Positions 1-64,000 of a DNA stretch of 64,000 nucleotides are shown in pieces. The notes under the pieces are model-generated. The model saw nothing but the letters and a program-made list of their open reading frames with translations. It did not search any database and was not told where the DNA came from. A program made the position numbers and the translations under genes. The DNA is taken from positions 62,001 through 126,000 of the forward strand of contig QUOL01000012.1 in NCBI GenBank assembly GCA_009761415.1. The letters run 5' to 3'. Numbering within the stretch: position 1 is the first letter of the stretch; each line of letters begins with the position of its first letter. Origin of the DNA: Sarcomyxa edulis (taxonomy: Eukaryota > Basidiomycota > Agaricomycetes > Agaricales > Mycenaceae).

Positions 1-1293
1 ATACGGTCTTTTCAGAGCCCTGCACGCAGTACGAATTTTCATCATTGGTGTACTAAATCTGACAGTAGAAGTCGACGCGAAATACATCAAGGGGATGATC
101 AACAACCCCGACATGCATCCCAACGCCGCGATGAATCGATGGATCGCCGCGATTTTGCTCTACGACTTCAAGCTAGTGCATGTACCCGGGAAGAAGTTCA
201 AGGGACCGGATGGGCTGTCGAGACGAAGGAAAACGGTCAACGAGGGAGATACGGATGACGATGGAGAGGATTGGGTGGACGAGATTTTGAGTGCAGGGGT
301 TTGGGTAGCAGCAGGAATAGAGGATGCGAAGGAAGGTGGAGTGTTGAAGGTAGAGGTGACGGAGATGGGTACGGTGACGAGTTTGGCAGTGACGAGCGAG
401 TATTCAAAGGTTGGGGAAGGGGTAGCGGACGAGTTTGACATCCCACAGAACGAGACGGCCGTCAAACGCGACGAAGATCTTCTGGCAATCAAGACGTACC
501 TTCAGTTCTTCAAACAACCGACTTCATTCAACGGCAAAGCACTCCAGCAGTTCGTCAAACGTGCTTCTAGGTTCTTCGTCCGCGGTGATCGTCTCTGGCG
601 TCGAGAAACAACGGGCCGACATCAAATCGTGATTTTTGGCAAGGATCGTCTCAGGCTGCTCAACGAGGCTCACGACAAACTCGGGCACAAAGGCTTCTAC
701 CCTACGCGACGTAACATCGCGGATCGTTTCTGGTGGCCTACTCTCGACGACGACATCCATTGGTTCCTCAAGACCTGTCATCTTTGCCAAATCCGATCCG
801 TCGAGAAAGTCCTCATCCCCCCCCACTGTCTCTATTCCAGCCACCCTCTTCCGTAAAGCTCACATCGACTCCATGTACATGCCCGTCGCCTCAGGATACA
901 AATACATCGTTCACGCTCGTTGCAGTCTCAGCGGTTGGCCAGAGTGGAGGAAGTTGAGGAAGGAGACAGCGAGGACCTTGGGGAGTTTTATTTTCGAAGA
1001 AATTCTGTGTAGATGGGGAGGACTCCAGGAGATCGTCACGGACAACGGAACACCCTTCGTCGCCGCGCTCGATTGGCTCGCCGAGAAATACCACATCCAT
1101 CACATCCGCATTTCACCTTACAACTCGCGTTCCAACGGCATCATCGAGTCGCCTCACCGTCCAGTCCGTGACGCGCTAGTCAAGGCTTGCGAAGGAGATA
1201 TTACAAAGTGGCCCGAGCATGCACCGTATATTTTCTGGGCGGAACGAATAACTACTCGTAAGTCTACCGGATTCTCCCCCTACTACGCCACAT
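1..1293 (+). mobile_element. Truncated Ty3/gypsy retrotransposon pol (RNase H end + integrase)
   Basis: The frame is open from base 2. It begins in the C-terminal part of the RNase H domain (VDAKYIKGMINNP, then NRWIAAILLYDF) and continues through the spacer (VPGKKFKGPDGLSRR) into the HHCC zinc-binding part of integrase (HDKLGHKGFYPTRRN, then CHLC). The frame then breaks at a run of eight C at 817-824. Reading on in the +1 frame gives PPTVSIPATLFRKAHID and the rest of the integrase core, so one extra C explains the break. The core acidic residues are visible in HID, VTDNGTP and NGIIES. The integrase ends abruptly after GFSPYYAT at 1293, where the usual continuation is replaced by unrelated AT-richer DNA. 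No LTR is visible. This is a dead fragment, with its 5' part outside the window. Confidence 0.93.
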
Positions 1294-1510
1294 GATCTCA
1301 GAACAATGCATTGATTCTCATTCCCCAGTTCAATCATTACTACGATTTTTTCTATTGCTCGGTTTACCCCCAATTTTTCTCTTGCTTTTTCCCAAGATTT
1401 TGGATATCTTTGGTCTCCATTTGGGTTTTCTCATATCATGTGACCCTTACATGCATTGGTGCGTCGACATTGCACACATTGAAATGTGTAATTCAAATGA
1501 CAGTTGTCCT

Positions 1511-2518
1511 CTACCACAAATCAAACTGGGATGACTGATCCCAGCACCCAAAGGGGATACTTCTTTCCTCCTCTACTGCTTCATATTCCCCAAACCGTAT
1601 ATCTCGTCCACCCTCCCACTTCTCCCCTTGCTTAGTCCAAGTCCACCTGCCTTGTGTGAATCCAAACCCATCTACATAATCCTCATCTGCATCTCTCAAG
1701 TCTTCTCCCTCATCTCCGTAGCACCCAGTGATCTTCAGAGACTCCAACACATGTTCCGGTCTCAACCCCCTTGTCAACGATCCAATCACTGCATCCTCTG
1801 CAGCAACATTATGAAGTGGCCATACAGGATAGAGTGGAGTCACAATCTCTATGCTCTGGATATTGCGAAAGTGGTTCAGTCCTTTGGACCATCGCTTTGA
1901 TGAGAAGAAATTGGGCTTGTCTCGTTCCTCATCTCCATCAGAGTACGAGTCAGTCTATTATCAAAGTTTAATGAGCATATAACGTTGAAGTGGAGAGTAT
2001 CATACCAGTCCTAGTTCCTCTTCTAGCGGAAGCAGCATCATAGCCTTCAGGCTTTGAGGCACCTGGATTTTTCGAACCTTGAATCGGTAGAGAATAGACT
2101 TGTCCATATGACTGTACGCCAGTTGCAATCTCTCTATATTCCCCATTTTGACGAACACCTCTCTGAATAGCTCCCAAAATATGGCCTCTTTCTCATCCTC
2201 ATCGTCGCCAGACCCCGCCCCAAGATGGAATGAGATCTGTAAAGTATGAACACAGAGAAGGAGATTCATGGGACGAACGTCAGCAGATCCCACAAGCACT
2301 CGGGGCTTTACAACAGAGCTCAAGAATGCAGCCCCATGGTCCCAATCCCTCCAGTTTACGCGTTTATACAGCAATGGCAGCAGTATACGGTGAAATTGAT
2401 TGTTGACGAGCAGCATAGACAGTATGGTCTCTTCACTTGCACCCATTGGCAGGATGTAGACTGCAAGATCAGAGTGGCTTCCGCCTCCCATCATATCTTT
2501 GAAGGCCACTATAATCAT
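1511..2518 (-). CDS. F-box-like hypothetical protein
   Basis: Two exons (2518-2006 and 1954-1511) join across a 51-bp GT-AG intron with a phase-0 junction (EELGL then TDSYSDGDEERD), giving 318 aa. The N-terminal part contains ILSMLLVNNQFHRILLPLLY, which has the look of the second half of an F-box in the large Agaricomycete F-box/LRR-type families. The rest has no recognised motif. The usual start of an F-box (a Pro-rich LPxEIL segment) is missing or in an unrecognised upstream exon, so the true start is uncertain; the ATG at 2518 is only the first in frame. If it is an F-box protein it would bind Skp1 in an SCF ubiquitin ligase; that is inference from a weak resemblance. It may be a truncated family member. 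Confidence 0.5.
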
Positions 2519-3050
2519 TTGTCAGTACAGTCCAACTTTGTAGGGAGTAGCGTACTCAAGGGACCCTGTATGATTGGAGGTTCCACTGTTTTATGTTGTC
2601 TCCTAAGGAACCCAGGATGCCACAATGACATTGTAAATGCAGTGAGTTATGCACAAGTGAATGTAGCTAGCTTGGAGGAATACCAATGATCCTACTAACA
2701 GTAGTACAGAAATTCTCACAAGGTAGTCTACCTCGTCATCCCGTGGTTTCGTTCACCCCACCGTCGGTCTCGTTCACTGCCATTCACGCACCCCGCTGTC
2801 ACCTTGTTACCCCACTGTTGGTTCTCCCACTGTCGCCTCTTTATATCACATCCCCTGTCAGCTTGGTCCACACCACCATCATCACATCCTCCCATGCAAT
2901 ACGTTTATGCGGAGGCAGGTGTAGCAGCAAATACCGCTGGCAGCCCTTCCTCATGGCGTGCCACTCCATCCTCTCCTGCCTTCGACGTGACTGCTAATAC
3001 CGCCGGATCTACCGAAAGAATCTTGGAATTTCCATTTTCTTTCCCAGTAG
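2519..3050. other. Intergenic region, no gene recognised
   Basis: It is C/T-rich on the plus strand around 2720-2900 (repeats of cccaccgtcg/ttcactgcc type). The short frames here are open by composition only. The tandem array begins at its right end. Confidence 0.5.
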
Positions 3051-3062
3051 ATTCGAAATTAG

Positions 3063-4600
3063 TATGTCTATCACAATCACCCAAACATCGTGCTGCCGTT
3101 CTAACTCGATATTCAGGCTTCCGCCAATCGCTCTTACACCTACATATTCGTGGCCACTCCTCGTCTACCTCAAAGAGCAAGATTCCCGAGCGATCTCGTG
3201 TTGGTCTACGCATTCAGCGACGTACTATGTCCTTGCTCGTCGTCTGCATAGTGTAAGTTTCTTACAACCATTCAAACATCATCTTGACATTCTAATATGA
3301 TATATAGGCTTCCGCCAATCGCTCTTACACCTCCATCCTCACCCTTCGCCTGCCTCACGTGCGAACCTTCGACATCGAGAACACGAGATCTTGGCCTTGC
3401 GGCGAGCGTTCTCGGTTACTAAGGATGTATTGACGAGTTTAGAGCCCTAGCCTTCGGTGTGTTTGCTGAACCCATTCCAACATCGTGCTGCCGTTCTAAC
3501 TCAATGTTCAGGCTTCCGGCAATCGCTCTCACACCTACATATTCGTGACCACCCCTTGTCCAACTCAAGGCTGCGAGATCTGCGAGAGATCTCGTCTTAC
3601 TGTATGCATTGAGTCACAAATCAAGTCGGTGGTCGTTGTCAACAACAGAGTGAGTCGATTCCAATCATCCACACATCCTCTCAACATACCAATCTTATAT
3701 ACAGACTTCCGGGGAACACAACCTTCGCTCTAGAAACCACGTCACCAAGTCGTCCCACGACAGTCAGCGTCTATCTCTGACCATCTCCCCTTCTCATGGC
3801 CACCCCTCTTTCACCTCAAGAGTGCGAGATCTGCAAGTGATCTGGTCTCACTCTACGCGTTGAGCGACAAGATAAGTCGTTGCTCGCCGTCTGGGATACA
3901 GTAAGTCTATAACAACCAACTAGACAGTTTTCAACATTCTAATTTGATATTTAGGCTTCCGGGGAATCATCCTCTGCTTAATTCACGTGTCAATATTCGA
4001 CATCAAGCATACGAGATCTTAACCTTGTGGCGAGTGATCTCGTCTTAGTACGAGCAACTCTACGAGCAACTCTACGAGTCGATCCACGAATGAAGTCGTT
4101 GCTCTTGTTGTCTGCGCGCACATAGTAAGTCCATCGCAATCATCCAAATTATATGTTGACATTCTGATTTGATCTTCAAGCTTCTGGCAATGGTTGTTCC
4201 ACCTTCATCCTCGCTCTTCGATAACTCACGCGCCAACCTTCGATGTCAAGACGGTGACTTGTAGGCGTTGCGGCGAGCGTTCTCGTCTTCCTGAGATGCC
4301 CTGGCGAGTCGGGTGTTCTTCCTCACCGTCCCCAACCTTTGGTAAGTCCGTTGGAACCCTTAAAACACTCTACTGTTATGCTAATTCAATATTCTAGCTT
4401 CTGGAAATCACCTCGTTCTCTTGTCCACCCAACAATTCAAGCTGCTGGCCTTGCGGCGAGCCATCTCGTCCTAGTATGAGAAACGAGTGACGAATCAAGC
4501 CGTTGATCGTCGTCTGCGCCCACAGAGTAAGTCCAATACAATTATCTTCACATTCTCTTGCCATTCTGATTCGATATACAGACTTCCGGGGAACTAACCC
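3063..4600 (+). repeat. Diverged tandem array of exon/intron-like units (about 8 units, 185-250 bp)
   Basis: Intron-like segments recur near 3063, 3251, 3458, 3648, 3900, 4126, 4341 and 4526. Most begin gtaagtc/gtgagtc, contain a conserved caatcatccaaac...gacattctaatttgata stretch, end in an AG and are followed by gcttcyggg. Between them lie exon-like stretches that translate in part to related peptides, such as CEICERSRLTV (near 3560), CRRCGERSRL (near 4260) and WPCGERSRL (near 3390). Stops and indels interrupt all frames, so this is a decayed array and not a working gene. Units differ by tens of percent, so the array is old. No known family is recognised; the C-x2-C core hints at a small metal-binding module, which is only inference. 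Confidence 0.7.
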
Positions 4601-5073
4601 TTCGCCTACTCACGCGCCAATATCGATGTCGAAAACACGAGATCCTGAAAGGAAGGTCATCACCTATATTGATCGGTGCGTTACTTTCCGGATTATCGTC
4701 TAACGATGCATGGAACGTCGTGTTCACTGAGCTTCCTGTCACTCTTCGCATTGGCCAGCGATCTCAACGAAGAGGAGTGCAAGCGATTACAGGTGACAGC
4801 GTTTACGATGGACGTTTCTCAGGTAGAGAAGTGCAGGTGCGAACGAACTTACATCACTGTCAAACTCGGACCCGGCCTCGATTTGAATGCAGCATCCCAG
4901 ACTCCTAAACGCTTGGAACCCTCCGTTTCGGGATCCGTCCTATATCTATCAAGAACAGCGCCTGCGTCAACGCGGCGGATCTATCACCTCTCAAACCCCA
5001 GGGATCGGAGAGAAACGCCACGCTCGTAGTGATAACATCTCCAAAAAGCTTCATCCCCAGCAACGACGCTGCT

Positions 5074-5270
5074 ATGCCCTGAACGGCCTATCCATGGATG
5101 GCATTCACTTCGACGAAGCCTTCTATGACAGAGTGACAGAGTTCGATGCATTCAGATTCTCGCGACACAGGGAAGAGCCTGCCCAGCTTGCCAATACATC
5201 GCATCAGAAGTATATCTCTGCCCTCGAAGCGGTGTTGACAATCTGGCGGTCTAGTGGACATGTGGAATAG
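5074..5270 (+). pseudogene. Cytochrome P450 fragment
   Basis: The frame 4887-5270 contains GIHFDEAFYDRVTEFDAFRF followed by SRHREE. This is the stretch of fungal microsomal P450s just before the haem-binding loop (the HxDExxY...FxxFRF region). The expected FGxGRxxCPGR haem signature is not readable: the frame runs into LANTSHQKY and then degenerate sequence and a stop at 5270. Sequence upstream (4670-5070) is open but not convincingly P450. This is a scrap of a P450 gene lacking the catalytic cysteine. Its neighbour downstream, 140 bp away, is another gene fragment (kinesin). Confidence 0.55.
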
Positions 5271-5410
5271 TCGTAATGGGCTGTTAGCGGGAAGACAGGA
5301 TTTGCCTTACGCACAATGCCTACGCCCATTTGGTACTAGTGGCCTTTGCACTTGCCTCTCTTTTTTTCTTCTCTCTGGAGTAGACTGCATCTGGAGCTGC
5401 GGCTGCCACC

Positions 5411-5882
5411 ATGGCAAGTACCAACAACATCAAGGTCGTTTGTCGGTGCGTTTACACCTACTCTCCTTCTTTTATCGCCTCTCACTTCTATCTCCTGCAG
5501 ATTTCGACCCACCAATGCAATTGAAGCTCGCGAGGGTGGTGAAATAGTCGTATCCTTTGATGAGAACCTTCAAACCGTCCAGATGCGTTCGACGCAATTG
5601 GGTTCCGGACCAGAGAAGGATGGCTTTACGTTCGACAGGGTATTCCCGATGGGTACAAAGCAGGCAGAAGTGTTCGACTATGGTGTCAAAGAGTGAGTAT
5701 TCGTCGTATAGCCTGTGTGATGAGGATACTGATTATAATGACATATAGCGTCGTGGCCGGTGAGACTAGAGTCGCGTTTCGCTATCGATAGTACTGATGT
5801 ATCTGTAGATTTTCTCGACAGATACAATGGTACAGTTTTTGCATACAGTCAGACAGGTAGTGGAAAGACGTTCACGATGATG
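5411..5882 (+). pseudogene. Kinesin-1 heavy chain, 5' fragment of motor domain
   Basis: Four exons (5411-5445, 5501-5692, 5749-5759, 5809-5882) splice cleanly to the N-terminus of a conventional kinesin: MASTNNIKVVCRFRPTNAIE, then FTFDRVFPMGTKQAEVFDYG, then DFLDRYNGTVFAYSQTGSGK. The third exon is only 11 nt and is needed to keep the frame. The ATG sits in a good context (gccaccATGG). The P-loop reads SQTGSGKT where kinesins normally have GQTGSGKT. Coding similarity stops after TFTMM at 5882; the rest of the motor, stalk and tail are absent and the following 200 bp lead directly into a TET/JBP relic on the other strand. The intact part has no stop, so truncation seems recent relative to the other relics. 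A full-length copy should exist elsewhere in the genome. Confidence 0.85.
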
Positions 5883-6084
5883 GTCGGTGCCGCCTTCGCG
5901 ATCTTATTCTAGCATCCACTCACTCTTATTTCAACTGATGCGTTTCGTTCTAACACCCTGTGTCCTCCGTCGCCTCCACCGCAAACGCAACCCAAGTACA
6001 ATTATCGACGTCCTTCCCTCTTGGTGTTGGGTTTAGGTCGACCACCCGCCGATTCCGCGTCAGGTGCTATGGAACCATATATCC

Positions 6085-6724
6085 CCGTGAGTCAGTGTGG
6101 TAGAATGCGCCAGCACCATGCTTTCTGCCTCCATTATGGGCGCAGACATTCCAATCGCATAGATTCTGAACGTGCCCATCTGAACGGGGCCTCGTGTCGT
6201 TGCATGTGACGAATCGTTGTGGTCGATGTGTCTCCTCCCGTATCGTCCCCACTCGCTAACTTCCGTTGAGATTGGTGGCCTGGTTCCGACGACGGCTGAT
6301 ACTGTGATACTTAACTTTATGTGAGTATCCTACTCAGGATCAGAATGTGGTATGCGTGGCGTACCTTGTGTTGTCTAGTCGGTCAGCGTATAATAGCATA
6401 ATGTCGTCTTCTGGGTCCCTGGACCCGTTCATGTCTCTTGAAAATATGGCGTCTCCGGGTTTGATTAGCAAGTGCCCTTGGAATTTTGTCAGCTAAATAC
6501 GGATTATAGGCAGTTGCGTCGCGCATACCTTCGCTGCCCTTTCTACTCTCCTCTTTCATTATTTCCGATGCATCGATTGCAGCACCTGTCTTTTCAATCA
6601 CATATGCATTACCTCGATTGAGCCACAACGGGTGAGGTACGTCTGATAGATATATGGTGGGTAGATGTGCACCACGATTGGCAATGATCACCTCGTTTCC
6701 TAGGGCGTATTGGTCTTGATTCAT
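6085..6724 (-). pseudogene. Decayed TET/JBP-type dioxygenase relic
   Basis: Exon 1 (6724-6529) carries LPTIYLSDVPHPLWLNRGNA, the counterpart of LPTLYLSKGVHPLWQGKGQA in the intact gene at 16.3 kb. After a GT-AG intron, exon 2 (6476-6365) gives LLIKPGDAIFSRDMNGS, matching LKPGEAIFSRDIAGSG there. Near 6265-6090 the minus strand reads RYGRRHIDHNDSS followed by TFRIYAIGM, matching NYGRPHIDDKDSP and RFHIFGLGI of the dioxygenase core and keeping the HxD iron ligands. The exons between these blocks are deleted and the frame shifts after the HxD block, so the gene is dead. It abuts the truncated kinesin head-on. Confidence 0.8.
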
Positions 6725-6826
6725 GGGCGAACGTTCTTGATCGAAGATCAGGGCAAAGTTGCCGATCGTACTTGGAAAAAAAAGAAGCAGCTGTTTGTGC
6801 GTGCTTGAATCTAAGGCTATGGGCAT

Positions 6827-9800
6827 ATGTCAGCTCATCCTCTGCTCATCCCTCCATCGATCTCTTTTGGATAACAATCTTCTGGTCTGCTCTCATATCA
6901 TGGGGCTTCCGTTGCATCGCCTGATCTCCATCTTCATTGTAATCTCTGGCTTGTGCGTACTCAGTGAATCTGGGTCGTATAGTCGTGGGCATCTTTGCTC
7001 TCATGTCGAACCCCCCGGGCCCTCTATCTTCCTTGGTGCGAATAACTTTGTCGATAGGTCACCCATGCTTGGGTCACTCACTCTTGTCTTACGTCTAGAT
7101 ATTAATCTGCCTATGGCGCCAATATCTGGATGTCATATTAGTACTGCATGGCATGCTTCGTATGGTGTGTCTCACGATTGTCGCTATATGTTGCTATCTA
7201 ATCCGGTACGATAGTTGACTTAGTAGTCGAGTTGTCGTCGCAATATGACGTGGATGAATCCTGCAAACCATATGGTGCGTTGTTATGTTGCGACCTTGCT
7301 GTTTATTATATGTCTGACTGTCTGTGCAGATGGTTGGATGTGTGTCCTTCCATCTAATCAAGAGACCTTTGGTGTCGCCCCACCCAGTCTCGAGGGATAT
7401 GCATCCTTTTTATTTGTGTACACTCCATGCGTGTACACTGCTATGCTTGAAAAAGCTAACTCGCTTGTCCAAGCTAAACCGCTCGAAAGAGCTAAACATC
7501 CTGCGGGGTGGTCGGTGTCTCTCTTGACTTCGGACCACGATGTGCTCTGTCGTTCCTTCTCGTTCCCTCTTCGTGTCGTCCTTACCCCCTCTGATTCTGC
7601 TATCTTACTTGGATTCTCTGAAGGTATTCTATCCAACTTTTTCTATCTAATTTATAGAGCTTCGAATAGAATACCTGAGGCCTTTGGATCGGATACTGGG
7701 CTCAGTAGACTCTGAGCCGGGTACAATCTTGGCTGATTTCGACCTAAAATATTTCAGATGCATCACAACAGGTGAGTCACATCTGTAGTCGTGTCCCGAT
7801 GCGTCGAAATACTGATTGGATTGAATTTCGACGCAACGCGATCACCGACAGACGCATAGCTGCACTGAAAACCAACCGCACAGTATATGTCTGGTCTTAT
7901 GTCAGCATATATGCACGTTATTCTCTTGTTTCCGATATTTCGAATGAACGCCTCCATATTCCCTGCCATTTCGATTTCCCAAATACTTTCTCGTCATCTC
8001 TCTTACTCTCAGAACTTCCTCATTGTGAGTCTATTTTTCTGCTCATGAATCTATGCTCGATGCTCGTTTCTGTTGGAAGGTGCAAACGCTAGCAACTGCC
8101 TGACGCGGACCTCTCTTATTGACTAGAATCCTCCGGTCTCTCGTATCGTTGCTCCCTCGGCCTACAAGTGAGCTACATTCCCAAAAGCTCCGTGCTCTTT
8201 CCTTCGATTAACTTTCCTTTGAGGATTTTCGTCTGTGTCTCGTCAGGTCTTTGCGCGCTGGTATGATTTCTCTGCTTATTGTTGAATGTGAACATGAATT
8301 TGTGATTGATGGTTTATTCTCTAGATCGATGTCCACTGTTACTCTATTTCTATCGTTCTCAGTATGTCTCGATTGTTTTCGATGCTAGTGGCCATATAGT
8401 CCGACTAACGATGCCACTGCTTGATATACAGCTTTCACAGTCTATTCAATGCACACTACTACGATCAGTGGGGAGCAGGAGGAAGAGGGGAAGTAGGAGG
8501 AGGAGTGACAGCAGCAGCAGTGGAGTAGGAGTAGGAGTAGGAGTACTAGTAGGAGGCGGGGAGAGGGAAGCACCTGGAGGAGCGGGAGCGGGGGAGCGAG
8601 AGCCAAGCGAGGGGGCAACTGGGAGGGCAGGGTGGCGGGCAGGAGGTATCGAGACCAGGCTGTAAATAATTGTAAAGCGATCCATTAATGCACCCGATTT
8701 ATCTGTAAATATCTGTTTTCTCGCACAATTATACACAGAAAACAGCAAAATTCACAGATGTTTCCGGATTCTGTAAATACTTGTTTCTGTCGGTCTATAA
8801 TTGTCCGGATTTTTCACTGGGAATAAGGGACAGCAGACTTGGAATCCAGTTGTATGACACGTTCGGAACGCGTTGTTGTGCCGGAGTGCCATAGTAGCCT
8901 TGCGTCTAGCATCAACGCGATCAATGCGATGGAGAGTTTTCCATTTTCCTCGAAGAGTCTGCTCTGTAATGTACAAAAGTGGAGCACTCATCTTCGAAGC
9001 TACCTGACTTGTCGGAGCGACGAGCTCGCAGCCTGAGGTACTTGGACCTGCAGTCCATCAGCAAGCTGTGGACACGATTCCGCTTCTGCGACAGCCGACT
9101 TGTAGTCTCAAGCCCAGTCACCTACACATACAGTTCTGCCAAAAGTGTCAGCTCCAAGCCTAAAATCTGCAAAATCCGGACAAAGGTTCTGAGATTTTGG
9201 CTCCAAATCTGCAAAGTCTGGACAGCAAAATTTCCAAATTTCGCCCTCAAATCTGCTAAAATCCAGACAATCCGGTAGGGGAGCTTCCGGGGGCCTCAGG
9301 AAGGTATGGGTACACCACTATCGTAATTCCGAGCATATAGTCCAAGGAGGGTATATTCAGAATCTACACAATTGGTGTCGGTATACAAACAGAGGAGATC
9401 GACAGCATCATGATGATTATGATGGGTTAGAGGATGAAGAGGATGAAGAAGAGGGGATTTGACTACGACTCCATAGGAATCTTGATACCTGTGGGAAATC
9501 CTTGTTTAGATGCTCGATTGGCTGTATAAGGACCGAACAAACAAATGAAGGAAGGAAAACACTCGAGGCTAGACAAAACATGAGGCAAATGAAGAGTAGA
9601 TTAGATACACACTGATACCCCATCGACATTGAGACGATCTACGATGGCACTGTCAGTACTGAAGAATTGTGCGGTTTCAATATTTTTGTGCATAGAGGTG
9701 TGTCGCCATCGCCATCTGGGATGGTGACATCGCTCCATGGGATTTGTGAATTATATGAGGCAATGGGATGCAGTCCTTCCTCAGTTAAGTATTACCATAT

Positions 9801-9912
9801 TAGGTACCTGCAAAAAAGCAGACTGGATGGTGCTGGTAAACAAGACCAAAGCCAAATGAAATTCCGGTTCCCGGGAGGTACAGCAACTCCTGACTCTTCA
9901 TTGGCTTACAAG
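6827..9912. other. About 3 kb without a recognisable gene
   Basis: Many stops in all frames. It holds intron-like gtgagt/ttcag pairs, an 11-bp inverted repeat (aggtattctat at 7622 and its complement near 7672), a GGA/GTA-rich microsatellite at 8466-8600 and, at 8720-9280, several copies of aaatctgcaaaatccgga-like words resembling transposon end repeats. At 9412-9470 an acidic frame (DGLEDEEDEEEGI then stop) could be the end of a lost gene. No function can be assigned. Confidence 0.45.
8466..8600 (+). repeat. Purine-rich microsatellite (GGA/GTA/GCA units)
   Basis: The stretch is almost pure purine on the plus strand, with runs of gtagga, gcagca and ggagga. It explains the long proline-rich antisense frame opposite, which is not a gene. 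Confidence 0.8.
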
Positions 9913-9985
9913 GCTGTGCTGCACAGCTTGGGATGACGCACTTCGACATGCAAGCTTTTGTCCTTGCATGTCGAAGTTCGTCATC
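9913..9985 (+). repeat. Two adjacent inverted repeats: short palindrome plus 23-bp-stem hairpin
   Basis: ctgtgctgcacag at 9913-9925 is a perfect odd palindrome. Directly after it, the arms 9932-9954 and 9963-9985 pair over 22 of 23 positions around an 8-nt loop (cttttgtc). No coding frame needs this structure. It could be the end of a transposon or a hairpin RNA. Confidence 0.85.
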
Positions 9986-11213
9986 TAACACAAATTACAC
10001 AATCAACACACATGGCAGCAAGGAATTGCCAACAATCACTGCAGTACCCCAAAACTGTCTGTGTCCGGAAAGACCAGGAAAATTGATCAACCCTACATTC
10101 TTGTACTTTTTCCTAGCTCTGTCTCGAGCTCGACACTCAGGAACTTGGGGCTTTCCTTTCTCCAGGCATGTTCCAACCAGAATCAGAATCATCATCATGT
10201 CTGGCTCTAGGTAGATTAACAATCCACATTCAATCCCATACTCCGGGAATTTTCTCTTTTCTAGTTTTCAGCTCCGGAAATCTTGTCGGTCTCACCGATT
10301 TGTCTCCAGAAATCAAACGATGACTTAGAAGAAAAACACGAATCACAAAGTTTGCCCTTTCCTGCTCTTGACCACGACAGTGACGACACGCCGACCGGCC
10401 TTCGCCACCTTCGAGTTCGCGTCGATTCCCCCAACGAAACATAACAATCAAGTATATTCTTCGATGTGAAAACAGGTCTCTTACATTTATTCTACTGCGA
10501 CAACCGTGACTAGATCTACCAGTACCTGACGCGACTTACGCGTGTGTACAGGATATTCGACAGCACTCGTATCCAGACGACGACTAAGGATGGCCGAACA
10601 CAATGCAGAAATATGCACCCTCGATGATTCGATTCGTCTGCAAACTACTGTGACCCCAAGTCGGCGAGACTCGAAGGTGAGCTACGCACTGCGTTCGCGC
10701 CTTGTTTGATGACATAGTTGCAAGCAGCTCATACCGTTGTCGTCTAACTTGAAGTGCGCATAGTCACTGGTCAGTATCAGAGAACTTCTTCTTGGGTCGC
10801 ATATACCAGCATGCAAGAATGCAACGACAGGCGCCGCCAGGCAGTACACTCTCCCGTTCCCTGTATGTGCATATATCGCATCCTCAGATGTTGTCAGCAG
10901 GTATGTGCTTGCATGCCTTGCATTGACATAGGAAGCTGACACGGAGCTGTATTCAAACTACTTCTCGAAGGATGGTAAGCCAAATCCTGCAATAACGGAC
11001 CTACTAGTACAACGGCTGCATCTGGATACAGGAGAAGGTGAGCAATTGATGCTGTTTCCTAGATACGCTAGTGACATCGCTTCTAAACTAGGATGTCTCC
11101 GACTACACATGAGCTACCACTCGTTTTTGATCGTGGTCGCGTTAGTACTGTCCGTATTCAACAACACCTCTCGACTTACTTACAGTCGCAATCCTGTTGG
11201 AATAGAAGTTGAG
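9986..11213. other. Intergenic region with no recognisable gene
   Basis: Frames are short and broken. About 60 bp at 10022-10080 (caatcactgcagtacccca then aaactgt...ccggaaagacc) resemble 41120-41170. Around 10950-11200 there are peptides such as FSKDGKPNPAITDLL with intron-like boundaries that may be the eroded 5' part of whatever unit the repeat at 11214 belongs to. Confidence 0.4.
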
Positions 11214-11573
11214 GTGATGACCTGCATGCTATTGTGAGTCTCCGATCTGTATTTTGGTTTGATCATATACTCTTTTCTCCAGGTTAGCAGCCTGCGGTGG
11301 ACTCCAAAACGATACCAGTGACTCATGATCCAACAGCTAATGGTCTCGCAGGTCATTCTTTTCAAAGCTATCAGTGAGTGCATTTCTCTTGTCGGCTTTC
11401 ATCCTGTATCTCACGGGTTTATTATATATGTAGGTGTGAAGCGAATTTACATATTTGTCTCGTGTCGATATCAGTCTCAAGCCTTATTGCCTAGGTACAT
11501 AGAGGGATCCGGTTTGGCTATCTTATCCTATCCATCTATCATATAGCAGGTCCATCTTAGTTTATTTTATCGT
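11214..11573 (+). repeat. Dispersed repeat, copy A (about 360 bp)
   Basis: This segment recurs in reverse orientation at 41398-41757. Both contain gtgatgac[c/t]tgcatgctattgtg, a block coding for ACGG[L/I]QND-like residues, and the long shared tail from ctatctcacggrttta through gcctaggtacatagagggatccggt to tagtttattt. The two copies differ by substitutions and small indels. It may be the 3' end of a duplicated gene or the end of a mobile element. It abuts the truncated end of the transposase gene to its right. Confidence 0.85.
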
Positions 11574-13860
11574 TACTTCTAGGGGTAGGCGAATACGATT
11601 GGGTGCGAGCTACACGAGTGCGATGGCTGATGTGTTGGTTCTGGTAGGCATCAATCAGCTCTCCAAAAACGAAGAGATAGACAATCACCCACAGCAAGTC
11701 TGGACGATGTCGCACGAGCCATGCAAGTGTAGAACCAGAGAAAAGTCGAGTGGCGGCATTATCGTCCTGACGATCAAGTTTGCGGTTAACAGCTCGCATG
11801 TAGAGAGATCCGTCTTCTGCAAAGGCAATCATCTGAATGAAGCCATAGAGGGCAAGGTGATTCCCGAGTGTTTTGCTACTCGCCCCTGAGAATAAGTTGT
11901 TGCGAAATGTCTTCAGTCCATGCTTGGCATCTTGTACACATGCGATCGGATGGGAGGCGTCCTCGCCGTAGAACGAGACTTTGATAGGAATGTGGGGACT
12001 TCGTGGATTCTCGCCAGGATGCTTGATGTTGTAAGTCACGGTTCGAGTAGCGTTCGAAATGAACTGGTATTCGACAGAGCGTTCAACACCAGTTCCATCG
12101 CAAGCGTACACAACTACTTGAATGCCTTGTCGTAGAAGGCCGTCAACAATATATGTATGGTGCTCAAGCAGCTGATCGGCGTCTAGAGTGCTCGGAATTG
12201 CTAGTGCCTTGACTATGATTGCAGTGGCTTTGGGAAGAGGAATTTGAAGGCACCATAACCGCACCTGCAGGTATAGGCTTGAGACTCCGAATCAGGAAAT
12301 AATGAAGGTGAGATGACATACCTTATCCGCTTTCGATAATGCATGCTCACAGATCATTATCCGAAAGGCTTCTGGGTCAGCTAGAAGCAAAGGCTCCCCT
12401 GTATTACCAACGACGTAGAAGGTGTTTGTTTCGGCATCGTGATAAGGACAAAAGGCCACTAGGAGCTTTGTGTCATCACAGCTCAGTCCGACAGGGCCAT
12501 CATATTTCAAGCTGTCTAAACGATGTCGAACATACTCGAATGTTGTGTCGGTTCTACCGATGGGTAAATGAGGTGCCAGTGCTCGTTGACATCTGAGGAT
12601 AGGGAACATCAGTTGGCTGAGCAAGTTCTGGTACACGGAAAACTCACTGAATAATCCTCTGAGCGGGATCAGGTAGATGATCTTTGAGAAAATCGTATGC
12701 TCGTGGGCTGTGCATATTAATGATATGAGCGAACTCTAGCACTTCTGGAGTATACTTGAAGTTTTGCATCCCGACGCCTCCGTCCTCTTTGTCTGCTTTC
12801 ATAACGAAAGCATGAATTAAACCTGAGAAAACATCGTCACCCTTGAATTTTCCTGAAAGAACACCTTGAACATATCTGAGGCAAGGAATTTTTGGGTCCT
12901 GATAAAGCTGTTTAGTGTCAGGACCTTGATAGATAGAGAATCGGCTCACAGTCTCAGATTTCTCCATAATTTCTCGTAAACCCTTGCAGCTGTCGTATAT
13001 CTCAGCCAAAGTCCTGTTACGACATACCTTGTTAAAGTACTTATAGTTCTTGTCCTCAGGCTGTCGTATTGAAAGGCTTGTTCAGAAGACATTAAGTCTA
13101 AGTAATGCCATGCAGTTGTGGCAAGCTGACTCTGTATTCAGTGGTGATATCTTGCAGCAGGAAGTCGAATACACTCGTCGGTAATATGAATTATCACGCC
13201 AACGCCATCCGCGACTTTGGATGACTCGAACTTGCTCTTTCTGGGCTGAAGAAAGACTCGAAAAATTTGCGCCCAAATCGCGTTGAAGAGATATGGGTCA
13301 GAGAAGGACCCTCACCACCAAGTGCACCTGTACGATCGAGATAACGGGCAATACGCTTGTCTTCGTCAGCAGTAAGGCCAGGGCAAGGGTGCTCTTCACA
13401 TTCTTCAAGTTTTATCCGTTTTCGGGGACTATCACGATAAGATATCGAGTGCAACGACGTTGCTGTACTCACAGAAGCAGGGGAATTGGTCCATGATGTT
13501 TTCGCCATTTGGAAGAGGGTTGGCATTCCTCCTCGTGTTGTCTTTTTGCTCTTTTTCGATTTAGAGACACCCTTACATCTCTCGAGATGGTTTACGAAGT
13601 TACTGACATTGTATACTTGCTTCATGGCGAAGTATCTGCCACAGTGCGAGTGTCGTACTCTGGCGGGTTCGATTTCAGTGTGTTTGTCGAGGGAATGAAT
13701 TTTGGCTTTGAACGTAGCAAAACGATCCTTCTCAACTTTGAAGGTGCCATTTCTGAGTTTTTCTCTGTTTTGCTGATCCCAGACTGTCGTTCGAGGAAGT
13801 TCAGCTCCAGGCATACCAAACTTCTTGGAGTGTTCACAGACAGCTTCAGCAATTTCCGAG
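11557..13860 (-). pseudogene. RNase H-fold transposase with BED/C2H2-like finger (P-element/THAP9-like?)
   Basis: Minus-strand coding blocks run 13860-13194, 13030-12644, 12603-12322 and 12264-11557, the last three separated by clean GT-AG introns (for example KADK then VRLWCLQIPL). Block 1 has a zinc-finger-like segment, SHCGRYFAMKQ with NFVNHLERC downstream. Later blocks carry GLSCDDTKLLVAF, VVVYACDGTGVERS, DAKHGLKTFRNNLFSG and LDRQDDNAATRLFSGSTLAW, a spacing and motif order reminiscent of P-element/THAP9 transposases; that superfamily assignment is inference. The C-terminus stops where dispersed repeat A begins, so the 3' end is missing. The frame also changes near 13870, where only a 26-nt intron would restore it. 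It appears to be the downstream half of one polyprotein-like gene with the Ulp1 part at 14.3-15.8 kb. Confidence 0.7.
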
Positions 13861-15816
13861 GATAGGGCTTGTCTTCCTCAACATGCTGTTTACCACTTTT
13901 TGTCTTCTCCGACATCATCCCCTCGTTCTGCACCTGTACAGCACATCCCTTCCCTTCAAATATGCTCCATACTGGAGGGCTTGGTGGATCCAGGACACCT
14001 CTAGATGCTCCGGACATCAATAAACCCGCCTGGGGATCTGTGTTCGACCCATCAAGTTCATCATCTGCAATGTACAAATCGATATCGGGATCGAGCTCAG
14101 CCATCGCAGTATCCTCATCCTCATCAGTCCGCCATGCAGAGTCCTGTTGGCCGATTACCTGGCTGGACGAGGCTACCTGAGATGTGTCTATGATAGCAGA
14201 TTGGGAGACGGTATGTGTTTCAATCTCAGACTGTCTGGGGTTAAGAAGATGCGCTACTGAGGTTCGGGAGATGACTTGTGTAGGATTTATTAGACGCGCC
14301 AAAGAATTGGGAACACTTTGGCTATCACGGCGCTCTCCCGGTCTTCGATGATGTTCCCCCCCCCCTGCATTTTTGTCAGCATCATCGCGTCTAACAAACT
14401 AATAGAACTTACTCGGTAGTTGGTATGTGCTGCACACAATATATTAAACCACTCTGCGCGCTTGTACACCTTACGAGAAGAGGTCCAAAGAGGGACTCCT
14501 AGCACGTTGTGTGCGAGTGTATTCGATGCGATGATACCACAAGAAATGCCATCATCTGCTGGCTGAATCCCGTGCTCCAGGGAGTTGCCATTATTCACGA
14601 ACGGGCCGTCAGACCTTTTGTCTAGCCACCACTATAAGTTTCGAATGATCTCTATAGGTTCTGGCATTCCCGCATGGGAAAGAGAATCACCTGGTAAAAG
14701 TTTTACTTATGAGAGACTGCAGCTTGGAACAATTAGAATTTCTCGTTACCGTAAGCAAATTCCTTTGCCTCAAAGTTTATCGAGAAGACCAGCCAATGCA
14801 GTTGCTTCTCTAGATGAACTGGAAAGTAGAATGTGGGATTATTGTGGCGAAGTCGCTCTTCGAGTTTGCGCATATATTTGGTACGTGGTACATCAAAGTC
14901 GGCGGAGCTTTTAGCTTGCATGATGTCGTTCAGAAATGCTAATGTGGCAATTTCTACTGTAGATCGAAGTTCTTCGTCTAGCTGAACCTGCTCCGAGATG
15001 TATGCGACCATCATATCCACCAGTGTTCCTGTTATTATCCCATCGGAAAGTAATGGTGCAAAATGCAATGTCGTCGTGTAAGTAGCTGCTCCGTGAATTT
15101 TGATAGACTGGTTCCAACTGAGGGATGCAAGCCAATTTTCAGGCTTCTTTATCGCAGACAGAGTCGCGGTCAGCTGCTGGTGTGCTCTAAGCCAAGCCAT
15201 ACTCTTTTTCCACCTCGATGCGGCATCGATGACCTCGTAGGCTTCTCGCCAGAACGTGCACCCACAGCGGAAGACACGACTCTTTATACTTGGGGTCCAC
15301 GACTGAATTCACACCATCCAACACAGCTTGACCGAACACTTTTCTCGTGTGCTCTACGAAGTTCTGACTCGGAAGCATGCATGTGCATAGACGTTCTATG
15401 TCTTCGTTTGGTGGCTGGGGGCTGAATGATTTTTTTATGCTCGGATACACTAGGTCATAGCTCTCCTTTGGCATCTGGAACCGTAAAAACGCATCGATCG
15501 TTATATCCTCGCTGGGAAGTAACTAGTTCCGGAACTGGTCTGGCATCTCGAGAGTCGGGGTACAGTAGTGCTCGAGTTCGGGGACCCTCGACGCGTCAGG
15601 TGGGTATGTTTTATTTGTTCCAATCCATTCGTCTACAGAGAACGGTGGTAGCTCTGAGTCGGATAATAATATCTCGATGTCATGATCTTCATCCTGCATG
15701 ACAGGAAGAAGCTTGATCTGAGCGAGAGATGTGATGATGGACGCTTCTGTGAGGTAAATTGACAGCGAGTGAGGATTTTTCACCAGTGCATACACAAACA
15801 GCCTGGATTTGGACAA
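13861..15816 (-). pseudogene. Ulp1-type SUMO/cysteine peptidase region of a DNA transposon
   Basis: From the right, the frame gives LLSDSELPPFSVDEWIG, PPNEDIERLCTCMLP, WLRAHQQLTATLSAIKKPEN and then the peptidase core: HWLVFSINFEAKEFAYG|DSL (catalytic His and Asp, split by an intron ending near 14690) and HGIQPADDGISCGIIASN (Gln and Cys). This is the His-Asp-Gln-Cys order of the Ulp1/C48 family. A Ser/Asp-rich linker follows (14302-13870). Damage: an in-frame TAG at 15523-15525, an apparent one-base frameshift near 15260, and a TAG at 14633-14635 in the sequence NL*WWLDKR. Ulp1 peptidases are frequent partners of transposases in Agaricomycete DNA transposons. The gene is head-to-head with the TET/JBP gene that starts about 500 bp away. 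Confidence 0.78.
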
Positions 15817-15894
15817 TTTCTATACAGGTAGTATCGGAGAACATGCTGACTTTCAAAACACCTGATGGCGCCACCCAGCAAGCTGTCCCAGACC

Positions 15895-16060
15895 TGGCGT
15901 TTTTATCTGGACATGCCTTAGGCCTACTGGCAGCCCCTCATGCCTTATCCGGACACGAACCTCAGGCATTTGGCCACCAGACCCCTGTTTTTATCTGGAT
16001 TGCATCAGGCCTCTGCTGTTTGGAGGTCTGTTTTTATCCGGATGCATCTCCGGCCTCACA
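15895..16060 (+). repeat. Short imperfect direct repeats upstream of the TET/JBP gene
   Basis: Three copies of tttttatc[t/c]gga, each followed by an atgc/ttgc and an aggcc-type word, occur near 15900, 15990 and 16032. They resemble subterminal repeats of a DNA transposon but no terminal inverted repeat was found. Confidence 0.55.
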
Positions 16061-16095
16061 TAGCAATGTCAGAGGTCCTGTGATGGGTGATCGAT

Positions 16096-16261
16096 TGATC
16101 GTCCTTGTCCTCATCGGGTATTAATTATAGCAACACGATCGAGGCACAATCGACTCGGAAAAACTTTGTCCGGCTCCTCTGGGTGATTGTCCTTGTCCTC
16201 ATCGGGTATTAATTTTAGCAACACGATCGAGGTATATGGCCACAATCAACTCGGAAAACTT
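16096..16261 (+). repeat. Tandem duplication (period about 86 bp) in the TET/JBP upstream region
   Basis: cttgtcctcatcgggtatta followed by att(a/t)tagcaacacgatcgag occurs at about 16101 and again at about 16187. The second copy carries an extra tatatggc before caatc[a/g]actcggaaaa. It lies 70-235 bp upstream of the predicted ATG, so it could duplicate promoter elements. Confidence 0.85.
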
Positions 16262-16330
16262 TTCACAAATTCCCCAAAATCATCTACTCTGTCAAGGTTT
16301 GACTGCGCTGACACGTATCCATCGTACACT

Positions 16331-19300
16331 ATGGCAACGAAATCCAAGCCATCCTCGACACCGAAACCAACGGCCTTTTTGGGTAAAGCCATCAACTTAC
16401 CGAACAGACCGAAGGAGCTCCCGACACTGTACCTATCGAAAGGCGTTCACCCTCTATGGCAGGGAAAAGGTCAAGCGTATGTATATCTTCAAGACCTCCG
16501 GCCAGAAGCGATGGCCAAGGCGCTGAAGTATGAGAAGGAACAGAAGATCCCCATAGGCACGAACGACTATGTCAGAGATGTACTTGGTACGTTCATTTTT
16601 CCATCTCGTTACTCGAAGAGTGCTTACTTTGGGACGATTTACATCTACACAAGGTATATTCACACTAAAACCAGGCGAAGCAATCTTCAGCAGGGACATT
16701 GCAGGGTCAGGAAAACCAGAGGATGATGTGATCAAATGCTGGGTGACTGGAAAGTGAGTAGCGTACCGTAATTGGTGACTTTCACAGTGATTAATAGTCA
16801 ATCAGATCTTCCTTCAGCAATGAACAACTCGACGCCCTGACTAAAGCCAGGGACGCGTGTCTAGGTCCCAAGGCCAAACGAACGTCGGGACGACCAACCA
16901 AAAGCGCGAAAGGCGTCTATTCCGGAGGGCTAGAATTTGAGCGAGGGGACGAAGCCAACCAGGCGAAAGATCGTGTGTTTGCCATTGGGGAATCGTTCGA
17001 GCTGCAGTCCAAGAAGATGGCACCAACGGCTCCGGGAAAAGTCCATGGAGGTTGGTCCAAGGTGAATCAGATGAGGAAAGATTTGCTGAAGGTACGTCTG
17101 TCTCGTTCTCGCGATTCCGTACTAACAAGCGTTAAATTTGTGCAGGCCGTTGCTAACATAGCAAAGACCGCCTTCACTCACGCTCCAAAACACGTCCAAA
17201 ACGCTATATCTGACAACGCCAGCTTGCTCAACACCCCAGACCTCGGCGTAGACGGAAATTACGCATATGGGGCTGCCCAACTCAACATTGCGCCAGCGCA
17301 AGAGGATACACCAGGTGCGTTTCCACATACTCTCGTCCGTTCCAAGGTGCTTATGTGGATTTGCAGCCGCGTCTCTCGAAGGATCTATGGGCAATTACGG
17401 TCGACCACACATTGACGATAAGGACTCTCCGGGCCATTACACCAACATGACGGTTCACTCCGATATACCAGCAGGATACAATCCAGGAAGGTTCCACATC
17501 TTCGGTCTAGGTATCTGTATCAACCTAGATAACTTCACATCTATAAACTTCTCGGGACTACACTACCACGGAGGTTCGCCACCCACTGCTCCGCCGGGCG
17601 AGAAGCCAGTCCATTGGGCGTACCGATTCGTTTTAATCTTGTATCCTCCGCTCAATATGACAGACGGTTCGGCACGTCTGGTACTAGCAGCCTTGCCAAA
17701 GAACCGAGAATTTCATCTCCTCCCGGAGATGACAAACCTTTCGTGAGTTCGAACATATTTTCATAGCAGCGATCGAACTGATGTGGTCTCAGATGCGAAG
17801 ACAGGACAAAAACACCCTGGTGCGCTCACGCAACGTTCGCATCGGACGCCACCGTAACGATGGATCAAGTTTCGCAAGTACGATTCTTTGCTCGTGCACT
17901 CCTCAATGCAAACTTGTACTTTCTGTTGCAACTTCCACCCGATTTCCAAGTCCAGTTGGACCGAGACAAGTTTTTACAATCCATCTCCACACTAGCAGAC
18001 AATAAGCGCATTACGACAGGAGATTGGGCACTTGGTCCGGGGTTCGCACCACTCGACCACAACCCTTCTACAATGCCTACCACGGTTACGATCGATAACG
18101 TGGCTCAGGACACAAAGCGAGCAGATGCAATCACCAGGTGGAACACATACTTCACCAACACAGCCATTCACATCCCTTACGCTGTCGTGAACAAGAAGAC
18201 CAATGCAATCACCTTCAACGCCGACATTCCAGACGCGGTGGAAGGTAGCGATAAGACAGCAAATTCAAAGGGTAAAAAGAAGACCATTTCCACTGAATCG
18301 AAATGTTCTACATGCAGAAAACCTAAACGCAAGAATACGAAGTCCGTCAACATGACAGGGCCAAGACCAAAACAAAATATCCGTACGTACAGTTCATCGT
18401 TCTAGTTATTCGATTCAAAACTAACAAAGCATGACCAGCAAATCGGCCATCTGCGAAATCCAAAACAAAGAAGAAGGCAGCCTTGGCGAAAAATAACTCG
18501 CAAGATATTAGTGTCACAAAACAGGCGAAGAGAAAGAGACAAAACGATGCCGACGAAGGTACGTTATACATTTCCGTGTCATGGATAACTGTTCTGACTC
18601 TCAACACCAGACAGCGACTATACGGATATTGAAACGGACGATGAACATCTTGAAGAGGTTGCGACTGCATATACAGGTACGTCCGGAATACTATATATTC
18701 TAGGTTCTGGAAAATAACATTAGTACAACAGCGAAGCGTCCAAGATACACAGCTAATGCCGACCATGACAATGATCCTCCTCCCACACGCGCTTCGAGAT
18801 CGCCAACCAACGACGGACCGTCTCTGCAAACTCGCGACAAGAGGACAGAGAGATTGGAAGGCAGATTGTCGAGACGCACTGAAGAGGTTGCGACTGCATA
18901 TACAGGTACGTCCGGAATACTATATATTCTAGGTTCTGGAAAATAACATTAGTACAACAGCGAAGCGTCCAAGATACACAGCTAATGCCGACCATGACAA
19001 TGATCCTCCTCCCACACGCGCTTCGAGATCGCCAACCAACGACGGACCGTCTCTGCAAACTCGCGACAAGAGGACAGAGAGATTGGAAGGCAGATTGTCG
19101 AGACGCACTGAAGAGGTTGCGACTGCATATACAGGTACGTCCGGAATACTATATATTCTAGGTTCTGGAAAATAACATTAGTACAACAGCGAAGCGTCCA
19201 AGATACACAGCTAATGCCGACCATGACAATGATCCTCCTCCCACACGCGCTTCGAGATCGCCAACCAACGACGGACCGTCTCTGCAAACTCGTGACAAGA

Positions 19301-21308
19301 GGACAGAGAGATTGGAAGGCAGATTGTCGGGACGCGCTGAAGAGAGTATACCAGATGCAGCTTTCCCGTCGACATCCAAAGGTCCGTGCATGACACTAAG
19401 ACCGTGTCAGCCACATATATAAGTATGTACTAAGGACGTCTCGATCTAGCTATACCTTTCATTGAAAACGTGACTACTGCAAGCATATCCGCTGAACTTC
19501 TTGCTGTACAACAACAGTTCGAAAATTCCAGAAACACATACCTACACCATTCTAGATGCAACGACGTCGAATATCCTCCCCTCAGCCATCTCCTGCCGTC
19601 GTTACAACAACCCTTTTCCAGTATTCAGTCCACATGCATTGCGACTGCATGGAAACATATATCCCGAATCAATACACAACTCAATGACCTTGCGCTGTGC
19701 ATAAGAATAGGCCGATTCGACATCATGTCAGCGACAGCATCTATGTGGACATGGTTGAACGTCAAGTGCGCGGACGTTATCCACAATATCTTATCCGATT
19801 TATCCGTCGAGGATTCATGGGTGGCGCGATTGGTCTATCGCATTCAAGTATTCGTATGCAACGGCATTAGGGACTGGGAGATATCACCCTCGGACATTGG
19901 CCTGGAAGTTCCAGCGACGACATATAAATTCCATGCAGCCTACCCTGTGATCGAGACGGAGAGACAATCTAGACTGATAGAAAAGCAAAGCATCTCGGTA
20001 ATCCGTCAATGGCTAGGATATCCCATCACACGTTCATCGAATCATCAAGGACACTTTGTATGCACTGTCATCCAAGAGTGGTCGGTATCAGCTTTATATC
20101 TAGACTCTACTTGGGACGCGTTCAAGAAGATTATCGCCAGAGTCATAGGTCATCCATCTTCCGGTTCTGACAACACCCTCGTATTCCGACCACTTGTATC
20201 TGCAATGCGAAAGCATCCTTTGGCATCGATCGAATCTTACGAACATGTTATGGCATCCGAGATACAACAGCTTATCAGCAAGTTCAGCGACACCGATTTC
20301 TCCGGTACACCCAAGGAATATCCAATGCCGATGGATGTGGACACTACCACCAGCGCCAGCACTAGACCGGATGCAGTACCTAGACAATCTGACGACAACC
20401 CAGTTAGCCCACATGAGCCCGAACTACAACGCCTTCTGCTGTATATCGATGAACTGTATCCCCTTATCACCACTCCAGACAAAATCACCCCCATATCCAA
20501 CCCAACCAAACTACAAGAAGCTGTCTACAAAAATGCCGATAAACTCTTACCATTTCGCGAACGTGCACCATCGAGAGAAATCATGCTCGGGGACATATCA
20601 CCATTCTCACCGTCACTGGTCCGTACGAGGAAAGGTCTTTTCAGTGCAGCAGTATGGCGCGGCATCACGTATAATGCACCTTTTTCACATGAAACATCAC
20701 CGGTATTCGATGATCTTGTCGACTGGAACAATCGCCTGATATCCAAAGCAACTAGACCTGCGGAACTGGACATATCAGAACGATCATACTTTTGTGATAT
20801 GTCAGCATACGGCCACTTGAACGCAGGTCGAAAAGTCCAGCTAGCAGAGCAATACTGGGCGGACTCGGAAAGCGCAGAATGGACATCGATGTTGGCTGCC
20901 GACTCAATATCTTTCATGGACTGTTACCGGTTCTTCACCGGCTCGGGCACCCCTCGCTTCTTGCATATAGGTCCCTTGGCAGGTTATCTGATAACAGCAG
21001 ATTACGTATATGCAGGCCTAGTGGAGAAACCAAGTGTCGAAGAGATGGGAGAGATTATATGGAAGCTTAACAAGGGAGGCGTTAAAGGTTTGAGTAAACT
21101 TGGTTTTTATGTGCCTGCTGAAGCAGAACAGGGTGTCCGTCGAGAAGGTAAAGAAGAGTGCAAGCAGGCATTTGAGTGCATATATTCATATCTATCGATT
21201 CATCTCTCGAAGGAGAAGCAGTTGCGAATGGGATTCGATGTCATCATGGTAGAACATTTATTGTGCAAGTATCACAGAGCAGTGTCACGGAAACTTTTCA
21301 AAGGCTAA
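16331..21308 (+). CDS. TET/JBP-family 2-oxoglutarate/Fe(II) dioxygenase, large fungal type
   Basis: Twelve exons (16331-16586, 16654-16753, 16806-17091, 17146-17314, 17367-17742, 17793-18382, 18439-18558, 18611-18676, 18732-18905, 18961-19134, 19190-19381, 19450-21308) splice at GT-AG sites to 4362 nt, an uninterrupted 1453-aa protein. The dioxygenase core is in exon 5: NYGRPHIDDKDSPGHYTN gives the HxD iron ligands (His285, Asp287), FSGLHYHGGSPPTAPPG supplies the distal His (336 or 338), and YRFVLILYPP the 2-oxoglutarate Arg (357). Family members oxidise 5-methylcytosine or thymine in DNA; Agaricomycetes have expanded, transposon-linked sets. After the core come a Lys-rich segment with a CSTC pair (about 555-640), a repeated Arg/Lys-rich region and a 620-residue C-terminal region of unknown fold. 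All residues expected for catalysis are present. Being intact among relics suggests it is either young or under selection. Confidence 0.88.
18652..19338 (+). repeat. Three tandem copies of a 229-bp exon+intron unit inside the TET/JBP gene
   Basis: Units start at 18652, 18881 and 19110. Copies 1 and 2 are identical and copy 3 differs at three positions near its end. Each contains a complete 55-bp intron (gtacgtccgg...acaacag) and 174 nt of exon, so each copy adds exactly 58 residues (AKRPRYTANADHDNDPPPTR and onwards, ending LSRRTEEVATAYT). All the introns are phase 1, so the unit is symmetric and can be multiplied without breaking the frame. Confidence 0.97.
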
Positions 21309-21579
21309 AATTATACAATATATACAGTTTATCCACTCATCAGCGTCTAGACTGAATAGTACAAACCATCTGACTGGAATATAAACATTGATAGTCACAC
21401 GAGCCTGTAAATTGCTATTAGTATGATCACTATGACTGGCATATGGCGAAGACTCGTTAGAGTTGGAGTTCGAATTGGGATTAGAATTAGGCTTGGACCG
21501 ATGTCCAACAGGCTCCGAGAACCATCTATCATAAGAATGCTGAAGATGTCCCAGGCAAGCATTTGATTTCGATTTCGAT
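21309..21579. other. 3' flank of the TET/JBP gene
   Basis: AT-rich sequence with no frame of note. It probably contains the 3' untranslated regions of two convergent genes. Confidence 0.4.
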
Positions 21580-23339
21580 TTTCGTGACAGGGACGAATCA
21601 TTTTACGCAAATGGCGTTTCAGGGATAGCGCTCAAGGACGAAGACGCAGACATAGACGTAGATCCCAGACTCGGTACAGTATGACCCTGCACGAGAGACG
21701 TGGCATGGCTACGCAACGCATCAATGGGCTTAGGAAGTCCTCGGGTTCCTCGGCGAGAATCGTAGCATCTGTGACGAAGAGGAAGAGTTGGAGAAGAATG
21801 AACCAGATAGAGAAGATTGGCAGCTCAACGAAGAGGTACCAGTAGTAGTACTACTATGCGAGCGTGTATCGAGGCATTTGAATTGCGATGTCAAGTCTGA
21901 CATGGTATTTGAATTAGAAGCCGCCGAATTTCGGGGTGTGGAGTACTGGCATGAGATGCAGTACTGTTTTGACGGCAAGGAGACGAGTAATGACCCGGCA
22001 TACGGACGATGTTTGTTGTAGAAGTTTTTTGCAACACTCTTTTGTGGGTGAAAGATGACTCTTCGTCAGCAGGTGGTGGCAGTGGTGGTGGAATGTCTTC
22101 CTGAGTTCGATAGCTCTGACCATTTCCATTCGAAGCAGATGAGTGCGATTGTGCTCCACCCTGAGTAATGCCAGTACCAGTACCAGGTACCAGAAGTCTG
22201 AGTTTGTTCTCGAGAATTAGCTGCTGGCGGCGGTGGCGGACGACATGAATTTCCATTCAAAGACCCAGACCCAGACCCAATGTAATTAGTAGTACGAGGA
22301 GCCCGAGTGGATTCAATAACGAATTTGCCATACTAGTCCTCGACCAGACTTGTGAGCTCAACGGTCTAGGTCTATCAAGCGGTCAATTCGGATCAGTGGG
22401 AAGAAGAGGGTACGGGGTTGTCAGCTTTGGCTGTAGAACAGACGCAGATGCAGAGGGTCGTCCCAGAGAAGAAGGCTCAGATGAATGCCTGGACGGATTA
22501 TGTTTATGATTTCGACCATCTGAGGAAGGTATAGGATCGGATGATTGTCGATCTACATTAACGTGAAGCCGACGTGAGTACGAAGACGAATTAGAAGAAG
22601 GTTTACAGCTCATCCCTGCCTGATCCTCCTCTTCTTCTGGTGCCAAGTATGGTTTCCTAGACGGAATAAGCCCCCTGGGTTCATGAACCCTTTTTCTATT
22701 CGCATCCTCATATTCAGCATGTTCCGCACCGTCCCTCCATTTCTCTCGATATAATTCATATAAGTATGTTCTGGAGAGGAAAAGGCAAGGAAGGTTGAAT
22801 TGACAGTCATGGACCATAGTCAACATGAATATAAGAGAAGGGAAGCCGGGACAGACATACCTAGGAATCGTATCCGACAGCCCAAGAGGATTATCTGAGA
22901 GTCTCATAGCCATATACTCAGCACTTGGGCATTTCAGAACACGTTTATAAGGGTTATTCTGGCTTTGAGCCTGTCCCTGTACCTGTGCTTGACCTTGCTG
23001 AGTCTGCTGAGGCTGTTTATTATGATGCTGAGACTGGGGCTGCGTCCTGGACCAAGAATACCACACATTCCCCGGAACCCATGGCGCCTGCTGACTTCCA
23101 GGAGGCGGTCTCGCCTGAAGATGATTATGCGCAGCACAGAATTGAATTGTCAAACACCCTCCTTGGCGAATATTTCTTAGTCGCGATGGACGGTTGTCGA
23201 AACATTCGAGTATCAGTATGGATGCATGGTGGATGATGGATGATGGATCGAGATCATGGCGAGAGAAAAAAGCGTTGTTTGGCAACGCCCACCTCTTCCA
23301 GGCCGTTGGCAAACAACTGGCATGGCAGTGCCAATGCAA
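21580..23339 (-). CDS. Low-complexity Ser/Pro/Gln-rich hypothetical protein (model incomplete)
   Basis: The longest block (23339-22383) reads FCAAHNHLQARPPPGSQQAP, a Gln-rich run (QPQQTQQGQAQVQGQAQSQ), NPYKRVLKCPSAEYMAMRLS and, after a likely intron near 22860-22765, TYLYELYREKWRDGAEHAEY and a Ser-rich tail. Further minus-strand blocks at 22260-21891 and 21978-21730 are Pro- and Ser-rich (RPPPPPAANS, SSLSGSFFSNSSSSSQ) but in different frames that I could not join. No known domain is recognised. The middle part looks like real coding sequence; the ends may be eroded. It converges on the TET/JBP gene. Confidence 0.4.
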
Positions 23340-23745
23340 CTATAATCCTGCTTCTTCTTCCTTCCCATCGTCCGCATCATCAGCATCCCTTGTACAACTT
23401 CAGAACAGGTATGTAAACTCACAATGATGATGTACTTTATGACTTTGCAGTATATGTGAGAGACATCGAGCAGACAGAATGACATAGATTCATATGTCCT
23501 TTGTTCTGCAGTCGACTTTCCGATGACTCCACTTCAGATTTTCGAACTAGCCCTCTGAGTAGTCCTCTAGCATCTCAGAACATCGAGAAATTGAGAGTTG
23601 GTAACCCTAACCATCTTCTCGGAGGAACGTAAATATCTACTTGCTATCATTGCACATCAATTGTTTCACTGATAAAGGCCTCGTGACTGTTTTTTTAGCC
23701 TTTATAGCTACGTCGACCTACCTCGGCTATTTGTCCAGTCTCCCA

Positions 23746-23799
23746 TCTCGGCTACGCCGAGCGCAATTGTGCGATGAGGGGCAGAGCTCCACATTACGT
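23746..23799 (+). repeat. Double-hairpin motif, eroded copy
   Basis: tcggctacgccga forms a short hairpin and is followed by gcgatgaggggcagagctcc, a damaged version of the second hairpin seen intact at 24367-24393. Confidence 0.65.
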
Positions 23800-24344
23800 A
23801 CCACTCTGTCCTCACTATTGCCTTTCAAATATTATCTAGGCTTATGGACATCGAACAAAAGTATGAACCGTGAGTCCTTGCTTAGTTACAAGATTCTCGA
23901 AGTTGAAGTTGATCCGCCGTTCTTAGGACTTCTGACTGAATCTTCCCTATGTTTTTGACCAAGTACTCGTGCAGACCATTGGGCATCCTGCTGTCTCTTG
24001 AAGCTATCGCTGACGTCTCCAACCTGTAACTCAGGTGAATAACTTCTGTTGTCATGTCTCTACACACGCTCATCTCAATCGTCTTGACAGATGTTTCTAT
24101 TTTGAGCATTTCTCGTCTTTCTGAAGTAACCTCAACGCTGTCTCGACTATGTCGAGCACGTTCCATTCATCTCTCTACTCTCATGTCTCGAGCATCATCT
24201 AAGCGGAGAGAAATCACTGATGGCAAGGCTTTATTCGAAATATGACATTCATAATATATTGATATCCATTCCACTGTTCTTAAGATCGTTTTCAGATATT
24301 CTCAGCTTGGCCTTGAAATGCCCATTGGCTGTTTATACTCACAC

Positions 24345-24393
24345 CTCAGCTACGCTGAGCACGAGTGCGATGAGGGGTAGAGCCCCTCATCGC
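24345..24393 (+). repeat. Double-hairpin motif, best copy
   Basis: Hairpin 1 is ctcagctacgctgag (24345-24359, stem of 6 bp). Hairpin 2 spans 24367-24393, with arms gcgatgagggg and ccctcatcgc around taga/gc. Related motifs lie at 23746 and 47690. Confidence 0.8.
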
Positions 24394-25929
24394 GTGAATT
24401 TACTCTCTTTCCTCCGAGTCATCGTTTAAGATATACTACTAACTGTAAGTCTTTGCTCGAGCTGCGATATACCGCTCTACAACATATCGTCCAACATCCT
24501 CTAGTGCTCTCGCCAGCCATCCATTCCGGCCACGACAGGTACGTTGGTGTTACCCTCTATGTTATCTTCGTTCATCCTCGTGACTAGCTAAACAGTGCCT
24601 GCAGACTCGACTGCGTCTCATCAATCCATACCACACCAGCCTCGTTGCAGTGGCTTTTTTCTTGTAGTTTCTCTAAATGATGCTCGAGGTAGACGGCTGG
24701 CTATATATATATGTATAGTACACCTAATGTAAACTCAACTTCTCAAGGATGGGTTTCTCCGACTTGATGTCCGAGCTCCAAGACCGGAGGAATGTAATAG
24801 AGTGTGCGTACCGTTCAAGTTGATCTATGCACATTTTCCACTTGATTATTACATTTCTCTCTTTGTAGAGGGGTAAAAACTCAACAAAATCGAAAACCCA
24901 CTGTAAAATCCTTCGAACTCGTCTCCACCAATACGAACATGCAATTCTAAAGGTAGTGGGTTATTCGCAAAGGCGTTCGGTACCGTTCACTGCGCAAGTC
25001 AAGTCTCGATGCACATGCACACAGTTGCAACACGACATATATAGGTCGTTGCAAGAATACAGGATTATGATAGACAGGTACTATAGCCTTCCACGGGATG
25101 ACTGGTATCATCCGCCACAGCCTGAGTGTTCTTGGATGCATAGAGTGAGCTCCTTGGGTGTCCGAGTCTTGTAAGTTGACTGTGTGATCTAAACCTCGTG
25201 AGGATGTACTAGTTCGAATGACTCAGAAGACGTCCAAAGATGAGTTGGACAGTCTGCAACAAGTCTGCAAGGCCATTGTTACTGCGAGTCACACTTGTCA
25301 CAGTGACCTCCACCTCTTTCATAACTCGAAGTTCGAATTTCTACCAATCCATCGATATCTATATGTGGCCATCCCTTTGTCCCATCGACACTTCGAAGCA
25401 AAGCGAATATCACGCGGTTCAAGTAGTGGACCACTCGAATTTGACTCCCAAATGGATTTGGACGGGCCATATTGTCGCGTGGTACAGATAAAGCACTCTC
25501 AGCATCTCCTCTTCTCAACTACCACACCTTCCTGACTATTGCTGAAATGCCTAGCACTCGAAGATTCCGCTCCCAAGCCCCTTTCGGCGTCTAATCTACA
25601 ATCACCACTCGCATTACGGGCAAATTGAAGATATCTCTTCGCAGTACTAAATCTGAATCATCTGTTCCCAGATCCAATGCAAGATCCAAGAAACGGTTTG
25701 CGCACGGCGCCGCAAATAGTGTTGACTTTGACGTCATTATAGGGGACAATACCAGCCAGGTGAGTAGCTTATCTCTACTCTATCCTCGAGACTGATATAA
25801 TGGATCTCCACAAGTCTGCATCCCGCCCTGCCACTGGCTTGATGCAACACGTGACCGATTCAAGACAACACAGCTCGTCGTCTCAACCCATCGACGCGTA
25901 CCGATCGCTCTCCTGACAAGGAACTGAGA

Positions 25930-27480
25930 TTATCGAAGACGTTATCCCAGAACCCGCCAATCTGGTCGACCCCAATATCCCAATCAACCCAACCAGGATT
26001 TGGCCAGCCATCAAAGTCTGCGACTTCGCCTTCCCCACCAAATTCTATGCCACCGGCACTTCCGGCACCGGGCCTTCTGATCCAACTCAACTCCCAATTC
26101 CGCGAATCTTTGACCCTCTCCTGGACCTGTGCCAATACGACTGCCTCTACCCGCCACATCCCAAAATGCTTCCCCTATACCCCCCACCCACCTCCGCTAT
26201 AAATATAGATTCACTGCAAACCCCCATCCTAGACCCCCAATCCAGGGCAGTATCCTCCGTCGTTTGGTCGACCTCAGCTGGGTCACGCTCGAAGAAGCTC
26301 AAGAGAAATGGGCTCCTCAGGATTGGGAGGAACTTTACAGATACGATGCGATCCCCCCCGATCAACGTCACCCATGGCGCCCATTCTCTAAATTCCAGCA
26401 CCCCGAACATATTCCCGTCGATCCAGAGGAGGCGAGGCAGGCAGGGTTGCAGACCTATCGAGATGTGGACGGGTTGCATTACCTCATTCGCCCAATGCAG
26501 ATTCCGACACCGGAGGAGAGAGTCAAGAACACAGATATCAAGTCTTGGTACGAACTTACTGAGGAGTGGATCTGGGAGGATAGGCTGGCAAAGGCAGGTC
26601 CAGAGGAGAAGGCGAAGTTGTTGGCTATGAATACGCAGAGATATGTAGATTTAGGGTTGCATAAGAAGCACAGGAAGCTTCCGCCCATGCATCTCGAAGT
26701 GCACGACAAAAAGAAGGCGAAAGGGAAGGAGACAGAAGTAGTCTCTCCAAGAACTGACATGGAGGAGATGGAAGTGGCGATGCACCTGAGTTGTGTGGAC
26801 AGTTCGCGACTAGAGAGTCCACGACCAAAGAGGAAGAGACGTAATGACGACAAGGAGGATAACGTCGACGATACCCCCCGGACTAAGAAGCGAAGACTCG
26901 GTAAGCAGGGACTTTACACCTGATTGTTATCTGCATACTCATCTCACTTCCAACAGCGTTTGCAACTCGACCTGTCACAACATGGCCTCCCCATCCACGA
27001 CCAACGCAGTCCGGAGATTGTCTACCGGAACGCTCAGACGCCAGTACTTCCGCTGCCACTTCTCGCTTGCGCTACAACGGCACAGGTGAAGTGATGGAGG
27101 TAGTGCATCTTCCACAGGCGCAGACTCAATATAATCAGGAATCCCCTAGCCCGGACCCTAGACCCGTATTACAGCCTGGAGACCCAACGCCGCCAGTGTC
27201 TCCTGAAGTGGCACCATATCCACGTTGGAGAACGTATGTGTCTACTCCAGCGAATGTCGCATCATTGTCAACAGGACCTGGTACACGTCAACATCAAGTC
27301 GCCTCGAGCACTCCGTTACGGTCTGTGATGCGAACTGGTCCTTCTTCTCGACAACGTCAGGTCCGAGTTCTCCAGCCTCACAAAGAGGAGTACATACCGG
27401 ACAACCTCTGCCTGCCCGTGAGTTACGACGGTATTCCATTGGCGGCGAGGAGGACAAGAACCTTTGCTTGGTTAGAGTGA
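25930..27480 (+). CDS. Hypothetical protein with charged, Pro-rich C-terminus
   Basis: The well-supported 3' part has an exon to 26900 (RLVDLSWVTLEEAQEKWAPQ, DIKSWYELTEEWIWEDRLAK, then the basic PRPKRKRRNDDKED), a 56-bp intron (26901-26956) and a last exon 26957-27480. That exon reads RLAFATRPVTTWPPH, through a Pro-rich stretch, to DGIPLAARRTRTFAWLE and a stop. Upstream, a different frame looks coding (IIEDVIPEPANLVDPNIP, LCQYDCLYPPHPKMLPLYPP, 25930-26200). It must join the first block by an unrecognised intron or through a frameshift near 26210-26270. No domain is recognised. The Lys/Arg cluster could be a nuclear signal (inference). Confidence 0.5.
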
Positions 27481-28344
27481 AGATTGTATTCATCTCCTTT
27501 CTTTTCTTTCTTCTCTCCCTTTGTATTCATTACCATATCATGTTCCCGTTCCCATTCTCATTCCTATTCCCGTTCCCGTTCCCATGTCCACTTTCCAGTC
27601 TCAGTCCACCCCACCTCACTTCCAGCTCTTTTTAATTTCGTTCTATTCTATTCATCATTCACTCACAAGGATCAATGGATGGACACACACTCAACTGCAA
27701 CTGATTTATTTTCTCTTCCTATACATTGTAGTGGTACTTGCTACGTCTCATGTTATTTCCAGTTTCCAGTGTACCCGTATTTTGTAGTTCCAGATTTCTC
27801 TCAACACAAATTAGAGAGGCAGAGACAGATGATATTCAAGGTTAAGTAAAGACCGTCAAAATTGAGACAATGAATATGATCATTGCATTTGGATCAATTC
27901 TGAGATCACCAATGCATCGATGCGACTTGCAAGCACCAGACTGTGTAATCCCACTCAGTGACATCTCCGGCGAGGTTGCTCTGTGGCCAATCTTGCAGTG
28001 ATCGTCGGTCCAACGTCATCGTATTTGAAGCACTAGGGACTTGTACAAGACTTGAAGAGTATTCAATAGTCAATTTTATTCAGGACGGCCATTTCAGTCA
28101 CACAGTTTTTGGTATTAACAGACAACTGTACAGATATAAAGGGGGGGCACCACCTAAAGTGGTGCCGACTTCAAACTACCTTTACCGCGATGCAATGTGT
28201 AATTGGGGCCGAAACCCCGTAGCGTAAAGAGAACCCGACAAGTCCCAGTGGTGAATAAACGACACAAATGAAGAAGGAAGGGATAGGATGAAAAAAAGGG
28301 GGAAAACCTTACAAGAAGTGATTATACAAGTCATTTGACTTGCC
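27481..28344. other. Intergenic, with a pyrimidine tract and a structured segment
   Basis: 27490-27620 is a C/T-rich tract (ttcccgttcccattctcatt type). At 28146-28235 several short inverted repeats follow one another: ggcaccac/gtggtgcc around ctaaa, gggg/cccc around ccgaaa, and ctttaccgc facing gcgtaaag. No gene is seen. The short open frame 27958-28227 overlaps the structured segment and is not convincing. Confidence 0.5.
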
Positions 28345-29293
28345 TTAATCTTTCTTTTCTTTCTTTCTTTCTATCGCAACACCTTCTAACTGACTCGAGC
28401 CTTCTCTGCTATTTCCCTTGTCCATCAGAGCGGCAGCAGGGCTAGCAAAGGTAAAAGACAAGCCTTCATCGAAGGAGGTCTTGAGAATGCCAAGATACTT
28501 CTGGCTAGACGCGGACCAAAGGTCATGGCTGCGTCTTTGAGCTGCGTCGTTGGCAGAAATCTCTTTGGTCTCCTCGGGAACGGCTTGGATAGAGTCGGAA
28601 TCTAAGAATTTAGCGCGCTTTTTTCCCTTCCTCTTCGACAAGGCAGAGACCGATGTCGGTACAGGAGATTCACGAACAGAGGGTGAGACCAAAATGGAGG
28701 GGGACGGTGATGGTGTCCGAGCCTTCCTCTTCCCTTTCGAACAAGGTGGCTCAACTAGATCAATCACTGGGTTCTCGATGTCTCCATGAGCTGGAGCAAG
28801 ACAGTATCATAGGTCTGATTCAGGGAATGGTACACAACTTACCGTTCACCATGTTCTTTACTTCCAACTGTGAGCCTTCGCCGCCAATTTGTGTTTCATC
28901 CACCAAAACTTCCCGAAACTCGCTTCCAGACAATTCTAGGTAGGAAGTGGCTTTTCTGCGCATCGATGGCGAACGAAGTGAAGACAGAGGAACTGCTGGC
29001 GCCAGGACAGACCGGAAAGGAGTGAAAACCGAAGGGGGCGCGTACGATGAAGGAGTGACAGCTGCATTTGGTAAGGGACAGGTGGAAGAGGAGGCAGTGA
29101 CAGGTGGCCGAGATGCGTTCTCTGTTTTTGGGAGGAAAGAAGTGGACGATGACACCGGAGGATGGCCTCGCGACACAGGTTGCAGTTTCACGGGAGGTGG
29201 AAGGCACGACACCTGCATCCGTGGTGGGCTAACCCTCTGGGAACGCCAGTGCAGCAATGGATTGGAGGCACTGGTCTTCTTCGTTCGTGCCAT
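28345..29293 (-). CDS. Hypothetical protein, 298 aa, Ser/Pro-rich and basic
   Basis: Two exons (29293-28843 and 28790-28345) with a 52-bp GT-AG intron give one 298-aa frame starting MARTKKTSASNPLLHWRSQR. Features are a Ser/Thr/Pro-rich first half, an acidic SELSGSEFREVLVDETQ-type stretch before the intron, and after it IENPVIDLVEPPCSKGKRKA, SALSKRKGKKRAKFLDSD and a Lys-rich end (IERKKEKKD). Several basic clusters suggest a nuclear protein. No domain or family is recognised. An alternative in-frame ATG lies 20 codons upstream at 29353. Confidence 0.6.
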
Positions 29294-29909
29294 GGTGGTG
29301 GAAGGAAGGAAGCAGAGGAAAGAAACGAAGGTTGTGACGTCTTCAACCCTCAAAACGCATAACGAAATCCTACCAAGTCATTCGAACTCAGGAATAGCCT
29401 CAAGCTTGCTTGCAAGGTAATTAATTGCACCCCCACAATGGCATCGAACCCAAATTCCGATCTGATCAATGCCTTTCTGGGATATTGAGCAAATTCTGCC
29501 GTTTTCCAGAAACATTGATTGCTTTTGTAGGATAGAACTGCATACAAACAAGTGCTAGGCTGATACAATCACTGCCCTGTTACAATTGTCTGAGTATCTC
29601 CGATATCTCCACAGGAGTCTTTTGAATGAGCATCTTGCAGAAGAGGGAATGCTCCATTATGGAATGGTTGTAAAGATGTTCATGAGGTGTCGTGGTAGAA
29701 AACTTGGTGATCTGATTTGGTTTCCTTTGCCTTTCCGGGGAGAATTGCAATGAGATGGAATGCGAGACAGACAGGAAGAGAATAAAGGACACTCACAGAC
29801 ATGGTCGACAGAACATATCTCCGGACTTCGCAGTATAATAGATGACATCAAGATGCGAGTGGTTCAATTTGTCTAGCAATGGTGTACGGGCATCAGGGAT
29901 GGCTAACAA
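29294..29909. other. Intergenic region between two minus-strand genes
   Basis: No supported gene. A B-box-like ggttcgatgcc on the minus strand near 29435 has no matching acceptor stem or A box (see rejected items). Short frames at 29580-29850 look accidental. Confidence 0.5.
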
Positions 29910-31140
29910 TCAAAGAACATTAATTCCTAAGGTTCAGGTGCGTTTCAATATTTTGATTGAATATCCTACCGTTCGATTTTTCAGGTTCTTCCGTGACCTG
30001 AATAGCTACAGATTTGGTAGATGTGACCGCGTCTGGTTCAGGCTTGATCAAAGACTCGACCGGTACAGGCATATCAGACCCTATAATGATATCCTCAGGT
30101 ATTGAAGCCACGGGTACTATGATCTTCAGATCGACGAGGGCTTGGTCGTCCTCGGAGCAAAGTTTGATGTGTTCACTGCTCTGTGCGTTTGAGGAGGGGG
30201 ATGTTTCCGAGTTTTTGGTATGGAGCATATATGATTTAAAGAGAGGGGACGGATTCGTTTCGATAGATCCAACAGTCTTTGGAATGGACTCTTGTTCCTT
30301 TGGACGAGGCAAGGATGTCTCAACGCTGTCCTCAAGATGTATCTCCTGGTCTGCAGCAATCTGATTGGATGCTCCGCTATTAGACGATGCCACATCTAGT
30401 GCAGCAGATTGAAGGTTTAGTTGCACAATGAGACTTTTCGATAAGTCATGATTCAAAATAAATGGCGTACCCTTCGAGAGAATTGGCGTATCAACAGGAA
30501 TAAGAGCAAGCTCCACACTTTCCGCCCCTCCCGACGATAGAGACCGTACTTTTGGGGTGGCCCGAATCGCGTCATCGTCAACCAACATCAATGTAGGCTC
30601 CGCAGAGGCTTCCAAAGCATGCGCAGGTTCTCCGCATATATCTTTGAGTGATTTTATCTGATGCTGGACCAAGTCGTGATCCTCAGCTATAAATTCAGGA
30701 GGCTCGTCCACTGCTATGCCATGAGCAAGGGCAGGGTCATCAACGATGCCCAGATCTTCATCAGATTTCTCGTCAGATGGCACTGGTCGAGTTTCGAGGG
30801 GAATCAAGCCCATGCTCTGGTCCTCCTCATCATCATGTGTCGGCTCGATAAGTTTAGCAATCGATGGAGTCGATGAACGGGAGAAAGAAATATCGAGTTC
30901 TTCAGTTTGAGTGGACTCGTGATCAATTGACGATGTGTTATCAGCGGTAGTCTCTAAGTTGACGGAGAGACTAGGAACAAGCGTAACATCGCTAGTATCA
31001 GATGTGTCAGCAGGACATGACACGTCAACGTCGCAGACATCAGACTCTGCAAGTGGTCGGGCAGGAGTGGCAGCGGGAGATCCTTGCATAATGATACCAT
31101 CGTCTTGGCGCATAGAGATAGCTGGAGACCTCGTGTTCAT
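29910..31140 (-). CDS. Acidic hypothetical protein, 395 aa
   Basis: Exon 1 (31140-29970) and a 17-nt terminal exon (29926-29910) join across a 43-bp intron to end SNGINVL and a stop, giving 395 aa in one frame. It starts MNTRSPAISMRQDDGIIMQG and is rich in Asp, Glu, Ser and Pro throughout (DVDVSCPADTSDTSDVTLVP, THDDEEDQSMGLIPLETRP, DVASSNSGASNQIAADQEIH), with no hydrophobic segment and no recognised domain. It is probably largely disordered. Its start faces that of the NTF2-like gene with about 417 bp between them, so the two may share a promoter. Confidence 0.6.
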
Positions 31141-31557
31141 TCCTAAGGGTAACTAAACGATATTTAACATCAACTGACTAGCAAAACAAGTGCACTGTGC
31201 TTACCAGAGTCGTATGATCGGTGATTACTGCACTGCTGACTATGTATGGACAAAGGTGGATCCAAGATGAATGGCAAGGGTCTTGTTCGAATTCTTCGTC
31301 GTTATTCCTTACAGTAGGATTGCCGTCGGATCTTTTCCCGTGTCAGAAAAAAGCTGAGAAAAGAGAAAAGTCGCTGTGAATTGAGTGGCAATATTGCTGC
31401 GAGACGAGACCAGCAGTGTGACCCAACCTGTTACTCCGATAGTCACGCTAGTCACACCTTATCTGATCACTGTACACTTTCCGATATCACCCATTCACCA
31501 CTGTACAGCCGCCTGGTAGACAGATGCCCTGTGAATAATCTCTTGATCAAACTCTAC
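31141..31557. other. Divergent promoter region
   Basis: It separates the starts of the acidic protein gene (minus) and the NTF2-like gene (plus). A plus-strand frame is open from 31381 but has no ATG before 31558. Confidence 0.5.
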
Positions 31558-33478
31558 ATGTATCACAATGGTTGGGTGTCGAGGAACGCGTCTTCGTCTG
31601 ATACATTGGCTAGCACTAGCAAATCTCATGCCGAGGACCTTCAACCCAATGAATTGCTCAATAAGAGACACCAAACTCTTCCACCATCTATCATAAGGAC
31701 GATTCCACCATCTATCGTAAGGACGATTCCACCATCTATCATAAGGACGATTCCACCATCTATCATAAGGACGATTCCACCATCTATAAGGACAATTCCA
31801 CCATCTATCATAAGGACGATTCCACTATCGCCAATTGACGATTCAACCTCTCTGAACCCGAATTTGGAGCCCAGTGACGCTGAGGTCGTTCCTGCAGCAC
31901 CTCCAGAGGAGCCACCCGCAAGATGCTCTGTCAAACGCGAACGCTCCCTGTCTCCACCACCACCACCAAGTCGCACTCTCGTTACCTCCGGCTGCAAACG
32001 TTATGCGCCCATCCCTGCTGAATGTGATAAACTGCAGAACCCTACAAGTTTCCGAGAGCACAGGAAGGAGTGGCAAAAGAAGGAACGAGAAGTTTTGAGA
32101 GGTCTTGGGATGATGTGTACGAAAGTTTTCTTCAGGTATGTTACGAGATTATGTATCTTCCACTTTTACTGACTGTCACACATCTCGAAGGGACGATGAA
32201 ATGGTGCTTGAGTGGTCAGTTGCAGTGATCTGTTTCCATCATGGTCTAAAGTCTTATTCCAATTCGTGATACAGGACTAGCCCTCGACCTGTTTGGTCGG
32301 ATACACTCCAACTCCCTATACCTGTGCTTCCAACTCTTGCATCAGCGATTGAGCACGCCCTTAATCTCAACAATCTCAACATGCTCAATAGTCCAAAGAA
32401 GAAAAAGCGCAGGTCGTCGTCATCTAGTGCCCAGCCGAGGACTGTAGATGTCATCGACGTGGACGCACTTCCTCCGTCAAATGATGAAGTTTGCGGTACA
32501 CCTTTGTCTGATCATAAACAAGTTCCTCCTCCCTCTGCCACCCTTCCGTCATCTAATGCATTAGTATTTGTACCGATTTCCCCACCACGTCGGAAGAAAT
32601 CATCTAGACCAGAAAAATCAAAGCCACCTAACGAAGACGAAAACGATGGAGCAATCATAGTTGGGACTATTGATGATATCGAACTGAATGAACTCCCAGG
32701 CCCCGAATTTGACCCACAAATCGACGATGTTATAACAAACAGTGATAGACTCTTAGAAGAGGCTGCTATAGAATATCTTCGACGGTTCATATGATCTTTT
32801 TATTGCTGTTATTTCTTGTCTGACTTTATTCCTTACGGTCCTAGGTATCTCCAGACTTTCGATTTGGATCGCAGAGCATTAGCAGGGGCGTACGCGTCAA
32901 ACGCTGTTTACTCGTATCGAATACACAACACCACTCTTCCCTCATCGCACCAAGCCATCGAACCTTCCGAAGTCGAATCGTTTGCTTCTAAAGAGCATGC
33001 CCGAAATGAGCATGGTCAGTAAACCACTCTAATACTCGTCATCGACGATTTCTTACCTTGTTTAATACCAGCCTCCATCTATAATCCCAACCTGGGCGTA
33101 AAACAAGGCCGTCTAGATATCATCAAGACACTTCTTTCCCTTGGTCCCCACGAATTCACCTCGTCAGTCAATTATGACCTCGTCGATCTTGGGATTCCAC
33201 ATGGGGTATTCCTCACTTGTTATACCTTCGTCGTCCACCCTCGTGGCGGACATCGGCTAGCCGTTGATCATACCTTCCTTCTTCGAGAATCTGAGGAGGA
33301 ATACGAGTGAGTCTGCTGTCCTCTCTTCGTTGTTCGTTGGAAAGATCTCATTTGGCGTCTATGTAGGTCCACGCAAAGCCCTTGGCCTCTCGTTGCGCTA
33401 TCGCATCAAATGGCTGTCCGAGATGCCTCTTGTCTTCCTGAACGGTCTCTCCCATCGCTGTTAATTTTGGAAGAATAA
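31558..33478 (+). CDS. NTF2-like domain protein (Mex67/NXF1-related fold), 542 aa
   Basis: Six exons (31558-32135, 32191-32214, 32275-32784, 32845-33014, 33072-33306, 33367-33478) splice to 1629 nt with no stop, one of them only 24 nt. The C-terminal part (about residues 365-525) reads YLQTFDLDRRALAGAYASNA, GRLDIIKTLLSLGPHEF, GVFLTCYTFVVHP and RLAVDHTFLLRES, then PWPLVALSHQMAVRD. This is the pattern of the NTF2-like domain of mRNA-export factors of the Mex67/NXF type (the FxxDR..L...Y start and the RsFvL..W.v.sDq end). The first half is low complexity: an octapeptide repeat, basic KKKKRRSSSS and an acidic TIDDIELNELPGPEFD. There are no LRR or UBA domains, so it is not a full Mex67; a role in mRNA export is inference only. 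Confidence 0.7.
31681..31824 (+). repeat. 24-bp coding minisatellite
   Basis: About six copies of ccaccatctatcataaggac+gatt encode PPSIIRTI repeats; one unit is 21 bp (PPSIRTI). All length changes keep the frame of the NTF2-like gene. Confidence 0.95.
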
Positions 33479-34026
33479 TAACCGACCAGTCTAATCCCAT
33501 ATATCATTATTTTTGATGTATCATGCAACTATCTGTCTCAATTATCCCTACTATCACCTGACCAGAGTTGGACAGGGGACTAGTGTTGGACAATCGTTTC
33601 TAGTGGGCTCAATGCTTCCTCGTTTCCTCTAGATTTTTTTTCTAAAATCATAATATGTATACACGAGTATGATTCTGCCTTTGCATTGTGTAAATCGCTA
33701 GAATCTATAGAGTAAACGGCAAGAAACCGCTCAAAAAGGCAGTTTGAGACTAAAATGTGTCTTGCATGAAGGCAGATCATCACGGTTTCCTTATTCGAGC
33801 GGGATATAGCATTTCCTATGGTACCAAAGCCCACCTATGTTTTTTCAGAAGACCAGAATGAATCGTTCTCCCTACGGCTACATAAGTCGAGAAAGCATTA
33901 CATTCTGCCACTTTGGTCAAACTCTGCAAGTCGGCAGTCCGGCTTGTGGGCAATTTCAATTTCCTTTTACATCTGAGAGGCGAAAGCAAGTGTGGCTCAC
34001 CTTGCCTTCGTGTCATCTGCCAGTGC
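33479..34026. other. Intergenic region before the pogo-like element
   Basis: AT-rich, no gene. It may include the left end of the pogo-like element but no terminal inverted repeat was found. Confidence 0.4.
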
Positions 34027-35697
34027 ATGAAGAATAAGACTCATCGCAGACAGACTTACAATGAAGAGGTCCTACAGGAGGCTGCCAACTATTACCATTC
34101 CGGAGCCTCTATGAATATCTCGGAAATTGCAGGAAAATTCAAAATCCCTCGCACTACTCTCCGCAATCACTGTCTGGGTCTACGTACTACTGCTTGTCAG
34201 GCTCACGAGTCTCAACAGCTTCTCACCCACTACGAGGAGCTTGTTCTCTGTGACTGGATCGACCACTACAGCGAAACAGCACGGCCACACAGCAAACGAA
34301 CATTATCTCGAAAGGTTGAACATCTTTGTGGAAGGCGGCCATCCAAAAAATGGATCGCGAGATTCCTTCGACGTCATCCCAGTATCACCCTTGGGAAGCC
34401 ATCGGACCTTGATCCAAAACGTGCACAAGCCTTCAATCGCACCACGGTCGACGAGCATTTTCGGATCCTCGGTGAAGTGCTGGACAAGCACGGCATTCCC
34501 TGGGAGAACGTCTATAATATGAACGAGAAGGGGTGTCAGCGAGGAGGTGGACGGAAGATACAGGCCCTTAAATACTTCGTGGCTCCTGCTAGAACCCTAA
34601 CCAACGTAAATGGCAGGAGCGGTGCGACGAGATTTTGGACGAGACTGGAGAAGAAATGCGGAAAGAGGACTTCGTCAAGGAATATATGGAAGTTCGAAAG
34701 CAGACATTCTTACAGAATACAATTTCGAAGGCATGGGAGAAGAGTGGTATCTTCCCCTTTAACCCCCAGAACTTCACAGATTACGATTTCGCCCCCAGTG
34801 CAACAGCATCTTCCATTGGCCGAGTTCCCTCTTCCTATCCTATCCACCCTTCATACCACGATTCAGTGGCCGAAGTCTCTAACAACTCAGATGCTGGTGA
34901 CAATTCAGACTCGGACAGTTCAGACAGCAGCAGCGATGAAGACGGCTCGGAGTCAGATGATGACGGTGATGGCGGCGGCAACGGTGACAGCGACGGCGAT
35001 GGTGGTGATAGCAGCGATGTACACGAAGAAGAGGTGGAACCATCTGCAGGCCCTCCAGTGCGTAGCATTGATCAATCGACGGATCGGCTGCCCCTCCATC
35101 TGCAGTAGACGAATCAGCTCTCACTTTCCCTGCTACTACGACCGAATTACGTACCTCTGACAGTAACTCTACGCGCACCTGGCTCCCTCCTCGCATCTTC
35201 GAGTCTTCGACTCTCCGAGTCCGAGTCCCAAACAATGGAGGGGCGACGTACTTCAGCAGAGCATAGGCAGCTGCTTCAGGAGGTTGCAAATCTCAAGGCC
35301 GAGCTTGAAACGGCTGTAGCTCACTGCAAGATGGCGAAAATGGAGATCGACGATCTGCAGAAGAAGTTGAATGGAAAGAGTCAGCGGAAGGGTAAACGCA
35401 GGATGATTGTCACTGACGCACGATGGTTGACTTCAGGACCACAGATGGACCTCTACTATGCAGAGAAGGCTGTTCGAGAGGCTGCAGAGAAGCGGAAAGA
35501 GGAAGCACGAGCAAAAAAAGTCAGCCGAAGCAGAAGTGAGACAAGCCAAAAGAAACGAAGTTGCGGCTACTCACAGCTTCAGCGGCGCAATCTCCTCGAA
35601 GAATAAGGCTGACTTACAGGATCTGGCTCAAGCACTGGACCTTCCAACAAGTGGCAAGAATAAGGAGCTCGTCGCGTCGATCAAGAGTCACACCTAA
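34027..35697 (+). pseudogene. pogo/CENP-B-type (Tc1-mariner) transposase, internally deleted
   Basis: The N-terminus has the psq and CENP-B helix-turn-helix domains (QTYNEEVLQEAANYYHSG, ISEIAGKFKIPRTTLRNH, SKKWIARFLRRHP). It then enters the DDE domain at ENVYNMNEKGCQRGGGRK. At about 34600 it jumps to QRKWQERCDEILDETGEEMR in another frame, so most of the catalytic core (two of the three acidic residues) is missing. The rest is typical of Agaricomycete pogo proteins: EKSGIFPFNPQNF, an Asp/Ser-rich region, a coiled coil (LLQEVANLKAELETAV) and a C-terminal SAP-like motif (KADLQDLAQALDL). At least three further frame changes (near 35108, 35240 and 35560) confirm it is dead. Confidence 0.9.
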
Positions 35698-36185
35698 GGC
35701 CTAAGGCATCAGCTGAAAGCTCAGAAATCGACCAGTGAGGGGGGTTGATGTACCGGCGGCCCATTATCGGGCTTCGAATATTCCTATATAAATCTAAATA
35801 TATAAATTCGTTCGGTTTAGAAAATCGGATTCAGGACGACGATTATCGGCTATCCGAAAGCTCGTGCCAAATAGCACAGTATATAGAGGCACATGTACAG
35901 GCGCATCTAAAAGGTGTCTATGTCTGAAAATCCCAAAAGTATTATACGTGTGAATAATAATGTATATTCCATGTTCTTGTAGTCGTTATTACCTACGATA
36001 TTACATTCCAGAGCGCCATCAAATCGCGCTGCGAGAAATGATCTCATTTTCCTTCATCACTCCATCACCCCAAAGTCAAGCGTTCAAGTGCATTTCTCTT
36101 ACCGATATACGCCCCCAGATCCCAACTAAAAAAACTGCCATTGCTAAACGAGACTCCCTGAGGGGGCAAAATGTCAACGAATTGA
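35698..36185. other. 3' flank of the pogo relic
   Basis: AT-rich, with a tatataaatctaaatatata stretch near 35790. No gene seen. Confidence 0.4.
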
Positions 36186-36450
36186 GAAAGCCCCAAGAAC
36201 CAACAAAGTACAAACTTAGTCCTTCCCGGACAGTCAGTTTCTCGCACGTATATATACTCCCAAAGGAGTAGTGATTGGCAAGAGGGTCGACTATCGTCCA
36301 GTTGGGATGCAGTTGTGAAAAAGCCCCCAGAACCGACAGAACACAAAGTAGTCCTTCCCGGACAGTCAGTTTCTCGCACGTATATATACTCCCAAAGGAG
36401 CAGTGATTGGCAAGAGGGTCGACTATTGTCCAGTTAGGATACAAGTGTAC
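36186..36450 (+). repeat. Two direct copies of a 132-bp unit
   Basis: agtccttcccggacagtcag followed by tttctcgcacgtatatatac and tcccaaaggag starts at 36218 and again at 36350. The copies differ by a few substitutions and the segment before them (agaacc[a/g]ac) is shared too. This explains the repeated antisense peptide frames here. Confidence 0.92.
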
Positions 36451-36971
36451 GGGCCCCGTACAAGACAGGGCAGAAAGCAACCATCCGCAGTTGAGCAGGT
36501 TTATATATAATTTCCCAGCGCACGGACCTTGACAGATACTTGAAAACCTAAATCGGGATATTTTGGAAACATCTTGAAATCCCAAAGATCTTGTGATTTT
36601 GGTGATTTTTCTTTGATTTCTCTGTGATATTTGGACTTTTCACTTGTCTGAATCTTGAGGAAAGCTATCTAAAATGGGATTATTCTAATGCGAAACCCGG
36701 TTAACAAGAAAAACCCCGGTTACCTCTTTGTCCTTATACAGCAACCCCTCTACGATTATGCATGTCTGGTACGAGTAAGTAGACTATCAGTGTATCACGA
36801 ACTAAGCAAGATATGTGAGAGACAAGATCAAAAGAAAGTGCTACATGTCTAAGATAGAACCCGTTAACTATCAAGAGGACATTTTGCCCGATTACTATGG
36901 CCTTCTGCCCGACAGAGCCCGCATCTTCGTCTCTTTGCAGGTGGCTTGTTCACTGTTCCAGTATCGCGAGC
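36451..36971. other. Intergenic region
   Basis: No gene. Short words such as cccggtta recur at 36698 and 36714. It precedes the 3' end of the MULE transposase. Confidence 0.4.
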
Positions 36972-39282
36972 CTAGCTAGCCATCAAAGCATAGTGTCTGC
37001 GGTGTGAGCCATTAGATTTAGGACCACCCCCACGAGGTGAACCTTCACTTGGCCCTGTGATGCGTCCAGTTCGTGGTCTTCCTTTGTGCAATAGAAGAGG
37101 GGGATCGTGGATACGACTTCGTTGAATCTCAGCTTGTTCATCCTTCCTGCGAGTATATTTATGAGCTTCCAGATCTGGGTCCTCCACGAAGACAATAACT
37201 CACTGGTGCTTTCGTAGACTGTCGAGAAGAGTGTCCAATTGCTCTTGAGTTTGGACATTAGCTAGATATGGCCGAAGGGCAGCTTGAGCTTCACGGTATA
37301 CCTAACGGCTTCCAATAGTCTGAATTTTGGGAGGCGGAGTGTTCTCTCCTCTGTAGTTCAACGCGTAATCGAGTGGATTAGAAGTGAGAGATGACGAGAG
37401 GATTTCGGAGCTCAAGGAAATATATTCGGGCTTGACGGTACGGGCCATCGTAACAGCATGCATTGTGCCTACATTCAGAGAAGGATCCTGATACCATCTA
37501 GTAAAAGTCAGTACATGTCGCGGTGTATATGTAACGAGATCAGTCGAACCTGGGACGATGATGAGAGCGAGATGAAATTGTAGACCCTGAATTTTGGTCC
37601 AAGCTTGGAAAAAGTGACGACACGGTAGACCGAGATTGAGTCCCATGCAACAATCACATATATAGCACCCATCACGAAGAATGGCGAGATGATGTATAGC
37701 GCCCGTTGAACTATGCACAATTCGGAGTAAATGGAGGACTTCTAGGCCTCGTGTGGTGATGAGACGCAGAAACCACTTCGTGCCTATGTATGCGTTATCA
37801 TTCTCAAAAGAGTTGAGCATGCACTGATATTGTAAAGAAGACTTAAGATCAACCGCACAAAGGTACACATATAGGTAGGAATAACTCACATTCTCCTCGT
37901 TGTTGACCCACTCATAGCCCGGTTCTTCTGCCATATCTTGTACAGCAAAATCCTCCTAATGTTCGGTATATTCATCGGATCACAGCTTATCGAGTGAGAT
38001 ATTTCAACGGCGTACCCATTTTTTGATACCAGGTGGACGTTGGATTGTTTCGGTGCGGTAGAATAGACTGTCTTGCATCTGCTTGTGTACTCTCGTACTT
38101 AGTTGCTTGAGGAGTGGTGCAAACAAAGATTCCAAGTTTGAATTGTGGTGACGACGCGATGCCTATGAAGATATATCAGCATTAACATTGATGAGAAAAC
38201 TTGCAACGGATTTACCTCTTTGACTTGTACCATATCTCTTGTGGTTTGTTCAGTGGTGAGGTCGTTCAGCGCATCAAACAGCTGCAGTAAAGTTTTCTTT
38301 GGGCCACCTAACGATTGATTAATGCGGTTTTCGACTTCGACCCGACCATTGGTCCTGACCCCGGCAGTAAAGACAGTGCTTATCCAAGCCCAGGCCCACC
38401 GTTCACGGTGACGATAGAGCTTCTCTTCGAGATAGTCCTTTGCTGATGGAAAACGAGAAACAAGGCGAGACCACAGGCGGTCAAATTTTTCTGGAGATAC
38501 AGCACGGTACATGGTCCAAAAATCTCGCGTAAAGTCAACGTAAAGTCCTGCCACTCTGGGCCGAGAGCGGAATGGTGGTTCACCGTGACATTATCTTTGA
38601 GATGGAACAAACAATAAAGGTGCAGTGCGGTAGGCATTGGCTGACTGATAGATGAAATGAGTGAAGGATGATGCCGATCGGAAACAACTACTTCTGCTGG
38701 TCGTCCCGCAGACTCGAGATGTCGCTGGAATACCCAGGTGTGGGTGGCGGTATCCTCTGTGCGATGGAATGCGTACCAGATATTCCGCGATCTTCCAAAG
38801 TTATCGATGACGATGCCAATGTTCAAGGGATATCCATACTGGTTGCGGTTGTAGGTGTCGTCGTTTATTAGGACATCATAGTAGCGCTGCGTTAGCTGTG
38901 CCTGGGTAGGGGACTGCCACCAGAGACCAATAACAGTTTTATTTTCATCGAGCCGTAGGTCAAACACCCAGCCATGCTCTTGGTCGATCTTCTCCCGTAA
39001 ACTCGCAAGAATGGCGGAGACGTCACCACCTAGTGCGTCGATCTCTTGACGTGCGTCGCTTCGCGACGCGTTTATCAGGTTTGTAACTTGACGTGGCTCG
39101 AGAGGATGGCCTGGAAATTTATCGAGGAGTATCTTTGAAATGTGGTCACGAGAGAATTTTCCGTAACTAGAGTACTGATCGATGTGGACAACGTCTTTAT
39201 GAATATATTCACCTAGAGTAGAACTAAGATACGTGCATAGGTAAGTATCAGATAGATAAATAAGAGATAGTATGAAGCTCAC
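36972..39282 (-). pseudogene. Mutator-like (MULE) transposase with SWIM zinc finger
   Basis: From the right, the N-terminal region holds SRDHISKILLDKFPGHPLEP, then the MULE domain: VLINDDTYNRNQYGYPLNIG (first Asp), EVVVSDRHHPSLISS (second Asp) and LYCLFHLKDNV. It continues with GVRTNGRVEVENRINQSLG (catalytic Glu). A SWIM-type CxCxnCxH finger follows (YICDCCMGLNLGLPCRHFF), then the characteristic end KGRPRTGRITGPSEGSPRGG and YALMAS with a stop. The frame is broken at 38528-38547, where an 11-bp insertion made of a 9-bp duplication plus two bases shifts the frame inside WQDFTRDFWTMYRAV. Several introns interrupt the 3' half. MULEs make 9-bp target duplications and carry TIRs; none was located here. 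Apart from the insertion the coding sequence looks well preserved. Confidence 0.88.
38528..38547 (+). other. Perfect 9-bp duplication (cgtaaagtc-aa-cgtaaagtc), possible excision footprint
   Basis: Removing cgtaaagtc+aa restores the transposase frame across DFTRDFW. Nine-bp duplications are the target-site size of MULE elements, so this may be the footprint left when another MULE-type insertion excised. Confidence 0.85.
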
Positions 39283-41397
39283 CTCAGTCGTTGTGTGGAC
39301 AACGTCTGAGGTGTATCGGGTTGGTATCGGGAAAATACACTTCTTATAGTTATACTGAAAGATATCGGAAAGAGATCCGTAAAATCCCAGGTAAATTTAC
39401 CTGGGTCCCGAAGTCTGTTACAAAGAATATTCTACAATAAAGGTATAGTAGAGGTACAGGATTTGTGGCAAAGGGGAGGAATGGAGAGGATCAGTGTATA
39501 CTCATACTGCATATGGATATCGCGGCCTTGCCGGCCGGGCGTCTGTCGGCGTCTGTTGCGTGATGGGACTGACGCAGCTTGGGATTCCAACATCTTATTA
39601 GCCTTGGGAACGCTCGCCGTCCATACGTCCTCAATATATTCTTCATACAATATGGCGACCACCTTGCAAGAGCATACATGGTGATCCAAGATCCGGCAAT
39701 TATTCTCCGATATTCCGATCCTCCGCAAGGGCAAAGGCCGCAAAGCTGACTTTCCCGAATTTGCTGATGTCGCAGACGATCGCTGCCAGTGTTGCTTCTT
39801 CGGTTGGACATTGGATATTATATTGGTGCCGGTGGAGACGTAGAGACTTAGAGATGACTATCAGGATGAACACTGCATAGGTTCGAGTGTTAGAGACTGA
39901 ACCAAACTTCGAAGACTGTCAGTGTCATGTAAGTACTTGCTTACACGGTTGCTGTTTGACGTATCAGCGTTAGGGCAAGGTTGGGGCAAGGTATATAATC
40001 TTTTTTTCCTGAGGACTTTTGAGAGTATAATTGCGATCGCCAGTCAGATAGTGGTTAAATAAAGAGAACAGAGGAATCGGAATTGCCATCCGAGCTAAAT
40101 TTCGATACGCGTGACTGACACGTCGCGTTCAAGTCGCGTCGACTTGCAATCAAGTTCAGCATCGGCATTACTTACGCGAGGGGGAACTCTGAATACATGC
40201 ATATCTATGAGAGACTGATACAATACCGTTCAGATGTAGACAACTACAACTCTGGTACCTTTTCCGTCAATCGGTGGAATAACAGTTTGACACGCTGACC
40301 CAACGCTGACCCTATGAGCGCACGGCTAGCCCTTTCCTCCTGCATGTCCCATACAGGCGTTCCAAAACTTATTGAAGCCCAGTCTAGCGCTCCATTTACT
40401 GCGACCCTCTTGACCAGACGTTGTCCGTCAAAGTACCGACTCGAGATTTCTGTTCAGCTCTCGATTGAAGATCCTCCAGACGATCTGTATCCCGACGAAG
40501 TCAAATATTACGAGATACGAGTTTAGTATTAAAAGTACGTAGCCTGCGACCCTCTCGTCTAAGCTACATAGCACACTTGACCCTCGGGATAGTTGACCAG
40601 GGTTGTGAGTAGTCTCTGGCAGAGACAAAGGATAAACAGTATCACTTGCAAGCCAGTCGCGCGCCCTTCCGCCTCCAAATTTGGCTACACAGGAACATAC
40701 AGACAATTTATGTAGTCAATGACTCAATCTGAATACAGATACATTCTCCAGCCATATTGCCTGAGAGCATGTTACTCGGAGACGAGCAGGACACAGTCTC
40801 TCGCAAGGAAAAAAACCTGTTCACTAATTCCGCACCCATGCACAGTATATAGGCAAGGAGCTCCAAGACATGTAGTTGATCTCATCGATCGAGAAACACA
40901 ATTCAGAGCTTGAAACTCGGAGAGCATGAGCGCAGGAAGTGACAGTGGCGGTGCTCTTTTATGTTTATTTGGGCACCAATTGCATCCAAGAGAGAATTTC
41001 CTGCCCCTGGCTAAGACCAATTTGGCCGGACCCCAATCAATTTGCATTGGCCAGATCAAACTTGGCCAACATGGTTTGGTAAGGTCGTGGCTAAGTTAGC
41101 CATGGTGATCGAGTTCGAGCAAGCACCAATCACTGCGGTCCCCCAAAACTGTCCGAGTCTGGAAAGGCCTGAGGAAAGTTGATGTGCGTGGACAATCCCG
41201 ATCACTGGACAGGAGGAGGATCCAAATCCATGCAGGCTTCGGAATGCGTCCCGCATTCGTACTTTGCCCGGAGTGCGGATTCTCTTCTATCCAGGACTGT
41301 CAGAGTGCCGGGCAGTCACCTTTTCAGGTCCAGGCAGGTATGTAAAGACAGCAATCCAGTCGAGGCAGGCATCAAGGCAGGTACAACCAATATTATT
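39283..41397. other. About 2.1 kb without a supported gene
   Basis: It contains a perfect 20-bp palindrome (39386-39405), overlapping short frames around 39430-39810 that may be the eroded 5' part or flank of the MULE element, and transposon-end-like words (ccccaaaactgtccg...ggaaaggcctg) at 41125-41175. The latter resemble 10022-10080. Confidence 0.4.
39386..39405. repeat. Perfect 20-bp palindrome
   Basis: cccaggtaaatttacctggg reads the same on both strands. It lies about 100 bp from the start of the MULE coding region. Confidence 0.95.
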
Positions 41398-41757
41398 TAA
41401 ATAAACTAAAATAGACCTGCTATACGATAGATGGATAGGATGGATAGAACAGCCGTACCGGATCCCTCTATGTACCTAGGCAATAAGGCTTAAGACTGAT
41501 ATCGACACGAGACAGATATGTGAGATCGTGGAATTCGCTTCGCGTCTACATATATGATAAATCCGTGAGATAGAGGATGAAAGCCAACAAGAGAAGTCTA
41601 CTCACTGACAGTTTGTACAAACAATGACCTGCTAGAAACTGTTGAATCATAATTCGCTCGTATCGTTTTGGATTCCGCCGCAGGCTGTCAACGTAGATAA
41701 ATGAGTATCTAGAAGGAAATATAAATCGAAGACTCACAATAGCATGCAAGTCATCAC
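41398..41757 (-). repeat. Dispersed repeat, copy B (inverted relative to copy A)
   Basis: On the minus strand this matches 11214-11573 almost end to end, including gtgatgacttgcatgctatt, aatccaaaacgatac, ctatctcacgg, gcctaggtacatagagggat and the tagtttatt tail. Flanks outside the two copies do not match, which fixes the repeat ends to within a few bases. Confidence 0.85.
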
Positions 41758-42239
41758 CCTAAAACATACCTTTCACCCTCGAGCGGCTGTCAGCCCAACC
41801 GCCCCTGGGTGTCTTCCTTTCGCAAGGTTTATGTTCGAGATGTCGCTTGGGTCTGTCCTTCTTCTACGACTTGGATGAACATGAGAAAAGGACTTGGGAA
41901 AAAGCAGAAAGCTAGAGATTAGGAGGACGCACTTGAGTGAACATTTTCGAGGCAACGATGCAGAGTACTTGAAGTTGTCGTGGACGGTTGCGAAACACAG
42001 TGATGTGGATGACCGCATCTCACAGCGAGAAGTATTGTATGTACTGCCTGGCGGCGGCAACGTGACAAAATCGTTCTGACATCACTCACCCCCCACAGCT
42101 GCAGACTAGATGGAATCTCCTGGATGAATATGAAGACTGCTGGCCAGTCCGCGACATGCTGAAATTGCAACTGGAGTAATTATGTGTTCGAGTCAGCTCG
42201 GACATCAAAGGACAAGGATGTAGGCAAACGTGTGAGACA
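41758..42239. other. Unassigned sequence downstream of the chitin synthase relic
   Basis: Chitin synthase similarity has ended. Minus-strand frames here (for example [17 protein letters not shown]) do not match the rest of the catalytic domain, so the gene appears to be joined to unrelated DNA near 42240-42310. Confidence 0.45.
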
Positions 42240-45200
42240 TGGCAGTAGCTAATGTAATGTTGGTGGAATGGATCAGTGGTGAATCGAGAAAAGGGTTCTC
42301 TTCTCTTATTATATGGAAACTTGATAATCTTGAGTCCGACCTTGCCGTAGTTCGACGCCTTGGAGCCTTTACCTACCGATTTGAACAACAACGGGTCTGG
42401 ATTCGGGTCAATCCCAAGAATATCCATAACGATCCGCGGCGCTGTTCGATCGTTGCCACTACCGATGATGTTACCGTCGCAAATGATGAAGATTGATTTG
42501 CGTTTGTCGTCGTAGTTGAGGGCAGCAAGAGAATCGATGGTACGCCGCAGTGAGTCTTCATCCTCGGTATAGCAAGGAACCTGACATAGAACGAATTTAT
42601 CCTGCAACTCGGGAGACCTTTTGCTGGTTAATTGCAAGGCCGCCAAGACTATCCCGAGTACGAAATGTCAATCCCCGATCCATCGGAGGCAGTAGATACA
42701 AGACTCACACTTCAGTCCCATGGAAGTCATTAGAATTCCAGACATGACGAGTAGTATATAATTCTGGGCCTGACATCTTGCGCTCTTCCTGAAATCAACT
42801 TCGCCGAGGTAAAACACATTGTTCAGGCAGTCCATATTCTGCGCCACCGCTGTCGAGTCGAGAGTCTTCAACACCTTGTTCAACGCTTTAGTGATGTCTT
42901 TCCCCGCTCGTTCCTGGAAGACGTCGGTGATATCCGTATCTAGGAATTGGTAGGCTGTATTGCTACTTTGAACGGTGATGGTATTGAAATAATCCGTCAA
43001 GTCGTACAGACCAGTGTCATAGACTGCCCAGATCCTATACAATAATTGTACCGTCAAATTGACGCAAGAAAATGATTGCTGACCAACTTACTTTGCGATA
43101 TCGTCGTCGGCTGCATATGTAGAGATTGTCGACTTCGACCAAACCAAGGGACCTTTGTAATAGTTCTTCATTTTCGGCTGGAATGTGGAGGTGTACCAAT
43201 CGTCGTCCTGAAGCTCTGAGGTAGTCGTCTGGAGTTGACCAGAAGTGTGGATAGATTGCGGCACATCGTCCGTAAAGTTGTTGTAGGTCAGGGTAAGACT
43301 GCCATCGGTGACGAGGTCGGGACATCCCAGAACCAAAGGCGGTGGGAAGTAATACGTCAAGTCTTGCCCGGCGAGGACGTCCAGCGTATCTGCACTATTA
43401 CTCGCGACCCCGGTTACAGGACTGCTATGATCACCGAACACGAAGTTACCCAAAGCCAGAAGCGTCGCGTGCGACTCGACGGCACTTCCTCGACAGTGTT
43501 GGGGGCCTCCCTGACGATGAGCCCGCCCGCTTCTTTTGTCGCCGGCAACGCAGGGACTCCACTTGAGTCTCCAGGACCCACTTTCGCATCCCATTCTGAA
43601 CCCCAAGCTTCGTCACCCTCCTCCTGAGGGGTAAAACCTTCCCCATTGGTTGTGTTGGGCGTGCGAAGACCACCCATGCTATCAGGACCGTTCGGATTAG
43701 GTTCCTGGTAATTCGTCCCGTTGGTTCCGCTTCGATTTATAAGGTTGTCCGCGCTTTCACCGAGGTATGCTCCCTGCAGTACTAAACCCTGTTCTTGATG
43801 AGTGTATTCAGTATTATCGTCAGGAACAGCACTCTCGTCATCATCATCCTCTCTCGACGCCTTCTTCATTTCCTTCTCCACATTTCGAAGACCATCCTCG
43901 ACCATCTTCCAGGCTGAGTAAGACAGCCAGATCAGTCGATGCCCAACTGAGAAATCTATCCCGTCCTGCCATCCATTGGCCCTGGCACATTGCGTGATTC
44001 TCTCTAGCTCAGAACCTCGCATGGTAGGCACGTATCGATCACAGAAGGCGCCTTGTTCGAAATCGGCAACATACTCGACGCTCCTGCGGGAGGCAATGTC
44101 GGGCAGGAGCAGCGATCGTATCTGCGCCTTGACCCTCCGCTTATCGAAAGAGTTGGGAGAGCCCGAGTCGTTCGGCCGGATGCATGAGATGGTCCATAGA
44201 CGCATCCGATCGAGTTTGGAAAAGATCTCGGAGAGCGTATAATTGATTTGGGCAGTTACTGGGTAAGTTTTGTCGGGGTCGAGGCGAGGGTGGTCGTCAC
44301 TGGCAGGAGGGAGTGTGTTGTCTGGGGACATTACGGGGGTGACTTGGCGTAAAGGTCGAGACGATACCTGTGCTTGAACGATTATGTTTTCGTCCATGTT
44401 GTGCTCCTCAGCTGCTAGACTGGGGCCTGACAACAATGTGGCGACAAAGCCGTCTGTCGAGTTACGGAGCAATGAAACAAAAGCGGAATCGAGCAGGTCG
44501 CAATCCTTCTCGATGAAGTCGGTAGCATCGTAAGTGAAAGAGCCGGCGTAATGATTGATACCGAAAAAGTTTTTGTCGGATGCACCTGCCATTGTAGGAC
44601 TAGCGACGAACGACGCATGAACACTGAACTTGGACATGAGTTCCTGTAGTAGGTCCTCATCCCTGTGTTAGCCTGCCTTTCCAGCCTTGAAAGACGAGCA
44701 CGCTCTATTTACGACCCCAAGGAGGCCAGGCTTTCGCTGTGATCTTTCGCTTAGTTGAGCACCTCGTAGAAGTTCAATGCATGCCGAATTATCCCTAGTA
44801 GCGATAGACGGCAAAGGCACCCCATCTCCGGACACTTGACCGTTATATCCAACACCATCTTCGAACGTATTTCGCAAAACGTAAGAATGTAATAGCTCAT
44901 CTGCGAAGTTGATGCAGAATTCGTCAAATCCATTTTGACCATAAGCGGAGATGAGCGGGGCAGTCCCTGTGAAAGACATGGACCCGGTACCCGCAGGCCC
45001 ACGGGTCTGGAACCCCGGCTGGTCCAGCACGGCAATCTGAGTTGGAGGCGGCGGGTCCTTGGAACTGGGAGCTAATCGATGGTTGGCGGTGTCGACGACA
45101 AATGCGAAGAGAATGGCATAAAGATCTTGTACGAAATGGCTTCGGTGGACTGCACTCTGCTCTGCGCTGAGGAAAACGGTGTACAGCTCTTTACGAACGT

Positions 45201-46221
45201 AACTGGTCTTGTTGGTGAGAATTTGTCCTAGATCCTCGGATGAGACGCCCAGAAGACGCGCAACTTGGTCAAGGACCTGTGGGTTGGAGACATAAGCGGA
45301 TATGTCGTGAGCGTCTCCGTCGTGAAACTGAAGGTTCCCTAGGAGGAGGATAGCGACTAGAAGGCCAAAAATGGAGGCCTGGTGCTTCGGTTTGAAACCC
45401 AATATTCTCATGGAGGCACGTAACTCAGTCATGCCTATAGGATCGTCACTGAACGGACCTGACGGCAGGCGGTAGCACCCTGAAGACGCCAACAGCGCAT
45501 AGTCAGAGGGATCCTCTAAGTTAAAAGTGTCACGTTCTGATGACGTAGCACCGGCGAGGAATTGATAAAAGACGTAGTATGAGCGTTCTTCGTTGGAAAG
45601 ATAGGTGAGACGCAATTTGTCAAGACCATATGTCAAGACCTTGGCAGAATTGATACGGCCACGGTCATTGAAGTGAAGCTCGATGTAACGGCTGTGTCGT
45701 GATGCGTTGGGATTCATGAGTGTTTTGGAATTCCAGAAGGAGTCTAGAAGAGAGCCGAGGGCCTTGATCTGTTCAGCTACTTTCCCCTCCTTTTTCGAGT
45801 GCGTCGAGAATAAAAGGAATATTAGTATAGGCTACAACAGTCGAGTTGTGGAGACGCACCGTGCAACTACAGCCTGGGATTCATTCCGCCTTCTCATGAG
45901 CAAATACACCTTGGCTGCGAGTTCATACAAATGGGGCTGCTACGGTTTCGGCGAGTCGACCATGGGCAAACTCGTATCCTTGTAACACCGTTCTTCATAT
46001 TCCCTCGCACTGACATCGTTGACGTTTGCGAGTGTTTTGTGAGGGTTAACGACGATGAGATGGGTCGTCCCCAGTCTTGTGTATGGTTAATCTGCGCGGA
46101 AACGAGCTTGAAGAACGGAGAGAATGGCGTCGTCAGATGGATATATGGTTGCTGAGCCAGAGGAAGACACAAGGTCGACGAGGTCGCCCGAACTAATTGC
46201 CTGCGTAGTATTAGAGGCCAT
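42240..46221 (-). pseudogene. Myosin-motor chitin synthase (class V type), decayed and truncated
   Basis: In order on the minus strand there is an N-terminal motor part (ASNTTQAISSGDLVDLVSSS to YELAAKVYLLMRRRNESQ), then the motor body (SKTLMNPNASRHSRYIELHF, GLDKLRLTYLSNEERSYYVF, QNGFDEFCINFADELLHSYV, FFGINHYAGSFTYDATDFIE). The cytochrome b5-like/linker region follows (DTLDVLAGQDLTYYFPPPLV, QFLDTDITDVFQERAGKDIT), then the start of the glycosyltransferase ([40 protein letters not shown]). Damage: TAA at 46087-46089, TAG at 45940-45942, TAA at 44668-44670, loss of the exon with the motor P-loop near 45830, a deletion fusing FWLW to GNFVFGDHS near 43450, and loss of the catalytic C-terminus after about 42300. 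It is head-to-head with the coatomer relic. Confidence 0.92.
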
Positions 46222-46335
46222 GGCCTGATAGAAGAGAGAAAAGGCGCTGTTCCTAAGGTATAACGAACAGCGTTAGTACTAAAGTTGAGTTCCTTCAAGC
46301 AACACCAAGTCATCTCCGAGGGCCTTCAACTGCTC

Positions 46336-47330
46336 CAAGAAGACACCGTAGCTAGAGGGTCGCGAATCCCTTTGTCAGTCAAAGAGATTGGATCGACCGA
46401 AATACTCGCATCTTCGATCATACCCGCTCCGAATGGCCATTTCAGGACCGTCGTCGGCGACGGCGAGTATATCATTTACGCTGCTCTCACATGGCGCAAC
46501 AAATCGGTCGGAAATGGTATCCCCTTGCGTGGGTGCCAGGCCTATTTGTAACACTGATGTATGTTTTGCAGATCCCAAGAAGCTGACACTCTGAATCACG
46601 ACCGACACTACAGCAAATTTCAGAACGATAGACGTGTTCCGTTCTCCTGTATTTGTACATTTTGTTTGTTCGTATCTAGATTTGAGCAGATTTCAGCCGG
46701 CAATCGTCCGACCCATCTCATCGGATGCTGGGTCGAGTCCTGCCGAATTGTCAAGTTGCTATAGTGTGTGTATCTCCTCTGAACATTCAAAATCCCTGTC
46801 TGTGGTCACGCGCCGTCATATAGCATTGGAAGTCAAACACACTGTCCTACGGATGGCAACTATCAATGAGCTCAAATTCTCAGACATTCGGAGGTACACC
46901 GGGGGGTCAGTGAGAGGACGATATCTCGCGTATGTACCCTCTATAATCATCAGTGACCCGATCGCTCACCCAAATGGGAACTCGGCTGTTTCAAATCTAG
47001 ATACGAACAAACAGGATGTACAAAGTCAGGAGAACGGAGCACGTCTATCGTTCTGAAATTTGCTGTAACCACAAATTCGACCTTTTTCTTCAAATGGTTC
47101 GATTGGGACACCGCCGTCGAAATTGCCTGGAGTATCTCTGAGCTTCAAGCCATGACAAGATGGAAGTCCCTGGGTGACCGAGTTCCTGTCCAGCGATTCG
47201 ATCTTGCCGAGGAGAGTTTCTGGCTGGAAGGCTGATGATCTCAGCGCCCTGTTGCTCCTCTTCATCATCACCGGACAGAACGGTGCTGCAGAAATAGGCA
47301 ATCGAAGCTGGGAAGCCGCTTCGAATTTTC
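46336..47330 (+). pseudogene. Coatomer subunit beta' (COPB2/Sec27-type), decayed and interrupted
   Basis: The first piece (46336-46551) reads EDTVARGSRIPLSVKEIGST and FRTVVGDGEYIIYAALTWRN followed by KSVGNGI, the junction of the second propeller of beta'-COP. The second piece (47080-47290) reads WDTAVEIAWSISELQAM, RWKSLGDRVPVQRFDLAEES and, one frame over, ADDLSALLLLFIITGQNGAA, from the alpha-solenoid well downstream. The sequence between them is missing and its place is taken by a MITE. Stops and frame changes occur in both pieces. Beta'-COP is an essential vesicle-coat protein, so an intact copy must be elsewhere. Confidence 0.85.
46611..47065. mobile_element. 455-bp foldback MITE (Tc1/mariner-type, TA target duplication)
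   Basis: Both ends begin cagcaaatttcagaacgata+gacgtg and stay complementary for about 80 bp, through tttgttcgtatctagattt, with only a few mismatches. The dinucleotide TA flanks each side (46609-46610 and 47066-47067). The inside (about 46695-46985) has no transposase. It sits within the coatomer beta' relic. The open frames inside are a by-product. Confidence 0.93.
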
Positions 47331-48362
47331 TACCACGTTGATTCACGACTGACTTTCTCAGCTAGAAACAATAATCTGGCTTCGTCCCACTCTTCCAGCT
47401 TGGTGACTTCAAGGTGTGTGTTGATCTTCTGTTTCTCCATGCTGAACATGGATTGACTTTCAGAGTACCAACACCACAGAGTTCATGCTATTCAAACAAA
47501 CCTCATGAGGACCTAGCGGCGGAGCCGCACGCATACTACTCAGTGCAGAACTCGAAAACCTCGCTACTCTGTTCCCAGTTAGACAGAATAAACCTCCCCG
47601 CTCTCGACGGTCTGTTTCTTGCACTGATTTTCGTCCACTTATACCTTGAGCTTGAGCCTTTAAATCCACTGTATAGTCTATTTCGAATGAGCGTGCTGAG
47701 CGTGTCGCTCAGCTCCATACTGAGCGCGCGATGAGTACGCGCTCATCGTGTCGCTCAGCGAGACGCTCAATCTTTCCTGGACATCTTTCTTTGGGAAGAT
47801 GATCTATTTTACCCAAGTTTTTACAATCGTCAGAAAGATCTACATGTGAGGTATAATATTTCTGGAATATTTTCTTCGAAAACATTCATGATTTTCCCCC
47901 GGAAAGATGGACATTTGACATGTTTTTTAACCCATCTTTCCCGGGAAAATACCCCGGTGCCCGCAGTGTATCTTGCCTCCCCCTTGGTGCACGATTTCGA
48001 ACAAACATGTCACGCATTACATACGGTACTCGGCCCGATATGGATTGCGTGTATCCTGGCACTACCCAGTTGCCATCCCGTCCTGCTCAGACACATGGAG
48101 AACAATACATATACTGCCTGTTTCCCCGACAGGCAAATCCTACCAAAACGTTCCAGAATACCAGATGCTTATCTCCCACAACAGCTCACCCCCCTTCCAA
48201 GTTCTCCCCAGTTGTCTTGTAAGCTTTTTTGTTATCGCTTTTTGATCGCTTTTACAAAACCCAAGACTAATATAGCTCATATTCTTAAGCCACAAAGACA
48301 ACTGCAAATTTTCCTCAGCAAGGGCAGGGTGTTCGTCATCTTTCAAAGAGTGGATCTATAGT
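47331..48362. other. Intergenic region with hairpins
   Basis: Possibly a little more coatomer debris at its left end. It holds the hairpin cluster at 47690-47775 and a T-rich segment. No gene seen. Confidence 0.4.
47690..47775 (+). repeat. Hairpin cluster, third copy of the double-hairpin motif
   Basis: gctgagcgtgtcgctcagc (47695-47713) is a 7-bp-stem hairpin; gatgagtacgcgctcatc and ctgagcg...cgctcag pair around and after it. Order and core words (gctgag, gcgatgag, ctcatcg) match those at 24345-24393. Confidence 0.75.
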
Positions 48363-49837
48363 AGACCTATAGGCGCAAAGGCTGGTGGCCTCGTTCGTGG
48401 TACAGGTCGCGTCAACCCAAATGGTGCTCTAGATCTAAAACGTTCAGATTCAACAAACTCCAAGTCCTCACAATCCTCCACTACCACCGCACCCTCCAAA
48501 CCCTCACCGCTGATAAGGTGCCAAGAGGTCACTGACACAAGTCCTCTCCCACTTTACTGCTCCGACGAGTGCCAAATGGCGGACGTCCACAATACACATG
48601 GCGGTCTCCCACTGAACTATCGACCTGATCGAGATCAGGTCTCTCTCCCTGCTGTTCCCCCAAAGTCTTTCGGTTCGGCCGATAGAGACACCAGCAGCGG
48701 GTATGACTCGGCTTCGCTCGACTCACAATCATCGCTCAACTCCTCTTCTGCCGCCTCCACCACTAAAATCTCCCCCAGCCTAGCTACTCTCGCCGCCAAG
48801 TACAACTTTCTTCCCCTCCCTCCACCTGCCCCCACCTTCTTCGAGGAATCATCTTCTGATTTTGATTACCCCTCCAACGAATACACGAGCGGTATTATGA
48901 TGGCTGGGCGCCGCCTTGCAGAGATGTGTCCAAAGCCCGCGAAGAAGCTTCCCTACGGTCCTGGCAACTACGGGAACGACGTCCCAGAACACAAGATCAT
49001 CCCCGGATGGAACGACGGTTCGAACGCATGGAGGGCAGAGGCCTACAGTCTCAGTTCGTCGAAACACACGATCGACGCCAACGGCAAGTACACTCCACCA
49101 AAAGCCTACGGCTCATACATCGCCACATCGCATCGGTCTTTTCGTGGCATTTACTCGACCGTCGGCAAAAACAAGTCTTCTAGCAGCTATGTCACACCCA
49201 AGTCTCTGGAATCCGAGCGTCTGCAACGGCAGCACTCGGCGGAGACCCAGGAGCTCATGAGCAAGTACTCGCTTTGTTTCACCCGCCGGTCTGAATCCCG
49301 GGCTTCTTTATCATTCTCCGCCCCATCTGTGTCTTTCAGAAACCCACGGCTAGTGGCCCCGGGCGCAGAGGGGAAGATATCAGTGATGGAAGGTGCGATG
49401 TGTGGTAGTCGAGGTTCAAGTTCGAGTGGGTCGCCAGATCCGAGTTCCAGTGCGCCGAGACGGATGCGCAGTCCGTTTTCGGGTAATGACTCGAATTCGA
49501 GTGAGGATGGGGATGCAGCCAGTCCGGAGGTGGTGCGGAGTGCATCTGCAACGTCATCATCATTACCTCCAGCACCCAAGACTCGACGGAGACCCGCTGC
49601 AGAACGTGAATATCATCTTCTATTCATACCATTTCAGTTCATTGATGTATCTCTACAGCACGTTCATGGTCATACGATCACCTGCCCGGCAAGACTTACC
49701 CAGTCATGCCTCCCGTCCCCCGAAAAGAAAAATGCACTGTCAAGGAGATTGACGATGATGGTGTCGAGGTCGAGAAGGTCATCGAGGTCGAGGTTTACCC
49801 CGAATTCAAACGTCTCTTCAACTTCGACCGCTCATGA
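48363..49837 (+). CDS. Ser-rich hypothetical protein with ECL1-like Cys motif
   Basis: Exon 48363-49605 and exon 49659-49837 (53-bp GT-AG intron) form one frame of 473 residues as far as it is open to the left. The first in-frame ATG is at 48576, but the conserved-looking segment PLPLYCSDECQMADVHN begins before it, so the real start is probably in an upstream exon not identified. The C-x3-C in LYCSDEC followed by a disordered Ser-rich body resembles fungal ECL1-type zinc-binding proteins, linked to stress and lifespan in yeasts; this is a weak match. The last exon ends EVEVYPEFKRLFNFDRS, well conserved in appearance. The body is Ser/Pro-rich with no membrane segment. Confidence 0.6.
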
Positions 49838-50429
49838 TCATCAATAACGGACTTCCCCAATATCAACTTCCTTCGCGTTTTGTCAAATCCCTGAACTCCT
49901 CTGCAAATCTCATTTTGTCTGTATTATTCCCTGCAACATTGACCATACCCCGGACTGTCACCGAAACAAACATAACAATTTCGTGATGACCCCACCTCAT
50001 TATCGTTCCTCGCTTTCTCGTCCTCTTGTCCTCGTGCTTTTCATGTTTTCATCCTTGCTTTCTGGTTTCCCTTGGTGTTTTGCAATAGGTACCTTCCTTT
50101 AGGTTACAAAATTCTTGCAGTATTCTGGTAAGTACGTAGTAGTCGCATAGGCTCCTCTCTGTGTTCCACTGTCCCAGTAGTCGAAATAACACTGGAATTT
50201 GAGGCTCCGGAGAAATACTACCGCTTTGGTTGTGCTCTGTTTTTAAGTAGTTGTGAATGTTACCTTGGAAATATAAGCTAAGCATCGGTCTGATATCGAA
50301 AGTGAAAGATAAGGAGAAGTGTCGGGTTTTGTACTCTAGATTCAACAAGAAGTAAGTATAACAATGATTGATATGCCAAGAAATGCAACATGACACAGCA
50401 AATTCGAGAGTATTTTTCACTAAGTCAAA
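49838..50429. other. Intergenic region between convergent genes
   Basis: It contains the 3' flanks of the ECL1-like gene (plus) and the bZIP gene (minus). No other gene seen. Confidence 0.5.
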
Positions 50430-50793
50430 TCAACGATGGTGCAGCGGGCCTCGTTCTGACGAGTATCCATGCCAGTTGTCCAGTTGGTAGTGCTGGCCAG
50501 AAGCGGTATGAGCAAATGGAGGCAGCGAGTATTGGACAGAATGAGAGGAATTGTGATTTGAAGCCTAAGTAAAGGTGTTAAGCAATACACGAGGGGAATG
50601 TAAAAGATTTAACTCACGGCATAGTGATCATCCTCAGCCTTGACAGACCCATAATGATTGGAGGACTGCGAGTAAGACGAGGGATGTTGCTGAGTCACTG
50701 GAGATCGGTGATGAACAAGAAAATGCGAGGACGGTTGCATCACGGCGGGCTATATTGGCCAAGAAAGTTACTAGGATCCAAAGGTTCGCGATA

Positions 50794-51152
50794 CTGTAGC
50801 TCTCCGTATGGGTGCAACGGCCTCCGGTACCGTGACGTCCGAACAGAAGCAACGGAGGCACCGTGAGCCGTGACACAACCGAAAAATGCAACCAACGCTG
50901 ACTGAATCTCGAGTTTAAACCTCTCCAGCAATTTGTAGGCGCACATACCACTTCACCTTCGATGTTTCTCGAACGAAAAGAGGGAAAAAATGACATCTTT
51001 AGGCGGTTTTTTCTAGATTTCTCGCCTTTTCGGGGAATTTTACCGTGACATTCCGACCTTGGATGCAACCCCGGCCGTCGTGACTCGTGACATAAAGCAA
51101 CACAACCGGCCAACCGTGACCGTGACGGTTGCACCCATACGGAGAGCTACAG
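50794..51152. mobile_element. 359-bp MITE (TA target duplication)
   Basis: The ends ctgtagctctccgtatgggt+gcaac are perfectly inverted over about 25 bp and flanked by TA (50792-50793, 51153-51154). The inner sequence has several gtgac-rich words (accgtgac, cgtgacgg, gtcacgag types). No coding capacity. It lies in what appears to be an intron of the bZIP gene. Confidence 0.92.
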
Positions 51153-51780
51153 TATATTCACCAGGAAGTAAGGGGCATAGATAAGATAACACTCGCCGAG
51201 AACGGAGGGCTTGAAGTCGAACTCGAGCCGGATGGGGTGTTCGGCATTTGGAACGCAGGAGCGTGAAGGCTGAACAAGGAGGATGGACCAGTGTGGGCTG
51301 AGTGCCGAGATGACATGTGTCCATGCTGTGGAACAGGCTGTGGTATCGTGAGCGGAGGAGGACGTCCATTCATATCATAAGCGTGAGTCGATGAAGTATC
51401 ACTCTTTGAAAGACACAACTTGGTCAGTACTATATTGTTTTGTGGTAATGGCGGAGCACATACCATGTAAACTTCATCACCAACCATCTTTCGTCGTTTA
51501 TAGTCTGGACGGTCGCAAGCACAATCATTGAATGTCGCTCGGCCTCTGGGATCAAAGAGCGTCTTCCGCATCTGCTCGTTCTCTCTCTGAAGTCGCGAGT
51601 TCTCTTGCTCGAGTTCTCGTATTTTGATCAATGGAGAAGGTAGTGCCAGACCCTCCTTTGGTGAGACACCAAGAGCGATATGAAGTTTTGTTACGTTCTG
51701 TTCCAACTGAGAGATAATGTGAACTCTACAAATGATGAGGCTGTTCATGTGCCACTTACCAGCTCAATATGGGCCTTTCT

Positions 51781-51912
51781 TAGACTCGTAACCAGTCCCT
51801 ATTGATTTGCGGAATTGATGATAGTCGATCAATTTGCTCCGCAGAATAGGTTGGGATTGAACGACTGTCTTCAATCTTCACCAAAATTTTGTAGGGCCTG
51901 GTTACGAGTCTA
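51781..51912. mobile_element. 132-bp MULE-type MITE with 9-bp target duplication
   Basis: Terminal inverted repeats tagactcgtaaccag[t/g]cccta (21 bp, one mismatch) are flanked by perfect 9-bp direct repeats ggcctttct at 51772-51780 and 51913-51921. Target-site length and lack of coding point to a Mutator-type non-autonomous element. The duplicated 9 bp are coding sequence of the bZIP exon. Confidence 0.95.
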
Positions 51913-52254
51913 GGCCTTTCTCTGGACAACGGCAAGTCAAGAAATAGGCATTGACAAACATGATAGTAGTACGAGAGCACGACACACCTTTGCTCTATGT
52001 CGAGCTTGAGCCTTCGCATTACGGCTGCGTTCAGGGCGCTCAGATCCTGCCAGATCCTGCCGTAGACATCAAGGTATGTATAATACTTGATAGTAAGTTC
52101 CCGGTTAAGACCTCAAGGACCCGCCCCACCCGGTCTCGGCATTTGCCGGCGCCTCCCCCTTGTCGTGCACTTTTGTTTTTGAGACCGTTTTGACCGACGG
52201 ACATCTATAGGAGCTTCTCGGGGCCTAGGGAAACAGGCTGTCAAAGCCACAAAT

Positions 52255-53275
52255 ATGATCCCTTCTTTAGCCAATCCCTCAGCGGGCAGTGCCAACCCTT
52301 CAGCATCTCTCTCGGCGTTATGGGGGTATCTTCAACCCGCTTTGAACCATGTCGTTCGCTCTCCCACCAACGACCCGTTCAAAGCACCCCCCATCGATGT
52401 TTCGTACTATGCTGGTATCCATAGCGCTTGCTACGACTAGTAAGAATGAGATCTAAGTATTAACATGTTTATGCTGTACTGAAAACACGGCAAATAGCTT
52501 CACTGCCCAGTCCGAATCTGCCAACTCTTCTGCGCGTGGTGATAACAATAAAAGTATTGTCAGTGGCACCGATATATACGAACAACTGGACAAATACTAC
52601 GCCGACGTGGCTGAAGAATTACTACTTGGGGCCCCCCAGGATGATTCCACTCTCATCCATTACATCGTGCCTTGTTTTAATCGATTCTCAGCTGGTGCTC
52701 AATCTGTCAATCGTCTCTTGAATTATGTCAACCGCCACTACGTCAAGCGCGCTGTAGACGAGGACAAGGGCTGGCTATGCCTAAACGACATTCTCGAATC
52801 GGTCGCGAAAACTATAACTCCAGAGGATACACGCGAAAATATCTCGAAGAGGCTGAGGGAAAGGAGGACTGATGAATTGAAGAAATGGGGCTACATGGAT
52901 GGAGGATCCAACGAACTCTTAGCACAGGCAGAAGCATGCGCCGAAGCTGCGAGCCCTCTAAATCGCATCATTCCCCTCTCATCTCTTGCCCTTCGTCGTT
53001 TCAGGATCGAATTTATCGAGCCATTGCTGGCAGTGCCCAAGGTCAAAGGCAAGAAGAGCAAGAAAAAGATCCATACGGCTTCTACTCCTCAGCTTCCTAA
53101 AGGCCGCTTGGCTCGTGCGGTCAAGGAATTACTCGAGTCAAACGGTGGTGACGAGGAGGAAAAGAACATACTTGCGAGTGATCTCGCCAAGGCACTGAGG
53201 AATGTGGGGGTTCGTACTGATCATCCGCTTCGCAAAAGGTTGGATAAGTTTGTAGCGGCTTTGCCTCAGCAGTGA
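52255..53275 (+). CDS. Cullin N-terminal-repeat-like protein, 320 aa
   Basis: Exons 52255-52439 and 52498-53275 (58-bp intron) give 320 aa with no stop. The sequence follows the first cullin repeats: LSALWGYLQPALNHVV, VSYYAGIHSACYDYFTAQS, GTDIYEQLDKYYADVAEELL and the landmark SVNRLLNYVNRHYVKRAVDE followed by DKGWL. Then come ALRRFRIEFIEPLLAVP and a Lys-rich end (KGKKSKKK), LPKGRLARAVKELLESNGGD, and a stop. Full cullins are over 700 aa and carry a RING-binding cullin-homology domain and a neddylation site, both absent here. A stand-alone adaptor-binding part could bind a Skp1-type adaptor without ligase activity (inference); it may be a lineage-specific paralogue. The gene is intact and divergent from the bZIP gene. 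Confidence 0.75.
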
Positions 53276-54050
53276 GGGGTACGCGGTAATATCCCTACTT
53301 CAGGATCGCTTTCTTGTACTCGTCTTCATTCATCACAGCCGCTATCAGGTTGTGACTATAAACATCTATATCCCCGAAACACGGATGATAAGTGCATTTC
53401 ACCTCTATCTTTCGGCTTTATTCAAGACTAGGGAGTCAAGAGTCGGCATCTTCAAGGCCGAGCTCATATTTTGTGTTTTGTCTGATATGTCTTTTGCTTG
53501 GTATAAACTGCTCTTCGAGAGTCATGTTGATCTCTTTCTGTCAGACTCTCATCTCCTCACCACCATACTCTTAAACCCAGGCCTTCCACCCGGTCCAAAA
53601 ATCTAGTCGCTTTGTACAGGCGGATTGGCAACTCGAAGTGTCCCCCACATAGTGTCACGGACCCATTCATCATTCTTGGCGGCATTATCTCTGGAATAGG
53701 TCTGTCCCCTCCCGTCAACATACGAGAACGATTTCTCCGATAGCGTGTTCAACCCCAGTCGACCATTCCGATTTCACCTTTGGCGTGTTGGATCAATTGA
53801 ATGGCATGGTACTAAGTATCTGGATTCTGCATCACTAGTACTTGTCCAACGTCGCTTGTCCAACGTCGACGTCGATACGAAGACATGAAGACATTGGAGT
53901 CAACAAGACAATTCCCCCGGACCTCAGGCTATTGCAACTAACTACTAACCCAGGCTGATACTAGTAGCTGTACGTACGTCCTACGATTTTCAACATCCAA
54001 TCTCAGGCTCGCGCGAGGTGCATGGGTGTACCCTTAATGGAAATCGTTCC
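53276..54050. other. Intergenic region
   Basis: 3' flank of the cullin-like gene, then sequence rich in short direct words such as cttgtccaacgtcg (53842, 53855). No gene seen. Confidence 0.45.
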
Positions 54051-55225
54051 CCGCTTCACGAAAACGGAGGATTTGAGAGCTGAGGAGGAATTTTGGTTGG
54101 GTGAGTCCCTTTTTATTGACGGATGTAACACTGACGACGCACCATTGAGGCAGGCTTATTTCCACCGGTAAGAACAATTTTACGCCTTCATCGTGGGTGA
54201 CGGAGTTGGTGCTGAAAGTTGGGCGGCCGCCTCTGGATCTAGTCATCTCGACATTTTGCCTCTTCAGTGAGTGCGGAGATGCTCTCTTCTTCGTGCATCT
54301 CTTTCCACAGTCAAGTTCACTGAGAATTCGCGTCGTTGAGTCTGAACATATCTGCCATTGCTGACAAAACTCATTCACTTCAAGATTCGTTTCACTGATG
54401 GGCTGGACTCACGGCCGTTGTCTTCGGCAGATGTCTTTCAAGGAACAACCACATTCACACCGGCGTGGGTCAGCAGAGGGCATGTCGTTTTTCCCGGAAA
54501 AAATGGTGCGTTCGTTTCTCCTAGTTTCTCTCTCATTCCACCACTTGCAATGAGTCGCTCTCCTGTCGTAAGACGCTTCAGCTCTTTCACTGCTGCCCAC
54601 AAATCACGCTTAACACCAAGCCCGTTCTCCGGACAAGCTTGTGTTTGAGTGAAGGAAGTAGGGGCAAGTCAGTGGTAAGGGGAGGCCTGGGTATGCGAGT
54701 GAGAAAGTAGCGGCTGTCGTTGGTGTGAAAGTGATCATGTCGTAGAGATTTATAAATAGTGCGTTAGCGTTTGTCTACAAGGAGCCGATGAATGAACGGG
54801 AAAAGCAGCGAGACTTACAACTTGATCGGCGAAGCCTGCAGAAATTATGCAATTCTCCCATCCCACCTTTCGCCACAGACAGATCACTTTAATTTTTTTG
54901 TCTCATTCATCGAAGAATATGCGGGCTAGAGTCCTGGTGTAGCATTACGTTGTAGAACGGATGTTGTGCGGATGTATCGAACATGATCCATTTGCAATGA
55001 TATCGGCGGTTGTTTACCAAGAGCCTCGAGGGCGATGCCAAATAACTGCCCGCGTCTAGCTTATGTTTTATTGTATCGTTTACACAGGCCGTCCCGTTCA
55101 ACTACTCGTGGATGTCTCAACAAACCTTTCGTTTGAATGCAGTTCAAATATAATCTCGGTGAGTGTCCTTTTAAGCATTAATCTAATGCTCAAAATCTCA
55201 CAAGCAGGTTTTTCCAGATCCTGAC

Positions 55226-55534
55226 ATGCCTATCTACGCGCGATTCTGGATGATCGACATCATGACCGACAAACTGTTGGGTGAATGGGTGCAGAGAATA
55301 GCATATCTAGGAGAATTATCACGAGGTGTGCACCGATCCATCTCTTTTCATTGCGACGCCCAACTGATTGTTAGTCGATTCGGTTCCAGAGAGGCTACAC
55401 CCCAAAACATCGTCACCCGAGAGTACGCTATCCATCTGCACGAACACGTACCCACACTCGTTCGCCAACAAGTAGGCTCCATCTATTGTGAAATCCGACG
55501 TCGATTTTGCCCAGAAGACTATGGGAATATCTGA
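55226..55534 (+). other. Possible exon of an unknown gene within the repeat field
   Basis: The 102-codon frame MPIYARFWMIDIMTDKLLGE through VHRSISFHCDAQLIVSR to VRQQVGSIYCEIRRRFCPED looks protein-like in composition and is flanked by plausible splice sites. It could not be extended and matches nothing I recognise. Confidence 0.3.
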
Positions 55535-56069
55535 TCTACGAATTGGGCTCCAAACTCAAATCGTGCGATGGGATGACGCGTCGTTGTTGCATAACTTGGT
55601 TCTAAAGGTATGTCAACCCATCTTCTTCTATCGGTTTCTCTGACTGATGTGGGTATTTTGTGATAGTCAATTTGTTTCTCTCCGTCCAAGAAATAAGGGC
55701 CGAAGTTCTGTATCTCTGTCTCGCGGCGACCTGTACCGTCGTTCTTGTATCAAACAACTAAATGGGTGGATCACAAACTCTTCGTTCCCTCAGGTTTAAA
55801 GTATGTATTGTAATTTTACTCAGTCTTCACTTCGCCGTGTACTAACTTGATGTGCCTTCAGAAAACAGATCCAGGGCTCCACTACCTCGGATATCTCGTA
55901 AAACACGAACCCAGCCTAGAGGCATCACCATTGTTTGATAATTGAGAGATTGGAGTTACTTTGGGACATTTGGGATAGAAAAGAAGGGCACGAATTGTTG
56001 TCCAACCATAGTACGCCTTCTATTGCTTTTCCTCGTACTCTCCATGTTCTGACCTGACATGCAGCCCTC

Positions 56070-56990
56070 TACCAAACGCCATCCTACCCCATCCCTGCCG
56101 TTGTGCTTGGCTAAGCTTTCGTGCAAACCGCGGTCGCTTCCCCTCGTCCGCGGCTTTTTTATTGCACTAAAAACTCGGCTAAAAATCGGACCCCTCTACG
56201 AGCGGAAACCTCCCTCACAGTTAGAATCGCTGTTCGCATGGTCCATGCCAATGTCCTCGATGAGCCGAGTATCTGCCAATTGAACTTATTGCATGCACAG
56301 ACTGCTCGACGTCGACGTCGTCTTATTGCCTCTTTGTAGGGTGCTTCTCTAAGACTAGCGTGCCTCGTTGTAACTCACCATGGCATATTTGTTCATCCTA
56401 TAATAATTTGTATCTACCTCAGGTCCTCGACATCATTGAGAATGTGATCCAAGTCAAATCATCTTCCTACAGGCTGCTGTCGCTTTCCCAACTAAAAACC
56501 GCGTCTTCGGATAATTTTCTCTACAAAAAAATGGGCTAAAAAATCTGGGGCACAGGCCCCACGGCGAGCAGTGACTCTCTTTGCACCTGAAATCGCCGTT
56601 GGCATGGTTGAACCATTTCCAATGATCTCGGTGAGCTTTCTCCAACTCGAATATCTTCCAACTGGGTTGATTATATGTGTGGACGCCTCGCCGTCAACGC
56701 TATATCACCGAACCTTTGTATGGTTCTTCCCAGAGACAAACGAGCTTCGTAATCACACATAGTATGTTTGTTCACTGCCTTTATTCTCGCTTGTTTACTG
56801 ATCTTTTTGTTTCTATCTCAGGTTGTTGCCCATGCCGTATTCTTCCTGTGCAGACCCCTATTTCCAGCTACGAACTCGGCTAAAAATCTGAGCCAGAGGC
56901 GCCCCCTTGCGGTTGAAACTCTGTTGGCATGGTTTCACCGTGGTGCTCACTTTGTAAGTCGGTTTTATATGTTCTTATATATATATATGT
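56070..56990 (+). repeat. Three diverged tandem units of about 350 bp
   Basis: Shared words are aactcggctaaaaatc (56170; close variant at 56535; 56874), a following gcgg[aa/tt]gaaac or equivalent, t[c/g]gcatggt[c/t] (56237, 56603, 56928) and a pyrimidine-rich tract ending in atctcagg or ctacctcagg before each unit. All frames are interrupted. Confidence 0.65.
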
Positions 56991-57149
56991 GCTAACATCA
57001 TCCTATTCCTAGCTTCCTCGCCACCCATACTGTCCTCCGTACTCCTTACGCGCCCCGAGACTGTGACGACTCTGCAAGGCGTAACGAAAATCCAACTCAA
57101 TATTTGAGCTTCCGACGATCGCCGTCGCAACCTATGGAGACCATGCGAT

Positions 57150-58105
57150 TTACATGTGTAAGTTGGTTTCGACATTTATTCTATATCCTAATGCTATTCA
57201 AAGCTTCCTCGAGTCCTCGATACACCCCCAACCTTCCCTAGCGGCGTACGACGAGCTGCTTCACGCTATCGCCAGCAAGGCTGGACTCGGCGATACCAGT
57301 GCTCAGATCCACGACACTCCACTTGTCGATAGGAATACGCTGACATGGAAGGTGGCTTTGCCTACGATTTCCTCTCTCAAGCGAAATCATCTAGCTTCAC
57401 GTATATCGCGCCTGGACTCAGACCTCTTAATTCCCCAATTCTGACTGACCTAATGGTCAAAGACACCGGGAGCCTTCGGCAACAAACAATCAAAAAGCGA
57501 GATTTGGGAGCCAACGGCGACACCGCCCCATTCCCAGTGTTTCTAGGCGATGAGCGCGTCGCGTACACTGCGCAAAACAAACTATCGGCAGAATTTGAGG
57601 CTCTGGCGTTACTCGATAGGCTCTCAGGTGTGAACCTATGGCCAGACACCAAATTCGCAGATGGAGTCCGTGTGATTACACCGTGGATCGTTGGGAGCAA
57701 TGGATATCTCCACGAGGGGAATTCACCTGCACTAACACTGAACCTCTTAAATCTTTCACGACGCAGGACGGAAGGAAAACGACGTCTTCTACCAACACGG
57801 CCTCTGTCCTTGTCACACTCCTACGAAAGTGGACTTCAAGCGTGGAGTCTGGGTTGTTTCGTGTCGGTCCAAATGGCGTCGAAGGCGGTTTGGAGGTTTT
57901 CCAGTTGGCGGATACTGGGGAGCATGCGGAGGAGTTTGATGTGGGTGCGTGCTCGGTGCCGGAGACGCAGGAGGGGCAGTGGCAGTTTGTAGAACTTGAA
58001 GCGTGGGGATGGGGAGGCGATCAGAATATGATGTGTATGCTTCCTCCGTCTGCTGAAGTCTCGGATTCCGTCGATGTGGGCACTGGTTCCTCCTCCGCCG
58101 TTTAG
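57150..58105 (+). CDS. Unidentified, probably intron-containing gene fragment
   Basis: Three blocks look coding: 57180-57345 (SLAAYDELLHAIASKAGLGD), 57345-57720 (FTYIAPGLRPLNSPILTDLM, FLGDERVAYTAQNKLSAEFE, LDRLSGVNLWPDTKFADGVR) and, in another frame, 57740-58105 (TASVLVTLLRKWTSSVESGL, VGPNGVEGGLEVFQLADT, FVELEAWGWGGDQNMMCM). They could be exons of one gene, but I found no convincing splice set between 57700 and 57760. No family is recognised. It is surrounded by degenerate repeats, so it may be a gene fragment. Confidence 0.35.
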
Positions 58106-61100
58106 TTCGAGTACGTCGTCCTCGATCCTAAATCCATTTGTCACCAACATAGCGGCTTCTCGATTAACTCTACAGCTTATTCTCTACACGAACAGAAACA
58201 AGGTGCAATGTTCATTTTGAAGGCTCTCCAACCTTGGGATTCTGCATGGGTACACCAGCTGCAGTTTGACTCAAGGGATAGGGACGAGTATACAACGTCG
58301 CACATCAACGTTAGTAAAAACATAATAACACTCTTTTTATTCCTCTTTGTGCACAGTGCCATCTCTCCCAGATCGAGGGTGCGTTATTCACTCAGAATCA
58401 CTCTTCTACTATCAGGGTTACCTCCCTCCATTCTAAATCGGCGCTGTCAGTGACTGCCCTACCCAGACACGCACCTCGACCCAGCAGTACAACACCTACT
58501 CGAGACATTGCTTCACCTCCAGCTAGTTTTACCTCGACTATATATTCTTTCGATTTCGGGTCTTTGCCTTCCTTTACTACTGGTTTGCTTGCCTCGTCTT
58601 TCAATACATTAGTACGACATTGAGGCTGTTCTCTCCGAATCAGATCTGCTAGTGCTCTATATGGTCTTGTTCCAACTCCTCTTCTCAATCTCGAGTCTTT
58701 GAATTTCGGATTTTCATCAGTTGCAACCCACAGGCTCCCGTGAGTCACGTGCCACATCGCTCTGTCCCCTTAGGCTCAAAGCATCTTTCATCGCCATCGA
58801 CACACATCTACGACTCAAGAAGGATATGCAAAGGGAAATAGGACCTGAAGGTACGTTTTTTATCATTCAACACGTCGATAATTCTACTATAGCTAACTCC
58901 AATTCTCAGACACTTTACGCTCTCTCAAATCCGAACTTCCACTTGCGACATATCGTGAGCTATTCATCGACTACGTATACATATGTTAGTATCTCAACTT
59001 GCTCAAAAACTACCACCAGGTATCTAGACTTCCTTTTGTCCGGCATCACAAACTTCTTGCTTATTCTCGCATTGCCAGTTTTCAGTCTCGCCTTTCTCAA
59101 GACCTAATTAACTCTTACATCTCTTCAATGAGATCCGCTCTTCAAGTGGTTAGGCTTCAAGTCGCAGAAAATATCAGGGCCGTTTTTACAGGGCTTTGCC
59201 AGGTAATTCTCTTAAATTTTAATTTCGTTGCTTGCGTTCCAGATCCAGACTGCGCGAGGCGAAGACACTGTCCATTGGCTGTATAAGAATGTATTCTACT
59301 TCCCTCGTACCCCGCGACCTCTATATTTCCCTCTGAATCCACGGTTTTCTTCTGTGGAATGAACAGGTATGCATGTACTTCAAGTTCTCGGACCTCAAAC
59401 TGACGACATTTCTGCTCTACAGATGGGTAATACACTCAAGTGGACTCACATACCAACATTCACAGGATTCAGAGCCACGGTGACTGGCAGCAACAGTTCG
59501 CCGCCTGACCAACACAGGGGAGATTCGAAGCAAAACGGGAAACTTGTTTGGGTGAGTCCCGATCTTTTGAGTGATGGACGTTGCACTAAATACCAGTCGT
59601 ATTATCATATTTGACTTGAGGTCCGCCGGGACAACATCAGTCCTCCGCCGCTGGCCTTCGGATCTTTCTCCTTCGTAATTCTCGGACCGGGATTCTTTGC
59701 ATTGCCTCGGAACACGGTCACTCCCCGATACAGGATACCTAAGGGTTCTACCTCGACGAACGAGCTTCTCACGTTTTGGAATATCTAGGCTCCTATATTC
59801 AATAATAAGGCAGCGTATCCTAGAGGATTATTTCGCTCAGGGAGTTTCTTTTTGAGCATAGATCTACGCACAGGGATGTGAGGGCGTTGTTTGTCTCGTT
59901 CTTCAGATCTAGTATCTCTTCATCGTATCATTTATCCCTCCAGCATCCTCCTCGATTTCTTACAAAGCCTGGCGCGTTTTTCTTCCAAACTGACTGATAT
60001 CTTTGACAGCTCTACATCGACTCAAGATATCTCAATTACACTGAAGCACCACTATTCAGAACGATGTACACGGGACGTAATTGAGCTGCAGTAGCACACG
60101 TCTCGAGCATAACTCAGAATCCGACAGGTGAGGGAGAGATTTCGCTTCGTGAGTCTCGATTCTTCAACTGACGAGTGTTGCACTGACGGCCCGCGTAAAA
60201 CCATTGAATTAGCATTGAATGAGTGTCCGCCGGTTGTACACACCGTACGCCTTCGTTGTTGGCCGTCGACTCGCGTATTTCCCATTTACTTCCAGGCCTC
60301 TTTCACTTTTTGGGTCGAGATTCGGGTGCACAAACTCAGTGGTAATGTTTTATCTTGGTATTCTATTCAAGGTTGATGCTCATATATTTGAAAAGGCGCC
60401 GTCGTCAGCTTGGTGAGGCTGATACTGAAGAGCTCGGGCTCCACCATAATACTCGCAGTGGTATGGTCTCTAAACCGACCCATTATCTTGGACTCTGAAA
60501 TGAATCAGCTACAGCACCTCAAGACATCCAGACATCCAGATGACGGGCGTGCCTGGCAGTCATGCGGATAATTCAAACACGGCGGACAATTCCCTTCGGT
60601 GAGTCCCGAATACTTGACTGACGGATGTAGCATTGACAACACTTCATATTTTTTCCTTTCGACCTGTTTCCACCGGCTCACCTCCCTGGCCACGTCAGGT
60701 CCTGAATGCAAGCAGGGATTATCCTGTTTATCCTCAACTTGCAGTTAGCATTCCACAGTGCCCAATGTCATTTTTCAAGTATCATCTCACGAAACGTCCT
60801 CGAACTTACAGAACTGTAGGGAATTTAATTACTTCCGAACTTCGGGGATTAGGGTCAATTACAAGCCAAGTGAGTTATTTCGGTCATTATGTTCACTACC
60901 TTTCGAGCCGGGGACCGGTGTTGGCGATGTGAAGACAGGGTAGGAGGTCTAATGTAGTGCATTCATTGCTTTAATTGTCTCTGGATTGTGTTCTTCGTTG
61001 ATCTTCGATTTGCTCTTTTGCTCGAAGGCAGAAGACGGTGTGTGCATGCTCTGAGCCTCAAACAATGTTTTTTCTCTCAGGAATAAAAATCGACTCAAAA

Positions 61101-61499
61101 AGAAACTCAGAGATACAGGATAGAGATGGAAAGATTCAGATAGATAGCGCGCCTGACAATCAAGGGGAAAATCCGAAACACACCAGGAAAGTCGCTTCGG
61201 TGAGTTCTAAAACTTTGTCTGGCGGATGCGCTGACAAAGCGTTCTATTTTTCGCGTCAGATTTAATTCCACCGGTCACGTCAACACATACACTTCGTCTT
61301 CGGCCGTGAGGAGGCCATTGTGCCCCTATGAGACTGGAGAAACGGCAAAATCGATCGAGTCCCTTTCTTCAGCTGACGGACGCGACTCTCACGACGCACG
61401 ACAACATGTGTTCTTTCTACTGGCAGAACCACCCTGCTGCCGTTACCCTCGGCCTAAGACCTTGTTCTCTCGAAAGCGGTACACATTTTCTTCATTCTT

Positions 61500-63060
61500 T
61501 GAGTTCTCTTACTCTTACTGTCTCGTTACAGGCACACGGCAATGATCTCAGAACACGTGCATTCTACCAGCAGAACGGCCCTGCAGCCAGTCTTCACACC
61601 TTTCTGCCAGCTTCTTGGATCGTCGGATCCATCCCTCGACAAGTCTTCAAACACATGACCGATTGCCCAGAACCCTATGCAGCTCTCTATATGCATCTCT
61701 AGAATTCAGCGCAAGGATCATCGTTCAACGTTCAGCAAAGATCAGTCCATCAAAGTATGCATAAGTAGTCATACTGAAGCGGTACCTCAAGCCCCTTCCC
61801 AGTACTCGAGTGCGTATACTATCTGTTGTCATCTTCGCACTGGATACTAAAAGAGATTCACACTTTTCATCAGAGACTTTTCGAACGCGATAGGTAGTAA
61901 TTACACTCGGTGTGTCTACCCTCCTCGATGGCGTACAAGCTGGTGAACCACACCCACATCGTGTAGCTTGTCAAACGACCATCTATCAAAACAGCGCGAC
62001 ACACACCTTGATTTAAATAAAGCGATTTAAATAAAGCACAGCCAGTCTGTTGTGATGGTAGTACGCTCGAGGAGGAGATCTTGGAGTGGACAGAGTGGTG
62101 CGTCAAATAAACAGTTGGTGGTTCGCTAGGAATGGAGATTATCTGCCTCTACGAACGGTGCGATACGTCTAACCTTTTGTCCGCGAGTTCCACTCAATGA
62201 AGCTAATGAAAAACTCGGGAGCCCTGAGCTCTTCAGTATATCTATCATTGTAGCCGTCAATCACTCCAACATGACGACTACCACCAGCTTATTCCAACTC
62301 TGTCAATCAAGGCGCCGGTGATCGTTAGCGACTTTTGGGAGGGAAGAAGGATCTGTGTTGGTGAGGTTAGAGTGTAAAACCCAACCAAGGTGCGTATTCA
62401 ACGTTCTCTATGTTTTCGAGGGGGGGGAGTCCAGATGTCCTTGTCTTTCTCAAACACATAATATATCTTCATTCATATGTTACACAAGAGACGGCCGCAC
62501 GGGCTGCGCAAGTATGTGGAGCCGATTCTGGGAGTTATGAATGTGGATGGGGTAGGGATAGGGTGGCAGAGAGCCGTCTGAATCTGTGTTGATTTTACGT
62601 GTCAATTGCAATTGTCTATGTAGGGTACGAACGTAGAGCAGATAATCGTTGACCGTAAGATGACTTCAATCTGAATGAACTCGGATGCAAGTACTCCGGG
62701 TATGTACACGTCAAGAACACAGCAATATATTGACACAAAAATTCTACAAAGTCTACATATCAAAGATGTCAGAGGGTATATATATACAGTCTATAAGTAA
62801 GGACTAGTACGTTCAGGATACACAGCAGAAGGAAAGCGAGGAGGAGGAGGGGAACGCAACGACTCGGAGAAAAAGCTATAAAACAAACATGAAACATAGT
62901 TCACGACTAGTACTCGTAAATAGTAAGAGAGCAATATATAATACTAGTTGTATACCGTATCGTAAGTAGGAGTCAAGAGAATATGAATATACAACAGTAG
63001 AAAGACAGTGAGTCGCAAGAATGATTCCCCCTTCATCGAACGTATCCAATAATCAGGACT
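61500..63060. other. Intergenic region, AT-rich, about 1.5 kb
   Basis: 61380-61702 has a weak plus-strand frame (HGNDLRTRAFYQQNGPAASL) belonging to the repeat field. 62009-62036 is a 14-bp tandem word (gatttaaataaagc). From 62700 the DNA is AT-rich with ta repeats and probably forms the 3' flank of the gene to the right. Confidence 0.4.
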
Positions 63061-64000
63061 CTACCACAACCTAACCTCAACACCCAACCCACTCCTCCCA
63101 ATCCCCTCACACGCAATCCCACATATTCGCTTCTTTCCAGCAGCCATCAACGGCGTAAGCCCCACATTGCCGTTCCCCTGTCCACCCCCTGATTCCCGTC
63201 TCTTCGTAACATCGAAATTAATCCCCCTCTCCCACATCAGATTCTGCAACGCCCTCAACCTCAGATACACCGGATTAGCAAGCGGGCGGATTCGCCACCC
63301 GACACTGCCGAGGCGGCAGAGACGCGAGCGGGAGAGGAGGGGGATGGGTTTGAAGAAGGTTGGGTAAGGGAGGGGATGTGGGAGGGAGGTCTTTGGATGT
63401 GGAGGAGGTGGGAAGGGGGAGATTAGGGGGATGTATGTTGGGGCTGTGGGTGGTTGGATGGAGGTACAGAGGGAAAGGGATGTGGAAGGGGATGTGGATG
63501 TAGATGTAGATGTAGATGGGGGAGGTATGAAGATGGAGATGTCGGATGGACTAGCGCAGTATCCTGCTGGTTTGGTTTTCTTGGTGGTTGGTCGTGTAGG
63601 AGGCTGCGAGAGGGATGAAGAAGTGTATGGGTGATGCCGATCGTCGAACGCGTCATAAAAGGTGATAGAGAAGGTGATGTAGGCTTCTTGGAACCCCTTG
63701 GCAAGCTCGACGAGCTTGCTCATGCGTCTTACCAGGGTTTGTCCTCCTCCTTGGGGTTTGACACCACTGCGCGACGCGTTGTTTCGATTTGCATGACGAG
63801 ATGCGGGTGAAGATGGCAAAGAGGAGGTAAAAGAAACTGAAAGATCGGGTCCGAGTGGGGTATGGGCCAAACCAACGGGGGTCAGACGATGGCAGGAATG
63901 ATGAGACAGTGGCGATGCACGAGGATCTGCGTGTGCGAGAGAGGAGAACGATGCATTGGGTTTCTTCAACCACGAGGTTATGGGTGATGTCGAGGTCGAT
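63061..64000 (-). CDS. Conserved-looking hypothetical protein, Pro/Ser-rich, 5' end outside the window
   Basis: The frame is open from the right window edge to a TAG at 63061. Its recognisable blocks are LVRRMSKLVELAKGFQEAYI near the start, a Thr/Ser/Pro-rich middle (STSTSTSPSTSLSL) and PLISPFPPPPHPKTSLPHPL. Then come SRSRLCRLGSVGWRIRPLAN, VYLRLRALQNLMWERGINF and the end GIACEGIGRSGLGVEVRLW. The last block has the look of a conserved C-terminal module of Agaricomycete hypothetical proteins; no function is known to me. The repetitive gat/gta codons on the opposite strand (63480-63530) reflect the Ser/Thr run. Confidence 0.65.
   Translation of the reverse strand, partial: STSTSPITSWLKKPNASFSSLAHADPRASPLSHHSCHRLTPVGLAHTPLGPDLSVSFTSSLPSSPASRHANRNNASRSGVKPQGGGQTLVRRMSKLVELAKGFQEAYITFSITFYDAFDDRHHPYTSSSLSQPPTRPTTKKTKPAGYCASPSDISIFIPPPSTSTSTSTSPSTSLSLCTSIQPPTAPTYIPLISPFPPPPHPKTSLPHPLPYPTFFKPIPLLSRSRLCRLGSVGWRIRPLANPVYLRLRALQNLMWERGINFDVTKRRESGGGQGNGNVGLTPLMAAGKKRICGIACEGIGRSGLGVEVRLW

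What the first reader, a model, noticed from the sequence alone, without database searches (positions are those of the whole stretch)
11557..21308. Head-to-head unit: Ulp1-peptidase/transposase gene and an intact TET/JBP DNA dioxygenase gene
The sequence shows a minus-strand gene with a Ulp1 His-Asp-Gln-Cys core followed by a zinc finger and an RNase H-fold transposase. It starts about 500 bp from a plus-strand TET/JBP gene that is open over 12 exons (1453 codons) with HxD, distal His and Arg present. TET/JBP genes are known to be expanded and transposon-linked in Agaricomycetes, mainly with KDZ-type transposases. The transposase here lacks the KDZ motifs I know and looks more P-element/THAP9-like. 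If the pair moves together, it would be a different class of transposon carrying its own DNA-modification enzyme, perhaps to escape cytosine-methylation silencing. The transposase half is decayed while the dioxygenase is intact, which could mean it has been kept by the host.
Basis: partly seen in the sequence, partly recalled or inferred. Interest (0 to 1): 0.88.

Follow-up and report, generated by a model that had tools for sequence, protein, structure and literature searches.

The report
Two unrelated mobile-element pieces, not one
A decayed P-type jumping gene happens to lie next to a DNA-dioxygenase-like gene in a mushroom-type fungus; they are not one mobile unit, because the dioxygenase-like gene belongs to a family that normally rides inside a different, rolling-circle kind of jumping gene.

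Summary
The outer terminal inverted repeat of the Ulp1/transposase element ends at window 16079, between the genes; the dioxygenase-like gene starts at 16331, outside it. Two full-length copies (C14, C4) have termini of this kind and matching 8-bp target duplications, and no dioxygenase gene; 1 of 4 transposase loci found has one beside it (the window).

The dioxygenase-like family (13 loci found) is mostly cargo of large Helitron2-type rolling-circle elements: 10 of 13 loci have a matching Rep-helicase within 3 kb, and 10 of 12 such Rep-helicases have the dioxygenase. Element ends lie on both sides of it in four copies (20.7 to 31.4 kb). A dioxygenase-free sibling is inserted in a P-like copy whose uninterrupted twin is on C14. 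TET-carrying Helitron2 was published in 2025 (PMC12730594). The window gene looks like a stranded, open copy. Its TET/JBP identity is only weakly supported by sequence (no Pfam or PDB match). Host retention is untested.

The parts
11611..15819 (-). Decayed Ulp1 protease - zinc finger - P-type transposase gene; C-terminus missing
   Evidence: PF12017 above cut-off in 12647-13081; homologous piece by piece to the C14 copy; in-frame stop in the Ulp1 part
16060..16079 (-). Outer terminal inverted repeat of the P-like element (AGGACCTCTGACATTGCTAT), its boundary on the dioxygenase side
   Evidence: Exact match in the genome scan; same kind of terminus in complete copies on C40, C14 and C4 with 8-bp target duplications
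15900..16079 (-). Terminal 180 bp shared at 85% with the end of a short complete copy on C40
16080..16087 (.). Candidate target-site duplication (GTGATGGG); its partner is lost with the other end
   Evidence: position only; no second copy next to a terminus in the window
16331..21308 (+). Open 12-exon gene for a TET/JBP-like 2OG-Fe(II) dioxygenase
   Evidence: gene model; family members; HxD, His and Arg shared
17367..17742 (+). Catalytic exon with HxD...H...R
18651..19344 (+). Three copies of a 229-bp unit (about 99% alike) inside the dioxygenase-like gene
10084..11610 (.). Another dispersed repeat that abuts the truncated end of the transposase (72-75% to a C39 stretch that also matches window 41130-42058)
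21397..23096 (.). Dispersed repeat starting about 90 bp after the dioxygenase stop codon (84-88% to C17:113925 onward)
6080..7520 (.). Relic of a Helitron2-type element: the region between dioxygenase and Rep-helicase of the C22 element and about the first 200 bp of the Rep frame, 77.6% identical, inverted relative to the window gene

Best explanation
Two different mobile elements lie side by side by accident of insertion. (1) 11611-16079 is the 5' end and most of a P-superfamily-like cut-and-paste transposon whose gene joins a Ulp1-type protease, a zinc finger and a P-type transposase; it has terminal inverted repeats beginning AGGACC and makes 8-bp target duplications. Its terminus at 16079 excludes the neighbour. 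Its far end is missing beyond about 11610, where another repeat begins, and the gene is dead. (2) 16331-21308 is an open TET/JBP-like dioxygenase gene from a family that mostly travels as cargo of large Helitron2-type rolling-circle elements, next to their Rep-helicase gene. The window copy has no Rep-helicase and no recognisable Helitron ends nearby: a stranded copy. Shown here: termini, target duplications, the lack of a second pairing among the loci found, the linkage of the family to Rep-helicases, element ends on both sides of four copies, one natural empty/filled Helitron site. Inferred: that the window gene descends from such cargo, and that the enzyme protects its carrier from methylation-based silencing.
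For: P-like terminus at 16079; complete copies with target duplications ATTGATGG, CCTCCAGA (C40), TTCGTAAC (C14), GGAACGAG (C4); no dioxygenase match in the C14 and C4 copies; transposase relatives at 4 loci, 1 with the gene beside it. Dioxygenase C-terminal exon at 13 loci (catalytic exon at 12 places); Rep-helicase of 51% identity or more at 12 genes (13 rows, two of them counted as one interrupted gene); 10 of 13 and 10 of 12 paired within 3 kb. Left ends and right ends lie on both sides of the gene on C1, C22, C38 and C34. Exact 3' end shared by the C34, C10 and C13 copies with three different flanks. The dioxygenase-free C4 element sits in a P-like copy whose uninterrupted twin is on C14. 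The window gene groups with C1, C38 and C22.
Against: The adjacency would be rare if the elements were spread evenly (4 transposase and 13 dioxygenase loci in 35.6 Mb), though repeats lie on both sides here. No Helitron end was found in the window, so the origin of the window gene as cargo rests on its relatives. Counts of the genome search are lower bounds. The P placement of the transposase rests on one Pfam match in 1 of 7 sequences scanned and a motif string; structure prediction failed. Of the four elements with both ends, only the C22 one was read throughout.
Confidence: 0.9

Rival explanations
1. The pair is one P-type transposon that captured a dioxygenase gene and moves both.
For: Head-to-head layout with about 510 bp between the open frames; both halves have mobile relatives.
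Against: Terminus with known family sequence between the genes; no second pairing among 4 transposase loci; two full-length copies without the gene.
Confidence: 0.03
2. The dioxygenase-like gene has been freed from its Helitron and is kept by the host (domesticated).
For: Open over 12 exons and 1462 codons with no Rep-helicase match and no Helitron end in the window; its identity to the C34 outgroup equals that of the element-borne copies (0.315 against 0.316, 0.313 and 0.309), and it is no lower to C11, C1:2.39 Mb and C17.
Against: To the database relative P0004 the window gene is less alike than the three element-borne copies are (0.244 against 0.272, 0.274 and 0.287). Element-borne copies show similar constraint, so it may predate the stranding; a recent loss of the rest of the element would look the same; no expression or population data.
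Confidence: 0.15
3. The plus-strand protein is a 2OG-Fe(II) dioxygenase that is not of the TET/JBP family.
For: No Pfam or PDB sequence match to TET; the profile match to Tet_JBP-type proteins is weak (probability 7% and 4%) and was reached by 2 of 200 column-shuffled decoys; structure model too poor.
Against: HxDxxD and a Thr or Ser at His+11 in the window gene, five database relatives and two paralogues; by residue count these are the positions that in characterised Tet enzymes contact the 5mC base (passages of PMC11040006). PMC12730594 reports that its divergent TETs from Agaricus transposons were likewise recognised through structure-based comparison.
Confidence: 0.3

Closest known systems
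TET+ Helitron2 of Agaricus bisporus (Kojima 2025, PMC12730594)
   Same: Helitron2-type element carrying a divergent TET/JBP-like dioxygenase in an agaric
   Different: That paper places the TETs of A. bisporus transposons in its PE type, whose hallmark is HxE; the family here has HxD, and has no Asp at His+11, the position named for the AG type (Kyakuja, Zisupton). No sequences of that paper were available for a direct comparison.
P superfamily (Drosophila P element, THAP9)
   Same: P-type HTH match, D..D..D(2)H..E string with a long stretch before the E, 8-bp target duplications (P duplication length recalled)
   Different: N-terminal Ulp1-like protease domain and zinc finger; fungal host
KDZ (Kyakuja-Dileera-Zisupton) transposons with TET/JBP
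   Same: Fungal transposons linked to TET/JBP genes
   Different: The transposase here gives no KDZ match; KDZ-type CxC2 domains exist elsewhere in this genome, none found in the window

Membership tests
P superfamily | P-type HTH (PF12017) | tested here: met
   28.3 bits, cut-off 23, in the window copy; only 1 of 7 related sequences scanned matches, and the genome scan finds only the window site
P superfamily | Catalytic D, D, then [C/D](2)H, then E (string as given in passages of PMC8230255) | tested here: met
   P0006 and P0007: spacings 109/50/178 and 100/51/178. P0008: D, D and D(2)H found, the text pattern for E not. Window: D, D and DAKH present; E lost with the truncated end
P superfamily | Terminal inverted repeats and 8-bp target duplication | tested here: met
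   4 of 4 copies with both ends found: C40 twice, C14 (right terminus doubled by a 13-bp repeat), C4; 8-bp duplications are also made by other superfamilies (recalled)
P superfamily | RNase H fold with GTP-binding insertion | tested here: inconclusive
   AlphaFold model mean pLDDT 44.9; no meaningful PDB match by sequence profile or fold
KDZ | KDZ transposase domains | tested here: not met
   No KDZ family among the Pfam matches of the window pieces or of the intact relatives
Helitron2 (carrier of the dioxygenase-like family) | Rep plus helicase | tested here: met
   PF14214 E 8.5e-35 and PF20209 (first half, L039), PF05970 E 2.2e-25 (second half, L043 on C4)
Helitron2 (carrier of the dioxygenase-like family) | Asymmetric terminal inverted repeats and terminal hairpins (as given in PMC5148889), no target duplication | tested here: met
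   Left TTACGAGTCC with hairpin at the end; right GGACTCGTA about 40 nt from the end; empty/filled comparison without duplication, one T ambiguous. Right-end hairpins seen by eye only. Insertion site GGGT/ATAT, not the TT or TTTT sites quoted there
Helitron2 (window gene as member) | Element ends and Rep-helicase around the window gene | tested here: not met
   Ends no more frequent than chance, no Rep-helicase match in the window; only a relic at 6080-7520 in the other orientation
TET/JBP | Match to the Tet_JBP family or a solved TET | tested here: not met
   the genome scan with PF12851 finds 7 other places, all under its cut-off, none of these 13 loci
TET/JBP | HxD, distal His, Arg and the base-contacting position at His+5 | tested here: met
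   residue roles from passages of PMC11040006, positions by residue count
TET/JBP | Double-stranded beta-helix core of TET type | tested here: inconclusive
   model mean pLDDT 42.5, PDB search uninformative; hhalign E 0.005 and 0.009 at probability 7% and 4%, 2 of 200 decoys as good; a third profile did not align the region
TET/JBP | Oxidation of methylpyrimidine in DNA | not testable with these tools
   needs an assay

The most novel reading that the evidence does not exclude
A lineage of large Helitron2-type elements has made a TET-like dioxygenase of a type outside the published PU/AG/PE scheme (HxDxxD with Thr/Ser at His+11) almost a fixed part of its gene set (10 of 12 Rep-helicases here), as its own anti-silencing enzyme; and the window copy, freed of its element, is being kept by the host.
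Probability: 0.2. Interest if true: 0.65.

Novelty: new variant of a known kind. Interest (0 to 1): 0.42.

Why it matters
It removes a tempting but wrong unit and puts two better-founded things in its place. First, a P-like element with a built-in Ulp1 protease in agarics, with defined termini, two nearly identical full-length copies and short copies with intact ends. Second, a Helitron2 lineage in which a TET-like gene is present beside 10 of 12 Rep-helicases in one genome and absent from a complete sibling: a natural comparison for asking whether the enzyme lowers methylation on its carrier.

Tried and rejected
One-unit hypothesis: rejected by the terminus at 16079 and by copies without the gene. 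KDZ transposase: no KDZ match in the window pieces; CxC2 domains are elsewhere. Window gene inside a Helitron: ends and Rep-helicase sought in the window and not found (repeated with shorter patterns, where 1 and 11 matches with up to 3 mismatches are no more than the shuffles give); sequence downstream of the gene shows no similarity to the C1, C22, C38 or C34 stretches. Structure route: both AlphaFold models were too poor to use and their PDB searches gave nothing interpretable. PDB sequence searches: no TET, no P transposase, and no hit for a Tet_JBP-type protein of this genome either, so that search is insensitive here. Host retention from codon positions and relative rates: not decisive. 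The terminus scan with up to 3 mismatches equals its control (10+8 against 9+9); only the 6 exact sites and one with 1 mismatch are above what 3-mismatch noise explains. Not counted among the 13 dioxygenase loci: a fragment of its N-terminal part at C4:282506 without the C-terminal exon.

Literature: TET with Helitron is in print. For a P element with Ulp1 in fungi, searches listed no paper on it, judged by title and start of abstract; the library lacks most subscription journals, so this is no proof of absence. Iyer et al. 2014 on KDZ and TET/JBP is recalled, not read.
Full report
What is there. The window is C4:62001-126000 of a 35.6-Mb genome in 40 contigs. The database relatives found for the two proteins come from Hypsizygus, Arthromyces, Marasmius, Mycena and Favolaschia, so the host is most likely an agaric; it is not named here. 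On the minus strand, ORF pieces between 15819 and 11560 match piece by piece a longer gene on C14 with a Ulp1-like part, a zinc finger, an HTH and a transposase core. PF12017 scores above its cut-off in 12647-13081. The gene is dead in the window: the Ulp1 H..D..Q..C order is interrupted by an in-frame stop, and homology to C14 ends at about 11610, where another repeat begins. On the plus strand a 12-exon model from 16331 to 21308 is open for 1462 codons.

The two genes are not one element. The sequence AGGACCTCTGACATTGCTAT, read on the minus strand at 16060-16079, is the outer terminus of the P-like element. On C40 two short complete copies (871 and 863 bp, 98.7% alike) have the same kind of terminus at both ends and perfect 8-bp duplications, ATTGATGG and CCTCCAGA; the window end matches the one tested at 85% over 180 bp. 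The full-length C14 copy starts at C14:498149, ends near C14:506139 (its right terminus is doubled by a 13-bp repeat) and is flanked by TTCGTAAC on both sides; the C4 copy (from C4:642995 to C4:662593) is flanked by GGAACGAG on both sides. The C14 and C4 copies are 99.4 to 99.8% identical in their five main blocks, so the family was copied recently; each carries insertions of its own. No piece of the dioxygenase gene matches the stretches read of the C14, C4 and C27 transposase loci, and the genome searches place no dioxygenase locus on C14 or C27, and only the window's on C4 apart from a fragment at C4:282506. Transposase relatives occur at 4 loci (window, C14, C4:657-659 kb, C27); 1 of the 4, the window, has the dioxygenase-like gene beside it.

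The transposase. Three database relatives of 1506 to 1823 residues align with the Ulp1-to-transposase query; Peptidase_C48 is above cut-off in two of the three. In two of them the order D, D, D(2)H, E has spacings 109/50/178 and 100/51/178; in the third the first three are present and the pattern for the E was not found. PMC8230255 (passages) gives the P string as D230, D303, the [C/D](2)H motif at D339, and E531. This and the 8-bp duplications fit the P superfamily. The fit is not proven: PF12017 is found in 1 of 7 sequences and at one site in the genome, and the structure model is poor.

The dioxygenase-like family and its usual carrier. The C-terminal exon finds 13 loci in 17 rows, the catalytic exon 12 (the C13 locus is cut by the contig start). 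Around the C38, C1 and C22 copies a long open frame carries Helitron_like_N and DUF6570 (scanned on C38), and the second half of the related C4 gene carries PIF1 helicase. A search with the C38 Rep half finds 13 rows of 51% identity or more, counted as 12 genes because C1:4076664 continues the C1:4066837 match after a gap; the other rows are at 38% or less. Laid side by side, 10 of the 13 dioxygenase loci have such a gene within 3 kb of the matched stretches (C38, C22, C1:4.06 Mb, C11, C13, C10, C34, C1:2.39 Mb, C17:11 kb, C21); two run into contig ends and cannot be judged (C2, C17:322 kb); one, the window, has none. Conversely 10 of the 12 Rep genes have the dioxygenase; C4:648 kb and C1:3.86 Mb do not. 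The three closest relatives of the window gene are head-to-head with the Rep gene; the other seven lie upstream of it on the same strand.

Element ends. The left end is TTACGAGTCCTTA with a hairpin: 7 sites in the genome and none in the control. The right end GGACTCGTATTGCCGTGCTTGCAGCGGC has 7 sites, none in the control. Such ends lie on both sides of the dioxygenase and the Rep gene on C22 (46929-67616, 20.7 kb), C1 (4054743 to about 4081832, 27 kb) and C38 (307313 to about 338747, 31.4 kb). In the second subfamily three copies, on C34, C10 and C13, share an exact right end of a related sequence followed by three different flanks, and C34 has a similar left end, giving 679812 to about 704052. 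The C22 element was read from end to end; on C1, C38 and C34 parts between the ends were not fetched, so that the two ends belong together there is inferred. One sibling, C4:646391 to about 655679 (9.3 kb), has no dioxygenase and is inserted in the C4 copy of the P-like gene; C14 keeps the uninterrupted site. The inverted repeat at the very left end, its mirror about 40 nt inside the right end, and hairpins are what PMC5148889 (abstract and passages) describes for Helitron2. An endonuclease domain, which would make it a Helentron in the strict sense, was not sought.

The window gene. It groups with C22, C38 and C1 with support 1.0, as their sister (0.92). Nothing in the window matches the Rep-helicase halves searched or the element ends beyond chance. 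A relic of the C22 element lies at 6080-7520, in the opposite orientation, so it is not simply the missing half. The gene is boxed in by the P-like terminus at 16079 and a dispersed repeat from 21397. I read it as a stranded cargo gene. Its identity to four of five outgroups is no lower than that of the element-borne copies, but to P0004 it is lower, so relaxed constraint is neither shown nor excluded.

Is it TET/JBP? Pfam finds nothing, even at E 10, and the PDB search finds no TET. PF12851 finds 7 other places in this genome, all below its curated cut-off (one of 14 control genomes, E. coli, rings as well), none of the 13 loci. Four of those 7 were fetched; two of the four are 99% identical. 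Against them the profile of five relatives gives hhalign E 0.005 at probability 7%, another profile E 0.18 in a different region, and a domain-level profile E 0.009 at probability 4%, with 2 of 200 column-shuffled decoys scoring as high. The two better alignments put HxDxxD on HxDxxD. PMC11040006 (passages) names the residue five after the first His (Gly331 in CcTet, Asn1387, Asp234 and Asp350 in the others) as contacting or freeing the base, and Asp337, Thr1393 or Ser238 at the next position; by residue count these are here Asp in all eight sequences that cover it, and Thr or Ser. So: a 2OG-Fe(II) dioxygenase very probably; a divergent TET/JBP probably.

Known or new. PMC12730594 (abstract, sections 3.2, 3.4, 4.2, figure legends and passages read) reports TET genes in 11 transposon lineages, Helitron2 of Agaricus bisporus among them; 'P element' and 'P superfamily' do not occur in its text. 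It describes PE-type TETs, with HxE, from A. bisporus transposons, and the AG type as limited to Kyakuja and Zisupton. The family here has HxD without the AG Asp, so it may be a further type, but no sequence of that paper was at hand. The carrier is therefore a known kind, the enzyme type and near-constant linkage a possible variant. The role as an anti-silencing enzyme is that paper's suggestion and is untested here.

Noticed in passing
C22:58284-59029 (locus L041); window 6147-6829: Between the dioxygenase and the Rep gene of the C22 element lies a second, shortened dioxygenase-like reading (N-terminal motif plus an HxD stretch, E about 5e-4); a relic of it is in the window.
   Followed up: partly
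about C38:328588 and C1:4064396: A near-perfect palindrome (TGACGTAGATAGGGC...GCCCTATCTACGTCA) just upstream of the dioxygenase gene in two elements, weaker in C22, not found in the window.
   Followed up: partly
window 18651-19344: Recent triplication of a 229-bp unit in the dioxygenase gene that adds repeat exons.
   Followed up: partly
C13:269380, C37:10315: Helitron2 right ends with no Rep-helicase match nearby, possible non-autonomous copies.
   Followed up: no
C39:650592-652350: A weak Tet_JBP match (E 0.01) about 1.2 kb from a KDZ-type CxC2 domain: a likely conventional KDZ-TET pair in the same genome.
   Followed up: no
about C14:501720-503125 and C4:659513 onward: An inserted element starting CATCAGCAAACCAG, about 1.4 kb with inverted ends on C14, interrupts both full-length P-like copies.
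   Followed up: no
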